From: an uncultured Ignavibacteriota bacterium
GTDB taxonomy: Bacteria; Bacteroidota; Ignavibacteria; UBA10030; UBA8401
Length of the DNA stretch: 64,000 bases
Reading direction: 5' to 3'
NCBI GenBank assembly: GCA_903861125.1
Contig: CAIOTF010000041.1
Coordinates: 1 to 64,000, forward strand
The notes below the pieces were generated by a model, which saw only the letters and a program-made list of their open reading frames with translations, did not search any database and was not told the origin of the DNA. Positions 1-64,000 of this stretch are shown here, in pieces. Position 1 is the stretch's first letter; the number at the start of each line of letters is the position of its first letter. The position numbers and the translations under genes were made by a program.

Positions 1-129
1 ACGGACTGTCGTGGAAAGCGTAAGATGTTGAATGGAAAGTCTCGACTTGCTCACGCAAAGGTCAGGGGGCTTCATCCGGACTGGTTGAAGAACTGCCTTA
101 AAATCGCTAAAATCAGCAACCGAAAATAG
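1..129 (+). CDS. C-terminal fragment of an unidentified ORF entering from the left edge (…MLNGKSRLAHAKVRGLHPDWLKNCLKIAKISNRK*)
   Basis: Frame +1 is open from base 1 to TAG at 127-129; too short to identify. Confidence 0.3.
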   Translation, partial: TDCRGKRKMLNGKSRLAHAKVRGLHPDWLKNCLKIAKISNRK

Positions 130-249
130 ACACGCTTACGCATTTACGTTATAGCAAGATCAACTATAATTGTGTATGCTCTTTTTACGATACACCAATG
201 ATTTATTTTGAATACATCTAACGGCGATTCATTGTATACACTCTATCTT

Positions 250-2820
250 ATGATGTCACAGTGTTTTCAATTTTCACTCTTTGGGAAGATACACATTTTA
301 TTTGTCCTCCTTTTTGTATGTGTTTCGATCTTGAATTCACAGGAAAAAGAAACATGGGGTTTAGAATTTTCGGAGGGGAAACCGAATGTTATTGAAACAA
401 CGCTGGATCTAACGTCTGAAAAGCCTATTACTTTTGATAAAGAACTTCGATTAGAATTTGATATTTCCATACTGCAAAACAATACGTACGGAAATATTGC
501 CGAGTTTCGCGATGACAAAAATGCATTCAGATCCAATTTGGTCTATTATCATCACACAAATACAGATACGTCGTATATACAACTGAATATCAACGGTCGT
601 TCGTCAAAATTGATTATCCCTTTTGTAAAGAAAAACCTACACCGAGGCACTTGGCATTCGATACAATTGTATTTCGAACGAAAGTCCCGCAAAATCACAA
701 TGCTCTGCGACAATAGTCACTTCTTCTCCGATACCGTTCGATTTATATATCCTCCCGCAATGAACATTATCTTTGGCGGATACGAAAAAGAGCGCGACAC
801 TCCCCCGATGATTATCCGTGACATACGGATTGAGATTGATGATTCGCCCGCTTCGCCGAGACACGATCACTGGTGGAAACTAAACGAGATTGAAGGAATC
901 AGTGCAATCGACTGTGTAACAGGTGGGAATAGTGCAACAACATTACCGGTATGGAATGGCAATAATTTTTTCCGATGGCGTCAGCGCGGCGTGGTAACGG
1001 TGCCAAACGATGCCGGAGGGTCTTTTTCGGGTACGAAATTCTCATTCCCCGCAAAAAAAGTAATGACGGAATATAATATTCTGACAAATGCGATCACGAA
1101 AGTGACGTATGGAAACGAACGCCCATCGCGAGCAATCTATTCGGTGCATATACAGAATACCGTTGGCGTGTACCATGGAGGGGGCGGACAGATATCGTTG
1201 CTGAACAGAGAAACGAATACCTGGTCATTCATCGATGACCGGTTCGATGATGACATGCATTTCTATGGAACAACAAAATTTGTAGATACCGTGAATAACA
1301 AAGCGTATGCATTTGGGGGGTATGGATGGCATACGGCCAAAAGCATGCTCCGTCAATTCAATTTCCGGGTTCATCAATGGGATACGATACCGCTGGAAAA
1401 TAAAAGCAAGTATTCCGAGCGTATGAATGTCTGTATTGCACCGGCGAATGAAAACGGAAAATATTACGTTTTAGGGGGGATTGGCAACGCAACCGGGAAA
1501 CAGCAGGATGGATTCAATCCCATCAATGATCTTTGGTCGCTGACGCTGAATCCGGGCAGACTGAAAAAAATCAGCGATATTATCCTTCCGCCGGAAGTGA
1601 AGGATATCTCCTGGCCGAGCGGTCCGATGTGGTTCGTCGTAAAAAACGACTCGGTGTTTTATTGTCTGGCGAAACTTGCAGAACGAAAGCACGATGAAAA
1701 AGAAACGCTGAGTGTATATCAAATATATACATCTTCATTGGATTCAATGATGTTGCGTGCTGCCGGCGAAAAGTTATATGTTAAAAATAATGAATGTTTA
1801 AGCGGAATATTTGACTCGCCGCTAACCAAAGAACTGATTGTTCTGCGTTCACAAAGCAGTTCCGCAACTGATTCCGTCCGCTATGAGATTCTTACGTTAT
1901 CTCTGCCACCGTACCGTGTAAGTGAGTACGAATATTCGGCTGCTGCACTCGAACGTACAACGTCCGCTTATTGGTACGGCGGTTTCGGATTATTGGTAGG
2001 CATTACGTTTACCCTCACGTTATTTTATAGAAAGAATCTGCAATTGCAGCCGGTACAACGTATGCCGGTAGTTTCCGGCCCTGACCGAATGACAGATCTT
2101 CCAGTACACGTTTCATCGGCAATAAATATTTTTGGGCGGTTTGAAGTGATCGACAAGAACGGAATCGATATTTCACAAACATTCTCCCCCTTAATGAAGC
2201 AATTGCTTGTCGTGTTGATCATCCACAGCAATCACAAAAAGAGGCCGCTGACCACGTCCGAACTGTCGAAGTTCTTCTGGATCGATTCTGAATTGGACCA
2301 TGCAAAAAATTCCCGTGGTGTTGCATTAAAGCGGCTGCGTAAATTATTGGAGCATGTTGATGATGTAGAAATAGTTCAAGTAAATCATCTTTGGCATATT
2401 CTTATACAGCAAGGAACCCGCTGCGATTATTTTGAATACATCCGATTGCGTGATTCCCGAAGCGGCAATTCTGAATGGCAGCATAAATTTGTGGAAGTAG
2501 CGGAGCGTGGTATGCTTGCTCATGAGCTTTCGTATGAATGGCTCGATCCGGTACGGGCCTCGCTATTGGATGACATAGAAATAATATGTCGTGAAATCAT
2601 TAGGAGCGATGCCGATGAACCGTTTAAATTGCAAACCGCCCGGGCGCTGTTGCTGTGGGATTCAATCAACGAAAATGCATTGATCACAGTGATCAATATT
2701 CTTGTTGCGCAAAAAAAGATCAATCTTGCAAAGGAAGTGTATAAACAATTCTGCTCCGAGTATAAAAAGATAATGGATAAAACGTACTCACGGGCATTTG
2801 AAGATCATGTCACCCGGTGA
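250..2820 (+). CDS. Membrane-anchored SARP-like transcriptional regulator: signal/TM, LamG-like plus Kelch-like extracytoplasmic region, TM helix, C-terminal winged helix + BTAD-like domain
   Basis: ORF 208-2820 (TTG at 208, ATG at 250). TM segment YWYGGFGLLVGITFTLTLFYRKN; then FGRFEVIDKNG…LTTSELSKFFW…NSRGVALKRLRKLL and a helical BTAD-like tail. Confidence 0.7.
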   Translation: MMSQCFQFSLFGKIHILFVLLFVCVSILNSQEKETWGLEFSEGKPNVIETTLDLTSEKPITFDKELRLEFDISILQNNTYGNIAEFRDDKNAFRSNLVYYHHTNTDTSYIQLNINGRSSKLIIPFVKKNLHRGTWHSIQLYFERKSRKITMLCDNSHFFSDTVRFIYPPAMNIIFGGYEKERDTPPMIIRDIRIEIDDSPASPRHDHWWKLNEIEGISAIDCVTGGNSATTLPVWNGNNFFRWRQRGVVTVPNDAGGSFSGTKFSFPAKKVMTEYNILTNAITKVTYGNERPSRAIYSVHIQNTVGVYHGGGGQISLLNRETNTWSFIDDRFDDDMHFYGTTKFVDTVNNKAYAFGGYGWHTAKSMLRQFNFRVHQWDTIPLENKSKYSERMNVCIAPANENGKYYVLGGIGNATGKQQDGFNPINDLWSLTLNPGRLKKISDIILPPEVKDISWPSGPMWFVVKNDSVFYCLAKLAERKHDEKETLSVYQIYTSSLDSMMLRAAGEKLYVKNNECLSGIFDSPLTKELIVLRSQSSSATDSVRYEILTLSLPPYRVSEYEYSAAALERTTSAYWYGGFGLLVGITFTLTLFYRKNLQLQPVQRMPVVSGPDRMTDLPVHVSSAINIFGRFEVIDKNGIDISQTFSPLMKQLLVVLIIHSNHKKRPLTTSELSKFFWIDSELDHAKNSRGVALKRLRKLLEHVDDVEIVQVNHLWHILIQQGTRCDYFEYIRLRDSRSGNSEWQHKFVEVAERGMLAHELSYEWLDPVRASLLDDIEIICREIIRSDADEPFKLQTARALLLWDSINENALITVINILVAQKKINLAKEVYKQFCSEYKKIMDKTYSRAFEDHVTR

Positions 2821-2944
2821 CCGAACGATAATATCCCAATCAGTTTCTCTTTTATTGATGTAACCATCACAATACTTCAAAGTTCCGCAATCAAGATATA
2901 ATTGTCCGCTGTAAAATATCGATAATTATTTCTTTTAACCCACG

Positions 2945-2980
2945 CTGTAATCTTTCCTGTAACCTGTGCGGTAACCTGCC
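2945..2980. repeat. Three tandem degenerate 12-bp units (ctgtaatctttc / ctgtaacctgtg / cggtaacctgcc)
   Basis: Read directly; unit starts at 2945, 2957, 2969. Confidence 0.5.
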
Positions 2981-3030
2981 GACGGTATCTTTATAGCTGC
3001 AAATTGCCGTAAAAAATATTTATCGTTTCG

Positions 3031-3120
3031 ATGCATTTTTACGAACTTGCGTAGTTGACACTTGATAAAATATTTATCATGAGTAGGCAAAATACATTTT
3101 TACGAACATACGTAGTTGAC
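3031..3120. promoter_or_regulatory. Two 29-bp direct repeats (3031-3059, 3092-3120) ending in GTAGTTGAC, candidate operator/-35 region
   Basis: atgcatttttacgaacttgcgtagttgac vs atacatttttacgaacatacgtagttgac (26/29 identical). The second is followed by TATTAA at 3139-3144, 17 bp after TTGACG. Confidence 0.6.
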
Positions 3121-3266
3121 GGTGGGGCTATTAACTTGTATTAATGTAGTACTGTTTATCTAAAACAGTTGGATCCTGAGTTTTACGTCGAATGATACAT
3201 TTGCCAACAATTTGTCATTCACTAGTAATTATGTTGGTAATAAAAATAATGCAGAGAGGTTGATAT

Positions 3267-4889
3267 ATGTACATAAAAAAAATAACACTTTTGCTGATCA
3301 TTGCGTCTCTGATGTCATTGATCATTGGTTGCAGCAGCTCAAAGCCGACAATTGAGGAAAAGCCAATTATTGAGAAACCAATTGCAGAGAAACCAATTAC
3401 TGATAAGCCATCGGTGAATAAATCATTGATGTTTACGGAACTTGGCTCAAAAATAGCGGCCTCTATAGTGCCAAATTTCAACGCATTAAAATTAAGGGAG
3501 AATTTGAATTCGCTCTATATCGCAAGGGTGGACGATCTGGTCCTTAGTGGAAAATACAGTCAATTTAACAGTGACGATGCATTCATCGAAAACGGGATTA
3601 TTGCTGGACTCCTCAATTCCGGGATCAAACTAACTGAAAAACTCAGCTCCATTAATCTTCGGGATGCTGCCGATGTGGATTATAACACAATGCCCAAGAG
3701 GGCATTCTATCAGCATACTCTTAATTTGAATGATCTTAGTCAGTTAAAGCAGGACAAAATAACATCGCATGTTCTTCTCTATAATGTGATCAAACGATCG
3801 GATAATGGATCGGGAGCATTGGTGTATTTCAGGGTGATCGATATCAATAGTTATAAGATCGTTCTCTCAGAACTGGTGAACGTGAATATGAACGACGGCA
3901 AATGGGAGGATGAACTTAAAAAGGATACTAAAGCGAGCGGGTATGCATCGTCGTATCAAAAAATAGTGGATGAACTCAAAAAGAAAAGGACATTGATCGA
4001 GACAATAAAATCGAATGTAACGCAATGCATTCTGGTGAACATCGATCTTTTGAACGTCAGTAATTTGTATAAGACGCCTATAGATCTGAAATCGATGGCG
4101 CGGGAAGATGCGATAACCACTTTTATGGTTGATGTCTCTAAGGACGGAAAAGCTTCGATCTACGAAAAGACAAAGAATATCGTCTTTAAGTATCCTTCGG
4201 TCTATAAAAATATTGTATTCAATACCAATCCGTTGATCTACGAAGACTGGCAGGAATATTTTGACAATATCGGATATCCCGATGTGATGTTCTACAGAAC
4301 AAATCTTGACAGTACGCTTTCGCTCTATCATGTAAATGCCAAGAATTCCGGTGAAGTATCGTTCTATGATTATACGGAAATTGAACGGAAAATCAATTCG
4401 ACCGAAAGTTCATTCAATCTGTTTTCGAAGATCGTCAGTCACAAAATGTTCAAAGATGAAAAACTATTGAAACTAATTAAAGGAAAAAGGATCATTTTGG
4501 TTGACGGCGACGGTATGACCACAAATTTTTCAAGTTTTGAGAAAACCAGGCAATTGTATGATTACCAGCAGTGTGCAATAGAGGAGGGGATGGCATCGGC
4601 AATCATAAGCAACTCAAACACGACAAAAGTGGTTGAAAAACTGAAAACGTTGTATTACAAGAGGGATGCGATGTATGCCAGCAGAGTATTTTACCCTAAT
4701 CCCCTGTATTTGGATAACTGGAAGCAATTGAAGGATGCGTACGGTGTTGATCTGGTACTGGTCTACAACAATACGATAAATTATTCTTCTCCAGGCGATG
4801 CCAAACAAAATCTCTCCAAAATCTCCGTCGCTTTTCGTCTGATCGATCTGACCGATGGGTCCATACTGTATGCAAATTTTCTGAACTAA
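3267..4889 (+). CDS. Lipoprotein with KPI-rich linker and repeated CsgG/FlgT-like segments, function unknown
   Basis: Lipobox SLIIGC; EKPIIEKPIAEKPITDKP repeat; recurring 'LYxARV…' and 'YNxI…FRxIDI/L' segments. Confidence 0.7.
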   Translation: MYIKKITLLLIIASLMSLIIGCSSSKPTIEEKPIIEKPIAEKPITDKPSVNKSLMFTELGSKIAASIVPNFNALKLRENLNSLYIARVDDLVLSGKYSQFNSDDAFIENGIIAGLLNSGIKLTEKLSSINLRDAADVDYNTMPKRAFYQHTLNLNDLSQLKQDKITSHVLLYNVIKRSDNGSGALVYFRVIDINSYKIVLSELVNVNMNDGKWEDELKKDTKASGYASSYQKIVDELKKKRTLIETIKSNVTQCILVNIDLLNVSNLYKTPIDLKSMAREDAITTFMVDVSKDGKASIYEKTKNIVFKYPSVYKNIVFNTNPLIYEDWQEYFDNIGYPDVMFYRTNLDSTLSLYHVNAKNSGEVSFYDYTEIERKINSTESSFNLFSKIVSHKMFKDEKLLKLIKGKRIILVDGDGMTTNFSSFEKTRQLYDYQQCAIEEGMASAIISNSNTTKVVEKLKTLYYKRDAMYASRVFYPNPLYLDNWKQLKDAYGVDLVLVYNNTINYSSPGDAKQNLSKISVAFRLIDLTDGSILYANFLN

Positions 4890-4908
4890 TAATACAAGGG
4901 AATATTCC

Positions 4909-6591
4909 ATGAAAAAAATATTTATATTCATCACCCTGCTGATTCTGCAATCGCAATCCTTGTTTTCGCAAGGATTTACCGTTGCCGATAAGCCCAATGT
5001 GTATGTTTACATCTTTACTCATTACTATAATCCTCAAAACGTATTTATCAAAGATACGGTAAAGTCACGTGACTCCGTGACAACATCACTTCAACTTACC
5101 ATGATAAATCCACAGGTTGCTTCCTCAATGGTATCATCGGCCCTTGCAAAATGGGATTTTCAAGTGATTGTTGAATCGATGCAAAAAAGAATATCGTCAA
5201 GAGGATATAATGGGGACAATGTATCAGAGCTGTTGAAAAGTAAAAGCGCAAAAGAGGCCGACTATATTATTGTCGGCGAATTCGGGCATACTCCATCATC
5301 ACTTGATCTTGACATTAAGGTATACGACGTAAAACTCCAGAATTTTATATACCGCAGCAATGTGAAACCGGAAAAAGAAATATCAAACTACCGCAAAAGT
5401 ATTGAGGAATCAATCGAAGGTTTTGTTGATATAGTAAAACCGGCTCACGCAGGATATGTATCCTTTCTGGCGGATAGTCTTTGCGCCGAGGATATTAATC
5501 CCAATATGGTGTTTTATAAACCGGCAGAATTACTTGTCGACAATAAACTTATGCCGACAAGCGATAAATTATTTTTAGAAACACCGGTCTATATGATTGA
5601 TTCTCTGGGTATGAGTATATTGTATAAAAAGAAGGATGCATCCGTCGCATTATTAAATGATTACAAAGAGATCCTGCAGGATTCGGTGAAGAGACCAAAA
5701 AAATATCTCATCTTCTCTGTGAAACCATTCTGGCAGGGTAAATATGACATTAGATTCTATACAATAAGCAATCGTGAAATTAATGCACAGGTAAGCGTAA
5801 AAGCGGGAAGAATAACCATTGCACATCTGCCCGGATGCACACATTCAATGGATACAGCAAAAGTGGAGCCGATTGTGAAATTCTCTTCGGGAAATATTAA
5901 AATAGAGAATATGATCAACGGTTATACCGCTTTTTTATCGGGCTTATCAAAATCACCGGCGAAAGAATCTAGAGGTTTTTCCGGTAGTCCGAACGGGATA
6001 TCGAAGCCGACCGTTAAAGATAAAAACTATGCGGGTAATATTGACACCATACAATTTTTTTACTGCTACAATGATAGTGGGAAAATTAAATATTCGGTCT
6101 CTCCGACCAATGACATTAAGGATATGCCGTTTTCAACAGACAGCACAAGAATTACTGTTCAGCAAAACAGCATCATGATCGAGAACATCAATCTTGGTCA
6201 ATATCTGTTTTCCGGATCGATGAAAGGTCAGGAATCCTTTCCAGGTAAACTAAATGTAACATATTATCAGTATACGAAAATTGTAAACCTGACCGAGAAT
6301 GCCAGAGCGGCTACAATTTCAATGATACAAAAATCGCGCGACAGCGCGGCGGCAAAGCAAATGGTGGTCTATTTAGATCCTTTCCCGGATGAAAATGCCG
6401 GCCAATATTCGCTCTTTATTAACGATGAAGCCTCACCGTTTATTGTCGCAAAGAATGTCGGGGAAGTGCATATTTTCTATAATCAGGAAATCAGTAAGAT
6501 CAGAGGGATCAATGCAAAGGGGGAGAAATCAACAAGTATGGATTTGACGACAGTTAAATCCAAACAATACGGGGAGCTAAAGTTTAAATAG
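4909..6591 (+). CDS. Secreted protein of unknown function with TolB-N/CsgG-like N-terminal segment
   Basis: Signal peptide MKKIFIFITLLILQSQSLFSQ; 'ADYIIVGEFGHTPSSLDLDIKVYDVK'. Starts 19 bp after the upstream stop. Confidence 0.7.
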   Translation: MKKIFIFITLLILQSQSLFSQGFTVADKPNVYVYIFTHYYNPQNVFIKDTVKSRDSVTTSLQLTMINPQVASSMVSSALAKWDFQVIVESMQKRISSRGYNGDNVSELLKSKSAKEADYIIVGEFGHTPSSLDLDIKVYDVKLQNFIYRSNVKPEKEISNYRKSIEESIEGFVDIVKPAHAGYVSFLADSLCAEDINPNMVFYKPAELLVDNKLMPTSDKLFLETPVYMIDSLGMSILYKKKDASVALLNDYKEILQDSVKRPKKYLIFSVKPFWQGKYDIRFYTISNREINAQVSVKAGRITIAHLPGCTHSMDTAKVEPIVKFSSGNIKIENMINGYTAFLSGLSKSPAKESRGFSGSPNGISKPTVKDKNYAGNIDTIQFFYCYNDSGKIKYSVSPTNDIKDMPFSTDSTRITVQQNSIMIENINLGQYLFSGSMKGQESFPGKLNVTYYQYTKIVNLTENARAATISMIQKSRDSAAAKQMVVYLDPFPDENAGQYSLFINDEASPFIVAKNVGEVHIFYNQEISKIRGINAKGEKSTSMDLTTVKSKQYGELKFK

Positions 6592-6635
6592 CTGCCGTTA
6601 AAAAGATCCTCTCATTGCAATAGCAACATATATTT

Positions 6636-6694
6636 TCTGACCGGTCATTCCCGCACGGATACATATACGGGGATGGCCGGTCAGATTGTTTTTT
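6636..6694 (+). terminator. Probable intrinsic terminator after the secreted-protein gene
   Basis: CTGACCGG (6636-6643) pairs with CCGGTCAG (6676-6683) with additional inner pairing, followed by ATTGTTTTTTCT. Confidence 0.65.
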
Positions 6695-7261
6695 CTAATG
6701 ACGCTGCAAGATGTGAGTAATCAAAAATTAACCCATGCATTAATACAATACACTTTCTGAAAGAATGCGGTATGTTATCGATTTTGTTTTCGCAAACTGT
6801 CGCTGAACATCAATTCCAATGAAAAAGTCATAGATACCAAGGTTTTGCTCAGTTTTAGAATTTACATACCGTGAATTTTTAATCAATTTGCTATTCCATT
6901 GAAATAAAAATGATCCCTGCTGATACTGGCCGGGATTATCTGTTTTAAAGGGTGGTTTAGCTGCTTATAACAGCGTCACTGAGGTTACTTTTAGCCGGTA
7001 AAGTATACGGTTTAATTATAGGATCACTGAATCATTTTACTTTGATGTTTTTGGCGTATAACATCAAGAAAGCCAATAAGTTATGGCGGAATTACAGTTG
7101 CGCAGAAAGAGAATCTTTGATACATTAAACCGTTCATATCAGAGATACTCACAGGATCCTTTCCCGGAATACTTTTTACCCGTTGCTGCATCAAGAATCA
7201 TTTCAACGTTCGCATGTATGCCGTATTTCCTGCAATGCCATTCTAAATAGCGTACAGTACA

Positions 7262-10200
7262 ATGATCTCCATAAAAAAAATATTTTCCGGTCTTCGTTTT
7301 TCCCTGAACCAGATGTGGATCATTTTTGCCGGAACGCTCATCGCACTTCTCTTCGCTTTGTATGTCTACGAATCCGAAACTGCCGATGCATCTGCCGTGG
7401 CCCGTTCACAGGCCGTTGCCTTTATCGAAAAAAATCTGCTGCTCAATCATTGGGATATCGCCGATTTCGATCTTTTTATAAAAACGGAAGAATTACCGCC
7501 ACAGAATCTGTACAGCGCACACGATACGGCATACCGGCAATTCAAGGGGGTGACCAAGGTAAATCCGGCCAGCATTCTGCGGTTGTTCGAGAAACAGAAC
7601 TCAGCATCCTCCGGTATTCAGGGGAAACTTGTTCGTATACATTCTCCAATAACAGAACATCAACCCGATGCCTGGGAATCGGGAAATTTATCACACTCCG
7701 AATATGCAGGGGAAGACGTCACGCATTTGCAGCAAACCGGTGCGGAGATCTCTATGCGTCTTTTCCGTCCGCTCCGGATCGATCAGCGCTGCTTCGGATG
7801 TCATACAGATTGGTCCGGCAAAGAGAACGAAATATTTTGCGGTATCAGCGTGACAGTGCCGATGAATCAGTTTATTACCATGAGGAACAGACACGTGATG
7901 AACGCCGGTATGATCCTTGCCGGTATTTGGAGCATTGGAATAATCGGGTTCGTTATCTTTACGCAGCGTTACAACAGACGGACGAAGGAAAACGAGATTA
8001 AATTCAAGGAGATGTTCGATGAAGCTCCGGTCGGCTATCATGAAATTGATTCAAAAGGTCGCATCACGCGAGTGAATCGGACCGAACTGGCCATACTTGG
8101 ATATACCGAGGCTGAGATGATCGGGCAGTATGTCTGGAAGTTCGTGTCCGACGAAACAAGTTCGCAACATTCCGTGATTGAAAAACTTTCCGGTGTGCAA
8201 GCGCCGGCAAAAGGATCCGAGCGAACGTATATGCGAAAAGACCGGAGTGCAATGCCTGTATTGCTTGAGGACCGGATCCTGCAGGATACCAGAGGAACGA
8301 TCACCGGAATCCGCACAACAATTCAGGATATTACCTCGTTGAAGGAGCTGCAGCGGGCGATCCAGGGGGCGGCAACATCGCTTGAGGCGGTTATCGAGAC
8401 CATTGGTGAAGGCATCTCGCTGAGCGATGCGCACGGACATTTTGAGATCTTTAATTCCACTCTTGAAACCATACTGGGTTATACCAAGGCAGAGGCGAAC
8501 AGTGTTGCAGATTTTTCATCGCTGATCTACCCGCTGGAAGAGCAGCGTCAAGCAGCGCTGGACGGATTAAAGACGCTGCTGGATGAACGGAAGACGCACG
8601 ATGTTGAAACAACGATCCGCAGCAAAGACGGAACAGTGAAAACACTGCTGGTATCGAGTGCAATCATCGACTTCAAAAATGAACAGATGTTCTTGACTGC
8701 ATGGAGGGATATTTCCCTGCGAAAAAAATCCGAACAGCTGCTGTCGGAGCAGCAACGGACCCTTCAGGCGATCACACAGTCGGCCGGGGATGCCATCTTG
8801 ATGATGGACAATGCCGGCACCATCTCGTTCTGGAATGCAGCGGCGGAACGTATCTTCGGCTGGACCGAAAAAGAGGCGATCGGAATGAATCTGCACTCGC
8901 TCATTGTTCCCGAACGCTTCCGCGAAAATCACAACAAGGCATTTCCAAAATTCCAGATCACCGGTGAAGGTGCCGCCATCGGCACGCAGCTTGATGTGCA
9001 GGCTATCAGAAAGGACGGAACGGAATTTGATGTTTCCCTTTCCCTTTCTGCGGTCCGTCTCAACGAGCAATGGCATGCCGTCGGCATGCTTCGCGATATT
9101 ACGGAGCAGAAGCGGATAGAACTGGTGCGTCAGGTTCAATACGATATTGCACACGCTGCAACGACCACGGAAAACAGCGAGGATTTCTTCGCATCGGTCC
9201 GTTCCAATCTCAGCAAACTCATCAACACTAAAAATTTCTATATTGCACTGTATGACGATCTCTCCGGCATGGTGTCATTTCCGTATTTCGTTGACGAGGA
9301 AGATCCTACTCCGCAGCCGCGGAATCTGGGGAAGGGTTTAACCGATTACGTTATACGGAGCGGCGAACCGTTGTTCGGCACCATAGAGAAGTGCAACGAA
9401 CTTGAAGCAGCCGGACACATCATTATCATCGGTTCGCCCAGTGCGTTGTGGCTCGGCGCGCCGCTTAAGATCGGCGAACATATTTTTGGTGCGATTGTTG
9501 TTCAAAGCTACGGCGATCCGGACTGCTATTCACGCGCAGATCTGCAGCTGCTCGATTTTGTCTCGAATCAAATATCACATTCGATCAACAGAAAACAGAC
9601 GGAAGAACAGATACGGAAACAATTTTCAATTATTGAAGAGAAGAATATCGAACTGGCGGAAGCACGCGATCAGGCGATGGAAGCAAGCAAGGCGAAAAGT
9701 TCATTCCTGGCGAATATGTCGCATGAACTCCGGACACCGCTGAATGCGATCATCGGATACAGCGAACTTCTTCTGGAAGAAATGGGGGATGCCGGTGAGA
9801 AGGGTTATACGCAGGATATCGAAAAGATCCGGATGGCGGGGAACAATCTTCTTTCACTGATCAATGATATTCTCGATCTGTCAAAGATCGAAGCGGGACG
9901 GATGGAACTGTTCATTGAGGAGTTCGATCTTCTTCATCTGCTGAAAGAGATCGATGCAACGATACAGCCGCTGGTGGATAAAAAATTGAACACATTAACT
10001 GTTCACGCACCCGAAAAATCGGTGATGCTCCGGCTTGATCATACTAAAGTACGTCAGATTATCTTTAATTTGCTTAGCAATTCATGCAAGTTCACCGAAA
10101 AAGGGGAGATCACCTTATCGGTTGCCGTGGAGACGGGGCAGAGCACGGGCACCGGGGATGTGATACGATTTTCCGTTAAGGATTCCGGCATCGGTATGAC

Positions 10201-11221
10201 TGAAGAACAGATGAAAAAACTTTTCATGGAATTCTCGCAAGCCGACAGTTCTACAACGCGCAAATACGGTGGGACAGGACTTGGTCTTGCCATCAGTAAA
10301 CGCTTCTGCGAAATGATGAACGGTTCCATCGGCGTTGAAAGCATCCCGAACAGCGGAACAACATTCACGGTTACTCTGCCGGTCACACTTGAAACAAAAG
10401 GCAAGGCAACAGCCCCCGCTGTTCAAACCACTGCAGCTGCGGCTGTCGTGCCGCACACCGCTGCATCAACCATCCTGATCATCGATGACGATCCCAGTGT
10501 ACGCGAAGTTCTGACGCGCACACTGCAGAAGGAAGGATATGTCGTCTGCAGCGCCGGTACCGGCGATGAAGGATTGGAACTTGCACGTAAGATCGAACCG
10601 ACCGTGATCATTCTGGATGTAATGATGCCGCAAAAGGACGGCTGGTCTCTCCTTCGCGAACTGAAAGACGATCCCCGATTGAAAGCTATTCCGGTGGTGA
10701 TGCATACGATTATAGATAACCGCAACCTTGGATTTGCGATCGGAGCGCAGGACTATCTCATCAAACCGGTCAATCCGGATCTGCTGGTGCAAACGATGAA
10801 ACGGTATACGCGAAGTTCTGATGCACTGAACATTCTTATTATCGATGATGATGAGCAACAGCGCGATATGCTGACGCGGATCTTTGCCAAGGAAGGCTGG
10901 ACTATGCAGACGGCGGACGGAGGAAGATCGGCCCTTTCCCTTCTTGCAAAGTCGGTGCCGGATGTGATGATCCTCGACTTGATGATGCCGGCGATGGACG
11001 GATTTGAATTTCTGAATCATGTAAAAGAAAATGATCAATGGTCACGGATACCTGTTTTGATCCTTTCGTCAATGGAACTGAACAAGGGAGATATTGAGAG
11101 GCTCTCAGGTTCGGTGGCAGGGATTCTGCAAAAACAAGAGTTCGATCCTCAACAATTGCTGACGGTCATTCAGCGTGTTCATAACACCGGCATCAACCGG
11201 AAAGAAACGGCGAAGGAATAA
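7262..11221 (+). CDS. Hybrid sensor histidine kinase: Tll0287-like (DUF3365) haem domain, PAS domains, GAF, HisKA/HATPase_c, two receiver domains
   Basis: CFGCH (CXXCH) motif in N-terminal domain; [36 protein letters not shown]; two IIDDD…LDxMMP receivers. Confidence 0.9.
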   Translation: [1319 protein letters not shown]

Positions 11222-11225
11222 ACGT

Positions 11226-11606
11226 ATGAAGAAAATATTGCTCGTAGAAGATAATGATGCCAACAGGGAAATGATGAAACGACGGCTTAGCCGGCTCGGC
11301 TTTGTAGTGATTGAAGCAGTGGACGGGCAGCAAGCGATTGATAAATCATTCAGCGAAAAACCGGCGGTTATTTTAATGGATATGAGTCTTCCGGTCATCG
11401 ACGGATGGGAGGCAACCGCCCGTTTGAAAGCGGACGAGGCAACGCGTTCGATACCGATTATCGGACTGACCGCTCATGCAATGGTTGAAGACAAACAAAA
11501 AGCGCTTCAGGCAGGCTGCGACGATTATGCAACGAAACCGGTGAAGTTCGACGATCTTATCGCCATGATTGAACGCCTTACCGCAGGTGCTGTACCGGAA
11601 GGATGA
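11226..11606 (+). CDS. CheY-like single-domain response regulator
   Basis: MKKILLVEDNDANREMMKRRL…VILMDMSLPVIDGWEA; ATG at 11226. Confidence 0.9.
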   Translation: MKKILLVEDNDANREMMKRRLSRLGFVVIEAVDGQQAIDKSFSEKPAVILMDMSLPVIDGWEATARLKADEATRSIPIIGLTAHAMVEDKQKALQAGCDDYATKPVKFDDLIAMIERLTAGAVPEG

Positions 11607-11620
11607 TCCGCATCCTTCCG
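11596..11620. terminator. Perfect 10-bp hairpin between convergent genes
   Basis: CGGAAGGATG-ATCCG-CATCCTTCCG; overlaps the stop codon of the response-regulator gene. Confidence 0.45.
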
Positions 11621-11650
11621 CTGTGCTTTCGTAGTATTGCCGAATGGGCA

Positions 11651-12745
11651 TCAGACCGGAAGTGTGATAATAAATGTTGATCCCTGTCCGACGACCGATT
11701 CGACACCGATCGTTCCTCCGTGTGCCTCAATAATTTCTCTGCATATCACAAGTCCTAAACCGGTACGGGTTGCCGCTTTCCGGAACTTTGCGATCATGAT
11801 TCTGTTCTTATCGAACAGAGTTGGTAATTCATCTTCCGGGATCCCACTGCCTGTATCGGCAATGTCGATCCTCACGGATTGTGCATCGGGTGACCTCGGG
11901 GAGGGGATCTGTCGGGCGACGACGGATATTGTTCCGTTCATCGGAGTGAACCGCAGCGCATTATCAATAAGGTTCTCGAACACTTCCATAATCCTGTCAT
12001 GATCAGCATCGAGGACTACCGCATCACCGATCTGCACATCGACGGTGATATTTTTTTGCAGCCGCATTACTTTCATTTTCCGAAACACTGCATCCACAAT
12101 TTCCTGCAAATGCACCGGCTGACGCTCCAGTATGTATTCACCCGATTCCAATTGTGAAAGTTCAAGAAGATCCTTAACGATCTTCAGCAGATGTATGTCG
12201 GCCCGGTTGATCTCCGTGATCATCTCAAAGTGATCTTTGGTTAAAAGATCCTTTTCTTCCAGCAGGAGGTCGGAAAAACCGAGGATAGCTCCGATGGGAT
12301 TACGGAGATCGTGAACAATCATCGAATAGAAAGATTGCTGTAATTTTCGTACCCGCTTATCCGCATCGGCAATACGAAGAACGGAGCGGACCCGCACAAT
12401 CAGTTCATCGACAGAGATCGGTTTGGTCCAGTATTCATTTCCGCCGAGCAAATAGCCCGCGTCAATATCATCGGGAGTTGTGCCGACACCGGTAAGGAAA
12501 ACGATCGGCGTATATTTGAATTTTTTGAACTGCCGCAGATGTTTGATCGTTTCATATCCGTCCATGACCGGCATGTGTACATCAAGGATAAAAAGGTCAA
12601 AACTTTGATTCACTGCCAGGTCGAGACACTCTCTGCCGTTGGACGCAATAACTATTTCGTGTCCTTCTTTTGAGAGGATCGTTGAAAACAATCGTTGAAA
12701 ATCTACTTCATCATCAACGACCATTATTTTCTTCAGCGTTTCCAT
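11651..12745 (-). CDS. Receiver-histidine kinase hybrid protein
   Basis: KKIMVVDDEVDFQRLF…LFILDVHMPVMDGYE; YSMIVHDLRNPIGAILGFSDLL; GTGLGLVI-type ATPase box. Confidence 0.9.
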   Translation of the reverse strand: METLKKIMVVDDEVDFQRLFSTILSKEGHEIVIASNGRECLDLAVNQSFDLFILDVHMPVMDGYETIKHLRQFKKFKYTPIVFLTGVGTTPDDIDAGYLLGGNEYWTKPISVDELIVRVRSVLRIADADKRVRKLQQSFYSMIVHDLRNPIGAILGFSDLLLEEKDLLTKDHFEMITEINRADIHLLKIVKDLLELSQLESGEYILERQPVHLQEIVDAVFRKMKVMRLQKNITVDVQIGDAVVLDADHDRIMEVFENLIDNALRFTPMNGTISVVARQIPSPRSPDAQSVRIDIADTGSGIPEDELPTLFDKNRIMIAKFRKAATRTGLGLVICREIIEAHGGTIGVESVVGQGSTFIITLPV

Positions 12746-12918
12746 GGTTCACCTTTCAACGTGTTGTTGCACAGTCATTTGCTGACGCAGTATTATAAAA
12801 TATGATATTATTCAAGATAAGTATCAATATCTCATTTCTATGGACAGGGTGAACAAATTTTGTGTATTATTCTTACAGAAAGCGTACATTTCCACCATAC
12901 TTTAATCAGGAGATTGAT

Positions 12919-15345
12919 ATGATGTACCGATGGCTGCCCGTTCTTGCTGCTGTTTTTTATTTTTCCCTTTCTGCGCAAACATTGTCTCAGATTGAATCGA
13001 AGCGCGTAACGCTTCCGAACGGATGGAGTCTTACTCCTGCCGGAATGCAAATGCCGTTGGGAGATCTTCCGCTGAATATTGCGGTCTCTCCGTCGAAAAA
13101 ATATCTTGCCGTTACCAATAGCGGACAAAGCGGCCATTCGCTTCAATTGATTGATCTCCGTTCGAAAAAACTTCTTGCTGATGTTGTGATACCAAAATCA
13201 TGGGTCGGTCTTGCATTTACATCCGGCGATACATATCTCTATGCATCGGGTGGGAACGACAATTGGATTTTACGGTTTGCCGTGACGAAAAACTCTCTTG
13301 CCGTAGTCGATACATTTGTACTCGGCGCGCCATGGCCAGAAAAAATCTCTCCTGCCGGTTTAGCGATCGATGAAAAAAGAAATCGTCTTTATGTTGTGAC
13401 GAAAGAAAATAATTCGCTCTACGTTGTCAATACGCAGACAAAAGCAATAGCAAAACAATTGCCTCTTGGCGGAGAAGGATATACTTGTCTTCTCTCACCT
13501 GATACAAAAACATTATATATTTCCTGCTGGGGATCGGATACGGTACGCATTTTCGATACCCGCAGCGAGATCTTTACCGGTGCGGTAGCCGTCGGTGACA
13601 ATCCCAACGATCTGTGCATTACACGGAACGGCGCATTTCTTTTTGCTGCCAATGCGAATGATAATTCTGTTTCGGTGATCGATCTGAAAAAACAAAAAGT
13701 GATAGAAACGCTGAATGCTGCACTTTATCCCGACGCACCGAGCGGATCGACAACGAACAGCGTTGCATTAAGCGATGATGAGAAAACATTATATATAGCC
13801 AATGCCGACAATAATTGTCTTGCCGTTTTCGACGTACGAAAACCGGGCTCGAGCAAAAGCTTGGGATTCATCCCGACCGGATGGTACCCGTCATCGGTTC
13901 GCGTTGTGGGAAAGAATATATTCGTGGCTAACGGAAAAGGATTATCGTCGATGCCGAATCCCTACGGACCGAATCCTTTGGCTAAGAAGCAAAAAGTAGC
14001 ATACCAGCATGGCGACACAACAAAGCCGATCGGCGTTCAATATATTGCCGGATTGTTCCGTGGAACGCTAAGCATCATTCCTGTACCGAACGAAAAACAA
14101 CTGGGTATTTATTCGCAGGCTGTATACCATAATACTCCATACACCAAGGAACAGGAAACACTGGCAAAAGGCGAAGCAGGGAATCCCATTCCGCAAAAGA
14201 TCGGTGACCCGTCGCCGATCAAACATATCTTTTACATCATTAAAGAAAACCGGACCTACGATCAGGTGCTTGGCGACATACCGGAAGGGAACGGCGATAC
14301 CAGTCTTGTGTTATTCGGAGAGCGGATAACACCCAATCAACATGCTGTGGCAAAACAGTTTGTGCTGCTTGATAATTTTTATGTTGACGGCGAGGTGAGT
14401 GCCGATGGACATAACTGGAGTACAGGAGCCTACGCTACAGATTTTCTTGAAAAGACATGGCCCACAAGCTACGGTGGACGAGGGGGCGGGTATGATGCCG
14501 AAGGGAACCGCAGCGTTGCCAACAACAAAAATTTTATCTGGGACATGTGTAAAAAAAATAATATCTCATACCGCACGTATGGAGAATTTGCTGATCAATA
14601 TAAACCGAACATTCCTTCTCTTGCCGGTCATCTCTGTCCGTACTATACCGGATGGGACGACAATGTCCGTGATACGACGCGGTTCTACCAGTGGAAGCGT
14701 GAGTTTGATTCGCTGTTTGCCGCGAAGAGTGTTCCGCAGTTCAATACGCTTCGTTTCATTCACGATCATACCGAAGGTTTACGGAAAAACAGGCCGTCAC
14801 CGTTTGCGCACGTTGCCGACAATGATCTTGCCGTAGGTATGTTCATAGAGTATCTCAGCAAAAGTCCCCTGTGGAATGAAAGTGCCGTGTTCATAGTTGA
14901 AGATGACGCGCAGAACGGACCCGATCACGTTGATGCACACCGCAGTCCTGCGTATGTAGCCGGTGGGTTGGTGCGGCGGAAATTTGTAGATCACACGCCG
15001 TATTCCACATCATCTGTTCTGCGGACGATCGAACTCATCCTGGGCCTTCCTCCGATGTCGCAATACGACGCGGCGGCAACGCCGATGTGGAGATGCTTCA
15101 CCGCAACCGCGGATGCGTCACCGTACATCTCTCTTCCGTCCAATATTGATCTTGATGAAAAGAATGTTGCCGTCAATGAATGGCAGCGGAAGAGCGAACT
15201 GTTCGATTTTACCATGGAAGACCGTGCGCCGGATCAGGAACTTAACGAAGTATTGTGGGTTGCCGTAAAGGGAACTGATGTTCCGTTTCCGGCGATCAAC
15301 CGCGCAGCGTTCGTGCGCGCCAATGAAAGTGAAGAGAAGGAATAA
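12919..15345 (+). CDS. YncE-like beta-propeller fused to phosphoesterase (alkaline phosphatase superfamily)-like domain, secreted
   Basis: Signal peptide from ATG 12919 (RBS aggag); YVTN-type repeats; 'IKHIFYIIKENRTYDQVLGD', 'VFIVEDDAQNGPDHVDAHRSPAYV'. Confidence 0.85.
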   Translation: MMYRWLPVLAAVFYFSLSAQTLSQIESKRVTLPNGWSLTPAGMQMPLGDLPLNIAVSPSKKYLAVTNSGQSGHSLQLIDLRSKKLLADVVIPKSWVGLAFTSGDTYLYASGGNDNWILRFAVTKNSLAVVDTFVLGAPWPEKISPAGLAIDEKRNRLYVVTKENNSLYVVNTQTKAIAKQLPLGGEGYTCLLSPDTKTLYISCWGSDTVRIFDTRSEIFTGAVAVGDNPNDLCITRNGAFLFAANANDNSVSVIDLKKQKVIETLNAALYPDAPSGSTTNSVALSDDEKTLYIANADNNCLAVFDVRKPGSSKSLGFIPTGWYPSSVRVVGKNIFVANGKGLSSMPNPYGPNPLAKKQKVAYQHGDTTKPIGVQYIAGLFRGTLSIIPVPNEKQLGIYSQAVYHNTPYTKEQETLAKGEAGNPIPQKIGDPSPIKHIFYIIKENRTYDQVLGDIPEGNGDTSLVLFGERITPNQHAVAKQFVLLDNFYVDGEVSADGHNWSTGAYATDFLEKTWPTSYGGRGGGYDAEGNRSVANNKNFIWDMCKKNNISYRTYGEFADQYKPNIPSLAGHLCPYYTGWDDNVRDTTRFYQWKREFDSLFAAKSVPQFNTLRFIHDHTEGLRKNRPSPFAHVADNDLAVGMFIEYLSKSPLWNESAVFIVEDDAQNGPDHVDAHRSPAYVAGGLVRRKFVDHTPYSTSSVLRTIELILGLPPMSQYDAAATPMWRCFTATADASPYISLPSNIDLDEKNVAVNEWQRKSELFDFTMEDRAPDQELNEVLWVAVKGTDVPFPAINRAAFVRANESEEKE

Positions 15346-15414
15346 CGAAGGACTATTCTTGAGCGTACGGTTATTATCCTTTCGTAACGATAAAGGATAT
15401 GGAAACGATGTTTT

Positions 15415-16779
15415 TTATTTTACCTGTAGACGGGGGAGCAGTCTCGCTATTTTACTGGTCAACGTTGTTCTTGGAATATTGAGTAGTTTTGCGGCATCGG
15501 TGACGCTATTGGAGCAGCGAGAGAGCGCCCATTCGATAATCAGGGTCTCTTTGCTTTGGATATATTCTTCAAATGAACGGAACGCCGAAAGGTCTTCGCC
15601 TCCCAGTAAATTTCCCTTAGCATGACGGTCCAGATCAATGACGGACACATCAATCTGTCCGCTGAACGAAAGAGCGATCATCCGTTCCACGATATTCTCC
15701 AGTTCCCTCACGTTGCCGGGCCATTGGTATGACTGCAGTTTTGCGAAGATCTCGTTGGTGAGGAGCATGATCTTATCCTCAGCGCGGTGTTTCCTGAAAA
15801 AATGTTCTACAAGCAGCGGAATATCTTCCTTTCGTTCGCGCAGCGGCGGGATCTTGATCGGGATGATATTCAAACGGTAATAAAGATCCTCGCGGAATGA
15901 TTTGTTCTCCACTTTTTTCTTCAGGTCGATCTTTGTTGCACAGATGATACGCACGTCTATGCTGACGTTCTGATTTCCACCGACATGTGTCAACTCCCGC
16001 TCCTGAATAACGCGCAGCAGTTTAATCTGCACATTCAAGGGAAAATCGTCGATATCGTCGATAAACAGGGTACCTTTATTAGCCCGTTCAAAATAGCCGA
16101 TATGCTGTTTGATGGCACCGGTGAACGCCCCTTTTTCATGGCCGAACAATTCGCTTTCCAGAAGACTTTCGGGAATACTGGAAACGCTTACAGTTATGAA
16201 CGGTTCGCTCCTACGTGAACTTGCTTTGTGCAGTGCGCGGGCGACAAGTTCTTTTCCAGTTCCGCTTTCGCCTTCGATCAAGACCGTAGAATCATTGTGG
16301 GAAATCTGATTAATGGTTTGAACGAGCTTTTTCATTGGATCAGAGATACCAATGATGGTCTTGCTTTCAAGCGTATCAATCCTGTTTTTCAGTTCTGCGT
16401 TCTCTGAAATAATCTCGTTCAATTGTTTGATGTTCCGGAGAATCGAAATCAGTTTTTCCGGCGAGAACGGTTTTGTCAGATAATCGTACGCGCCGATCTT
16501 CAACGATTGGATCGCCGTATCAACACTGGCAAACGCAGTGATCAGAATGACCTTGCATGCAGGATTGACGGACATGATTGCGGAAAGGACTTCAATGCCG
16601 TTCAATTTCGGAAGACGAAGGTCTGTGATGACAATCGCCGGATTTTCCTCTTTGAAGATCTTTAATCCTTCTTCGCCGTCTTCGGCCGAAAATACCTGAT
16701 ATCCTTCCGTATCAAGGATATCGGAAAGCGATCGTCTGGTAATCTTTTCATCTTCAATGATCAGTAGTTTTGTCTTCAT
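15415..16779 (-). CDS. NtrC-family sigma-54-dependent response regulator
   Basis: Receiver, GESGTGKELVARALH, GAFTGA, C-terminal Fis-type HTH. Confidence 0.93.
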   Translation of the reverse strand: MKTKLLIIEDEKITRRSLSDILDTEGYQVFSAEDGEEGLKIFKEENPAIVITDLRLPKLNGIEVLSAIMSVNPACKVILITAFASVDTAIQSLKIGAYDYLTKPFSPEKLISILRNIKQLNEIISENAELKNRIDTLESKTIIGISDPMKKLVQTINQISHNDSTVLIEGESGTGKELVARALHKASSRRSEPFITVSVSSIPESLLESELFGHEKGAFTGAIKQHIGYFERANKGTLFIDDIDDFPLNVQIKLLRVIQERELTHVGGNQNVSIDVRIICATKIDLKKKVENKSFREDLYYRLNIIPIKIPPLRERKEDIPLLVEHFFRKHRAEDKIMLLTNEIFAKLQSYQWPGNVRELENIVERMIALSFSGQIDVSVIDLDRHAKGNLLGGEDLSAFRSFEEYIQSKETLIIEWALSRCSNSVTDAAKLLNIPRTTLTSKIARLLPRLQVK

Positions 16780-18229
16780 ATGCGACCGGTAGTGTTATTC
16801 TGAAAAGTGTTTCAACATTCGGCGTGCTGTGAACCTCTATCTGTCCGCCGTGCGATTCTATGATTCCCATGCAAACAGACAATCCGAGTCCTGTTCCTGT
16901 GCCGACATCCTTTGTTGTAAAGAACGGATCAAATATTATTTTAAGGTCATCCTTGGCAATACCGGTTCCGTTATCTTTGATCTCCATGAAAAGATGAGCA
17001 TCATCGGCTTTACCTGTTGTGATGGTGATGGAGCCGTTTTGTTCGATAGCGTCATAACTGTTCAGCACCAGATTCATCACCACCTCCTGGAACAGGTGAT
17101 AATCGATCTGCACATTCCCGATGCCATCCATAAGGTCGATGCGTACTTCGATCATCTTTTCTTTCAAGCGCAATTCGAACAGATTGATTACTTTATGAAT
17201 TGCCTCATTGATGTCGATAATACTTTCCGAGGTGGATTGCTGCCGGGCAAAACCGAGAAGTTTCTTCACCACAGTCTCTATATCATTCATTCCTTCGTTG
17301 ATCAGTTGAAGATATTCCTGCACTTTTTCTTTATCGTTCGGCTGCTGTTTAATTGCATACAAGCAGGATTTAATGCCGTTCAGCGGATTGTTCACCTGAT
17401 GGGCTACACCAGATGCCAACCGGCCTATTGAAGCGAGTTTTTCCGCCTGGTAAATCTGTTTTTGAGCTTTTTCCAACTCGCGTTTCGATGCTTCCAGCCG
17501 TTCCTGCAGCAGTTTGAAATGCCGGTAAAAATACCCTATTTCATCCTGTTGTTCGGGCTGACCGGTCTGCAGTACGGAAGTGAAGTCAATAGAATCGATT
17601 GCATGGACAAGGTTTTCGATGGATTCAGTCATCCGGTTGATCATGATGAACAAAATGATCAACACCACCGATGTGATGACAAGCGTAGAGGATAACAACA
17701 GGAAAAAAACGCTGCGAATCTCATCCCGGATGGATTGCGCATTGAATCCGATCTTTGCAATACCCCACTGTCTGTCCGAAAAGATCAACGGTTGTCGTAC
17801 TTCCATAGTCCATCCGAATTGAGGATGTTCATAGATCCGGACCTGACTGTGCAGGCTGTCGGCAATGCCGGGCACTATCGGTTGCGAAGGATCTTCCTGA
17901 TGAGGATCGGAGACCTGTACAATGTTTGTTCCATGTTTGTCGTAGATAACAACATAGCGAACATTTCCGAGACGGGCGATAAAATTATCAACATATGTTT
18001 CAAGGATATTCTCTTTTCTATACAATGATTTTTCTTCAAAGATCATTGCATCGATCACCGTTACGGCAAACGTACGCGAGATGGACTGTGCATTCTCGGT
18101 TTGATTCTGGATGATCATCTCCCGCCATTTGAACAGGATCACGAACGAGATCATCAGCATCAGCAATGTTACGACGGTGCCGGTGAGCAATAATATTCTT
18201 GTTCTTAAACTGGAGCGGATGTTCAGCAT
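16754..18229 (-). CDS. Membrane sensor histidine kinase (cognate of downstream NtrC-type regulator)
   Basis: HAMP-like region, ASGVAHQVNNPLNGIKS, GTGLGLSV; overlaps the regulator gene by 26 bp; ATG at 18229. Confidence 0.9.
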   Translation of the reverse strand: MLNIRSSLRTRILLLTGTVVTLLMLMISFVILFKWREMIIQNQTENAQSISRTFAVTVIDAMIFEEKSLYRKENILETYVDNFIARLGNVRYVVIYDKHGTNIVQVSDPHQEDPSQPIVPGIADSLHSQVRIYEHPQFGWTMEVRQPLIFSDRQWGIAKIGFNAQSIRDEIRSVFFLLLSSTLVITSVVLIILFIMINRMTESIENLVHAIDSIDFTSVLQTGQPEQQDEIGYFYRHFKLLQERLEASKRELEKAQKQIYQAEKLASIGRLASGVAHQVNNPLNGIKSCLYAIKQQPNDKEKVQEYLQLINEGMNDIETVVKKLLGFARQQSTSESIIDINEAIHKVINLFELRLKEKMIEVRIDLMDGIGNVQIDYHLFQEVVMNLVLNSYDAIEQNGSITITTGKADDAHLFMEIKDNGTGIAKDDLKIIFDPFFTTKDVGTGTGLGLSVCMGIIESHGGQIEVHSTPNVETLFRITLPVAYEDKTTDH

Positions 18230-18236
18230 GGTATAC

Positions 18237-19160
18237 TCATTCTTTTTCTCCGCTGATGGTCCGGACGACATTGTAATCCTTATCTTCTGCTTCAACGAAT
18301 CCGTAAATGAATTCATTATCCCACCCCTTGGTGATTCTTTCCCGCTGCGGATTATCGCGGTTGATCGAAAGAAGCACTCGTTTCATCTCACGGACGATCT
18401 CCGGTGAATATTCTTTTGCTACCACGATGGGGGATGTGGGGAACGGATCCGAATACAAAACGATACGTATATTTCTATTCTGTATTTTTTTGATCAGGTA
18501 TTCCCTGGTGACACCCGCATCGTAGGTACCGCTCACAACATTCTGTATGACGCTTTGATGATGCGGAAAGTTCACGATCTCAGCCACATCGTCCGGATGA
18601 ATGTTGTTCTTTATAAATTCATAATGGAGCATCCAATTGGAGGAATATGATTCTTTCGCCGGCAGCGCAAGCTTTTTGTTCTTCAGATCATTGATACTGT
18701 AGATATTTTTTACGCTGCTGGTGAATAATACAGAACGGGAAAATGGTTCAAAATTGCTGTTCAACGGTTTTAAGATCGGAATCACTCCGTTTCCGCTGCG
18801 CGCTTTAATGTATACGTACGATCCCAGAAACGCCGCTGCCGCCTCTTTCTTCAGTAATAATTGTACAGCCTGGTTATAATCATCGCATAATTTCAATTCA
18901 AATCGGTACGGAGTCTGCGACGTAAGATAATCCAGCATCGGCTGATATCCGTTGTAGATAATGTTGGGAGGATAACGCGAGATGACACTGATATACACAA
19001 TCGGTTTGTGGATGGAAGAAGAATCCACAGTAAGATCATCGCTGTCGGAAGCAATGATCCCTTCGATATTCATGGTGTAGTGATAGAAAAAAAATGTAAA
19101 GATGATCGATACAACCATCAGAGAAATAATTCCGCCGTATGCTGCTCTTCTTTTTATCAT
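18237..19160 (-). CDS. PhnD-like phosphate/phosphonate-type substrate-binding protein, N-terminally membrane anchored
   Basis: MIKRRAAYGGIISLMVVSIIFTFFF anchor; 'YQPMLDYLTSQTPYRFELKLCDDYNQAVQLLLKKEAAAAFLG', 'GTYDAGVT'. Confidence 0.8.
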   Translation of the reverse strand: MIKRRAAYGGIISLMVVSIIFTFFFYHYTMNIEGIIASDSDDLTVDSSSIHKPIVYISVISRYPPNIIYNGYQPMLDYLTSQTPYRFELKLCDDYNQAVQLLLKKEAAAAFLGSYVYIKARSGNGVIPILKPLNSNFEPFSRSVLFTSSVKNIYSINDLKNKKLALPAKESYSSNWMLHYEFIKNNIHPDDVAEIVNFPHHQSVIQNVVSGTYDAGVTREYLIKKIQNRNIRIVLYSDPFPTSPIVVAKEYSPEIVREMKRVLLSINRDNPQRERITKGWDNEFIYGFVEAEDKDYNVVRTISGEKE

Positions 19161-19402
19161 AGGTTCTGAATGATATGTAAAAACCGTTCCAAAGAATACT
19201 TCGTAAACAGAGCCGGAATACACAAATATTTTTGTCTCTAATTTTATTCGACGACGAAAAATCGCCATCGCGACCAATTATCGTCATTACAAGATACCCT
19301 ATTTTCAAAACAATGTCATTATCAACCAAAAAATCAATGTTTATCGTTGGCATACGGTTTGTCAATATTTTATCGAATACACTATCATCGAAAGGAGCAT
19401 GT

Positions 19403-19987
19403 ATGCAAGAAATCGTCCCCCGTTGGGAATGGAGAACATTTACCAATGATCTTAAGAAAGCGGAGGAAAATATCCGAAAGCACACCGAAGGGAAATCACG
19501 TGAAAGTGCCGAGGTCTATATTCTTTCCGAAGTGAGCATGGACAACACAAAAGTGCGCGACAACCTGATGGATATTAAAACGCTTCAACAGGTGAACGAA
19601 GACAGGCTCGAACTCTGGCTTCCGATAATGAAAGGAACATTTCCTCTTCCTGTCGCAGAGATCGAAAAGGTATTCAAGTGTTTCCGCGTGAGCATGCCGA
19701 AATTATCAAGGGACCAATACACCTTTGAACAATACCTTGACGAAGTGATCCGTCCCTCAAAATTATTGAAAGCAGTTAACGTATTAAAGAAGCGGACAGG
19801 TTTTACGATCAACAACTGCATTGTTGAGATCGCCGATGTGAAAGTGGATGATAAATGGATTAAGACCGCCGCCGTAGAGATGGAAGATCCTTCAATGGTG
19901 ATCAAAACAGTGAGGGAATTGGAACTTGATACATTTCCGAACATCAACTATCTGCGCGGTTTAAAAAACCTCGTTGGAATGAAATAA
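19403..19987 (+). CDS. CYTH/triphosphate-tunnel-like protein (divergent)
   Basis: VPRWEWRTF…VRDNLMDIKTL…LELWLP…AAVEMEDPSMV…NINYLRGLKNLVG; ATG at 19403; directly precedes a clear CYTH gene. Confidence 0.55.
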   Translation: MQEIVPRWEWRTFTNDLKKAEENIRKHTEGKSRESAEVYILSEVSMDNTKVRDNLMDIKTLQQVNEDRLELWLPIMKGTFPLPVAEIEKVFKCFRVSMPKLSRDQYTFEQYLDEVIRPSKLLKAVNVLKKRTGFTINNCIVEIADVKVDDKWIKTAAVEMEDPSMVIKTVRELELDTFPNINYLRGLKNLVGMK

Positions 19988-19998
19988 GGAGAATGTTC

Positions 19999-20466
19999 AT
20001 GGGTAAAGAGATTGAACGAAAATTTTTAGTGAAGGGTGACTTCAAACCTTTCGTCAGTAAACAAACACGTATTGTGCAAGGATATCTTTCTTCGGTTCCG
20101 GAACGGACCGTGCGTGTTCGCATCAAAGGCGACAAAGGATTTCTCACGATTAAAGGGATCGGAAATGTTTCCGGCGCAAGCAGGTATGAATGGGAGAAGG
20201 AGATTCCGATCAGCGAAACAGAAGAGTTATTAAAGATATGCGAACCGGGCGTTATTGATAAAACACGGTTCCTTATATCGGCAGGGTCTCATACGTTCGA
20301 GGTCGATGAATTCTACGGCGAGAACAAGGGACTTATTGTTGCCGAAATTGAATTAGGATCGGAAACAGAATCGTTTGAAAAACCTAACTGGCTGGGCGAA
20401 GAGGTTACCGGCGACACGCGGTATTACAATTCGATGTTGATGAAGAATCCGTTTACCCGGTGGTGA
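19999..20466 (+). CDS. CYTH domain protein (inorganic triphosphatase-like)
   Basis: EIERKFLVKG start, RVRIKGDKGFLTIKG, YEWEKEIP, EVDEFYGENKGLIVAEIELGSE. Confidence 0.9.
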   Translation: MGKEIERKFLVKGDFKPFVSKQTRIVQGYLSSVPERTVRVRIKGDKGFLTIKGIGNVSGASRYEWEKEIPISETEELLKICEPGVIDKTRFLISAGSHTFEVDEFYGENKGLIVAEIELGSETESFEKPNWLGEEVTGDTRYYNSMLMKNPFTRW

Positions 20467-20505
20467 CCGGCGGGAGCTGTACTTTTATCTATTCGTGAGA
20501 CGACT

Positions 20506-22101
20506 ATGACAACATTCGATCCGCTTGATATGCAGCAATACCGAATTGAGCGGCTGCCACACCGGGAAAAACCACGCTTCGAAAAATGGCTTGCAATGTC
20601 AGGACCATTTCTGGCGATCATCGCGTTTGTTCTGTTCGCCTATATTATCAAACTGCCGTTCTTGCATTCCCTGCAGTCAACTGATATCGTTACCGCCACC
20701 GCAAAAGAGGCGTTCAATAAAGTCGGCATGGAACAGTTCATCCGGAACAACGAATACATGCTCGCAATATTTCTGGCTTCGATCATTCTCTGGGTGACCC
20801 AGGCGATCCCGAATTATCTTACCTCGCTGATGCTGATCATCACTCTTGTTCTCACGGGAGTACTCTCCGAAAAAACGGCATACGCGCAGCTTGGCCATCC
20901 GGTAATGTGGTTGAACATTATGTCGTTTGTTCTTGCCAGTATGCTTGTTGTAACAGGACTCGCCAAACGATTTGCACTATGGCTGATCCTGAAGTTCGGG
21001 AAAAATGCCAGTACGGTCTTTATAAGTTTTATTGTAATCAACATGTTCTTATCGGCTTTTGTTTCTGCGACAACGGCAAAAGCAGCTATTTTACTCCCGA
21101 TTTTTATGGTGATCGCAGCGATATATGGCGCACAGGGAGGAAAAAAGAGGAACAATTTTGGCAGAAGTATCGTGCTGCAAAATCTTTTTTATATCAATGT
21201 CGGTGCCGGTGCTTTTGTGACCGGGTCAGGGGCCAATCTTTTGGGTGCGGCGATCATCGGCGGTGCGATCAGCGGAAGCGTATTTTTTGCGGACTGGATG
21301 ATGGCGATGTTTCCATTCATGCTCACGATGATGTTCATCGGTTATCTTGTTGCCATGAAGATCTATTTTCCGCTCGCTCCCGAAGAACGATTGCCTCAGA
21401 TCGCAGGAGGAATGGATCGGCTTCGTGAGGAGTATCAGAAACTCGGACCGATCACAACGTTAGAAAAAAAATCCTCGGTGATTTTTATTACCATTCTCGG
21501 TTTTTGGGCGACCGACAGCTTGCACGGCATCAGTCCGACCGCTGTTGCATTCATCGGCGCTATCGTTGCCATGCTGCCGCGGTACGGTATTGTGCAATGG
21601 AATGAGATTGACGTACCCTGGCATCTAATGCTTTTTTCTGCCGGTGCATATGCGCTCGGAGCCGGGCTCGATGCAACGGACCTTCCCGCAATCAGTGTGA
21701 ATGCATTTTTTAACCATTTAGGTATCGGCACAACGACGCCGTTTTGGGTATTGTATCTCACCCTGACCGCGATCATGATTTTCAGCGCACTGATTTTTGA
21801 ATCAAAAACCATGCGTGCGATGATCTTTATTCCGATTGCCATCGGAGTTGCAAAACGATTCGGCTTTGAAATTATCAGTTTGGCGCTTCCCGTTGCCTTT
21901 ATGATCGAACATGTGTATGTGCTGCCGTTTAACAGCAAACCGGCAGCATTATTGTATGAAACGGATCACTACAGTTTATCCGATACATTCAAATTCGGCA
22001 TTACGATGATGGTGATTGCCTGGATGTTAAGCATTGTAGCCGGCGAAACATGGTTCAGGTATCTCGGAATAACCCCGAACGGTGTGTTTGGATTGTTCTA
22101 A
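20506..22101 (+). CDS. SLC13/DASS-family anion transporter
   Basis: Polytopic; 'ALGAGLDATDLP', 'SATTAKAAILLPI', 'VTGSGANLLGAA'. Confidence 0.85.
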   Translation: MTTFDPLDMQQYRIERLPHREKPRFEKWLAMSGPFLAIIAFVLFAYIIKLPFLHSLQSTDIVTATAKEAFNKVGMEQFIRNNEYMLAIFLASIILWVTQAIPNYLTSLMLIITLVLTGVLSEKTAYAQLGHPVMWLNIMSFVLASMLVVTGLAKRFALWLILKFGKNASTVFISFIVINMFLSAFVSATTAKAAILLPIFMVIAAIYGAQGGKKRNNFGRSIVLQNLFYINVGAGAFVTGSGANLLGAAIIGGAISGSVFFADWMMAMFPFMLTMMFIGYLVAMKIYFPLAPEERLPQIAGGMDRLREEYQKLGPITTLEKKSSVIFITILGFWATDSLHGISPTAVAFIGAIVAMLPRYGIVQWNEIDVPWHLMLFSAGAYALGAGLDATDLPAISVNAFFNHLGIGTTTPFWVLYLTLTAIMIFSALIFESKTMRAMIFIPIAIGVAKRFGFEIISLALPVAFMIEHVYVLPFNSKPAALLYETDHYSLSDTFKFGITMMVIAWMLSIVAGETWFRYLGITPNGVFGLF

Positions 22102-22132
22102 CAGTGCAGGATAACAATAAAATGAAGAGGGT

Positions 22133-22780
22133 ATGATGTCATTATTTTTTAAAAACACTTCGAAGTTAGAGGCGCAGATCGATGAATACCTCGATCTTGT
22201 CATCAAAGGCGGTTTGGTGTTCCGTCAGGGAATAAAATGTTATCTGGATCATCAAACGGATGAGTTCGAAAACTATCTGAAGGAACTGCGCAAGACGGAA
22301 GAACGGGCAGACGATCTTCGGAGAAATATCGAGATAAAGCTGTACACAAGAACGCTAATTCCGGAAGCACGCGGTGACGTGTTGGGGCTTATGGAAAGCT
22401 GCGACAAAGCGCTCAATATTACCGCTGAAACGCTGCTGGAATTCTCCGTTGAAATTCCGAAGATCGTTCCGGAACACCGGCAGGATTTTCTTGATCTGTG
22501 TGAAAGTTCCGTAGCATGTCTTGAAAACACCGTAAGCGGAATACGTTCGTATTTCAAAAATATTGATGCCGTGCGCGACTATGTAACAAAAGTACAATTT
22601 TATAAGAAAGAGACGAATAAAATTGCGGAAAAAATTAAGCGGTCTGCATTTAGAACCGAAGATGAGTTAAGTCAAAAAATTCACATCCGGTATTTTACGT
22701 TTCATATTGAACGGATCGCAGAACAATCCGAAGATGTGTGCGACCGGTTATCCATTGCGATCATTAAAAGGTTTGAATAG
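22133..22780 (+). CDS. DUF47 (PhoU-like) phosphate transport regulator
   Basis: DLVIKGGLVFRQGI…DDLRRNIEIKLYTRTLIPEARGDVLGLMESCDKALN; next gene starts within its stop codon. Confidence 0.85.
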   Translation: MMSLFFKNTSKLEAQIDEYLDLVIKGGLVFRQGIKCYLDHQTDEFENYLKELRKTEERADDLRRNIEIKLYTRTLIPEARGDVLGLMESCDKALNITAETLLEFSVEIPKIVPEHRQDFLDLCESSVACLENTVSGIRSYFKNIDAVRDYVTKVQFYKKETNKIAEKIKRSAFRTEDELSQKIHIRYFTFHIERIAEQSEDVCDRLSIAIIKRFE

Positions 22781-24267
22781 TGGTTGATATTACTATCTGG
22801 TTCTTTATCTCCAGCGGATTGTTTCTCGGCTGGTCGCTTGGTGCAAACCATGCGGTCAATGTCTTTGGAACCGCCGTTGTATCGAAGATGGTAAAGTTCC
22901 GAACGGCAGCAATCATTGCCGGTATCTTTGTCGTGCTCGGCTCGGTGATCAGCGGTTCCGGAACAACACGGACCATCGCTGAACTTGGGCCGATTAATGC
23001 GATTGCAGGAAGTTTTTCCGTTGCGCTAGCCGTCGGAATTTCGGTGACGGCGATGACGCGATATAAACTTCCTGTTTCAACATCGCAGGCTGTTATCGGG
23101 GGGATTATCGGCTGGAACATTTTTACCGGATCGCCGACCGATCTTGGTTCATTGAGCAGGATCATTTCCAGTTGGATTGCATCACCGATTATTGCAGGAA
23201 TATTCGGCTATTGTATTTTCATTGTTTTAAAACGAACAGTGCTAAAATGGAAAATTCATTTGCTGGAACTGGATCAATATATACGCGTCGGCTTGATCAT
23301 TGTCGGAGCGCTGGCATCATATTCACTGGGTGCAAATAATATAGCCAATGTCATGGGGATGTTTGTCTTTGCCCCGTTGTTCAGCGATCATTCTCTATGG
23401 GGAATTGTTACGATCACCGGAGTTCAGCAGTTATTCTTCCTCGGCGGAGTGGCCATAGCTATCGGTATTTTCACGTACGGCAGAAGTGTCATGGAAACAG
23501 TCGGGAACGATCTCTATAAAATATCTCCGCTTACCGGTTTTGTTGTTGTCTTTGCGGAATTTCTTGTTCTAACGTTATTCACGTCGGAAACCATTGAATC
23601 TTTTTTATTGAGCATCAATGTGCCTTCAATCCCCCTGGTGCCGTTGTCGACCACACAAGCATTCATCGGTGCGATTCTTGGTGTTGGACTGGCAAAAGAT
23701 CCGCATTCGATCAATTTTAAGGTGTTGGGAAAAATTGCACTGGGCTGGGTGATTGCACCGATCAGCGCCGGACTCATCACGTTCGTTTCATTGTTCTTTA
23801 TTCAGAATGTTTTTGAACAAAAGGTTATCTATCCGGTACCGTATGAAATATCCCGTTCTGTGTTGACCGAACTCGAAAAGGAGGGGATCCCCGTAGACAG
23901 TATTAAAGAAATGACGGGGAAACGATTCTACAACAAAAAAGTGCTGCGCAACGAATTGTTGAAACGAAATAATTATACCAATGCACAGATCTATTCCATC
24001 TTTCAATATGCCATAATCGACAGTTTCCGGATTGATTCCACAATTATCGTCGCCAGACTGGAAAAAAGTTTCCTTACGGACGAACAGGCCGCTGCGCTGA
24101 AATTGTATCACGGAAAAACATTCCGGCATAAGATCGATTTTGAGAAGTTCCTTGCCAAAGCACGGATCGAATTTGTGCCGACCGGGAACAAACTTATTGA
24201 TAAACAAATAGAAGAAACCAAACTTTTCATTGAGAACACATTAAGGATCTCAGCAAAGAATAAATAA
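22780..24267 (+). CDS. PiT-family inorganic phosphate transporter
   Basis: GWSLGANHAVNVFGTAV and SLGANNIANVMGMF signatures; GTG start at 22780. Confidence 0.92.
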   Translation: MVDITIWFFISSGLFLGWSLGANHAVNVFGTAVVSKMVKFRTAAIIAGIFVVLGSVISGSGTTRTIAELGPINAIAGSFSVALAVGISVTAMTRYKLPVSTSQAVIGGIIGWNIFTGSPTDLGSLSRIISSWIASPIIAGIFGYCIFIVLKRTVLKWKIHLLELDQYIRVGLIIVGALASYSLGANNIANVMGMFVFAPLFSDHSLWGIVTITGVQQLFFLGGVAIAIGIFTYGRSVMETVGNDLYKISPLTGFVVVFAEFLVLTLFTSETIESFLLSINVPSIPLVPLSTTQAFIGAILGVGLAKDPHSINFKVLGKIALGWVIAPISAGLITFVSLFFIQNVFEQKVIYPVPYEISRSVLTELEKEGIPVDSIKEMTGKRFYNKKVLRNELLKRNNYTNAQIYSIFQYAIIDSFRIDSTIIVARLEKSFLTDEQAAALKLYHGKTFRHKIDFEKFLAKARIEFVPTGNKLIDKQIEETKLFIENTLRISAKNK

Positions 24268-24321
24268 CCGTTTCAGAAGTAACTGTACCATATTCATTAA
24301 CACTAAAGTAATGGAGTCATT

Positions 24322-25602
24322 ATGAAAAACCGTCTAAGAGTAAGAAGTATTTTGGTTTTTGTATGTCTGGCAGCGTTGAGCACAATGATGCTTGCTCAAG
24401 ATTCACGGATTCCCGGAGGCGATCAAAAAGTTCCTCTGGGTGCGGAAGTTCGCAATGGCAAACTTGTCTTCGCCAGTGAAGACGGCGAATACCGCTGGTG
24501 GTTCGATTCGCGCATTCAGTTCGACGGTGCAATGTATTTCGAGAACAAGAATGCAATGAGTAATGGTGTAACGTTCAGACGATTGACCTTTGCATTGAAA
24601 TCGCTCCTTGCAAAAGATTGGGAGGCCGAACTTGATCTTGATTTCGCCGAACAAGTTTCTGTGGATCCTCAGATAGATCTTCGCGACGCGTGGATCAAAT
24701 ATACCGTTCCGGATATGAATATGTCCGTGCAGGTTGGAAACTTTAAGGAGCCATTCGGAATGGAACGCCTGAACAGTTCGCGTCTTCTCACCTTTTTAGA
24801 ACGTGCGGCAATTTCTAACGCTCTTCCCCTGGGAAGAAGAATGGGTATGTCGGCCCGGTATTGGACAGAGTATGGTCAGATCACGGGTGCAGTGATGGGG
24901 CATGAAACGTCAACACGGGTTGATAAAGGACAACGGGACGAAGGATTTTCCACGAACCTTCGTATATCGGTTGCGCCTATCAATAAACATGGACTGAACC
25001 TTCACCTTGGTCTTGCCGGTTCGTACAAAACTCCCGATGCGGTTGCGGATCTCAGCCCGAACACGATCGAGATCAATGCTCGGACAGAAACATATGTCTT
25101 CAATCCTAAATTTCTGCATTCCGGAGACATAACCGACGTGAATTATTACAATCGGTATGGCGCTGAATTGGCATTTATTATGGGCTCATTCTACGTTCAA
25201 AGTGAATATATGGGTACAAAAATCGTTCGCTGGTATAATAAAGAGGATGTAGATATGTCGGGCGGCTATCTAACGGCTACGTGGATCGTAACCGGTGAAA
25301 CGCGGTATTATTATGTCGACGAAGGAGAAGTTGGTCCCATTGAATCACCGATAAATTCATGGGGTGCATTGGAACTTGCCGCACGGTACAGCGTTACCGA
25401 TCTGAACGATCTTCCGTCTGGTATTCACGGCGGGAAATCGAATCAATTGATGCTCGGAGTAAATTATTATCCGAACAGAAATATTAAAATACAATTCAAT
25501 TATTCCCAGGTTGATCTCGATGAGTATGCAACACGAAAAGGGAACCTGATCGGAAACGATGATCATTCATTCATTCAAATGAGATTCCAAGCATCATTTT
25601 AA
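24322..25602 (+). CDS. OprO/OprP-like (phosphate-selective) porin
   Basis: Signal peptide; LKSLLAKDWEAELDLDFAE, 'VQVGNFKEPFGMERLNSSR', C-terminal F. Confidence 0.85.
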   Translation: MKNRLRVRSILVFVCLAALSTMMLAQDSRIPGGDQKVPLGAEVRNGKLVFASEDGEYRWWFDSRIQFDGAMYFENKNAMSNGVTFRRLTFALKSLLAKDWEAELDLDFAEQVSVDPQIDLRDAWIKYTVPDMNMSVQVGNFKEPFGMERLNSSRLLTFLERAAISNALPLGRRMGMSARYWTEYGQITGAVMGHETSTRVDKGQRDEGFSTNLRISVAPINKHGLNLHLGLAGSYKTPDAVADLSPNTIEINARTETYVFNPKFLHSGDITDVNYYNRYGAELAFIMGSFYVQSEYMGTKIVRWYNKEDVDMSGGYLTATWIVTGETRYYYVDEGEVGPIESPINSWGALELAARYSVTDLNDLPSGIHGGKSNQLMLGVNYYPNRNIKIQFNYSQVDLDEYATRKGNLIGNDDHSFIQMRFQASF

Positions 25603-25617
25603 ACAAGAGGAAAAAAT

Positions 25618-26541
25618 ATGAAAACATTTTTGAAAAGTATCATTCCTATTGTCTTAGCCGGCATCTTCATCTCGTGCTCTCGAAACGAACCGGCACCTTC
25701 AGGACCGCCGGTTGTTGAGATCGTTCCGGTAAAAGTAAATGAAGTCTATACTCGCGGAAATCTCTCCAGCCCTGACTGGATAGAAATCTATAATCCGAAT
25801 TCATCTTCCGTTGATATCAGCGGATACAAGGTCTACAATCTTGTCGGAAAAAATGGCACAAAACCGAAGAAAGTGCTTCCGGCCGGAACAACCATCGCAG
25901 GAAAGAGTCTTTATGTGGTAGTTGTGAATGATACTGTATCGACAAGCGGTTTCGATCTTTCAGCGGCAGGAGAAACCGTATGGTTTGAGAACGGGAGCGG
26001 AATAATTATCGATAGCGTATTGGTGCCTACCCTTGGCATTGACTCTTCCTACGCTCGAAAACCGGACGGAGCTATCACCTGGGCAACGGTAACACCGCCG
26101 ACCAAAGGGACTGCGAATTCCATTCTTCCGATTGTGATGAATGAGATTTTTTCGCGGGGTGTTCCGGGAGATCTTGATTGGATTGAGATCTACAATCCTA
26201 ATGCAACATCTATTGATGTTGGCGGATATAAAATCTACGATGTGGGAGGACAGAGCGGAGTAAAACCGAAGAAAGAAATACCTTCGGGGATCAGCATTCC
26301 CGGAAAAGGATTTTATGTGATTACCGTTGATACCGCAGATGCAAACGGAACTGCATCCGGTTTTGGTTTGTCGAGTACCGGTGAGGTTGTCTGGCTGGAA
26401 AATGCCAATGGGAATATCATTGATAATATCACTTTCCCCGCAATGCCGGTCACAACAACATCGTACGGAAGAAATCCCGACGGATCGACCACATTGCAAA
26501 TTCTTACGACCGTAACAAAAGGTGCGGCAAATAAACCATAA
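25618..26541 (+). CDS. Lipoprotein with two lamin-tail domains (LTD)
   Basis: Lipobox GIFISC; two VNEVYTRG…DWIEIYNPN repeats. Confidence 0.85.
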   Translation: MKTFLKSIIPIVLAGIFISCSRNEPAPSGPPVVEIVPVKVNEVYTRGNLSSPDWIEIYNPNSSSVDISGYKVYNLVGKNGTKPKKVLPAGTTIAGKSLYVVVVNDTVSTSGFDLSAAGETVWFENGSGIIIDSVLVPTLGIDSSYARKPDGAITWATVTPPTKGTANSILPIVMNEIFSRGVPGDLDWIEIYNPNATSIDVGGYKIYDVGGQSGVKPKKEIPSGISIPGKGFYVITVDTADANGTASGFGLSSTGEVVWLENANGNIIDNITFPAMPVTTTSYGRNPDGSTTLQILTTVTKGAANKP

Positions 26542-26549
26542 GACAAAAC

Positions 26550-26587
26550 CGACGAAGCATTCATTGCAGCGAATGAATGCTTCGTCG
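26550..26587. terminator. Perfect 16-bp hairpin, probable terminator
   Basis: CGACGAAGCATTCATT-GCAGCG-AATGAATGCTTCGTCG. Confidence 0.7.
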
Positions 26588-26606
26588 TAAAATAATCAGG
26601 ACTATA

Positions 26607-27380
26607 TTGAACAGATTCTGCCAACCATATTGCATCATCATTCTTTTTGTTCTCGTTATAGCAACGGGATGCAAACGCGATGCACCGACACAAGGGACAA
26701 TCGTTGTGCCGCAGGAAACGGCAACTCTTCAGCCGATCGCCGAATACTATCTTGGCCCGAATATCACCGAGCCATCCGGCATTGCATACAACGCAAAGAA
26801 TAATTCATTCATCGTTGTGTCCGATGCGCATCCCGAAGTGTATGAAATAGATTTTCACGGTACATTGCTCCGGACGATACCAACGGCCGGCAGCGACCTT
26901 GAAGGGATTGCTCTTTCGAGCACCAATGATACAATCTACGTTGTAGAGGAAAAGAACAGACTGGTGGTCTCTTATCTTGCCAATGGAACAAAATTATCTT
27001 CCTTCAGCGCCGATGTTGCCACTCTTCCCAATAACGCTTTAGAGGGAATAGCCGCAGGTAAAAACGGACATCTGTATGTTCTAAATGAAAAACTGCCTGG
27101 AATGCTGTTAGAATACGCTCTGAACGGGACTGAACTTAAACGTACTCCACTTTCGCTTGCATCGGACTATGCCGACATATTTTACAGTGAAAGTGAAGAC
27201 TGTCTGTGGATGATCAGTGATGAATCAAAGAAGATTATGAAGACCGATCTTAACGGTTCATTGATCTCCCAATGGTTTGTGCCGTTCACTAAAGGAGAAG
27301 GGATCACGATCGTTCGTGATACGATCTATGTTGTCAATGATGCAGATGCAAAGCTCTATATCTTTAATAAACCGAAGTAA
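26607..27380 (+). CDS. SdiA-regulated-like beta-propeller lipoprotein
   Basis: TTG at 26607 preceded by atcagga; lipobox VLVIATGC; 'EPSGIAYNAKNNSFIVVSDAHPEVYEIDFHG'. Confidence 0.75.
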   Translation: MNRFCQPYCIIILFVLVIATGCKRDAPTQGTIVVPQETATLQPIAEYYLGPNITEPSGIAYNAKNNSFIVVSDAHPEVYEIDFHGTLLRTIPTAGSDLEGIALSSTNDTIYVVEEKNRLVVSYLANGTKLSSFSADVATLPNNALEGIAAGKNGHLYVLNEKLPGMLLEYALNGTELKRTPLSLASDYADIFYSESEDCLWMISDESKKIMKTDLNGSLISQWFVPFTKGEGITIVRDTIYVVNDADAKLYIFNKPK

Positions 27381-27417
27381 GCGGTACACATTACCAAATA
27401 ATAAACGGAGGTACACG

Positions 27418-28602
27418 ATGAAAAATAAATCCATACTTTTTTCAATACTTCTTTCATCATTGTTTCTGATTGTGAACATCAATGCTCAATCAGTCATAAA
27501 AATGAACGAGGTATATTCACGCGGCGTTGCAGGAAATCTTGATTGGATCGAGATCTACAATTCCTCTTCGTCGCAGGTCGATATCAGCGGGTACAAGATC
27601 TATGATATCGGCGGTCAGGGAGGCACGAAAGGAAAGAAACTTTTTCCGGTCGGGACGATTCTTCCTGCAAAGGGATTTGCCGTTGTCATTACGGATACGG
27701 CAACATTTGTCGGTGATACGACAGGATTTGGTTTAGGCAGCGGCGGTGAAACAGTATGGCTGGAAAATGCGGCAGGTGTATTGATCGATACGATTGCATT
27801 TCCTGCATTGGGGAATGATACTTCGTATGCACGCATTCCGGATGGTTCAAACACATGGAAAAAAACAACACCGCTTACAAGAGGAATATCGAATGTTCTT
27901 GTAAAGATGAATGAAATATACTCTCGCGGCGTTGCCGGAAATCTTGATTGGATCGAGATCTATAATTCATCGGCTACCCAAATTGATATCAGCGGTTACA
28001 AGATCTATGATATCGGTGGTCAGGGCGGAACGAAAGGAAAGAAAATCTTCCCGGCCGGAACACTACTTGCGGCAAAGGGTTTCACCGTTATCGTTACCGA
28101 TACGGCAACATTTGTCGGAGATACAACAGGATTTGGTCTGGGAAGCGGCGGCGAAACAGTATGGCTTGAAAATGCATCCGGAACAATTATCGATACAGTG
28201 GCGTTTCCTGCACTTGGAAACGATACTTCGTATGCGCGGGTGCCGGACGGTTCAAATATTTTTGTAAAGAAAACTCCGGTGACCAGAGGAACAACAAACG
28301 GAGCAGGAACATTCGTACAGTCCAATCGTTCCGTTGCGACGGGATATACACTGGAACAGAATTATCCGAATCCGTTCAATCCTTCCACATCAATTCGGTA
28401 CAATCTGGCGGTCAGCGGTTCTGTACAAATAGCCGTATTTGATCTTCTGGGAAAAGAAATTGCGATGCTTGTTAACGGACAGGAATCTGCCGGTGAGCAT
28501 GTTGTACGTTTCAATGCAGGACATCATGCCAGCGGAATGTATTTCTACCGTCTTACGGCGGGCACATATTCCGAAATGAAAAAAATGGTGCTGATAAAAT
28601 GA
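27418..28602 (+). CDS. Secreted protein with two lamin-tail domains and T9SS type A C-terminal sorting domain
   Basis: MNEVYSRGVAGNLDWIEIYNSS / MNEIYSRGVAGNLDWIEIYNSS repeats; LEQNYPNPFNPSTSIRYNL…GMYFYRLTAG…MVLIK. Confidence 0.9.
   Translation: MKNKSILFSILLSSLFLIVNINAQSVIKMNEVYSRGVAGNLDWIEIYNSSSSQVDISGYKIYDIGGQGGTKGKKLFPVGTILPAKGFAVVITDTATFVGDTTGFGLGSGGETVWLENAAGVLIDTIAFPALGNDTSYARIPDGSNTWKKTTPLTRGISNVLVKMNEIYSRGVAGNLDWIEIYNSSATQIDISGYKIYDIGGQGGTKGKKIFPAGTLLAAKGFTVIVTDTATFVGDTTGFGLGSGGETVWLENASGTIIDTVAFPALGNDTSYARVPDGSNIFVKKTPVTRGTTNGAGTFVQSNRSVATGYTLEQNYPNPFNPSTSIRYNLAVSGSVQIAVFDLLGKEIAMLVNGQESAGEHVVRFNAGHHASGMYFYRLTAGTYSEMKKMVLIK
27502..28311 (+). repeat. In-frame tandem duplication, unit 405 bp (135 codons), encoding the two LTDs
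   Basis: Second copy begins at 27907; long near-identical nucleotide blocks, e.g. ggaaatcttgattggatcgagatcta. Confidence 0.8.
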
Positions 28603-28709
28603 TTACTCGTGAACGGAAGCAGATACATTTTGTCTACTTAGAGTTGATCGCACTTGGTGCGGCGATTGTGTTCGGCTTGGTTCATTTGTTTTTGTATCTA
28701 TTTCCATAA
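28599..28709 (+). CDS. 36-aa single-TM microprotein (MITRERKQIHFVYLELIALGAAIVFGLVHLFLYLFP)
   Basis: ATGA overlap with the upstream stop; absent from the supplied ORF track. Confidence 0.55.
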   Translation: MITRERKQIHFVYLELIALGAAIVFGLVHLFLYLFP

Positions 28710-28808
28710 ACAGAAACATATCTTTTGCAGTGATGAGAACCGTTTTCATTCTGCATAACGGTATTATGAAACGAACTATTTTCTGAAGAGACTCTTAAGA
28801 GAGAACCC

Positions 28809-28837
28809 AAAAGCTCCGTCTATTTGACGGAGCTTTT
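28809..28837 (+). terminator. Intrinsic terminator
   Basis: AAAAGCTCCGTC-TATTT-GACGGAGCTTTT. Confidence 0.8.
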
Positions 28838-28991
28838 GCATTGTAAGGTTGCGATATTATTGATTATTTTTGATGGTTGTACCATTATCCCCGATGGTCA
28901 CTGCTGCAGCTCTTTATGGCAGATTAAAAAATATTACGGTACATTGCAGTCAACGCAGGAAGATCTGATTTGTAGTCGGCAGGAGGGAAGC

Positions 28992-30470
28992 ATGAATATC
29001 CTCATGATATACCCGATGTATCCGAACACTTTTTGGAGTTTCAGACATGCACTCAAGTTTGTGTCGAAGAAAGCCAGTTTCCCGCCGTTAGGACTATTAA
29101 CCGTTGCTGCACTCCTTCCCGATGATTGGAATAAAAAATTAATCGATCTGAATACCACCCCTCTTACGGATTCGGATATTCGTTGGGCTGATTACGTTTT
29201 TCTCAGCGCAATGTCCATTCAAAGTGAATCCGCAAATACTGTTATTGAACGATGCCGGCAATGCAAGACAAAGATAGTGGCCGGAGGTCCGTTGTTTACT
29301 AGCAGCAGTGATCAGTACGACCATCTGGACCATCTTGTGCTGAATGAAGCGGAGATCACGCTGCCGTTGTTCCTGCGCGATCTGGCTGCCGGAACGCCGC
29401 AACATAAATACACAACGAACGAATGGGCCGATATCTCTGCAACGCCGCTTCCTTTATGGAACCTTGTTGACCATACGCAGTATTCATCAATGAATATTCA
29501 GTATTCCCGCGGGTGTCCGTATGAATGCGATTTTTGCGATATCACGGTCCTTTACGGAAGAAGGCCGCGTACAAAAACAAAAGAGCAGGTGATCGCCGAA
29601 CTTGATGCCGTCTATGCCTCCGGCTGGCGGGGACCGCTGTTCTTTGTGGACGATAATTTCATCGGCAATAAGAACAAATTAAAGAAAGAGATCCTTCCGG
29701 CCATTGCCAAGTGGAACCATGAACACAACCATCCGTTTTATCTTAACACGGAAGCCTCGATAAATCTTGCGGATGATGAAGTACTGCTGCAGTTAATGGC
29801 AGCCGCAGGTTTTGAATCGGTGTTCATCGGCATTGAGTCTCCCAACGAAAAAAGTCTTCTTGAATGCAACAAGATCCAGAACAGAAACCGTGATATGATC
29901 TTGAGCGTGAAGAAAATTCAGCAGGCAGGACTTGAAGTGCAGGGGGGATTTATTGTCGGGTTTGACAATGATCATCCGTTAATCTTTGATGAGCTGATAC
30001 AGTTCATACAGCAAAGCGGCATAGTGACCGCCATGGTCGGACTGCTGAACGCACCGAGAGGAACCAAACTCCACAAAAAAATGCTTGATGAAGGAAGGAT
30101 GCTTGCAAACTTTACGGGCAGCAATACCGATTTCTCGATAAACTTTATTCCCAGGATGGATTGTGATGCTTTGCTGAACGGTTACAAAAGAATCGTGAGC
30201 ACCATCTATTCACCGAAAAAATACCATGAACGGATCATGCAGTTTCTGCAGACCTTCGACCCGAAGCAGAAAAAGGTTTTTCATTTCAATCCCAATTACG
30301 TTCAGGCATTATTGCGGTCCATGTTCTTGCTGGGGATCGTCAGTGCAGGACGAAAATATTATTGGAAATTATTCTTCTGGACACTCTTCCGCAAACCGCA
30401 GTTCTTCTCCTTAGCCATAGGATTTGCAATTTACGGATTTCATTTCAGAAAGATTTCGCAGGATTACTGA
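28992..30470 (+). CDS. B12-binding domain radical SAM protein
   Basis: CPYECDFCDI (CX3CX2C); N-terminal MNILMIYPMYPNTFW… B12-binding-like fold; RBS aggagg upstream of ATG 28992. Confidence 0.9.
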   Translation: MNILMIYPMYPNTFWSFRHALKFVSKKASFPPLGLLTVAALLPDDWNKKLIDLNTTPLTDSDIRWADYVFLSAMSIQSESANTVIERCRQCKTKIVAGGPLFTSSSDQYDHLDHLVLNEAEITLPLFLRDLAAGTPQHKYTTNEWADISATPLPLWNLVDHTQYSSMNIQYSRGCPYECDFCDITVLYGRRPRTKTKEQVIAELDAVYASGWRGPLFFVDDNFIGNKNKLKKEILPAIAKWNHEHNHPFYLNTEASINLADDEVLLQLMAAAGFESVFIGIESPNEKSLLECNKIQNRNRDMILSVKKIQQAGLEVQGGFIVGFDNDHPLIFDELIQFIQQSGIVTAMVGLLNAPRGTKLHKKMLDEGRMLANFTGSNTDFSINFIPRMDCDALLNGYKRIVSTIYSPKKYHERIMQFLQTFDPKQKKVFHFNPNYVQALLRSMFLLGIVSAGRKYYWKLFFWTLFRKPQFFSLAIGFAIYGFHFRKISQDY

Positions 30471-30497
30471 TGCGGTCCGTTCCTGTTTTTTATGTTG

Positions 30498-30548
30498 CAG
30501 AACTCTTTAAAATGCCGCCGCCGGTCAAAGACCGGCGACAGAGTTCTG
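30498..30548. repeat. Nested inverted repeat between convergent genes
   Basis: Outer arms CAGAACTCT/AGAGTTCTG, inner arms CGCCGGTC-AAA-GACCGGCG. Confidence 0.7.
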
Positions 30549-30565
30549 CGACATTGTTGAGATGA

Positions 30566-33500
30566 TTACTTTAATTCTTTTTCTGAAAAGCGTTTGCTGA
30601 TCCATGATTTTGCTTTTTCGGTATATTCATCAACAAGTGAATATGCCGTTGGAACAACGACGAGGGTTAAAAATGTTGAGATCGTTAATCCGAAAATGAT
30701 CGCAACGGCAAGCGGACGCCAGAAGCCAGCACTTTCGGAACCCGAAACAAAATGGAATTCCGTCCAGTTAAAATCGACTCCCGTACCCATAGGGATCAAC
30801 GCCAACACTGCCGCAGCCGCTGTCAATAGAACCGGACGCAAACGGACCCTTCCGGCTTCCACTAGGGCGTCATCCAGAGACATACCCCCTTCGCTATGTT
30901 TATGCTTCACAAAATCGAGAAGAATAATACCGTTACGCACAACAATACCGGCAAGCGCAACAATGCCGACACCGGTCATCATCACACTGAGCGGAGTTTG
31001 TGTAATGATCAGGCCGAGAAGCACGCCGATAAGCGACAAAATAACTGAGAGCATAATCACGAACGGCACTTTCATTGAATTGAATTCCATAACCATGATT
31101 AAAAAGACCAGAAGCAATGTTATAATGAATGCTTTACTCAGGAAGTCAGATGCTTTTTGCTGCTCTTCCTGAGAGCCGGTCAGTTTCACAGCATATCCGT
31201 TGGGCAAAGAAATATCGGCGATGCGTGCTTTCACATCGCTGAGCACTTCGGATTGTACGCGACCCGCAACATCTCCGCTGACAGTAATGACGCGCTTCTG
31301 GTCTTTCCGGCGAATGTCGGTGACCGATGTTGTACGCCGTATATCCGCAACCGAGGTGATCGGTATCGACAGCAATTGTCCGCGACGGTTCATAAAATTG
31401 ATACGGAGATTTTCAATATCCGCAGGTGATGTTCGTTGATCTTCCTTCAAGCGGACGCGGATCTTGTATTCGTCTTCGCCGACCCGGTATTTCGATGCTT
31501 CCACACCGGCGATTGCGGCTCGTACGGTTGAAGCAATCTGACCCGTGCTTGTATAAAACAGTCCTGCTTTTTCACGGTCAACAATAATCTCTACTTCAGG
31601 GCGTCCGGTATTGTAATCATCTTTTAAGTCAACGAGTCCCGGAATATCTTTGATCCTTTCGCGGATCTGTTTGCTGATTGTTGCAAGCTGAGCGTAATCT
31701 TCACCCGAAACTTCGATACTGACCGGCGAACCGACCGGAGGTCCCATTTGCTGTTTCGTCAGACGGATCTCCGCGCCGGAAATTCCAAGCGTTGCTTTGC
31801 GGATCTCTTCCATGGTCTCAAACGTGCTTTGTGAACGAAAATTTTTCTCGTAGAAATTAATCGCCACTCTACCTTTGTTTGCCGTTCCCTGACCGCCGAA
31901 ATCGAACATGTCATCCGAAGTACCGACACTTGCGCCGATAAACTCAACGTCCTTGCGTCCGGGGATCGACTGCATACGTTCCTCGAGTATTTTTGATATT
32001 CCATTTGTTACCTCGAGCGATGCTCCGGCCGGACATTCAATACTGACGCTCACCTGCGAGGGTTCGGTATTCGGGAAGAACTCGACTCCTTTATTAAATA
32101 GGACGAACAGGATAATCACAGAAAGTAGCAATGTGAACGAGCCCCAGATTGTCTTCCACTTGTGCTGCAATGTCCAGCGAAGGGTTACCACATAGTTCTT
32201 CTGCATCCACGGGAAGAACTGTTCATCCACTTTATGATAGAGGATGGTGAGAGGATTATATTTTTTGTACCAATGCGGATGTTCAAGATTGAAGCGGGCT
32301 TTTTTGATCTCTTTCTGGTAGTTAATCCACTGCGCCGCCTGAACGGGACTGATGACATATGCAACGAACAGTGATGCGGTCAGTGTTACAATCAGTGTGA
32401 TCGGCAGAAATTTCATAAACTCGCCGACAATGCCGGGCCAGAAGAGCAGTGGAATAAAGGCCGAAAGTATTGTTACTGTTGAAGCCAGCACGGGAATGAA
32501 AACTTCACCGGCCGCTTTCTTGGCCGCTACATTCGGTTCTTCGTTGAATTCCTGCTGATGACGGTATGTATTTTCAATCACGACGATTGCATCGTCCACA
32601 AGAATTCCCAAAGCAAGAACAAGTGCAAACAGCACTACCATATTCAGTGTGATACCCATCGCACCCAGGACAATGTAGCCAACGAACATGGAGAGCGGTA
32701 TGGCGGTGGATATCAATAGCGAGTTCTTGAAACCGAAGAACATGAAGAGCGAAAGAACAACAAGGAACATGCCGGTGTAAATACTGTTCTCCAGCTCGTG
32801 CACCATTCTTTTAATGAAGCGGGATTGATCATTGGATATTTCCAGTTTGATTCCATCCGGAAGATTCTTTTGCTCTGCTTCAACGATCAGTTTCACGTCG
32901 TCGGCAATTCGGATCAAGTTTTCACCCGATCGTTTCCGGACAGCAAGTGAAACAACCTCACCGCCGTTCAGCCGCGCATATGTCTGACGGTCTTCGAATG
33001 AATAATCGACCGTGGCAACATCGCGCAAATAGATCGGTTTGCCGTTCTGAATTTTTAAGACGATGTTTTCCAGCGGTTTTACCTGCTTAAATTCACCGGG
33101 AACGCGAACGGTAAGATTTTTTTCTTTTGTTTCAATCGTTCCGCCAGGGATCGAAAGATTCTCGGCACGGATCGCTCCCGATACATCGTCGAAGCTGACC
33201 TGATAAGCATTCATTCGGTAGACATCAACATTCACCTGAATTTCGGGCTGCAGTCCGCCGGTGATATCCGCACGGAGCACACCCTGCACTGCTTCGATTT
33301 TATCCTGAAGATCTTCGGCAATTTTTTTCAGCCGCGCCACGCCGACATCGCCGACGGCGTTTACATACATAATGGGGAATTCGCTGAAGTTGATCTCCGA
33401 GACGATCGGATCGAGAATGTCGGCCGGCAGCTGTCCGCGGGTTGAATTGACCTTATCACGCACCCTGCGCAACGCTTCATCGACATCGACCCCTGTATTG

Positions 33501-33784
33501 AACTCAACGCGGATGGTTGAAAGACCTTCCTTGGAAACGGAAGAAATCTGTTTGACATCCTTCAATCCTTTCAATGCGCGCTCAAGCGGCTGAGAGATCA
33601 ATCCTTCGATATCAACGGGAGAGACACCGATGTAGGGTGTCGACACGATGACGAGTGGTATGGTAATATCCGGTGTCGCTTCGCGCGGCAATCCGGTATA
33701 GGATGTATAACCAAAGACAACGATCATCACCATCAGCAGATAGACCGCTACTTTGTTATCGACTGCAATGTTCCAGATTTTCAT
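30566..33784 (-). CDS. RND efflux pump inner-membrane subunit
   Basis: GLPREATPDITIPLVIVSTPYIGVSPVDIEGLI…; ALVLALGILVDDAIVVIENTYRH. Confidence 0.95.
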   Translation of the reverse strand: MKIWNIAVDNKVAVYLLMVMIVVFGYTSYTGLPREATPDITIPLVIVSTPYIGVSPVDIEGLISQPLERALKGLKDVKQISSVSKEGLSTIRVEFNTGVDVDEALRRVRDKVNSTRGQLPADILDPIVSEINFSEFPIMYVNAVGDVGVARLKKIAEDLQDKIEAVQGVLRADITGGLQPEIQVNVDVYRMNAYQVSFDDVSGAIRAENLSIPGGTIETKEKNLTVRVPGEFKQVKPLENIVLKIQNGKPIYLRDVATVDYSFEDRQTYARLNGGEVVSLAVRKRSGENLIRIADDVKLIVEAEQKNLPDGIKLEISNDQSRFIKRMVHELENSIYTGMFLVVLSLFMFFGFKNSLLISTAIPLSMFVGYIVLGAMGITLNMVVLFALVLALGILVDDAIVVIENTYRHQQEFNEEPNVAAKKAAGEVFIPVLASTVTILSAFIPLLFWPGIVGEFMKFLPITLIVTLTASLFVAYVISPVQAAQWINYQKEIKKARFNLEHPHWYKKYNPLTILYHKVDEQFFPWMQKNYVVTLRWTLQHKWKTIWGSFTLLLSVIILFVLFNKGVEFFPNTEPSQVSVSIECPAGASLEVTNGISKILEERMQSIPGRKDVEFIGASVGTSDDMFDFGGQGTANKGRVAINFYEKNFRSQSTFETMEEIRKATLGISGAEIRLTKQQMGPPVGSPVSIEVSGEDYAQLATISKQIRERIKDIPGLVDLKDDYNTGRPEVEIIVDREKAGLFYTSTGQIASTVRAAIAGVEASKYRVGEDEYKIRVRLKEDQRTSPADIENLRINFMNRRGQLLSIPITSVADIRRTTSVTDIRRKDQKRVITVSGDVAGRVQSEVLSDVKARIADISLPNGYAVKLTGSQEEQQKASDFLSKAFIITLLLVFLIMVMEFNSMKVPFVIMLSVILSLIGVLLGLIITQTPLSVMMTGVGIVALAGIVVRNGIILLDFVKHKHSEGGMSLDDALVEAGRVRLRPVLLTAAAAVLALIPMGTGVDFNWTEFHFVSGSESAGFWRPLAVAIIFGLTISTFLTLVVVPTAYSLVDEYTEKAKSWISKRFSEKELK

Positions 33785-33798
33785 AGTGGCTGCTCCCT

Positions 33799-34845
33799 TT
33801 ATTGCGTGATGACAACAGGTGATCCGTTGATCAGTTTTTGATAACCGGAAACGATCAAGAGGTCGCCTATCTTTAATCCGTTCACCACTTCGACAAGATT
33901 TCCCTGACGTCCGCCGATTGTGACCCGGCGTTCTTCCGCTGTACCTTTATTCACGACGTAAACGATATACCGGTCACGGTCGACCAATTGCACAAGACTT
34001 TCGCTGACAAGAATTGCATCGTTCTTTTTTTGCCGGACGAGGGTCACCTTTGCGACCATCTCCGGTTTAAGTTTGCCATTCGGATTCGGCAGGAGGATCT
34101 CCACAAGCATCGTTCGGTTTGCAGCCGATACTGTTGAGCCTACATAGGTCACTTTTCCGTTCAGAAGTTCACCCGGAACAGCGTCGAATGTTACAGAGAC
34201 CGACGTTCCAATATTGATCATGCCGGAATACAATTCGGGAATTTCCGCCTGTATCTTTATTGTTGATGTGTTCACAACCCGAGCAATCGGAATTCCGGGA
34301 GCGGCCATTTCTCCGGTGTTCGGTATGGTATTGTCCACTACACCGTTGATCGGACTTCGCAGTTGTGTTCGTTCCCACCGGGCTTGCATCAGATCAGCAT
34401 TTGCTTTGGCGGCATCGCGTCCGTACACAAGGTTCTTATATTGCAATTCGCTGATTCCCTGCTGTTCAAAAACGGACTGTTGCTTTTCCACATTCAGCTG
34501 TGCCATCTTGTATTGTGCATTGGCTGCTTCGTAACTTGCTTTAATCACTTCATCTTTCAGCGTTACGATGAGATCGCCCTGTTTTACCCGGTCTCCTTTT
34601 TTCTTTTTCCATTCCTTAACGATGCCACCTTCTTCAGGACTCATCATGACATCTTCAAAAGCTTTCACCGTGCCGGCAACCTGAATACCGTCGATCATGG
34701 CGGAGGGGATTATTTTCTGCACTGATATATTGACCGGCTGAACTTTTTGTGTTGTGCCTGCCGTTTCTACTTTCTTGCAGGATGGAATCGCTGCTATGAC
34801 TGCGGCGATTATTATTGCGGCGAGGAAATGTTTTGTTGTTTTCAT
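33799..34845 (-). CDS. RND efflux periplasmic adaptor subunit
   Basis: Lipobox-like IPSC; EEGGIVKEWKKKKGDRVKQGDLIVTLKD; RSPINGVVD. Confidence 0.93.
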   Translation of the reverse strand: MKTTKHFLAAIIIAAVIAAIPSCKKVETAGTTQKVQPVNISVQKIIPSAMIDGIQVAGTVKAFEDVMMSPEEGGIVKEWKKKKGDRVKQGDLIVTLKDEVIKASYEAANAQYKMAQLNVEKQQSVFEQQGISELQYKNLVYGRDAAKANADLMQARWERTQLRSPINGVVDNTIPNTGEMAAPGIPIARVVNTSTIKIQAEIPELYSGMINIGTSVSVTFDAVPGELLNGKVTYVGSTVSAANRTMLVEILLPNPNGKLKPEMVAKVTLVRQKKNDAILVSESLVQLVDRDRYIVYVVNKGTAEERRVTIGGRQGNLVEVVNGLKIGDLLIVSGYQKLINGSPVVITQ

Positions 34846-34885
34846 TGTGATTGTTCCTTTTGTCTATTCAAATTCAAACGTTAAT

Positions 34886-36301
34886 TTATTCTTCCGTTTC
34901 CCGCGCAACATCAGGCAGACGTCCCAGCATGGCATCGAGATCGGTAGCGGCGACGAGATAGTCAAAGATGGCCTGCATGCGGTTCACTTTTGCCTGCGAC
35001 AGTGCAAGCTGAGCATCGTTCACTTCCAGCTGCGTTGCAGCGCTGGAAAGGAAGCGGGCGGTGACGATCTTGTAGCCCCGTTCGGCTGTTTCAACGGTCT
35101 TCTGTTGTCCGTCTATCCGTTTGCGGGTTTGGCGAAGATTGCCGATCACCGAACGGATTCCCATCTGCAGATTCTTTTCAAGGCTCCCTTTTTGTTCCAC
35201 TGTCTTTTGCTCTTCAAGCTGGGCCTGCTCTATGCGGGAGTTGGTCTGCAGACCCTGGAACAGGTTCAGTGAAAATGTAAGGCCGACCTGTGCTGTTTTG
35301 TAAAAATCGTTTCCGGAAAATCTATAATTGTCCTTGATTGCTGTGTACGAATATGATCCGTATGCAATGACGGAAGGGAGAAAATTAGCTCGTTCCGCAT
35401 TCACGGAAGCTCCGTTCAATTCAATTTGATGTTGTATCACATTCAGGTTCAGGTTCGTTTTCAACACGGCCTGATCTGCATTCTGCAGGATCTGTTCATC
35501 CACATCTTGAAAAACGAGGCTTTCCGACGGGATAACCTTTACCGAATCGCCGATGCCAATGGTGTTGCGGAGATTATCAACGGCAAGGTTGAAATTTGTC
35601 TCGCTCTGAATGACGGCTGGCCGCAGATTGTCCATTCCCACCGTTGCACGCAGTTCGTCGTATTCGGAGACGATACCCTGAGATCTCAGCAATTGAACAT
35701 TTTTGAAATTCTCTTCAGCGTTTTTCAGATTTGACTGCATCATCGTCAGTGCTTCATGCGCAAGCAAAGCTGCATAATATGCTTTCCGCACTTTGGCGAC
35801 TGTTTCAACCTTCTTCAGCATGAAGATGTCGCGTGCCAGTTTGGAGTAGATATTTGCCGCGCCGACGCCGATAAAGACCGATCCGTTGAAGAGGATTTGA
35901 CGGACATTCACGGCGGCGTTTGCTGAGTTGGTCGGCGACATTGAGAAGGGAAGTTCGATCAGCTGGCCTGTTGGTTTCGGAAGATGCGCTGTTGAATCCA
36001 TCAGTTTCACCAGCGGATAGTAGATTGCATCCGGAAAGAAACTCTTCGGTTTTTCCACAATGTGGTTGAAATTGCCGCTGAGATCGACCGTTGGCATCGT
36101 AAATCCCCATGCTTCCATCACTCGCGCATCGGAGCGTTTCACTTCCAGCCGAGCCGACTGGAGTTCGGGATTATTTTGTACAGCCATGCGGACGGCTGTA
36201 TCAATTGTAAGCGAAAGCGGCGTTGTGTCGGCACTCTGCGACCGTGCCGAATAAAAAACGGCGGCGGTCAGCACAACAGCAGCAATGATATTATTTTTCA
36301 T
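34886..36301 (-). CDS. TolC-family outer-membrane protein
   Basis: LTIDTAVRMAVQNNPELQSARLEV; coiled-coil repeats; operonic with RND genes. Confidence 0.92.
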   Translation of the reverse strand: MKNNIIAAVVLTAAVFYSARSQSADTTPLSLTIDTAVRMAVQNNPELQSARLEVKRSDARVMEAWGFTMPTVDLSGNFNHIVEKPKSFFPDAIYYPLVKLMDSTAHLPKPTGQLIELPFSMSPTNSANAAVNVRQILFNGSVFIGVGAANIYSKLARDIFMLKKVETVAKVRKAYYAALLAHEALTMMQSNLKNAEENFKNVQLLRSQGIVSEYDELRATVGMDNLRPAVIQSETNFNLAVDNLRNTIGIGDSVKVIPSESLVFQDVDEQILQNADQAVLKTNLNLNVIQHQIELNGASVNAERANFLPSVIAYGSYSYTAIKDNYRFSGNDFYKTAQVGLTFSLNLFQGLQTNSRIEQAQLEEQKTVEQKGSLEKNLQMGIRSVIGNLRQTRKRIDGQQKTVETAERGYKIVTARFLSSAATQLEVNDAQLALSQAKVNRMQAIFDYLVAATDLDAMLGRLPDVARETEE

Positions 36302-36314
36302 CTGTTCCTCGTTG

Positions 36315-36986
36315 TTAGTTCAGTGAAGCGTAAAGTTCTTTTTTCCCCGGCTCAGTCATAATTGATTCAAGAAAGAGGGTATTGGATACCCGCAATGTAT
36401 CGTTCAGGTTGATGTTCATTTTTTGTATGAACATATCGTGCTGGGTATCAATTCTCATCAGCAATGTTGTAGCGTTCGACCACATGATCAGTGATATCTC
36501 GATCGGATTCAGATCCGTGCGAAACTGTTTCTCTATCATTCCCTGTTTAATAATCTCTACAACCATGTTCCAGAGCGATTGGTTGAGATCGTCGCACGAC
36601 TGCATCATTTCTTCCGACACCTGTTTATGGAATTGCGGAGTGTTGAAGAAGTGCAGCATGCGGAAATAATTTCTATGCTGTTCGAAAAAGGCCGTATATG
36701 ATTTCGTGAGTTCCACCATTGTCTTTACCACAGAGAACTTCTGTGCTATGACCTCCTCGAACATGCTGTGCATGATCATCAGTCCGCGCATCATAACGGC
36801 AAGATAGAGATCCTCTTTGCTGTGATAATAGAGATAGAGTGTTCCTTTGGCGAGCTCGGCAGTTTCGGCGATCTCATCCATCGTTGAAAGGAGAAGTCCT
36901 TTTTCGAAAAAGACTTTCTGAGCCGCGTCTATGATCGACTCTTTGCGGCTTTCTTTCTCACGTTCTTTTCTTTCAGTGATACCCAT
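36315..36986 (-). CDS. TetR/AcrR family regulator
   Basis: IIDAAQKVFFEKGLLLSTMDEIAETAELAKGTLYLYYHSKEDLY. Confidence 0.94.
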   Translation of the reverse strand: MGITERKEREKESRKESIIDAAQKVFFEKGLLLSTMDEIAETAELAKGTLYLYYHSKEDLYLAVMMRGLMIMHSMFEEVIAQKFSVVKTMVELTKSYTAFFEQHRNYFRMLHFFNTPQFHKQVSEEMMQSCDDLNQSLWNMVVEIIKQGMIEKQFRTDLNPIEISLIMWSNATTLLMRIDTQHDMFIQKMNINLNDTLRVSNTLFLESIMTEPGKKELYASLN

Positions 36987-37251
36987 TAAAGTTTCTTTAT
37001 CGTGCTAAAGCAAAGAGACAGAAAAAAATCTTTGGTTATTCCGGCCGTTTCTCTCAGGTCAATTTTTTTTGGGACTGTAATTGGGTTATGCTCTCAAGAA
37101 AATGACTGCCGGTCATTAATTACACGCAAGTCTTGCAAATAAATCCTAAAAAAGCAAGCAAATATTCATTGATTTTATTGCGTATTTCAGACAAAATTCT
37201 CTTGCGAGATTTTGTAGGACTTTTAGAAGCGGAATTGATCAGGGGGAGGAA

Positions 37252-38262
37252 TTATTCTTCCGTTTTTGCTTTCATCACGTCTGAAAAGTGAATGTTCTCT
37301 TTAATCAAATATGCGGTTCCGATCAGCAGCGTGCAGAGGTAGCCGATGGCATGAGTATAGACTACATACGCAACGGCCGATGCTTCTGTAACTTGATACA
37401 CACGCATAAGAGTAAAAGTGATGAACGAATGGTAGCTTCCAATTCCGTTCGGTGTCGGCATAGCCGATGCCAGGCCGGATGCCAATTGGAGTGTTGCAGC
37501 AGAAATCAGCGTTAGATTTTCCATGCCGAACATTCGCATCGGAAGGAATAACAACACGATATAGCTAAACCAGATTGAACACGTCAGCAGCATAATGATG
37601 CCGTAATTTTTTCGTGTTCCGCCGGCTTGAAAACCCTTCAGGAATGAATCCATAAGGCTGTCAATTTTTTTTCTGGAAGAAGCAGGGAAGAGCACAGCAA
37701 TTTTTTTTATCGATGAAAATATGATGTGCGATTTAAGGAACAGCAGTACAAAGAATACCAGCATGAGAAGACCTATCGCTCCGAGTAACAATGCTCCGCC
37801 GGGGAACAACGGAAACCAGATCACAATCGACTTGGCATTGATGATGACTACGATGCAAAGAACAGCGGCAAAACTGCTGATGTCGAGTAACCGTTCTAAA
37901 ATAACGGTGCTCAACACCGAACTTGGGGCAATATGTTCTCTCTTTCCCAGAACGTACGATCGTGCTATCTCGCCGGCCCGGGGAATGATCCCATTGATCA
38001 TGAGGCCGATCATCAGCGATGAGAATGCTCCATGAAGCGGGATATTCTCCTTTACCGGAGAAAGCAGATAGCGCCAGCGGACGGCGCGCAGAATATGGCT
38101 GAATAATTGAAGAGTGAATAATCCGAAGAACCAGAGAAGCGGCAGACGGAACAAGGCATGCAGTAGTTCATCGGGGTCTGCATCGTGAAATGCGATCCAC
38201 AAAAAGAACATGGTTAACGCCATGCTCAATAGGATGCGAAGATAAAAAAAGGCTCTTTTCAT
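37252..38262 (-). CDS. LPG-synthase-TM / UPF0104 family membrane protein
   Basis: 'LMIGLMINGIIPRAGEIARSYVLGKRE', 'ASAMPTPNGIGSYHSFITF'. Confidence 0.85.
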   Translation of the reverse strand: MKRAFFYLRILLSMALTMFFLWIAFHDADPDELLHALFRLPLLWFFGLFTLQLFSHILRAVRWRYLLSPVKENIPLHGAFSSLMIGLMINGIIPRAGEIARSYVLGKREHIAPSSVLSTVILERLLDISSFAAVLCIVVIINAKSIVIWFPLFPGGALLLGAIGLLMLVFFVLLFLKSHIIFSSIKKIAVLFPASSRKKIDSLMDSFLKGFQAGGTRKNYGIIMLLTCSIWFSYIVLLFLPMRMFGMENLTLISAATLQLASGLASAMPTPNGIGSYHSFITFTLMRVYQVTEASAVAYVVYTHAIGYLCTLLIGTAYLIKENIHFSDVMKAKTEE

Positions 38263-38272
38263 GCCGGCGGAA

Positions 38273-40771
38273 TTATTTTGCCGCAATTCTATTGTTCAGT
38301 GCTGTATAGTCCGGATTATTTGGATTGATCCGGTATAATTTTTTCAGCAGTCCCGCCGCATCTTGTTTTCGGTTCAACGCGAGCATTGCTTTAATCGCGC
38401 GGATAATGAGGTCTTCGTTAACGGGATACAATGAAAGTCCTTTTTGTGCTATGCGCAGCGACACCGCAGCGCTGTCATTCCACAATTGCACATCTGCCAA
38501 GGCGGTATACGCGTCCACATATGTTTCGTCGCGTTGAAGCACATTGTTGAACAAGTGCTTTGCCGTTTCATACTCCTTGTTCCACGCATAGGTCCGTCCG
38601 AGCAATGTGCGGACATCGTGAAAGTTCGGCGCGGCGGCCAGTATGCGGCGGCAGATAAGGCGCGCTTCATCAGTTTTTCCTGCAAACGCTTTCTCGCGTG
38701 CCAGGAAGAACAATTTATCCATATCCAGATTCAATGCATCTATCTTTTTGAAAGCGGCCATATCTTCCGGAGTGATATCGTCATCGGCCGTCTCTTGCGT
38801 TAGAGGATAAAGTTTGTTCTTATCAACGACATATTTGTTGATCTGTTTGAAGCGTTCAAGTTTTGCCTGAACATCATGAAAAATTTTGTCGTTTTGAATT
38901 TCCTCGATATCCATTCCCGGTTTCAGCTCGAACAACTGTTCGCCGGAGATAAAATAATTTCCGTCCAGGTAATCCGCTATCTCTTCTTTTACCCTCATAA
39001 ACGGGATTGAATGGATGTTCCGAAATGCCGTTGACGTGTCAATCCCGTCTCCAAGCCAATGGGCCTGGCGGGGAAGCGGTAGGTTATACCGTGTTTTCAA
39101 AAAAGCGAGAATGCTTGGTGTAACGTCCAGGTGTGATGAAACCGAGGAGAATGTGACCGGTTGTTTTATCAGTGGTGAAAAGACTATAAAAGGGACATGA
39201 AACCGGTCCATTTTTGTTGCCGGCGGTATCGGAATGATCCTATGATCACCGGTCACAATAAAGATCGTATTCTTATAATCGGGTCTTTTTGAATATTCTG
39301 TGAACAAATACCGGAGTGCATCATTAAGATAGATCAGGCTGGATAATTGATCCCGATACGTTTCATACTCGACCGCTTGGTCTTTCGTAAGCGACAATCC
39401 CGCAACGGTCTCTTGAAATCGTTTCAAATAGTAGGCACGGTTCGGCGGTATGAACGGTTCGTGTGTGCTCATGGTTAGATACACATCAAGCCGTGGTCCC
39501 GGTTTCTGTTCGGCCAGTATCTCGATCGCTTTCCGGAAAACATCGCCGTCAGGATATCCCCAGGTGAATCCGCTCTGATCGCCGGGCGCTTTTTTGTAAT
39601 CGGCACCGAATTTAGATTCATCAAGAATTACGTTGACCTGTTCCCGCTCAAGAAAGACATCTTTCTTGTCAAAGTTTTTGTTCCCGCCGTACATGAAATT
39701 GATACGGTAATTATTCTGCTTCAGTAATCTGATCAGCGAAAGATGCCGGGGCATTTTATATTCGAGCTCGTTAAATCCCTTCTCGCCGAAGGGAAGCGAT
39801 CCCAGCAGCGAGGGCAATACGCCGAATGTTCTGCCGGAATTACTCAGAAAATTTTCCCAATACAGGCTTCGTGTTGTCAACGAATCAACGAACGGAACAA
39901 ATCCTCCGTACTGTGCATGTGCTCCAACAAAATCTTTTCCGAGTCCTTCTACTATGACGACTACAATGTTGGGTAAGACCGATGAAGAATCCATATGCGG
40001 ACCGAGAACATCGTGATACGGAAAATCTTTTACAAGCGGATATTCTTCCCGAATATCGGCGGTGGTTACAGACGGTTTGGTGAAATGGTGCACAGCGTTG
40101 GCAAAAAAGAAATGTGATTTGTTTACCGAAAGATAGTATTTCAATTCCGAAGAAAAATCCTTCGGGGATGAGATCAGGTACGGTGAGAAGACAAGCGCCA
40201 GCAAAGATATTCCGGTAAAAGCAGCAGATATTGTTCTGCCGATCCTGAAACGTTTGTAATAAAAAACATGCAGGGCGATAACAATAGCAAGAATAATGTA
40301 CGGCAGAAACGTTTTAATGCCGATGCTTGACGAAGTTTTTACGGTGAACCGTATATCGTCCATTGAATATCCGAAGATATCGGCTCCGAGCGGCACAAGT
40401 GTCACAGAAAAATATTGGACCAGCCCGAAGTGGATAATTCCGGTGATGACGAGAAAGGAATAATATATCCGCCGCGAGGCATTCGGGAAAAAGAGTGCAA
40501 AAGGAATCACTATAAGTGCGAAGAATCCGGAAAAAACAAGAAAGAACAAAATATCCGCAGCGCCGATCGGGATGAAAATATTAGCAAAAGAAATCGGCAA
40601 GGCATGTTTTGCCGATATCATTATCATTTCATAGATCCGGAGAATAATAACGAGGCAGAAGAACGCGATACTGAGAATAGTAAATTGTTGTGCTGCAAAG
40701 GTGAGACGTTCCCTCAACGGTTCGGAAGAAGCGGAAATATTTTTCATATTGTAAGTAAAAATATTTGTCAT
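38273..40771 (-). CDS. LTA synthase-like sulfatase-superfamily membrane protein with C-terminal TPR region
   Basis: 'PNIVVVIVEGLGKDFVGAH', 'SNSGRTFGVLPSLLGS', 'TIFIVTGDHRI'; TPR-like 'ARLICRRILAAAPNFHDVRTLLGRTYAW'. Confidence 0.85.
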   Translation of the reverse strand: MTNIFTYNMKNISASSEPLRERLTFAAQQFTILSIAFFCLVIILRIYEMIMISAKHALPISFANIFIPIGAADILFFLVFSGFFALIVIPFALFFPNASRRIYYSFLVITGIIHFGLVQYFSVTLVPLGADIFGYSMDDIRFTVKTSSSIGIKTFLPYIILAIVIALHVFYYKRFRIGRTISAAFTGISLLALVFSPYLISSPKDFSSELKYYLSVNKSHFFFANAVHHFTKPSVTTADIREEYPLVKDFPYHDVLGPHMDSSSVLPNIVVVIVEGLGKDFVGAHAQYGGFVPFVDSLTTRSLYWENFLSNSGRTFGVLPSLLGSLPFGEKGFNELEYKMPRHLSLIRLLKQNNYRINFMYGGNKNFDKKDVFLEREQVNVILDESKFGADYKKAPGDQSGFTWGYPDGDVFRKAIEILAEQKPGPRLDVYLTMSTHEPFIPPNRAYYLKRFQETVAGLSLTKDQAVEYETYRDQLSSLIYLNDALRYLFTEYSKRPDYKNTIFIVTGDHRIIPIPPATKMDRFHVPFIVFSPLIKQPVTFSSVSSHLDVTPSILAFLKTRYNLPLPRQAHWLGDGIDTSTAFRNIHSIPFMRVKEEIADYLDGNYFISGEQLFELKPGMDIEEIQNDKIFHDVQAKLERFKQINKYVVDKNKLYPLTQETADDDITPEDMAAFKKIDALNLDMDKLFFLAREKAFAGKTDEARLICRRILAAAPNFHDVRTLLGRTYAWNKEYETAKHLFNNVLQRDETYVDAYTALADVQLWNDSAAVSLRIAQKGLSLYPVNEDLIIRAIKAMLALNRKQDAAGLLKKLYRINPNNPDYTALNNRIAAK

Positions 40772-40940
40772 GGACAATCTGTGAAAATTGTTCCTATGTG
40801 AATTGGCGCAAAAACACGATTTTGCTTCCGTCAACAATACTGAACAGAGATATTGAATGGAAACATCATTATTTCAATTTAAATATCGACAATAAAAATG
40901 ATAATAAATACCGGCGGGCAAAAAAATGGTACCGGAGGTT

Positions 40941-42335
40941 TTACAATTTTCTTTTTGCAGTATTTATGAAATAAAAGAACAAGCCGGGAATCATAAATCC
41001 CAGACATCCAAGCACGAGTTTGAACTCATACATCAGAATATTGTCGATCGTTTTGCTGGGAATAAAAGAAACGCAAATTCCGGAAAACGTTATCACACCC
41101 CCCGCAATACCGGCGAACCGCACCAGTAACCCATTCTTAAAATACGCTGATTGCGAAGGATAGGCAGTACGGATTTTCAACAAACCAAAGAACATATACA
41201 GATACGGGATCAACTGAAGCACTACAGTCGTCTGCAGCAAAATTAAATACATATCATGAACGCTTGATCCGATCGCGCTGAAGAAGATGATGACGCTGGA
41301 TGCGATACCCTGCACATACAATGCAATATGCGGAGTCCGGTATTTTGGATGGATCTTGCCGAGAAATGCCGGCAGATATTTGTCGATCCCGATCACAAAC
41401 GGTATGCGAGCCGAACCGGATAACCAAGCCGATGTGTTGCCCCCTGCATTGAAAATCATTAAGACGGCCACCGGGATAACGATCCATGCCATACCGATCT
41501 CTCCGGCAGCTTTTTCTATACCCTGCAGTATTCCGTCTATGATGCCGATTTCCTGCGAAGGGATGGCCACGAGCAACGATGTTGTTACAACAAGGAACAT
41601 AGTGACGGTGCTGATGCCGGCAAAGAGCACAGCGCGGGGAATGTTCCTCTCCGGGTCTTTGATCTCATCACCGATGATCGACCCAAGTTCAAGTCCGACG
41701 TAGTTCAAGCAGACCACGCTGAGTAAAGAAATAAATTGCCAATCGGCCGCTGCCGGCAGCAAAGCACTCCATTCAAAATGGTTCGATGAACCACGTTGAA
41801 AAAAGACAAGAATGCCTACGGTTAGAATAACAGTTGCAGTTATAAATGTACCGGCTGCGCCGATGTTCTGGACCCATTTTCCGACTGTAAATCCCTTCAC
41901 ATTCAGCCATGTGATGCACCAGAGAATGACCAGCGAAAGCATAGCCATGGATAATGGATCGTCCGCAAGATGTCTGGTGTATTCACCGCCAATGAACGCA
42001 GTAAATCCTATAATATAGATTAGCAGTGTCGGGATATAAAAAATGTTATTTACCCAATACGACCAGCCGGAAATAAAACCGTGAAAATTTCCGAACGATG
42101 CTTTTGTCCAATTATAAATTCCCCCTTCTTCGGGTGACCGATGCGAAAATTCCAGTACGGCGATCGCCTGAGGAATGAAAAAAAAGAAAAATCCGGTACA
42201 CCATAGTAATAATGCAGGAACCCCTGCTCCGGCGATCACCGGAACACTGTTCAGATTTACTAATGCGGCAATGAGAAAAAAAGAGAGGTCCCGTAATCCT
42301 AAGACTCTGACAAGCTGCGGCGGATGTTGTTCCAT
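40941..42335 (-). CDS. APC-family amino acid permease
   Basis: Polytopic; 'EFSHRSPEEGGIYNWTKASFGNFHGFISGWSYWVNN'. Confidence 0.9.
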   Translation of the reverse strand: MEQHPPQLVRVLGLRDLSFFLIAALVNLNSVPVIAGAGVPALLLWCTGFFFFFIPQAIAVLEFSHRSPEEGGIYNWTKASFGNFHGFISGWSYWVNNIFYIPTLLIYIIGFTAFIGGEYTRHLADDPLSMAMLSLVILWCITWLNVKGFTVGKWVQNIGAAGTFITATVILTVGILVFFQRGSSNHFEWSALLPAAADWQFISLLSVVCLNYVGLELGSIIGDEIKDPERNIPRAVLFAGISTVTMFLVVTTSLLVAIPSQEIGIIDGILQGIEKAAGEIGMAWIVIPVAVLMIFNAGGNTSAWLSGSARIPFVIGIDKYLPAFLGKIHPKYRTPHIALYVQGIASSVIIFFSAIGSSVHDMYLILLQTTVVLQLIPYLYMFFGLLKIRTAYPSQSAYFKNGLLVRFAGIAGGVITFSGICVSFIPSKTIDNILMYEFKLVLGCLGFMIPGLFFYFINTAKRKL

Positions 42336-42459
42336 TCGATAGTTTAAACTCCTAGTGATATGCAAGGAATGGTTAAGAATTATGTCGGATCGTTCCAAAC
42401 CGGACACGGTGCAAAACCTTAAGAACCTACAATCTTAATCATCGAAAATCAAGAAAGAG

Positions 42460-42630
42460 ATGAAGAAAAATATGCAAGTGATCTCAACTCTTCTTAATTT
42501 ACAGTTGAAGCCGCTGAACGACTATACACCGGCCAAATGGAACAGTACAATTATCCGTCAACCGGGCGGCGGAGCTATTTCCATTATCGAATTCTCTGAA
42601 CACATTATGCGGACAATTGTTGCAGCATGA
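42460..42630 (+). CDS. 56-aa ORF coupled to the downstream hybrid kinase (MKKNMQVISTLLNLQLKPLNDYTPAKWNSTIIRQPGGGAISIIEFSEHIMRTIVAA)
   Basis: ATG after aagaaagag; stop overlaps the kinase start (ATGA); below the ORF-track cutoff. Confidence 0.5.
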   Translation: MKKNMQVISTLLNLQLKPLNDYTPAKWNSTIIRQPGGGAISIIEFSEHIMRTIVAA

Positions 42631-45600
42631 AAAAGAAAAAAATACTGATTGTTGAAGGTGAAAAGACCGTTGCGCTCCAACTGCGTGCAATACTGAACGC
42701 ACTGGGATATTCCGTGTGCTGTGAAGTTTCATCGGGTAAACAGGCCATTGCGTCGATCCGGAAAAATATTCCGGACTGTATTCTGATGGACGTTTCTCTG
42801 AAAGGAGAGATGTCGGGAATCGAAGCGGCGACAGAAATTATGGATCGGTTCGATATACCGGTCATTTTTCTTGCGGCACCTTCCGATTCTAAATTACTTG
42901 AACAGGCGAAATACGCCGGCACGTACGGATATATCCTGAAACCCTTCGATGAGAGTGACATCCGCATAGGCATTGCAATGGTGTTGCAGAAGCATTCTAC
43001 CGGATCTCAGTTAAGAACAGAACGGCAATGGTTTGAAATAGCACTGCAAAGTGCCGGCGATGCGATGATTGCAACCGATAAAAAAGGATTAGTCACATTG
43101 ATGAATTCCGTTGCCGAAAAACTGACCGGCTGGAAGCAGAAACAAGCACTCGGCAAAAAACTTGGCGACATATTCAATGTTGAAGATATTCAAACGGGTA
43201 AACGGCGTGCAGATATTACGGCAAAAGTACTGCGACAGCGCACAACAGTCAGTCTGACACACCGCACAATCCTCATCGCAAAAGACGGAACAAGAAGGTG
43301 TATCGATGATTCCGCGGCACCTGTCATTAATGGCGCAGAAGAAATAACGGGGATCGTCATCACATTTCGCGATGGTACCGAAAAAAGAAAATTACAGGAT
43401 GAACTGGTCGAAAAAAACTCCGGCGCAGAAGAAAAGCTTAATCACCTTAACAAGCGTCTCAACCTTATTACCCGCGTAACGAGCGAAGTGATTGGCACAC
43501 TTCCTATTCAGACGCAGGCGAGGGAAATGATCGAACAGGTGAAACAGGCGTTCGGTGTTGATACGGTGATCATACGGGTGACGGAAGATGATACGTTACA
43601 TTTGCTTGCCAGCACCGGTGTTGACGAGCAACTGTTGGAAAAAACGATTCCAAGCAATTATGGAATTTCGAAACAGATGAAAGCAAGCCGCCGCGCGCTG
43701 ACGATAAAAAATATCCGGGAAAATATTTCAGATTTTTTTCTCTCGGAGCCGCCGGTAACCGATCCCGCAAAATTCGATTTTATTTCGTATGCAGGAGCAC
43801 CGCTGCTGATCGGCCATACGTTTATAGGACTCATCGGACTGTATTCCAGAAAGCTGGTGCGTGAATTTTCGGCAACAGATCTGGAACAGCTGCAGATTGT
43901 TGCGAACCACATCTCCGTGGCAATCGCCAATGCACGGATGTTCAAAGAGATTCGCGAACAGAATATTGAAATGGTGAAGCATATCGAGGAGCAGACACGC
44001 GCCGAGAAACTGCTCCGCGACAGCGAGGAACGATACCGGGGGCTGGTGGAGCATTCCCCAACGGCGATCTTTGTTCATGTGAACGGCGAGATACAATTTG
44101 TGAATCAAGCCGCCGTCATGCTGTTCGGTGCATCGGCCGCTGCCGGACTCATCGGCAGGAAAGTGGCCGATCTCATCCATCCTGACTATCGTGCGGATGC
44201 GGAACAGCAGATGATGAAAGTGTATGAAAACTATATCCTTCCGGCTGCGGAACAGAAATATCTGCGCCTGGACGGCGCAGCGATTGATGTCGAGATATCA
44301 TCCATTCCGTTTACGTTCGAGGGGAGACCGGCTGCACAGGTGATTGCACGCAATATCACCGATAGAAAACAGCACGAAGTGGCACTGCTCGAATCGGAAC
44401 TTCGTTTCCGCTCCCTCTTTGAAAACGCAAAAGACGCGGTATTTCTTGCCGATACAAAAACCGGGATCATCATTGATATGAACGTTGAAGCGGAAAAACT
44501 TCTGAAACGTTCGCGCAGGGAGATCATCGGACAACACCGGTCGTTCATACATCCGCCAGACCGGTCCGCAGAAGCCGATACGCTGTTCCGGGAACAGATC
44601 CTCACGCTCGGCGAACACCCGGTGGAATTCGAAGTGATTGATGCAGCCGGAAAAAGGATCCCCGTTGAGATCAAAGCAAGTATGATCCGGCTTGACGATA
44701 ACAGAATCATTTCTCAGGGTATTTTCCGCGATATTTCAGAAAGAAAAATAGCAGAAGAATCGCTTCGTGAAAGTGAACACCGTTTCCGCACGCTAGCCGA
44801 AAATCTTCCCGGTGTCGTTTATCTCTGCAAGAATGATGAACGTTTTACAATGCTCTATCTGAATGACCAGGTGAAACAACTAACGGGATATTCCAAAGAT
44901 GAATTTCTTGAAGACCGGATTTCGTTTGTGGACCTCTATCATCCGGATGATGTTGCCGACATCATCGCAAAAGTGGATGCAGCGCTGTCAAAACATAATC
45001 CGTTCCATATTGTGTACCGCATCAAACATCTGAATGGTTCATGGCGGTGGATCGAAGAACAAGGGATCGGTGTCTACCGCGGTGGCACATTGCTCCGGCT
45101 GGAAGGATTCCTGAGCGATATTACGGATCGGAAAATTGCCGAATCCGCTTTGCAGGAAAGCGAAGAAAAATACCGTCGGCTGTTTGAAGATTCCAAAGAC
45201 GGCATTTATATTACCACTATCGAGGGGATGCTGCTTGACGTGAATTCATCAATGATGGAGATTCTCGGCTTTCAGGAGAAGGAAGAACTCAAAAAATATA
45301 ATGTCAAAGATCTCTATTTTTATCCGGCGGACAGGGAGAGACTGCTCAAGGAATTTGAACTGCAAGATTACGTTAAAGATTTTGAAGTAACGCTGAAAAA
45401 GAAAGATTCCGGCAAGGCGCATGTTCTGCTTACAACTGTTGTAATTCGTAATGACCAGGGAAAGCCGATTCTCCTCAACGGTTCCATGCGGGACATCACG
45501 GAAAAAAAACAGCTGGAACAGCAACTGATACAGGCGCAGAAAATGGAAAGCATCGGCACGCTTGCCGGCGGCATAGCGCATGATTTCAATAATCTTCTTG

Positions 45601-46658
45601 CAATGATTCTCGGAACGGCAGAACTTATTAAACGGCATGTAAAGGAGAATCCCGCGATCCAGTCGTACGTTAACCGGATCATCGAAGCATCGGAACGCGG
45701 TTCATCTATTTCCAAGCAATTGCTCCTGTTTGCACGTCCCGAACAGACCGAACTTCGGCCTGTCTCCGTCCGCACTGTTGCTGAACATGTGACCGATTTT
45801 CTGTTGCACTTTCTGCCGAAAACGATCATCGTCCGCTGTGAATTTGCGGATGTATCTGCGGTCATCATGGGAGACGAAGGGCATCTTCATCAGGCGATCC
45901 TGAATCTTTCGATCAATGCACGCGATGCAATGCCCGGCGGAGGGATCATTACGATCGGTGTAAAGAACGTCGATGTGCATACCGTGCGGCAGCAGTTTCC
46001 CGAAGCGGCCGAACATGAGTATGTTGCAGTAACCGTTCATGATACGGGGGTCGGCATGGAGGAAGAGATCCAGCAGCGGATATTTGAACCGTTCTTTTCT
46101 ACGAAGACCCGCGGAAAAGGAACGGGGCTGGGATTGGCGATCGTACACGGTATAGTACAACTTCATCAAGGGTTTATCAATGTGCACAGCACAAAGGGGA
46201 TCGGTACAACATTCACCATGTATTTTCCATCCATTACCGCGGACGCGGCGGAAACAAATCAGCAGGAGAGTGCTGTGCGAAAGGAAAATAATGAGACCAT
46301 TCTCATCGTGGATGACGAACAGATATTGCGTGAGATCCTTCGGGAAAGTTTAAAGGATGAAGGATACAATATCCTCGCCGCTTCGGATGGTGTTGAGGCA
46401 TTGAAACTTTATGCCGAATATAAGGATACAATCTCGCTGGTCGTTACGGACCTTGGCATGCCGAACATGGGGGGAGAAGAACTCTTCGGCAAACTTCAAG
46501 CAATGAATAACAGCGTGAAAGTGATCATCTCCTCGGGATTCTTTGAAGGCAGCACACGGTCCAACCTGTTGCTGCGGGGGGTCAAAGATGTGCTGACAAA
46601 ACCGTACAGGTTTGATGTGATCTTTTCCACGGTTCGAAAGGTTATCGATAATGAATAG
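42627..46658 (+). CDS. Hybrid histidine kinase: N-terminal receiver, PAS, GAF, multiple PAS, HisKA/HATPase_c, C-terminal receiver
   Basis: KKKILIVEGEKTVALQL; LAGGIAHDFNNLLAMILG; GKGTGLGLAIVHGIV; TILIVDDEQILREIL. Confidence 0.92.
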   Translation: MKKKKILIVEGEKTVALQLRAILNALGYSVCCEVSSGKQAIASIRKNIPDCILMDVSLKGEMSGIEAATEIMDRFDIPVIFLAAPSDSKLLEQAKYAGTYGYILKPFDESDIRIGIAMVLQKHSTGSQLRTERQWFEIALQSAGDAMIATDKKGLVTLMNSVAEKLTGWKQKQALGKKLGDIFNVEDIQTGKRRADITAKVLRQRTTVSLTHRTILIAKDGTRRCIDDSAAPVINGAEEITGIVITFRDGTEKRKLQDELVEKNSGAEEKLNHLNKRLNLITRVTSEVIGTLPIQTQAREMIEQVKQAFGVDTVIIRVTEDDTLHLLASTGVDEQLLEKTIPSNYGISKQMKASRRALTIKNIRENISDFFLSEPPVTDPAKFDFISYAGAPLLIGHTFIGLIGLYSRKLVREFSATDLEQLQIVANHISVAIANARMFKEIREQNIEMVKHIEEQTRAEKLLRDSEERYRGLVEHSPTAIFVHVNGEIQFVNQAAVMLFGASAAAGLIGRKVADLIHPDYRADAEQQMMKVYENYILPAAEQKYLRLDGAAIDVEISSIPFTFEGRPAAQVIARNITDRKQHEVALLESELRFRSLFENAKDAVFLADTKTGIIIDMNVEAEKLLKRSRREIIGQHRSFIHPPDRSAEADTLFREQILTLGEHPVEFEVIDAAGKRIPVEIKASMIRLDDNRIISQGIFRDISERKIAEESLRESEHRFRTLAENLPGVVYLCKNDERFTMLYLNDQVKQLTGYSKDEFLEDRISFVDLYHPDDVADIIAKVDAALSKHNPFHIVYRIKHLNGSWRWIEEQGIGVYRGGTLLRLEGFLSDITDRKIAESALQESEEKYRRLFEDSKDGIYITTIEGMLLDVNSSMMEILGFQEKEELKKYNVKDLYFYPADRERLLKEFELQDYVKDFEVTLKKKDSGKAHVLLTTVVIRNDQGKPILLNGSMRDITEKKQLEQQLIQAQKMESIGTLAGGIAHDFNNLLAMILGTAELIKRHVKENPAIQSYVNRIIEASERGSSISKQLLLFARPEQTELRPVSVRTVAEHVTDFLLHFLPKTIIVRCEFADVSAVIMGDEGHLHQAILNLSINARDAMPGGGIITIGVKNVDVHTVRQQFPEAAEHEYVAVTVHDTGVGMEEEIQQRIFEPFFSTKTRGKGTGLGLAIVHGIVQLHQGFINVHSTKGIGTTFTMYFPSITADAAETNQQESAVRKENNETILIVDDEQILREILRESLKDEGYNILAASDGVEALKLYAEYKDTISLVVTDLGMPNMGGEELFGKLQAMNNSVKVIISSGFFEGSTRSNLLLRGVKDVLTKPYRFDVIFSTVRKVIDNE

Positions 46659-46667
46659 GCGGTCATC

Positions 46668-47579
46668 ATGAATATTCTCATCACAGGCGGAACAGGATTC
46701 ATCGGCACGCATCTTCTCCGGACGCTGTCGGCATCGCAGAATACAATTGTTCTGCTCACCCGCGGTGCTTCAGCGACATCCGCCATGAACAAGGCAACAG
46801 TGAAGCATCTTCATTGGGATCCGCTGTCGCGCGGAGCATGGATGAACGAAATAAATAACTGCGACATCGTCATCAACCTCATCGGAAAAAATGTATTCGA
46901 ACAGCGCTGGAATGAAAAAATAAAACAAGAGATTCTCAACAGCAGGATCATTCCCACGCGGCTGCTTGTTGAAGCGATCGCGCAGGCGGAACGAAAACCC
47001 CGTCTGCTTATTTCTGCATCTGCCGTTGGATATTACGGTGATAGAAACAATGAGATTCTTACCGAAGAGAGTTCGGGCGGAAATGATTTTCTTGCCGGTG
47101 TTGTACAGCAATGGGAAACTGCAGCGTATGATGCAGAGCAATACGGTGTTCGGGTTGCAACGCCGCGCATCGGATTGGTGCTGGAAAAAAACGGCGGAAT
47201 GATCGGCAAAATGCTGCTGCCGTTCAGGCTGTTTGCCGGCGGACCGATTGGCAGCGGAAAACAATTTCTGCCGTGGGTGCATATGGATGATGTTGTGCGG
47301 GGAATAATGTTTCCGCTGGAGAACCATCAATTTCACGGCATCTATAATCTTGTCTCGCCGAATCCTGTTTCCATGAACGAGTTCGCAAAAACATTCGGTA
47401 CAATTCTTTACCGTCCCTCATGGTTGCCCGTTCCGGATATTGCATTAAAGATCCTCTACGGAGAAGGGGCAAAAGTGATCCTGTCCGGTCAAAAAGCCGT
47501 GCCTGCACAATTGCAGTCAGCGGGATTTGAATTTTCATTCTCCGCTCTTCACACCGCACTAAAAAACATACTTGAGTAA
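46668..47579 (+). CDS. TIGR01777-type NAD-dependent epimerase-like protein
   Basis: MNILITGGTGFIGTHL; LISASAVGYYGDR; PWVHMDDVV. Confidence 0.93.
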   Translation: MNILITGGTGFIGTHLLRTLSASQNTIVLLTRGASATSAMNKATVKHLHWDPLSRGAWMNEINNCDIVINLIGKNVFEQRWNEKIKQEILNSRIIPTRLLVEAIAQAERKPRLLISASAVGYYGDRNNEILTEESSGGNDFLAGVVQQWETAAYDAEQYGVRVATPRIGLVLEKNGGMIGKMLLPFRLFAGGPIGSGKQFLPWVHMDDVVRGIMFPLENHQFHGIYNLVSPNPVSMNEFAKTFGTILYRPSWLPVPDIALKILYGEGAKVILSGQKAVPAQLQSAGFEFSFSALHTALKNILE

Positions 47580-47742
47580 TGACAAATCGTGTCAATTTGC
47601 GTATGCGCCTACGTTTTGTGCATATTCGCGTTGCTGTTTCCTGAGCAATTCAGCAGATGATATTTCCCTGTTGTAATAGTCCTTATTTAACGGTAAAATT
47701 TATCGGCACCATCATAACAGCTCACTCACTCTTGGGAAAACT

Positions 47743-50700
47743 TTGAAAAAGATCTGTATTGTTATTGCACTGTTAAATTTTTCCTCTGCGCTTTTTCCCC
47801 ATCGTTTGGATGCTCAGGAACGTAACGCATTTTCTGTTCTTCCGGGATTTTCCGTCAGTCCATATTATAACGAACAGATAAAAACTTTTATCTATAATCC
47901 GGAAGTGAGAATACAAATCAATGCGCCGTCGATTGATACATTCGATCCGTCGAAGCCGACCACATTGTCATTCTTTGCGCTGCCGAACGGCAATACGATT
48001 GAAATGACCGTCGGAAAGCAATTGAAAACGGGTGATGACTGGCATTACGATATTCAGCATATCGGCGCGCAGACGAGATTTATCCGCTCGAAAATGAAGG
48101 ATACGAATTTCGTTACCATCTATCTCGAAGCAAATGCCTCGTCCGTTCCGCTCAGTTGGCCGACATGGCGAAGCAAGTATGCGAACAATGCAGCGCTCGT
48201 AAAAGGGATCGTTGATTCTGTTAAGAGCATTTTTGCAGCCTGCAATCCGTACATCGTTCTATCAAGTCACAGCGGCGGCGGCGGATTCGAATTCAGTTAT
48301 TTCAATGCTGTTACGACAATACCCGGCGATGTAAAGCGGATCAGCTTTCTCGATGCAACGTATAATTATGATGATACGTACGGTGTGAAGATCAAAGATT
48401 GGCTGCTTGCTTCCTCAGATCATCATTTAAGCGTGCTTGCGTACAATGACAGCATCGCACTTTTGAACGGTCAACCAATTGTCAGTGCCACGGGCGGAAC
48501 ATGGTATCGAACCCGGCAAATGGTATCGTATCTTTCCAATTTTATGACTTTCGCGAACACGGAAAATTCAACATTCATTACACACACCGCGTTGAACGGA
48601 AGAGTGAAGATCATTCTTAAACAGAATCCTACCCAGGCGATTCTTCACACCGTACAGGTGGAACTGAACGGCTACATTCAAACAATGCTGTCGGGAACTC
48701 CGCTTGAAGGGGCCGGATACAGCTATTATGGCTCGCGCGCCTATACGTCTCTGGTGCAGACCGGAAATGCACTTCCAAAACCGGTGCAGATTCCGCCGCG
48801 TCCGGCCGGTGCTATTACCGGATCGCAATTTATGGCAAGCGTTGCCTCAATGTCGTTTACGGCGCGCGAAAATGCAATCTATAATGAAATATCAAAAGGG
48901 AACGTTCCTGATTTTATGCGGACACTGAAAAAACTTCAGTCGGTCTTTCAGGATAATGACGGAGTTTCCCATACGGTGATCTACGAAGTAATGCCGGATT
49001 ATCTCTGCATCGGATCGAACGAAGATTTCTGCCGCATTCCGATGGGGCCGGCAACAGCGCAAAAACTGGCGAATCTTTTCGGCGCAACGATGCCGACGGC
49101 AAAACTTGTGGACGATATCTATTCTAAAGCGCCGCTGAAAGTTGCACCCGTAACGTACGCACCGGTCGGTAGCGATAATGAACAGGTCGCAAAATTCATT
49201 GAGCATAACACGGCAATTGAAGCACAGCGCGTCTCATCCGGACAGCCGCTCGGCACGTTGATGGGAGGAACAAAGAAGGACGTTGTCATCAGCAATAAGA
49301 TCGTCGATCCGACCCGGCCCGGATATGTTGTTATTTACGGATGGCATCAGTTGAATGGAGTTGCGATTCAGCCCCTCACAAATATACACAGCGGCAGTTA
49401 TGTTGATTACAGTCATGGTGTGCGGTTAATGAATGTGGAACTGCTGGTGGATAGTGTTGTGATGAATGTAAAACAGATGCTGACCGATGCTAAATGGTAT
49501 AAAGTGCTGAGCAACGAAGTCGGCGCAATGACACAGCCGAGTTATTTTAAGGAAAGCAACGCTCCGTCAACCCCAAAATCTTTTGGCATAAAAGCCGAGA
49601 GCATGACATCCCTGCGTCTTGTCATCAAGCCCGATACAAATACGGCTGAGTATATTATCTATTATGGCACAAATGGAATGCTGTTTACGGATACAATAAC
49701 TGTTCCGGCAGTAAATCCTGTGATCACCGGACTTCAATCAAATGCACTTTACTATTTAATGATAAAGGCTTCAAATACCGCCGGAACATCCGCTGTATCC
49801 GAACTTCTTGCAGGAATCCCAAACATTCAAAAAGAAAAGATACTGATCGTGAATGGCTTCGATCGGGCATCAACAGGGAACACATTCAATTTCATCCGCA
49901 TGCATGCGTCGGCTGTCTACGTGAACGGATTCACATTTGCTTCGGCAACAAACGATGCGGTCACCGACGGAACAATTTCTCTGAACGATTATTCCGCTGC
50001 CGATTATATACTGGGGGACGAAAGTACTGTTGACGAAACGTTTAGTACTGCCGAACAAACGAATGTGAAATCATTTCTTCAGAACGGAGGATGTTTGCTT
50101 GTTTCGGGGAGCGAGATCGCCTGGGATCTTGATGCGAAAGGGACGGCGAGTGATAAGGATTTCATTAATAATTATTTGAAGATGAGATATATTGCCGATG
50201 CTCCGAACGGAATTAAACAATCAACGTATCAGGCGGAAGTGCTTTCATTAACTCCGTTCGGCGGAATCCCGTTTCTTGCGTTCGATAATGGTACGCACGG
50301 GTCCATTGATGTGCAATGGCCCGATGTTGTGAAAGCTAATGCGGGAGGAGAGCCGCTTGCCAAATACACGAATTTGGACACATCGGTAGGAGTAAGCAGC
50401 GTCTATTATAGTGGACTCTTTCCATCGGGAACAAAAATCGGAAAAGTTGTTGCGTTAGGATTCCCGTTCGAAACGATCTACACTCAGGGAACCCGCGATC
50501 TTTTTATGACAAAGATCATTTCATACTTTGGCATTGCAACTGGCGTTCACGATCTACCGACTGTGCCTGATATATTTGCACTATATCAGAATTATCCCAA
50601 TCCATTCAACCCCGTTACGACCTTTAGTTATCAATTACCTGTACAAAGCACAGTATTATTAACGGTGTATGATGCGCTGGGACGTGAGATCGCCGTTGTG

Positions 50701-50832
50701 GTGAACGAAAAACAAGCGGCCGGATATCATTCGGTTTCGTTCAATGCGTCGCATCTTGCAAGCGGTGTATATTTCTACCGATTAACGGCAGGAAATTTTT
50801 CATCGGTGAAGAAATTTAACCTGCTGAAATGA
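47743..50832 (+). CDS. Large secreted protein: hydrolase-like N-terminal region, FN3-like domain, KILIVNGFDR domain, T9SS C-terminal domain
   Basis: TTG start with signal peptide; SSHSGGGGFEFSYF; LYQNYPNPFNPVTTFSYQL…GVYFYRLTAG. Confidence 0.75.
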   Translation: MKKICIVIALLNFSSALFPHRLDAQERNAFSVLPGFSVSPYYNEQIKTFIYNPEVRIQINAPSIDTFDPSKPTTLSFFALPNGNTIEMTVGKQLKTGDDWHYDIQHIGAQTRFIRSKMKDTNFVTIYLEANASSVPLSWPTWRSKYANNAALVKGIVDSVKSIFAACNPYIVLSSHSGGGGFEFSYFNAVTTIPGDVKRISFLDATYNYDDTYGVKIKDWLLASSDHHLSVLAYNDSIALLNGQPIVSATGGTWYRTRQMVSYLSNFMTFANTENSTFITHTALNGRVKIILKQNPTQAILHTVQVELNGYIQTMLSGTPLEGAGYSYYGSRAYTSLVQTGNALPKPVQIPPRPAGAITGSQFMASVASMSFTARENAIYNEISKGNVPDFMRTLKKLQSVFQDNDGVSHTVIYEVMPDYLCIGSNEDFCRIPMGPATAQKLANLFGATMPTAKLVDDIYSKAPLKVAPVTYAPVGSDNEQVAKFIEHNTAIEAQRVSSGQPLGTLMGGTKKDVVISNKIVDPTRPGYVVIYGWHQLNGVAIQPLTNIHSGSYVDYSHGVRLMNVELLVDSVVMNVKQMLTDAKWYKVLSNEVGAMTQPSYFKESNAPSTPKSFGIKAESMTSLRLVIKPDTNTAEYIIYYGTNGMLFTDTITVPAVNPVITGLQSNALYYLMIKASNTAGTSAVSELLAGIPNIQKEKILIVNGFDRASTGNTFNFIRMHASAVYVNGFTFASATNDAVTDGTISLNDYSAADYILGDESTVDETFSTAEQTNVKSFLQNGGCLLVSGSEIAWDLDAKGTASDKDFINNYLKMRYIADAPNGIKQSTYQAEVLSLTPFGGIPFLAFDNGTHGSIDVQWPDVVKANAGGEPLAKYTNLDTSVGVSSVYYSGLFPSGTKIGKVVALGFPFETIYTQGTRDLFMTKIISYFGIATGVHDLPTVPDIFALYQNYPNPFNPVTTFSYQLPVQSTVLLTVYDALGREIAVVVNEKQAAGYHSVSFNASHLASGVYFYRLTAGNFSSVKKFNLLK

Positions 50833-51036
50833 TACCGGCTTTGCCGCCGCTTCATAACTATTAAAAACACACCCCGTAAACAATTAATTTGGAAAATGTT
50901 CAGCGAGCATCATTTTCAGTATGTTGATGCATAACACATTTTCACCATGCCCTTTTTAACAAATTCACATTTCCGCTGTCTAATGTGTGATTATTGCGGT
51001 TTTTTCCGTAAAATATTGTAAATTCATACTGTACAG

Positions 51037-52029
51037 ATGAAAACCGCTTATTTTATTCTATTTATTGGACTTTTTTTATTCGGTTGCGTTGACGATGCGC
51101 CGCATGACAATCCGCTTGACCCCCAGTCTTCGAGCTATCGGAAAGAGGGTGGAATAAGCGGAAGGACCATTATTGCCAATCAATCCGCAGGAATTTCCGG
51201 GGCAACGGTCCTGGATCTTGCGGAAAAAATCTCCGTAGTGACCGATTCTTCCGGTTATTTTTCCTTTAATGAAGTTGCAGCCGGCACCCATCGCTTTGTG
51301 GTGACAAAAAGTAATTTTACAAGCGATACATTTCAGACAGTAATTCAAGCCGGCGCAACAGTGCAGATCATCCGGGGATTGAACAGTGCTCCCGTTGTAA
51401 CATTTCAACAGATATTGACCAGGAAGATCGATCAATATTTTCCGAGTCCGCAATATTTTGTGGAAATTTCTGCCGCCGTCAGCGACCCCAACGGCATAGC
51501 CGAACTGGATTCTGTTTGGTTCGGAGTTGATTCATTGAAATACTCGCTGACGTATTCCGTTACAACAAAAAATTTCCACGCAATGATCTATAAGTATGAT
51601 TTTCCGACCAATACGATCCAATGGCTGGTGGGCAAACCGCTGACGATTATCTCACGGGATGTGAACAAAGCAGTAAATATTAGCGCGCCGTTTTTCGTTG
51701 CGCGGGTAATCGAAAACGAAGCAACACCGATCTCTCCGTCGCCGTTTGTTAACGATACGGTATCGGCTGATTCACTAACATTCAAATGGTCCCCTCCAAA
51801 TGTCACATTTAATTATACATACAATATTTCTGTATCGCGGGTCGATGCAGGTACTCAAACGGTTGTGTGGACTCTTACCGCCCTGAATTCATTCAATGAA
51901 AGTTATGATTTTTATTTGCATCCGAATCGTCCGGTGCTAATCCCCGGAAATTACGTGTGGACGGTTTCTGTGGTGGATGATTTTGGAAATTACGGTCGAT
52001 CAAAAGAATCAGCATTTGTCATAAAGTAA
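51037..52029 (+). CDS. Lipoprotein with carboxypeptidase-regulatory-like domain
   Basis: Lipobox LFGC; 'GGISGRTIIANQSAGISGATVLDLAEKISVVTDSSGYFSFNEVAAGTHRFVV'. Confidence 0.8.
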   Translation: MKTAYFILFIGLFLFGCVDDAPHDNPLDPQSSSYRKEGGISGRTIIANQSAGISGATVLDLAEKISVVTDSSGYFSFNEVAAGTHRFVVTKSNFTSDTFQTVIQAGATVQIIRGLNSAPVVTFQQILTRKIDQYFPSPQYFVEISAAVSDPNGIAELDSVWFGVDSLKYSLTYSVTTKNFHAMIYKYDFPTNTIQWLVGKPLTIISRDVNKAVNISAPFFVARVIENEATPISPSPFVNDTVSADSLTFKWSPPNVTFNYTYNISVSRVDAGTQTVVWTLTALNSFNESYDFYLHPNRPVLIPGNYVWTVSVVDDFGNYGRSKESAFVIK

Positions 52030-52033
52030 AACT

Positions 52034-53512
52034 ATGGAAAACCAAAAAGACAATTTCAACGCACTGTTTCAGATCACCCGCACGATCAATTCCATTCTGG
52101 AACCCGATGCATTGCTTGAAAAAGTTCTTGAGATCGCCATGACGCATCTCTCCGCCGAACGGGGATTCGTGATGCTGGCGGATAATATGAGCGAGAGCGG
52201 ATATACCGTGGTAGCGTTGAAAAATTTCAACTCAAAAAAAGCGAGTGACGAATTTGCCGCTTCCTCTTCGGTTGTCACAACCGTTCTGCAAACGGGCGAA
52301 CCGGTGTTGACGTTCGATGCCATGAGCGATGAACGCTTTGAATCGTCTGTCAGCATCATGGCGCAGAAGATCCTTTCGATCATCTGCATACCGCTGCGTG
52401 CAGGGGAACGGATAGCCGGAGCCGTGTATTTGGACAGTAGTAAATCCCGCAAGGCATTCACCGAGGATGCTTTGAAATTTCTCACGGTATTCGGAGGTCT
52501 TGCGGCTATCGCTATCGAAAATGCCCAGCGTTATTCGATCCTGGAAACTCAAAATACGAGATTGAAGAATGAAGCGGATGTCTCCCATTTGTTCAGTAAT
52601 ATCATCGGTAAAAGTGAAAAATGGAGAAAAGTTCTCGAGATTTCTCAGCGTGTTCTTGATGTAGATGCGGCAGTGCTGCTGACCGGCGAGAGTGGTACGG
52701 GAAAAGAATTGATCGCCCGCGCGATCCACGAAAACGGAACACGCAAAGGTCAGTCGTTCGTTGCCGTAAACAGTTCGGCGCTGCCGGAGAATTTAATGGA
52801 AAGCGAACTGTTCGGCTACGTAAAAGGATCGTTTACCGGAGCCGCATCGGATAAAAAAGGATTGGTTGAGGTTGCCAACGGCGGCACATTGTTTCTGGAT
52901 GAGATCGGAGAACTGCCGCTGTCGCTTCAGGCGAAGATACTGCGCCTGCTGCAGGAAAAAGAATACCGCCGCGTAGGTGATACCGTTAACAGAAAAGCGA
53001 ACATCCGCATTATTGCTGCAACCAACAAAGAACTGAAAGAGGAAGTGAAAGCAAACCGTTTTCGCGAGGATCTTTTTTTTCGTTTGAACGTGGTCGGCAT
53101 TCATCTGCCGCCGCTCCGCGAACGGAAGGATGATATTCCGCTGCTGGCAAATTATTTTGTAAAGAAAGCGGCGGAAAATTATAAGCGTCCCATCGACAGC
53201 ATTCATCCGGACGCGATGCAGATTATGCTGGCAAATCAATGGAAAGGAAACGTGCGCGAATTCCAGAACGTGATCGAGCGCGCCGTTGTGTTGTGCCGCG
53301 GTACTCAATTGATGAAGGATGATTTCCTGTTCGATACAAGCGATCAATCGGTTCTGCAGAAAAACGGTATGACGCTGGCCGATGTTGAACGTCAATTGAT
53401 CGAAACTACGCTTAATGAGATGAACGGCAACCGCACCCGTACAGCGGAAAAACTCGGCGTCTCATTGCGCTGGCTGCAGTACCGAATTAAGGAATGGGGC
53501 ACCGAAGGATAA
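52034..53512 (+). CDS. GAF-AAA+-Fis sigma-54-dependent transcriptional activator
   Basis: GAF domain; GESGTGKELIARAIH; GSFTGA loop; C-terminal Fis-type HTH. Starts 4 nt after the lipoprotein stop. Confidence 0.93.
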   Translation: MENQKDNFNALFQITRTINSILEPDALLEKVLEIAMTHLSAERGFVMLADNMSESGYTVVALKNFNSKKASDEFAASSSVVTTVLQTGEPVLTFDAMSDERFESSVSIMAQKILSIICIPLRAGERIAGAVYLDSSKSRKAFTEDALKFLTVFGGLAAIAIENAQRYSILETQNTRLKNEADVSHLFSNIIGKSEKWRKVLEISQRVLDVDAAVLLTGESGTGKELIARAIHENGTRKGQSFVAVNSSALPENLMESELFGYVKGSFTGAASDKKGLVEVANGGTLFLDEIGELPLSLQAKILRLLQEKEYRRVGDTVNRKANIRIIAATNKELKEEVKANRFREDLFFRLNVVGIHLPPLRERKDDIPLLANYFVKKAAENYKRPIDSIHPDAMQIMLANQWKGNVREFQNVIERAVVLCRGTQLMKDDFLFDTSDQSVLQKNGMTLADVERQLIETTLNEMNGNRTRTAEKLGVSLRWLQYRIKEWGTEG

Positions 53513-53587
53513 AGAATAAGGGAATATTTTTTGGTTCGCTTGTTTACTCCGAGAACTCCCGTGCTCAAACGTGCATAATTGTTGGAA

Positions 53588-55099
53588 ATGAAAAAATCGC
53601 AATTCAAAATAGAACAGAAGCTTAATGAAAGCGGAACGACGATTGTCTATAAGGCGTTCGACGAAGTGCTGCACCGGAATGTGCTTCTGAAAGTGCTCCA
53701 TAAGCATCTGGCAAACGATGTCGATCTGCGCGAACGTTTTGTGCGTGAAGCGCGTGCATGTGCGGCACTGCAGAGCGAGCACATTGTGCAGGTGTACGAT
53801 CTTACGGAGATCGACGGCGCGCCCGCCATTGTAATGGAATTTATCGAAGGCCATTCTCTCAAAGAGGTGATAGCATCAGGGGCGAGCAAAAATTTGGAAT
53901 TTGCTAAAAAAGCTGCTGTTCATATTCTCCGCGGTCTTTCCATTGCACACGAACGGGGGATTATCCATCGCGATATCAAACCGGGCAATATCCTTGTCTC
54001 TGATCAGAGTATATTGAAAGTGACCGATTTCGGTCTGGCATATGTGGCACTATCAACGACAGTGACAATGGAAGGAATGGTGCTTGGAACGCCGGCTTAT
54101 ATGGCCCCGGAGCAGGTACGCGGTGATGAGATTGATTCGCGGACCGATCTTTTTGCGCTTGGATTGACGCTGGTAGAGATATTGAGCGGTGAACGGATCT
54201 TTGAAGGTTCAACCTACTCGGAATGCATGAAAAAAGTGCTGGCATTCAAGGTGGATGAATTGAAACGGTTCGAATCCATATCCGATCCTGAATTCGATTC
54301 GTTCCTGGAAAAACTGCTGCATCCGGAAAAAGATATGCGTTTTCCCTCTGCTCGCGAGGCGCTGAAGAGTATTGGCGATAAGAAATATTCCAATGATGTT
54401 CGTCCGGTATCTGCTTCACCCAAAAAACGTTCTTTCGTTATCGGCATTGCTGCCGTTGCACTTGTGGCGATCGTCGTGTTCGGATGGATAAGCGTGTCCC
54501 GGCAATCGCTTCCGGAAGTGGCAACGGAGTATCAACAGCCGCAAAGCATTACCGCTGATCCAATGACTGTGAAAAAGGAACAAATAGAAGATCGTCCTGT
54601 TGAGGCAGTGAAGAAACAGTCTCCAGCGGCGATAATGGAGAAGAGCGACGAAAAAAATATCGTTGCCGTGTCGAAGGATTCCGGCAAAGTGTATCTTACC
54701 AGTACGCCATGGGCAAAGGTGTATGTGAACAACCAGTTGATCGGTGAAACGCCGATCGCACGTCCGGTGACGCTTGCTGCCGGAAGTCACACGGTTATGT
54801 TCACTAATCCGTCGTTCGATCCGATTGTCAAGACTATCACGATGGAATCAAACAGGGAAATTACGGTGACCGGAAATTTCTTAGAGCAAGCCGGATATCT
54901 GCAATGTAACGTTACACCGTGGGCGGAAGTATTCGTGGACGAACAATACAAAGATACGACTCCGCTATCAAAACCATTGATGGTTTCCGCCGGCCGACAT
55001 TCTCTTCGATTTCGGAATTCTGCATTTCCCGATATTGTCAAAGACATTATTGTGCAGGCAAAAGATACTACTCAATTAACGATCAGCTTTCATAAATGA
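53588..55099 (+). CDS. Ser/Thr protein kinase with TM and two PEGA domains
   Basis: GIIHRDIKPGNIL, DFGLAY, GTPAYMAPEQ; PEGA-like 'GKVYLTSTPWAKVYVNNQLIGETPIARPVTLAAGSHTVMF' and 'GYLQCNVTPWAEVFVDEQYKDTTPLSKPLMVSAGRHSLRF'. Confidence 0.95.
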   Translation: MKKSQFKIEQKLNESGTTIVYKAFDEVLHRNVLLKVLHKHLANDVDLRERFVREARACAALQSEHIVQVYDLTEIDGAPAIVMEFIEGHSLKEVIASGASKNLEFAKKAAVHILRGLSIAHERGIIHRDIKPGNILVSDQSILKVTDFGLAYVALSTTVTMEGMVLGTPAYMAPEQVRGDEIDSRTDLFALGLTLVEILSGERIFEGSTYSECMKKVLAFKVDELKRFESISDPEFDSFLEKLLHPEKDMRFPSAREALKSIGDKKYSNDVRPVSASPKKRSFVIGIAAVALVAIVVFGWISVSRQSLPEVATEYQQPQSITADPMTVKKEQIEDRPVEAVKKQSPAAIMEKSDEKNIVAVSKDSGKVYLTSTPWAKVYVNNQLIGETPIARPVTLAAGSHTVMFTNPSFDPIVKTITMESNREITVTGNFLEQAGYLQCNVTPWAEVFVDEQYKDTTPLSKPLMVSAGRHSLRFRNSAFPDIVKDIIVQAKDTTQLTISFHK

Positions 55100-55875
55100 A
55101 CACATTGAAAACATTTTTTATTTTATTTCTCCTTTTTTCGGCGCCCGTTGCTGCTCAGATCTCGTTCAGCGATTCATCGCTTGTGTTCATTGAATCACTT
55201 TATAATAATGGACAGTATTTATCTGCCGAATTGGAATCGCGCCGAATGCTGGAACAAAGCGGTCTGAATGATGCAACAAAAGTGCAGATAGAAAAATGGA
55301 TCGCCTTTTCTCTTATTGCGCAGGGAAAATCTTCTTCGGCAAAAGAACGTTTTATCTCATTGCTCATGATCGATGGAACATTCGAACTCGATGCCGTATT
55401 GACTTCGCCGAAAATTCTTTCCGTCTTCAACGATGCTAAAATGAAATTCAGCACTCAAAGGAAAAATATTGCTATTGATACGTCACGTTCTGCATTTCAC
55501 CAACAGACGGAACGTTCCATCGTTTCATTTCGGACAATACTGTTTCCGGGGTGGGAGCAGATTCATCAGGGGAGAGATGCCTTTGGCTACAGTTTGTTGG
55601 CTGCCGGAGTAGTTTCGCTGTCATCGGGGATTGCTTTCGAAGTGCTTCGTGCGAATGCGCGGGAAAAATATCTTGCCGCAAAAACAGCTGCGGATATTTC
55701 ATCAAAGTACGATACCTACAATTTTAACCGCAAGGCAGAAATATATTCATTCACCGCTTTTGCCGTTGTATTCATTGTTTCGGAGATCGATGTTTTTGCA
55801 CAGTCCGAGGTGAATGTGCAGCCTGTTTTTTCATCGAAAAACGGTCCCCAAATGCTTTTAACGGTCCGTTTTTAA
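55096..55875 (+). CDS. Membrane protein (DUF5683-like) coupled to the kinase
   Basis: ATGA overlap with kinase stop; signal peptide; 'RTILFPGWEQIHQGRDAFGYSLLAAGVVSL'. Confidence 0.7.
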   Translation: MNTLKTFFILFLLFSAPVAAQISFSDSSLVFIESLYNNGQYLSAELESRRMLEQSGLNDATKVQIEKWIAFSLIAQGKSSSAKERFISLLMIDGTFELDAVLTSPKILSVFNDAKMKFSTQRKNIAIDTSRSAFHQQTERSIVSFRTILFPGWEQIHQGRDAFGYSLLAAGVVSLSSGIAFEVLRANAREKYLAAKTAADISSKYDTYNFNRKAEIYSFTAFAVVFIVSEIDVFAQSEVNVQPVFSSKNGPQMLLTVRF

Positions 55876-55934
55876 CCATATGGAACAGCGCATAGTATGC
55901 GTTAAACATGCAAAATTTGCATAGTATTGGATAC

Positions 55935-55969
55935 ATAATCCCCGAAAAATCGCTAATTTCGGGGATTAT
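55935..55969. terminator. 13-bp stem hairpin
   Basis: ATAATCCCCGAAA…TTTCGGGGATTAT. Confidence 0.6.
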
Positions 55970-56146
55970 TATTCTGGTACGATGGTTGTAATACCTCTTG
56001 TATGATTATCATGTTCATATGCGTTATCATTCCGTGGATGTTGATTCTGTTTAACAATACGGAAAATTTTTTGACCGTCTGTTCAGTAACGACAGACAAA
56101 TGAATATTTATAAACCAAAACAATTCATCATTATTTAGGAGGATTT

Positions 56147-58720
56147 ATGAGTAAACGTCTTACCGTTTTTTTACTGGTTTTGCTGGGTGTCGTAGTGTTG
56201 CTTGCTCAAACGACGCGCTCGGAGATCAGGCTTGTTGTGACGAAAGTTGAAATGAACGGCCAGGTAAAACTATCCTGGACAAAAGCGCACAACGCAGATA
56301 ACTCGACCCAATACAATCTCTACAGGGCCTTGGTGCCGGATACTGTTGGAACTCTGATAAAAAGCGGTGCGGATACATCGTTTGTCGATCAAGTGCCTGC
56401 GACGGTTTCGGTATTGCCGCAGACGTTTGCCTATAAAGTCATTGCAAAGACCGGCGTCAATGTTGAAATGAGCAACCCGGTATTTGTTCCTGTCCCGGGA
56501 ATTCCGCTCATCGGATCATTCCGGTTGGAAGGGAAGATCGACAGCGGCAAAGTGAAATTATCATGGCAGGCTCCGCCGATCAATACACCGGTTGACTATT
56601 ACCTGGTGTATGGAATGCCGATGCCTATTATGGGCGCATTGACGAAAATTGACTCCACAAAAAATCTTGTCTCGGTTACCGCTCTCCCGCAGGTTCCGGC
56701 GGGGACAAAACAGTTCTTCAATTATTTTGTCCGTGCAAAACTTACGAACGGTGATTATTTGCAAAGTACCTCCGTTCAGTTGACGGTTGAGAATAAAATC
56801 GTACGAGATGATATAAAATTTACTTCCGTTCCTAATCCTAATGCTCAGGTCAATGTTCCGTATCTCTATACGGCAAAAGCTGTATCGAACGATGCCAATG
56901 CTGTGATCCGCTATTATTCGGAACAGATGCACAATTCGACCCCTTCATCCGCAAAGATTGATTCTGTAACCGGGGTAGTGACATGGACGCCGACAGCAAA
57001 AGGAATATTCTGGTTTGCAATTGTTGCAGCATCAAATAAAGGAGGAATGGCAAAACAGGAATTGGTTGTTACAGTGGCCGGCGGTAACGGAATTATACAG
57101 GGTAAGGTCACCGACACACTGAATACCGGAATTCCCAGCGCGATCATTGAAGTCTATAAAACTGAGAATAGTACAAATCTTTCCTTCGCATATTGCGTGC
57201 GAACGGATATCAATGGGAACTATAGGATCAATCGTGTCGATCCGGGTAACTATAAATTGCGTGCAAATGCTCCTTCAACAAAATTCCAAAGCCAATGGTA
57301 TGATGGAAAACAGGAAGTTTCACAAGCAAACATCATTACGGTGCTTGATTCACCGGCAGTTGCTCCGGCAACCAATTTTGTCCTGCGCGGTGGCGTGTTG
57401 AACGTTTCAAAGATCAACGTCAGCGGTTCAGTGACGGATACGACCGGTATTGCAATCAATGGCGCAGAAACGCATGTAGTATTTGTCAGAACAGAATTTG
57501 CACTAAATGTCGGCAGCGGCATGAATGCAAATGTTGAGAACTTCCGCAAATTCTTCGAATACAATCTGCTCGGTGATTTCAGACTTGAAGGAAATTCGGA
57601 TTATGTCGTAAAAGTAAAAGTGGATTCACTTGGTAAATATAAAGCACAGTTATCTCCGGGCAGTTATCTTGCATTTGCCCGTGCAAAAGGATATGCCGTT
57701 GAATTCTTCAATCATCAAACAAACATCCTTACTGCCGATATCATTCGTGTACAAAAAGATACCGCGGGAATCAACTTTACAATGTATCCGCTTCCTCCGG
57801 TGGTGTTGGGTGAGATCAAAGGTGCCGTTCTGGATTCCGTAAAAGATGTCTCCGTTCCTTCGCGTGTTATTGCATTCCGTGACGGATGGAGATTCCAGGA
57901 TCTGCATAGCATCGGCAAAACGTATGTGACCGACACCGATTCAACCGGTAGTTATAAATTCAGCGATCTGCTCCCCGGAACCTATGTTGTCATGGCTCTT
58001 CCGCTTGGGAACTATGCACCGGCATTCTATTCAACCGATACTCTGAACGTCCGATGGAAACGTGCGACCAAAGTTGAAGTGAATGGTACCAGTGTTGACA
58101 ATATCAATATATATGTGAAACAATTCGGTCCGACCGGTATCGGATACACAGCAATCAACGGCAATGTTTCGATCAGCGGCAGTACCAATTCGAATCGTGC
58201 AGGAGCGGTTGTGTATGCGTATCGTAATGGCGAGATCGTAGGATATTCATTTACCAATGCTGAAGGGAACTATGCCATTACCGGACTTGCACCGGGACAG
58301 TATTCTGTATTCGTAGACAAAGCAGGATATAATGAATCAAATACGGCCGTTGTGAATGCATCATATGATATTAACGGCAGCCCGTTGAGCGGCACGGCAA
58401 ACTTCACGATCAATAGTGTGTTGAGTGTAACGGAGAAAATGACAACCGTTCAGCCGACAGCCTATACGCTTGAACAGAACTATCCGAATCCGTTCAACCC
58501 TTCAACATCGATCAGTTATTCGCTCCCAGGAGCAGGAATGGTTTCGCTGAAGGTGTACAACCTTATCGGCCAGGAAGTTACGACATTGATCAACGGATAT
58601 AAAGAAGCTGGTCAATACAACGTAACATTCAACGCATCAAATCTTGCCAGCGGTGTCTATTTCTACCGGCTTGAAGCAGGATCGTTCAATGTTGTCAAAA
58701 AGATGATGTTGATCAAATAG
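56147..58720 (+). CDS. Secreted multidomain protein (FN3-like, Ig-like, carboxypeptidase-regulatory repeats) with T9SS C-terminal domain
   Basis: Signal peptide; GIIQGKVTDTLNTGIPSAIIEVYKT…GNYRINRVDPGNYKLRA; LEQNYPNPFNPSTSISYSL…GVYFYRLEAG. Confidence 0.88.
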   Translation: MSKRLTVFLLVLLGVVVLLAQTTRSEIRLVVTKVEMNGQVKLSWTKAHNADNSTQYNLYRALVPDTVGTLIKSGADTSFVDQVPATVSVLPQTFAYKVIAKTGVNVEMSNPVFVPVPGIPLIGSFRLEGKIDSGKVKLSWQAPPINTPVDYYLVYGMPMPIMGALTKIDSTKNLVSVTALPQVPAGTKQFFNYFVRAKLTNGDYLQSTSVQLTVENKIVRDDIKFTSVPNPNAQVNVPYLYTAKAVSNDANAVIRYYSEQMHNSTPSSAKIDSVTGVVTWTPTAKGIFWFAIVAASNKGGMAKQELVVTVAGGNGIIQGKVTDTLNTGIPSAIIEVYKTENSTNLSFAYCVRTDINGNYRINRVDPGNYKLRANAPSTKFQSQWYDGKQEVSQANIITVLDSPAVAPATNFVLRGGVLNVSKINVSGSVTDTTGIAINGAETHVVFVRTEFALNVGSGMNANVENFRKFFEYNLLGDFRLEGNSDYVVKVKVDSLGKYKAQLSPGSYLAFARAKGYAVEFFNHQTNILTADIIRVQKDTAGINFTMYPLPPVVLGEIKGAVLDSVKDVSVPSRVIAFRDGWRFQDLHSIGKTYVTDTDSTGSYKFSDLLPGTYVVMALPLGNYAPAFYSTDTLNVRWKRATKVEVNGTSVDNINIYVKQFGPTGIGYTAINGNVSISGSTNSNRAGAVVYAYRNGEIVGYSFTNAEGNYAITGLAPGQYSVFVDKAGYNESNTAVVNASYDINGSPLSGTANFTINSVLSVTEKMTTVQPTAYTLEQNYPNPFNPSTSISYSLPGAGMVSLKVYNLIGQEVTTLINGYKEAGQYNVTFNASNLASGVYFYRLEAGSFNVVKKMMLIK

Positions 58721-58751
58721 TAACAAAATAGTAAAGCAATATGGTTGTGAT

Positions 58752-58787
58752 AAAAGAAAAGGCGGACGAAAGTCCGCCTTTTCTTTT
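58752..58787 (+). terminator. Intrinsic terminator with GAAA loop
   Basis: AAAAGAAAAGGCGGAC-GAAA-GTCCGCCTTTTCTTTT. Confidence 0.88.
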
Positions 58788-58838
58788 AATAGTATTACGT
58801 TATTACAACAACAGGTGAAATATTGTATATTCAACTTC

Positions 58839-59240
58839 ATGATGCATAAGGCCACGATCATATCGCTCACTGCATATTTTTTGTTTGCAGCTCTTTGTCT
58901 CCCCTGCGGCGATTTTTCTTTGCTGGTTGAGCTTCCCAATATGTACCGGCACTGCAAAGCAGCAGAAGATGTTGATATGGGACCAATGGATTTTCTTACA
59001 GACCATTTAATCAATTTTGACGCAGCGTTCGACCAGCATACCGGAGGCGACAAGCAAAAACCTCATCAGTCAAATCAAACCTTTCGTGGAAATTCGAACG
59101 CAATATTGTTCTTTCGATGTTCTGCAGCAACGATAATTTCTCCGGTTTCGCAAAAGAAACGTCCCATTGTTCTTTGCGAAGATCTCTATGCCTACGATCT
59201 TACATCGTCAATTTTTCACCCGCCTTCAGTCGTATCGTAA
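58839..59240 (+). CDS. Small secreted/membrane protein of unknown function
   Basis: MMHKATIISLTAYFLFAALCLPCGDF; motif DFLTDHLINFDAAFDQHTGGDKQKPHQ. Confidence 0.55.
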   Translation: MMHKATIISLTAYFLFAALCLPCGDFSLLVELPNMYRHCKAAEDVDMGPMDFLTDHLINFDAAFDQHTGGDKQKPHQSNQTFRGNSNAILFFRCSAATIISPVSQKKRPIVLCEDLYAYDLTSSIFHPPSVVS

Positions 59241-59319
59241 GAATATTACCGATATATCAAAGTAAACACAAACCGTGTTTGCACCATTTTGTTATCACAA
59301 ATAAAGAAAGTTAACGACT

Positions 59320-59754
59320 ATGAAGCATATCATGATCGCACTGCTCAGCCTTTTTCTCGTCGGCACAACGGCATTTTCCCTTGTCGCTAAAAAGGATAAG
59401 ATACCGCAGGCTGTTGTAGAGTCAATGAAAAATAAGTTTCCGGATGCCCAAAAAGTGAATTGGGAAAAAGAAAAAAGTGAATATGAAGCAAGTTTTGTCG
59501 TAAATGGTATTAAAACCTCCGCTAATTTCAAACTGGACGGCACATGGACAGAAACGGAAAGTGTTATTCCCGTTTCCGGTCTGCCCAAAATAGTTCTCGA
59601 TGGAATTCTGGCGGCTTACCCCGCTGCAACGATCGTAGGAACGGCGAAGATCGAAACGCCCGGAAAAGGAGTTCAGTATGAAGCGGACATACAACGCGGC
59701 AAGAAAAAAACAGAGATATTGTTTAATGCCGATGGTACAGAAATTAAGAAGTAA
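59320..59754 (+). CDS. PepSY-like (beta-lactamase-inhibitor-like) periplasmic protein
   Basis: Signal peptide; 'VVESMKNKFPDAQKVNWEKEKSEYEASFVVNG'. Confidence 0.8.
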   Translation: MKHIMIALLSLFLVGTTAFSLVAKKDKIPQAVVESMKNKFPDAQKVNWEKEKSEYEASFVVNGIKTSANFKLDGTWTETESVIPVSGLPKIVLDGILAAYPAATIVGTAKIETPGKGVQYEADIQRGKKKTEILFNADGTEIKK

Positions 59755-59770
59755 ATTATCATTCAATAAT

Positions 59771-59805
59771 ATATCTTTCGAAGTCGTTGAGGCTTCGAAA
59801 GATAT
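59771..59805. terminator. 13-bp perfect hairpin
   Basis: ATATCTTTCGAAG…CTTCGAAAGATAT. Confidence 0.5.
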
Positions 59806-59837
59806 TTAGTTCGTCGAAATCGAATCTTCTATAATAA

Positions 59838-60593
59838 ATGAATAAACTGCCTCAAATTACCGTTGTTTTTTGGATTACAAAGATCTGCGCCACAACATTG
59901 GGCGAAACAGCCGGTGATCTGTTATCAATGACTATGGGCATTGGTTATGCGGAGAGCTCTATCATTCTAATCGGACTTTTTCTGGCAGCACTATCCGTTC
60001 AACTGCTGTCAAAAAAATATCATCCGGTTATATACTGGAGCGTGATTCTGGCAACAAGTACTGCGGGAACCACAATGTCGGATTTTATGGACCGGACATT
60101 GGGTTTAGGATATGCGGCCGGATCGCTGGTGCTGGTGGCACTGCTGGTTGTTACTCTTATCGTGTGGAAGAGAACTGAACAATCATTATCGGTTACGAAT
60201 ATCCGCACTCTTCGTGGAGAAATATTTTACTGGACAGCCATTTTATGTTCCAATACACTTGGAACAGCCCTGGGTGATTATTTGGCAGATAGTTCCGGAC
60301 TTGGATTCTCCGGCGGCGCAATACTTATCGGATCTTTGCTTCTTCTTCTTATCCTTGCACACTATTTCACCAAAATATCCACGGTAGCATTGTTTTGGCT
60401 GGCGTTTGTATTAACAAGACCGTTCGGAGCGACGTTTGGTGATCTTCTCACAAAGCCGCTTGAAAACGGCGGATTAAATTTCGGAACGATCGGTTCATCA
60501 TTAATTCTTTTTGGAATTCTTTCGGTGATGATAACATTGTCAATGTTCAGAAATGTTCCTGCAGGAGAAAGTACGATATCAGCACCGCAGTAG
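59838..60593 (+). CDS. COG4705-like membrane protein with four internal repeats
   Basis: Four 'T.G…GD…GLGY' units (TTLGETAGDLLS, STAGTTMSDFMD, NTLGTALGDYLA, RPFGATFGDLLT). Confidence 0.8.
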   Translation: MNKLPQITVVFWITKICATTLGETAGDLLSMTMGIGYAESSIILIGLFLAALSVQLLSKKYHPVIYWSVILATSTAGTTMSDFMDRTLGLGYAAGSLVLVALLVVTLIVWKRTEQSLSVTNIRTLRGEIFYWTAILCSNTLGTALGDYLADSSGLGFSGGAILIGSLLLLLILAHYFTKISTVALFWLAFVLTRPFGATFGDLLTKPLENGGLNFGTIGSSLILFGILSVMITLSMFRNVPAGESTISAPQ

Positions 60594-60596
60594 ATT

Positions 60597-61502
60597 TTAT
60601 CCCTTCGGTGTACTAGTAAATACAACGCTGTTGACAAACGAGACAACACTGGCAATCGAAGTAGGGATGAAGTCGGCCGTAATCTTTTTCTTCAGCTTCT
60701 CCGAAACACCGCTCCCGCCGACAATTAACTTAGCACCGATGATACGGGTTGTTTCATACAGTCTGCCGCACTGTTCGAGAAGTTGTTTCTGTGATTTCGG
60801 CGCTGTTGTTGAGATGCAAACGATATTCGGCACATAATTTTCTATAGCATCGACAAAAGATTCGGCCGGAAGGTTTGGCCCAAGATACAGCGTCGTCCAA
60901 CCGTTTGTGTCCAATACATTGTTGACGCAGGTGATGCCGATCTCGTGGTATTCATCTTCAAGACATCCGCATAGCGCTATGCCGCCGTGTTTCGGTTTTT
61001 TCGTGATATGATCCTGTAGTTTGAAGATGGCATGCAGAGCGGTGTTCGACGCAAGATGTTCCTGCTCAATTCTCAATTCTCCGGAGAGCCATTTCATACC
61101 GACTCTATGAAATGCAGGAAAGACGATGTTGTCGAACATTTCCACCTGCGAGATCCTGTTGGCATATAAAAGGTTGAGATACTGGAATGTATTCTCACGG
61201 TTTCCCTCCAGCATTGTGTTGTAAAAGAGTTCTGCCAGCGTTTTGAAGTCTTTGGTAAGGATTGCATAATCGGTAGAGACATTTACCTTGCTCATCTGTT
61301 CTTTTGCGGGGACCAGCAGATCGGTCACATCGTACGAGAACGTATCCATGAATTGAACGACATCCTTCATCTTATACTTGCGGTGACCGCCGGGGGTTTT
61401 AATGCACCGGAGCGAACCCTTGTCCGTCCACCGTTTTACAGTTGATTCATTCACCTTCAGCATATTTGCCACTTCATTTGTCGAGAGAAGACCTGTTTTC
61501 AT
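60597..61502 (-). CDS. MerR-family B12-binding regulator, CarH/LitR-like
   Basis: MerR HTH LLSTNEVANMLKVNESTVKRWTDKG; WLSGELRIEQEH (Wx9EH); EYHEIG (ExHxxG). Confidence 0.88.
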   Translation of the reverse strand: MKTGLLSTNEVANMLKVNESTVKRWTDKGSLRCIKTPGGHRKYKMKDVVQFMDTFSYDVTDLLVPAKEQMSKVNVSTDYAILTKDFKTLAELFYNTMLEGNRENTFQYLNLLYANRISQVEMFDNIVFPAFHRVGMKWLSGELRIEQEHLASNTALHAIFKLQDHITKKPKHGGIALCGCLEDEYHEIGITCVNNVLDTNGWTTLYLGPNLPAESFVDAIENYVPNIVCISTTAPKSQKQLLEQCGRLYETTRIIGAKLIVGGSGVSEKLKKKITADFIPTSIASVVSFVNSVVFTSTPKG

Positions 61503-61527
61503 AAGAATGCCTTATATAGATGAAAAG

Positions 61528-61542
61528 CACGTTTTGCACGTT
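61528..61542. promoter_or_regulatory. GCACGTT-T-GCACGTT direct repeat upstream of the MerR gene
   Basis: Two GCACGTT copies (61528-61534, 61536-61542) in the divergent intergenic region. Confidence 0.45.
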
Positions 61543-61690
61543 ATAATATACGGCAGAATATTTTTGGAGACAAGCCATATTTTTGTCAATCACTTTGAGG
61601 CGATGCTGTGTGTGCAATTAATCAATCCTTTCCGGTCCAATTTTTTGTACCTTTTTATATTCTTAACAAACTAACTGCGAATACCAGCAA

Positions 61691-64000
61691 ATGAAAAAAT
61701 ATCTCATCGTTGTTGCATTGTCCGTTGTCATCGGGACCTCCTATTTCATTTTAACAAAAGAAGAGATACCGCAAAAAAAGAATCGGAAGGGACTGATCTC
61801 GTTCGATTGGTGGTACGATCAGCGCGCGTTGCCGGGGAACATGATACAGCCGGATGGTCTTGGAAAAGCATTCCAATACACGCAGCAGCGTATGTTGGCG
61901 TTCAAAAAAGCATCGAACGAAGAACCATGGCAGTCCATCGGCCCCGATAATATAGGCGGAAGGGTATTGTCCCTCGCGTTCGATCCGGACAGTTCCAACG
62001 TATTGTGGGCGGGAAGTGCCAGCGGCGGATTATGGCGTTCATCAACGGGGGGTGCCGGTGCAGACGCATGGGATTTTGTGAATACGGGATTCAACGTTCT
62101 CTCTGTAAGTACGATCGCGATCAATCCGTCAAATCCGAATGAGATGTATATCGGCACAGGAGAGATCAGCGGATATGAACTTGGTCTTGTCGGTACACCC
62201 GGCGCAAGAACAACGTACGGATTGGGGATTGTAAAAAGTAATGACAGAGGAAAAACGTGGAGCGCGACAGGATTGACTTGGCTCTTTTCACAGAATCGTT
62301 CCGTTCAAAAGATCGTCATCAATCCGAAAAATCCTAAAACAGTTTTCGCCGCTACTTCGGAGGGAACATACCGTTCATACAATTCAGGAACATCGTTCAT
62401 CCGCGTCGATTCAACATTGATGGCAATGGACATGGCGTTGAATCCCGTTGATACATCCATTGTCTATACTGCATGCGGCCAGCGGAACACCGCACCGAAT
62501 CCGGGATTGTACCAGTCAAAAGACGGTGGAACGACCTTTGTAAAACTGGTCGGAGGACTTCCCGCATCGAATTTTGGAAGAACTTCTCTCGCACTGTCTC
62601 CGTCCAACCCTGCCACTGTGTTTGCCGGCATCGCAGATGCGTCGACACATGGAACATTGGGATTGTACAGAACTACCAACAGCGGAACAACGTGGGAACT
62701 TATGACCACCACAAACTATATGAGTGGACAGGGGTGGTACAACAACGTTGCCGCAGTGCATCCGTCAAATCCCAACATTGTCATTACAGCCGGTCTTGAT
62801 GCATACAAATCTACTAACGGCGGCAGCACTCTCACACAAAAATCATATTGGTACAAAGGGAAAGAAGGGGTCATCACGCCGGGCGGCATTGAAGGAACCG
62901 ACAATACGTACGCGCATGCCGATCATCATGCGGTCGTTTTCGATCCGAAGAATGCAAACAGGATTTTCTTCGGGAACGACGGGGGCATCTTTGAATCGAC
63001 CGATGGGGGCGAAACATTTATCGGACGCAATGGCGGATTTGTTACCACGCAGTTTTACAACGGATTTGCAAACGCAGAGACCGATTCGCTTATTGCGCTG
63101 GGAGGACTGCAGGATAACGGCACCGTGAAATATCAAGGAGGCCCTTCATGGAACAAAGTGTACGGCGGAGACGGGGGCTGGTGCGCTGTCGATCCGAAGA
63201 ATCCGAACATACTCTATGAAGAATATGTGAATCTGGCGATTGCAAAAAGTACAAATGGCGGAACCAGTTGGACGAGCATCTTCTCGCCTGTTGCTTCCGA
63301 TACCGCAAATTTTATTGCGCCATTCGTTCTTTCTCCTTCAAACAGCCAGATCCTTTATGCGGGAGCTGAGAAAATTCACAAATCGACAAATGCTGGTTCA
63401 ACATGGACCGCAACAAATAACAATACGGCGCTGAATTCTGCGAGCGCTACATGCCTTGCCGTAAGCTATACAAGTTCGGACACGGTCATCGCCGGCACAG
63501 GACGGCGACAAAATCCGTTATTTGAGCTGTTTTATACTACAAATGGCGGCACCACGTGGTCAAAAACAACCTCGGTCACACCGAACCGGTATCCTACCGA
63601 TATTGCGTTCGATCCGTCTGACAGCAGAAATGCTTATGCAACTTTTTCAGGATACGGTTCTCCTCATGTGTATCAATCAACAGATGCAGGAAAAACATGG
63701 GTGAACATCTCGGCTAATCTGCCCGATCTGCCGGTGCAATCTGTCTGTGTCGATCCGGAGAATCCAACAGATCTTTATGTAGGAACAGATCTTGGCGTCT
63801 ATCGTTCCATCAACACCGGTGCAAGTTGGGATCCGTGGTTCGAAGGGATGCCGTTTGCAATGATCCTTGATGTTTCCATCTCCAATAAGGACCGGCGTCT
63901 GCGTGCGGCAACATTCGGCAACGGATTATATCAGCGCAAGCTCCGTCCAAAACAAATTCTCGGCGTGCAGTTGACGGACGCGCATGTTCCGTCGACACTT
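61691..64000 (+). CDS. BNR/sortilin-like repeat secreted protein, truncated by window end
   Basis: ATG 61691: MKKYLIVVALSVVIGTSYFILTKEE…WQSIGPDNIGGRVLSLAFDPDSSNVLWAGSASGGLWRS; open to base 64000, therefore missing from the ORF track. Confidence 0.85.
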   Translation, partial: MKKYLIVVALSVVIGTSYFILTKEEIPQKKNRKGLISFDWWYDQRALPGNMIQPDGLGKAFQYTQQRMLAFKKASNEEPWQSIGPDNIGGRVLSLAFDPDSSNVLWAGSASGGLWRSSTGGAGADAWDFVNTGFNVLSVSTIAINPSNPNEMYIGTGEISGYELGLVGTPGARTTYGLGIVKSNDRGKTWSATGLTWLFSQNRSVQKIVINPKNPKTVFAATSEGTYRSYNSGTSFIRVDSTLMAMDMALNPVDTSIVYTACGQRNTAPNPGLYQSKDGGTTFVKLVGGLPASNFGRTSLALSPSNPATVFAGIADASTHGTLGLYRTTNSGTTWELMTTTNYMSGQGWYNNVAAVHPSNPNIVITAGLDAYKSTNGGSTLTQKSYWYKGKEGVITPGGIEGTDNTYAHADHHAVVFDPKNANRIFFGNDGGIFESTDGGETFIGRNGGFVTTQFYNGFANAETDSLIALGGLQDNGTVKYQGGPSWNKVYGGDGGWCAVDPKNPNILYEEYVNLAIAKSTNGGTSWTSIFSPVASDTANFIAPFVLSPSNSQILYAGAEKIHKSTNAGSTWTATNNNTALNSASATCLAVSYTSSDTVIAGTGRRQNPLFELFYTTNGGTTWSKTTSVTPNRYPTDIAFDPSDSRNAYATFSGYGSPHVYQSTDAGKTWVNISANLPDLPVQSVCVDPENPTDLYVGTDLGVYRSINTGASWDPWFEGMPFAMILDVSISNKDRRLRAATFGNGLYQRKLRPKQILGVQLTDAHVPSTL

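Follow-up and report, generated by a model that had tools for sequence, protein, structure and literature searches.

Short phased repeats as the predicted operator of a membrane-anchored SARP-type regulator in an Ignavibacteria genome

Introduction

What controls a pair of orphan lipoprotein-type genes that follows directly behind a large membrane regulator gene in an uncultured Ignavibacteriota bacterium? In the window, the whole stretch of 64,000 nucleotides analyzed here, regulator and pair are separated by an intergenic region (2821–3266) with two conspicuous 29-bp direct repeats, which a sequence-only reading had proposed as the operator of the regulator. SARP regulators have been known chiefly for activating antibiotic clusters in actinomycetes; they contact sigma region 4 and RNA polymerase, and their canonical operator consists of repeats 11 or 22 bp apart. 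The direct-repeat operator of such activators stands where the −35 element would be (PMC10936776, PMC10972967), the last repeat lies 8 bp from the −10 element (PMC10936776), and for PimR, 10-bp repeat units have been described (PMC10972967). The comparisons reported below make it probable that the intergenic region is an activator-dependent promoter under the adjacent membrane regulator, acting through four short repeats (2935–2977) and not through the 29-mers.

Results

Fold and layout of the membrane regulator

The upstream gene encodes a protein with an N-terminal signal/anchor region, a beta-rich ectodomain with a Kelch propeller, a membrane helix at approximately residues 571 to 610, and a cytoplasmic C-terminal SARP-type domain (Table 1); its true start is possibly the ATG at 250 or 253. 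Kelch repeats were the sole Pfam detection, and the SARP-type domain was missed by the sequence libraries searched with the regulator. An AlphaFold2 model of the C-terminal 241 residues alone reached a pLDDT of 93.5, and comparison of structures with Foldseek against the PDB (E ≤ 0.001) returned only AfsR in promoter complexes (8hvr, 8k60) and EmbR (2fez, 2ff4). The modeled domain, an OmpR-type winged helix followed by a BTA domain and including a conserved helix (AxNNRxV...LR), is of SARP type by fold, and the earlier guess that the neighboring membrane protein carries such a domain in the cytoplasm holds on this basis.

The contig starts within an open frame (to 129) without a Pfam match, leaving the regulator's own promoter region (window 1–207) short and possibly incomplete. 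A second Kelch-SARP paralog (G000:C2:3107–5659 and G004:C153) is 24% identical and has no TAAYC array nearby; its response-regulator neighbors are conserved between G000, the genome of the window, and G004.

Table 1. Coordinates of observed and predicted features in the window
Feature	Position	Strand	Basis
Membrane one-component regulator, 870 aa	208..2820	+	ORF, Kelch hits, full-length model, 30-member alignment
SARP-type domain: winged helix (OmpR-type) and helical BTA-like domain	2095..2817	+	AlphaFold2, Foldseek, conserved helix
Predicted operator repeat 1, TTAACCCACGCT	2935..2946 (heptamer 2935–2941)	+	12-bp array
Predicted operator repeat 2, GTAATCTTTCCT	2947..2958	+	12-bp array
Predicted operator repeat 3, GTAACCTGTGCG	2959..2970	+	12-bp array
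Predicted operator repeat 4, heptamer GTAACCT (2971–2977) and 8-bp gap to box	2971..2985	+	15-bp start-to-box as in homologous arrays
Predicted −10/−7 box TATCTTTA, TAnnTTTG type	2986..2993	+	Position after array; house promoters have TAnnTT
12-mer AAAATATTTATC, copy 1	3013..3024	+	Ahead of 29-mer copy 1; missed by sequence-only reading
29-bp direct repeat, copy 1	3031..3059	+	Repeat comparison and shuffles
12-mer AAAATATTTATC, copy 2	3067..3078	+	Ahead of 29-mer copy 2; within imperfect dyad 3058–3084
29-bp direct repeat, copy 2	3092..3120	+	Repeat comparison and shuffles
Earlier candidate promoter TTGACG-17-TATTAA	3116..3144	+	Poor fit to the local promoter matrix
First gene of the presumed target pair, an orphan lipoprotein of 540 aa	3267..4889	+	ORF, lipobox-like LIIGC
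Second gene of the presumed target pair, an orphan secreted protein of 560 aa	4909..6591	+	ORF; 19 bp behind gene 1

A phased TAAYC array in the intergenic region

Positions 2935 to 2993 read TTAACCCACGCT GTAATCTTTCCT GTAACCTGTGCG GTAACCTGCCGACGG TATCTTTA, that is, four (T/G)TAAYC units with a 12-bp period followed by a box. Not even three such units were reached in any of 20,000 shuffles, and exact TAAYC three times at 12 bp occurs nowhere else in the 4.19-Mb genome. By sequence these are heptameric direct repeats of the kind expected of a SARP operator, and the last of them lies 8 bp from the predicted −10 element (15 = 7 + 8) in the window as in homologous loci; instead of the 11- or 22-bp separation of SARP repeats, the period is 12 bp in the window and in the majority of relatives. 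At 14.3 bits, the window array has the lowest composite score of all (23–34 for the others) because three of its four units start with G (GTAACC/GTAATC, not TTAACC), and one unrelated site within 563 kb of this genome scored higher (21.1); what carries the argument is the array together with its position. Most likely, judging from comparison with related bacteria, the membrane sensor binds the four short repeats just upstream of the 29-mers. The receptor-operator-effector module suggested earlier is thus retained in part: a SARP-type membrane neighbor adjoins a direct-repeat array correctly spaced from a −10/−7 box in the same intergenic region, but the 29-mers find no support as its operator.

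Arrays beside relatives of the regulator

Relatives of the regulator across Bacteroidota and Ignavibacteria adjoin (T/C)TAAYC arrays with a 12-bp period, or an 11-bp period in a few (L020, L022, L029, L037); several relatives have no such array. Many of them adjoin SusC/SusD pairs, and the regulator-SusC gaps contain runs of TTAAYC at 12 bp. A single scan yielded 32 loci containing such relatives. TAAY runs of at least three units at an 11/12-bp period numbered 17 in 69 kb flanking regulators as compared to 13 in 412 kb elsewhere, while unrelated periods gave zero to two runs in the flanks and the overlapping 10/11 and 12/13 bins gave 7 and 10.

Alignment of the arrays places the start of the last unit 15 bp ahead of a TAnnTTTG box, which leaves 8 bp between heptamer and box. 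Matches to TAnnTTTG at +15 averaged 5.22 of 6, with no other offset from 6 to 44 exceeding 3.0, and the average was 4.75 in four loci outside the set on which the rule was made. That set comprised five loci. Of the four others, L018 and the window were assessed afterwards by eye, and the arrays of L042 and L044 are untrained matches to a matrix that contained the box, so these four are only partly independent. The closest ortholog of the regulator is on a contig that ends 3 bp past the stop codon, before the intergenic region.

Further arrangements were observed. In a Chlorobiota genome (L044:7833–12339), two Kelch-type regulator genes stand in tandem, and the second is followed closely by a TTAACC array. 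At L134:1480–2592, an array is flanked by a membrane regulator and by another SARP-domain gene of 277 aa, apparently a separate one, an arrangement that suggests a regulator cascade. At L027:7633 (−), a second array faces a divergent gene, likely a glycosidase, across the regulator, so that a single regulator may serve the genes on its two sides. At L018:10619, L135:1631 and L136:1558 (+), the small ORF that comes first behind the array encodes a similar zinc-ribbon-like peptide of 38 to 50 aa (CPHCGKxISxxAxRCKWCK), which may be a conserved microprotein under the control of Kelch-SARP regulators; none is evident in the window.

Converse search from DNA to regulator

When 396 genomes of the phylum were queried blindly with YTAACC three times at 12 bp alone, seven matches were obtained. 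Three of them lay close to the stop codon of a regulator relative, between 4 bp ahead of it and 34 bp behind it (HMM E 1e-50 to 1e-76), and the sequences at +15 were TAGATTTA, TTTATTTA, and TACATTGT, clear boxes in two cases and a partial one in the third. The remaining four comprised two simple repeats, one match in coding sequence and one isolated match (L139) with at best a partial box. The search thus ties array to regulator, linkage having played no part in the query.

On this evidence, it is somewhat more probable than otherwise that membrane-anchored SARP receptors control SusC/D, peptidase, and lipoprotein operons throughout the phylum via a (T/C)TAAYC code (11–12 bp, ending 8 bp before TAnnTTTG), to which the present locus would add a layer of 29-bp repeats. 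The short phased repeats probably mark a widespread family of membrane-anchored gene switches that is apparently new to description; no description of Kelch-SARP regulators in Bacteroidota was found in the open-access literature searched, absence from which is not proof of novelty. If the operator code is true, targets become predictable from DNA alone.

The 29-bp direct repeats and the earlier promoter proposal

The 29-mers are as originally described, with 26 of 29 positions identical, 61 bp from start to start and both copies ending in GTAGTTGAC. They are strongly nonrandom: 300 dinucleotide shuffles of this intergenic region gave no direct match of this length better than 21/29, and zero matches to the repeat core motif are expected in the window. 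A 12-mer, AAAATATTTATC, is repeated ahead of them (shuffle frequency ∼0.4%), and each 29-mer contains a TACG-N6-CGTA dyad. Inverted repeats of the intergenic region did not rise above shuffles (p ∼ 0.14). The sequence TTTTTACGATAC at window 182–193 resembles the beginning of the 29-mer core.

As the operator of the adjacent regulator, with TTGACG-17-TATTAA as the regulated promoter, the 29-mers are very unlikely. The proposal has the right strand and the right intergenic region, the second copy does reach a TTGAC, and a weak −10 element is acceptable in an activator-dependent promoter. Against it, the two copies are the sole occurrences of the motif in the 4.19-Mb genome, no credible match was found among 59 relatives, the spacing is 61 bp instead of 11 or 22 bp, and the distance from the repeat to the proposed −10 element is 18 bp instead of 8. 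Inside the 29-mers, there are no heptamer repeats spaced by 10, 11, or 22 bp, and none of 45 intergenic regions next to regulator relatives contains comparable long direct repeats; a conserved alternative operator exists in the TTAACC-type arrays of the relatives.

Three weak matches were set aside: a lone one among the 59 relatives (G059/L016) has three mismatches and lies inside an aldo-keto reductase gene; one to the 12-mer region (G007:C26) extends over 24 bp, at chance level, in apparently coding sequence; and a core match with one mismatch upstream of an M6-type peptidase gene (G000:C30:5929) is background, given six weak hits of a reversed control pattern.

The proposed promoter itself is present in its letters (TTGACG at 3116–3121, 17 bp, TATTAA at 3139–3144), but it is not promoter-like for this genome. 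In 464 kb of G000 (L093–L112 and the window), TTGA and TAnnTT are paired at exactly 17 bp in 16 cases in upstream regions and in at most three at other spacings from 14 to 22. The local promoter matrix gave −1.1 for the proposed promoter and −2.4 for the first copy, as compared to median best scores of 3.3 in shuffled upstream sequences and 6.2 in real ones; a generic sigma-70 scan found nothing. Seeded with the TTGA/TAnnTT pattern, the matrix would understate activator-dependent promoters, and its low score speaks against a constitutive promoter at TTGACG-17-TATTAA, not against a regulated one. The house promoters of this Ignavibacteria genome, TTGA-17-TAnnTT(TG), combine a classical −35 element with a Bacteroidota-type −7 box. 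Both 29-mers end in TTGAC, the preferred −35 start of the genome, which would suit tandem −35 elements of a second promoter, possibly for another sigma factor; with no TAnnTT box 17 bp from either copy at the scores given above, this reading is improbable.

Predicted promoter and target genes

In the favored arrangement, the cytoplasmic SARP-type domains would bind the four repeats as side-by-side protomers, and the bound regulator would cover and replace the missing −35 element, recruiting RNA polymerase. Transcription would start near 3000 toward the lipoprotein pair (3267–6591), and the Kelch ectodomain may sense an envelope or extracellular signal that gates activation. The pair is taken as the presumed target because it is next on the same strand. 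Its first gene has no Pfam or NCBIfam family, and no relatives were found for either; orthologs of the pair, upstream of which conservation of the repeats could be judged, were not found.

At ∼270 nt, the predicted leader exceeds that of most homologous loci; the distance from box to ATG is 19–92 in most of them and 233 and 277 in two. An Rfam search of 1–8000 returned nothing, and leader RNA folding was no better than in shuffles (z between −0.5 and 0.8). A perfect 7-bp stem (ACTGTTT-ATCTA-AAACAGT, 3151–3169) lies in the leader, in a region whose fold is likewise not better than shuffles. A leader peptide from the seven-codon frame in copy 1 (ATG CAT TTT TAC GAA CTT GCG TAG) is unlikely; copy 2 has an ATA start and two replacement changes.

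Possible roles of the 29-mers

With transcription predicted to start near 3000, the 29-mers would sit ∼30 to 120 nt into the predicted leader, where they most likely either form a second, local level of control through another protein on DNA or RNA or are a relic of tandem duplication. It is possible, at rather less than even chance, that they serve in the leader as tandem sites for another dedicated regulator that binds DNA or RNA, e.g., a repressor, or a roadblock downstream of the array promoter. Both the 12-mer (12/12) and the 29-mer (26/29) are preserved, whereas the stretch separating them is not the same sequence in the two copies and measures 6 nt in one and 13 nt in the other; this unequal divergence hints at selection. 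Two of the three differences between copies fall on nonpalindromic positions of the dyad. Against such a regulator stand the lack of a regulon, weak 29-mer matches being no commoner than those of the reversed control pattern (one extra versus six), the lack of a candidate regulator, and the unremarkable folding of the leader RNA.

A tandem duplication without present function is a tentative alternative, to be given about one chance in three. The repeats are unique in the genome and absent from relatives, plasmids, and viral contigs, and the genome has other pairs of like quality (at least 25/29 within 200 bp in ∼4 places in 464 kb), yet 38 of 41 aligned bases are identical across a replaced flanking spacer, an uneven divergence that speaks against such a relic. 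Local second control is accordingly ranked slightly above relic duplication, with the second promoter behind both. The exact geometry of a 29-nt repeat and a 32-nt spacer (61 bp) also recalls the remnant of a type I-E-like CRISPR array reduced to two repeats, an origin to which we give almost no credence: the complete-scoring genome has no Cas1, 3 of 29 repeat positions differ, the 12-mer recurs inside the supposed spacer, and there are no further copies.

Comparison with known systems

Like the Streptomyces SARPs (AfsR on the afsS promoter; DnrI, ActII-ORF4), the system described here combines a winged-helix and BTA fold with direct repeats, the last 8 bp from the −10 box. In contrast to them, the regulator has a membrane anchor with a Kelch ectodomain, the period is 12 bp (11 bp in some relatives) with TTAAYC units, and the neighbors are envelope or secreted proteins and SusC/D operons rather than antibiotic clusters, in Bacteroidota/Ignavibacteria hosts. 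EmbR of Mycobacterium tuberculosis has the same SARP-type fold (Foldseek 2fez, 2ff4) but is soluble, with an FHA domain where the window regulator has its membrane sensor. ToxR/CadC-type membrane one-component regulators consist of a periplasmic sensor, one membrane helix, and a cytoplasmic OmpR-type winged helix, a general plan shared by the window regulator; in the latter, the winged helix is C-terminal and joined to a BTA-like domain, the ectodomain is of Kelch type, and the likeness is one of layout. PUL regulators of Bacteroidota include hybrid two-component systems, SusR, and anti-sigma/ECF pairs. As with these, the gene adjoins a SusC/D or other envelope operon that it presumably controls, whereas its DNA-binding domain and operator are different and neither a kinase nor a sigma factor is involved.

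A membrane-anchored SARP relative in Bacteroidota/Ignavibacteria thereby gains a predicted operator, promoter geometry, and predicted targets including SusC/D nutrient-uptake operons, and unannotated Kelch proteins become testable sensors. The first view of this locus is corrected in that the conserved element is the short phased repeats, not the conspicuous long ones. Because the canonical 11-bp spacing is absent, the window system is not a classical SARP system; it is of the SARP kind, with a 12-bp period and a membrane sensor.
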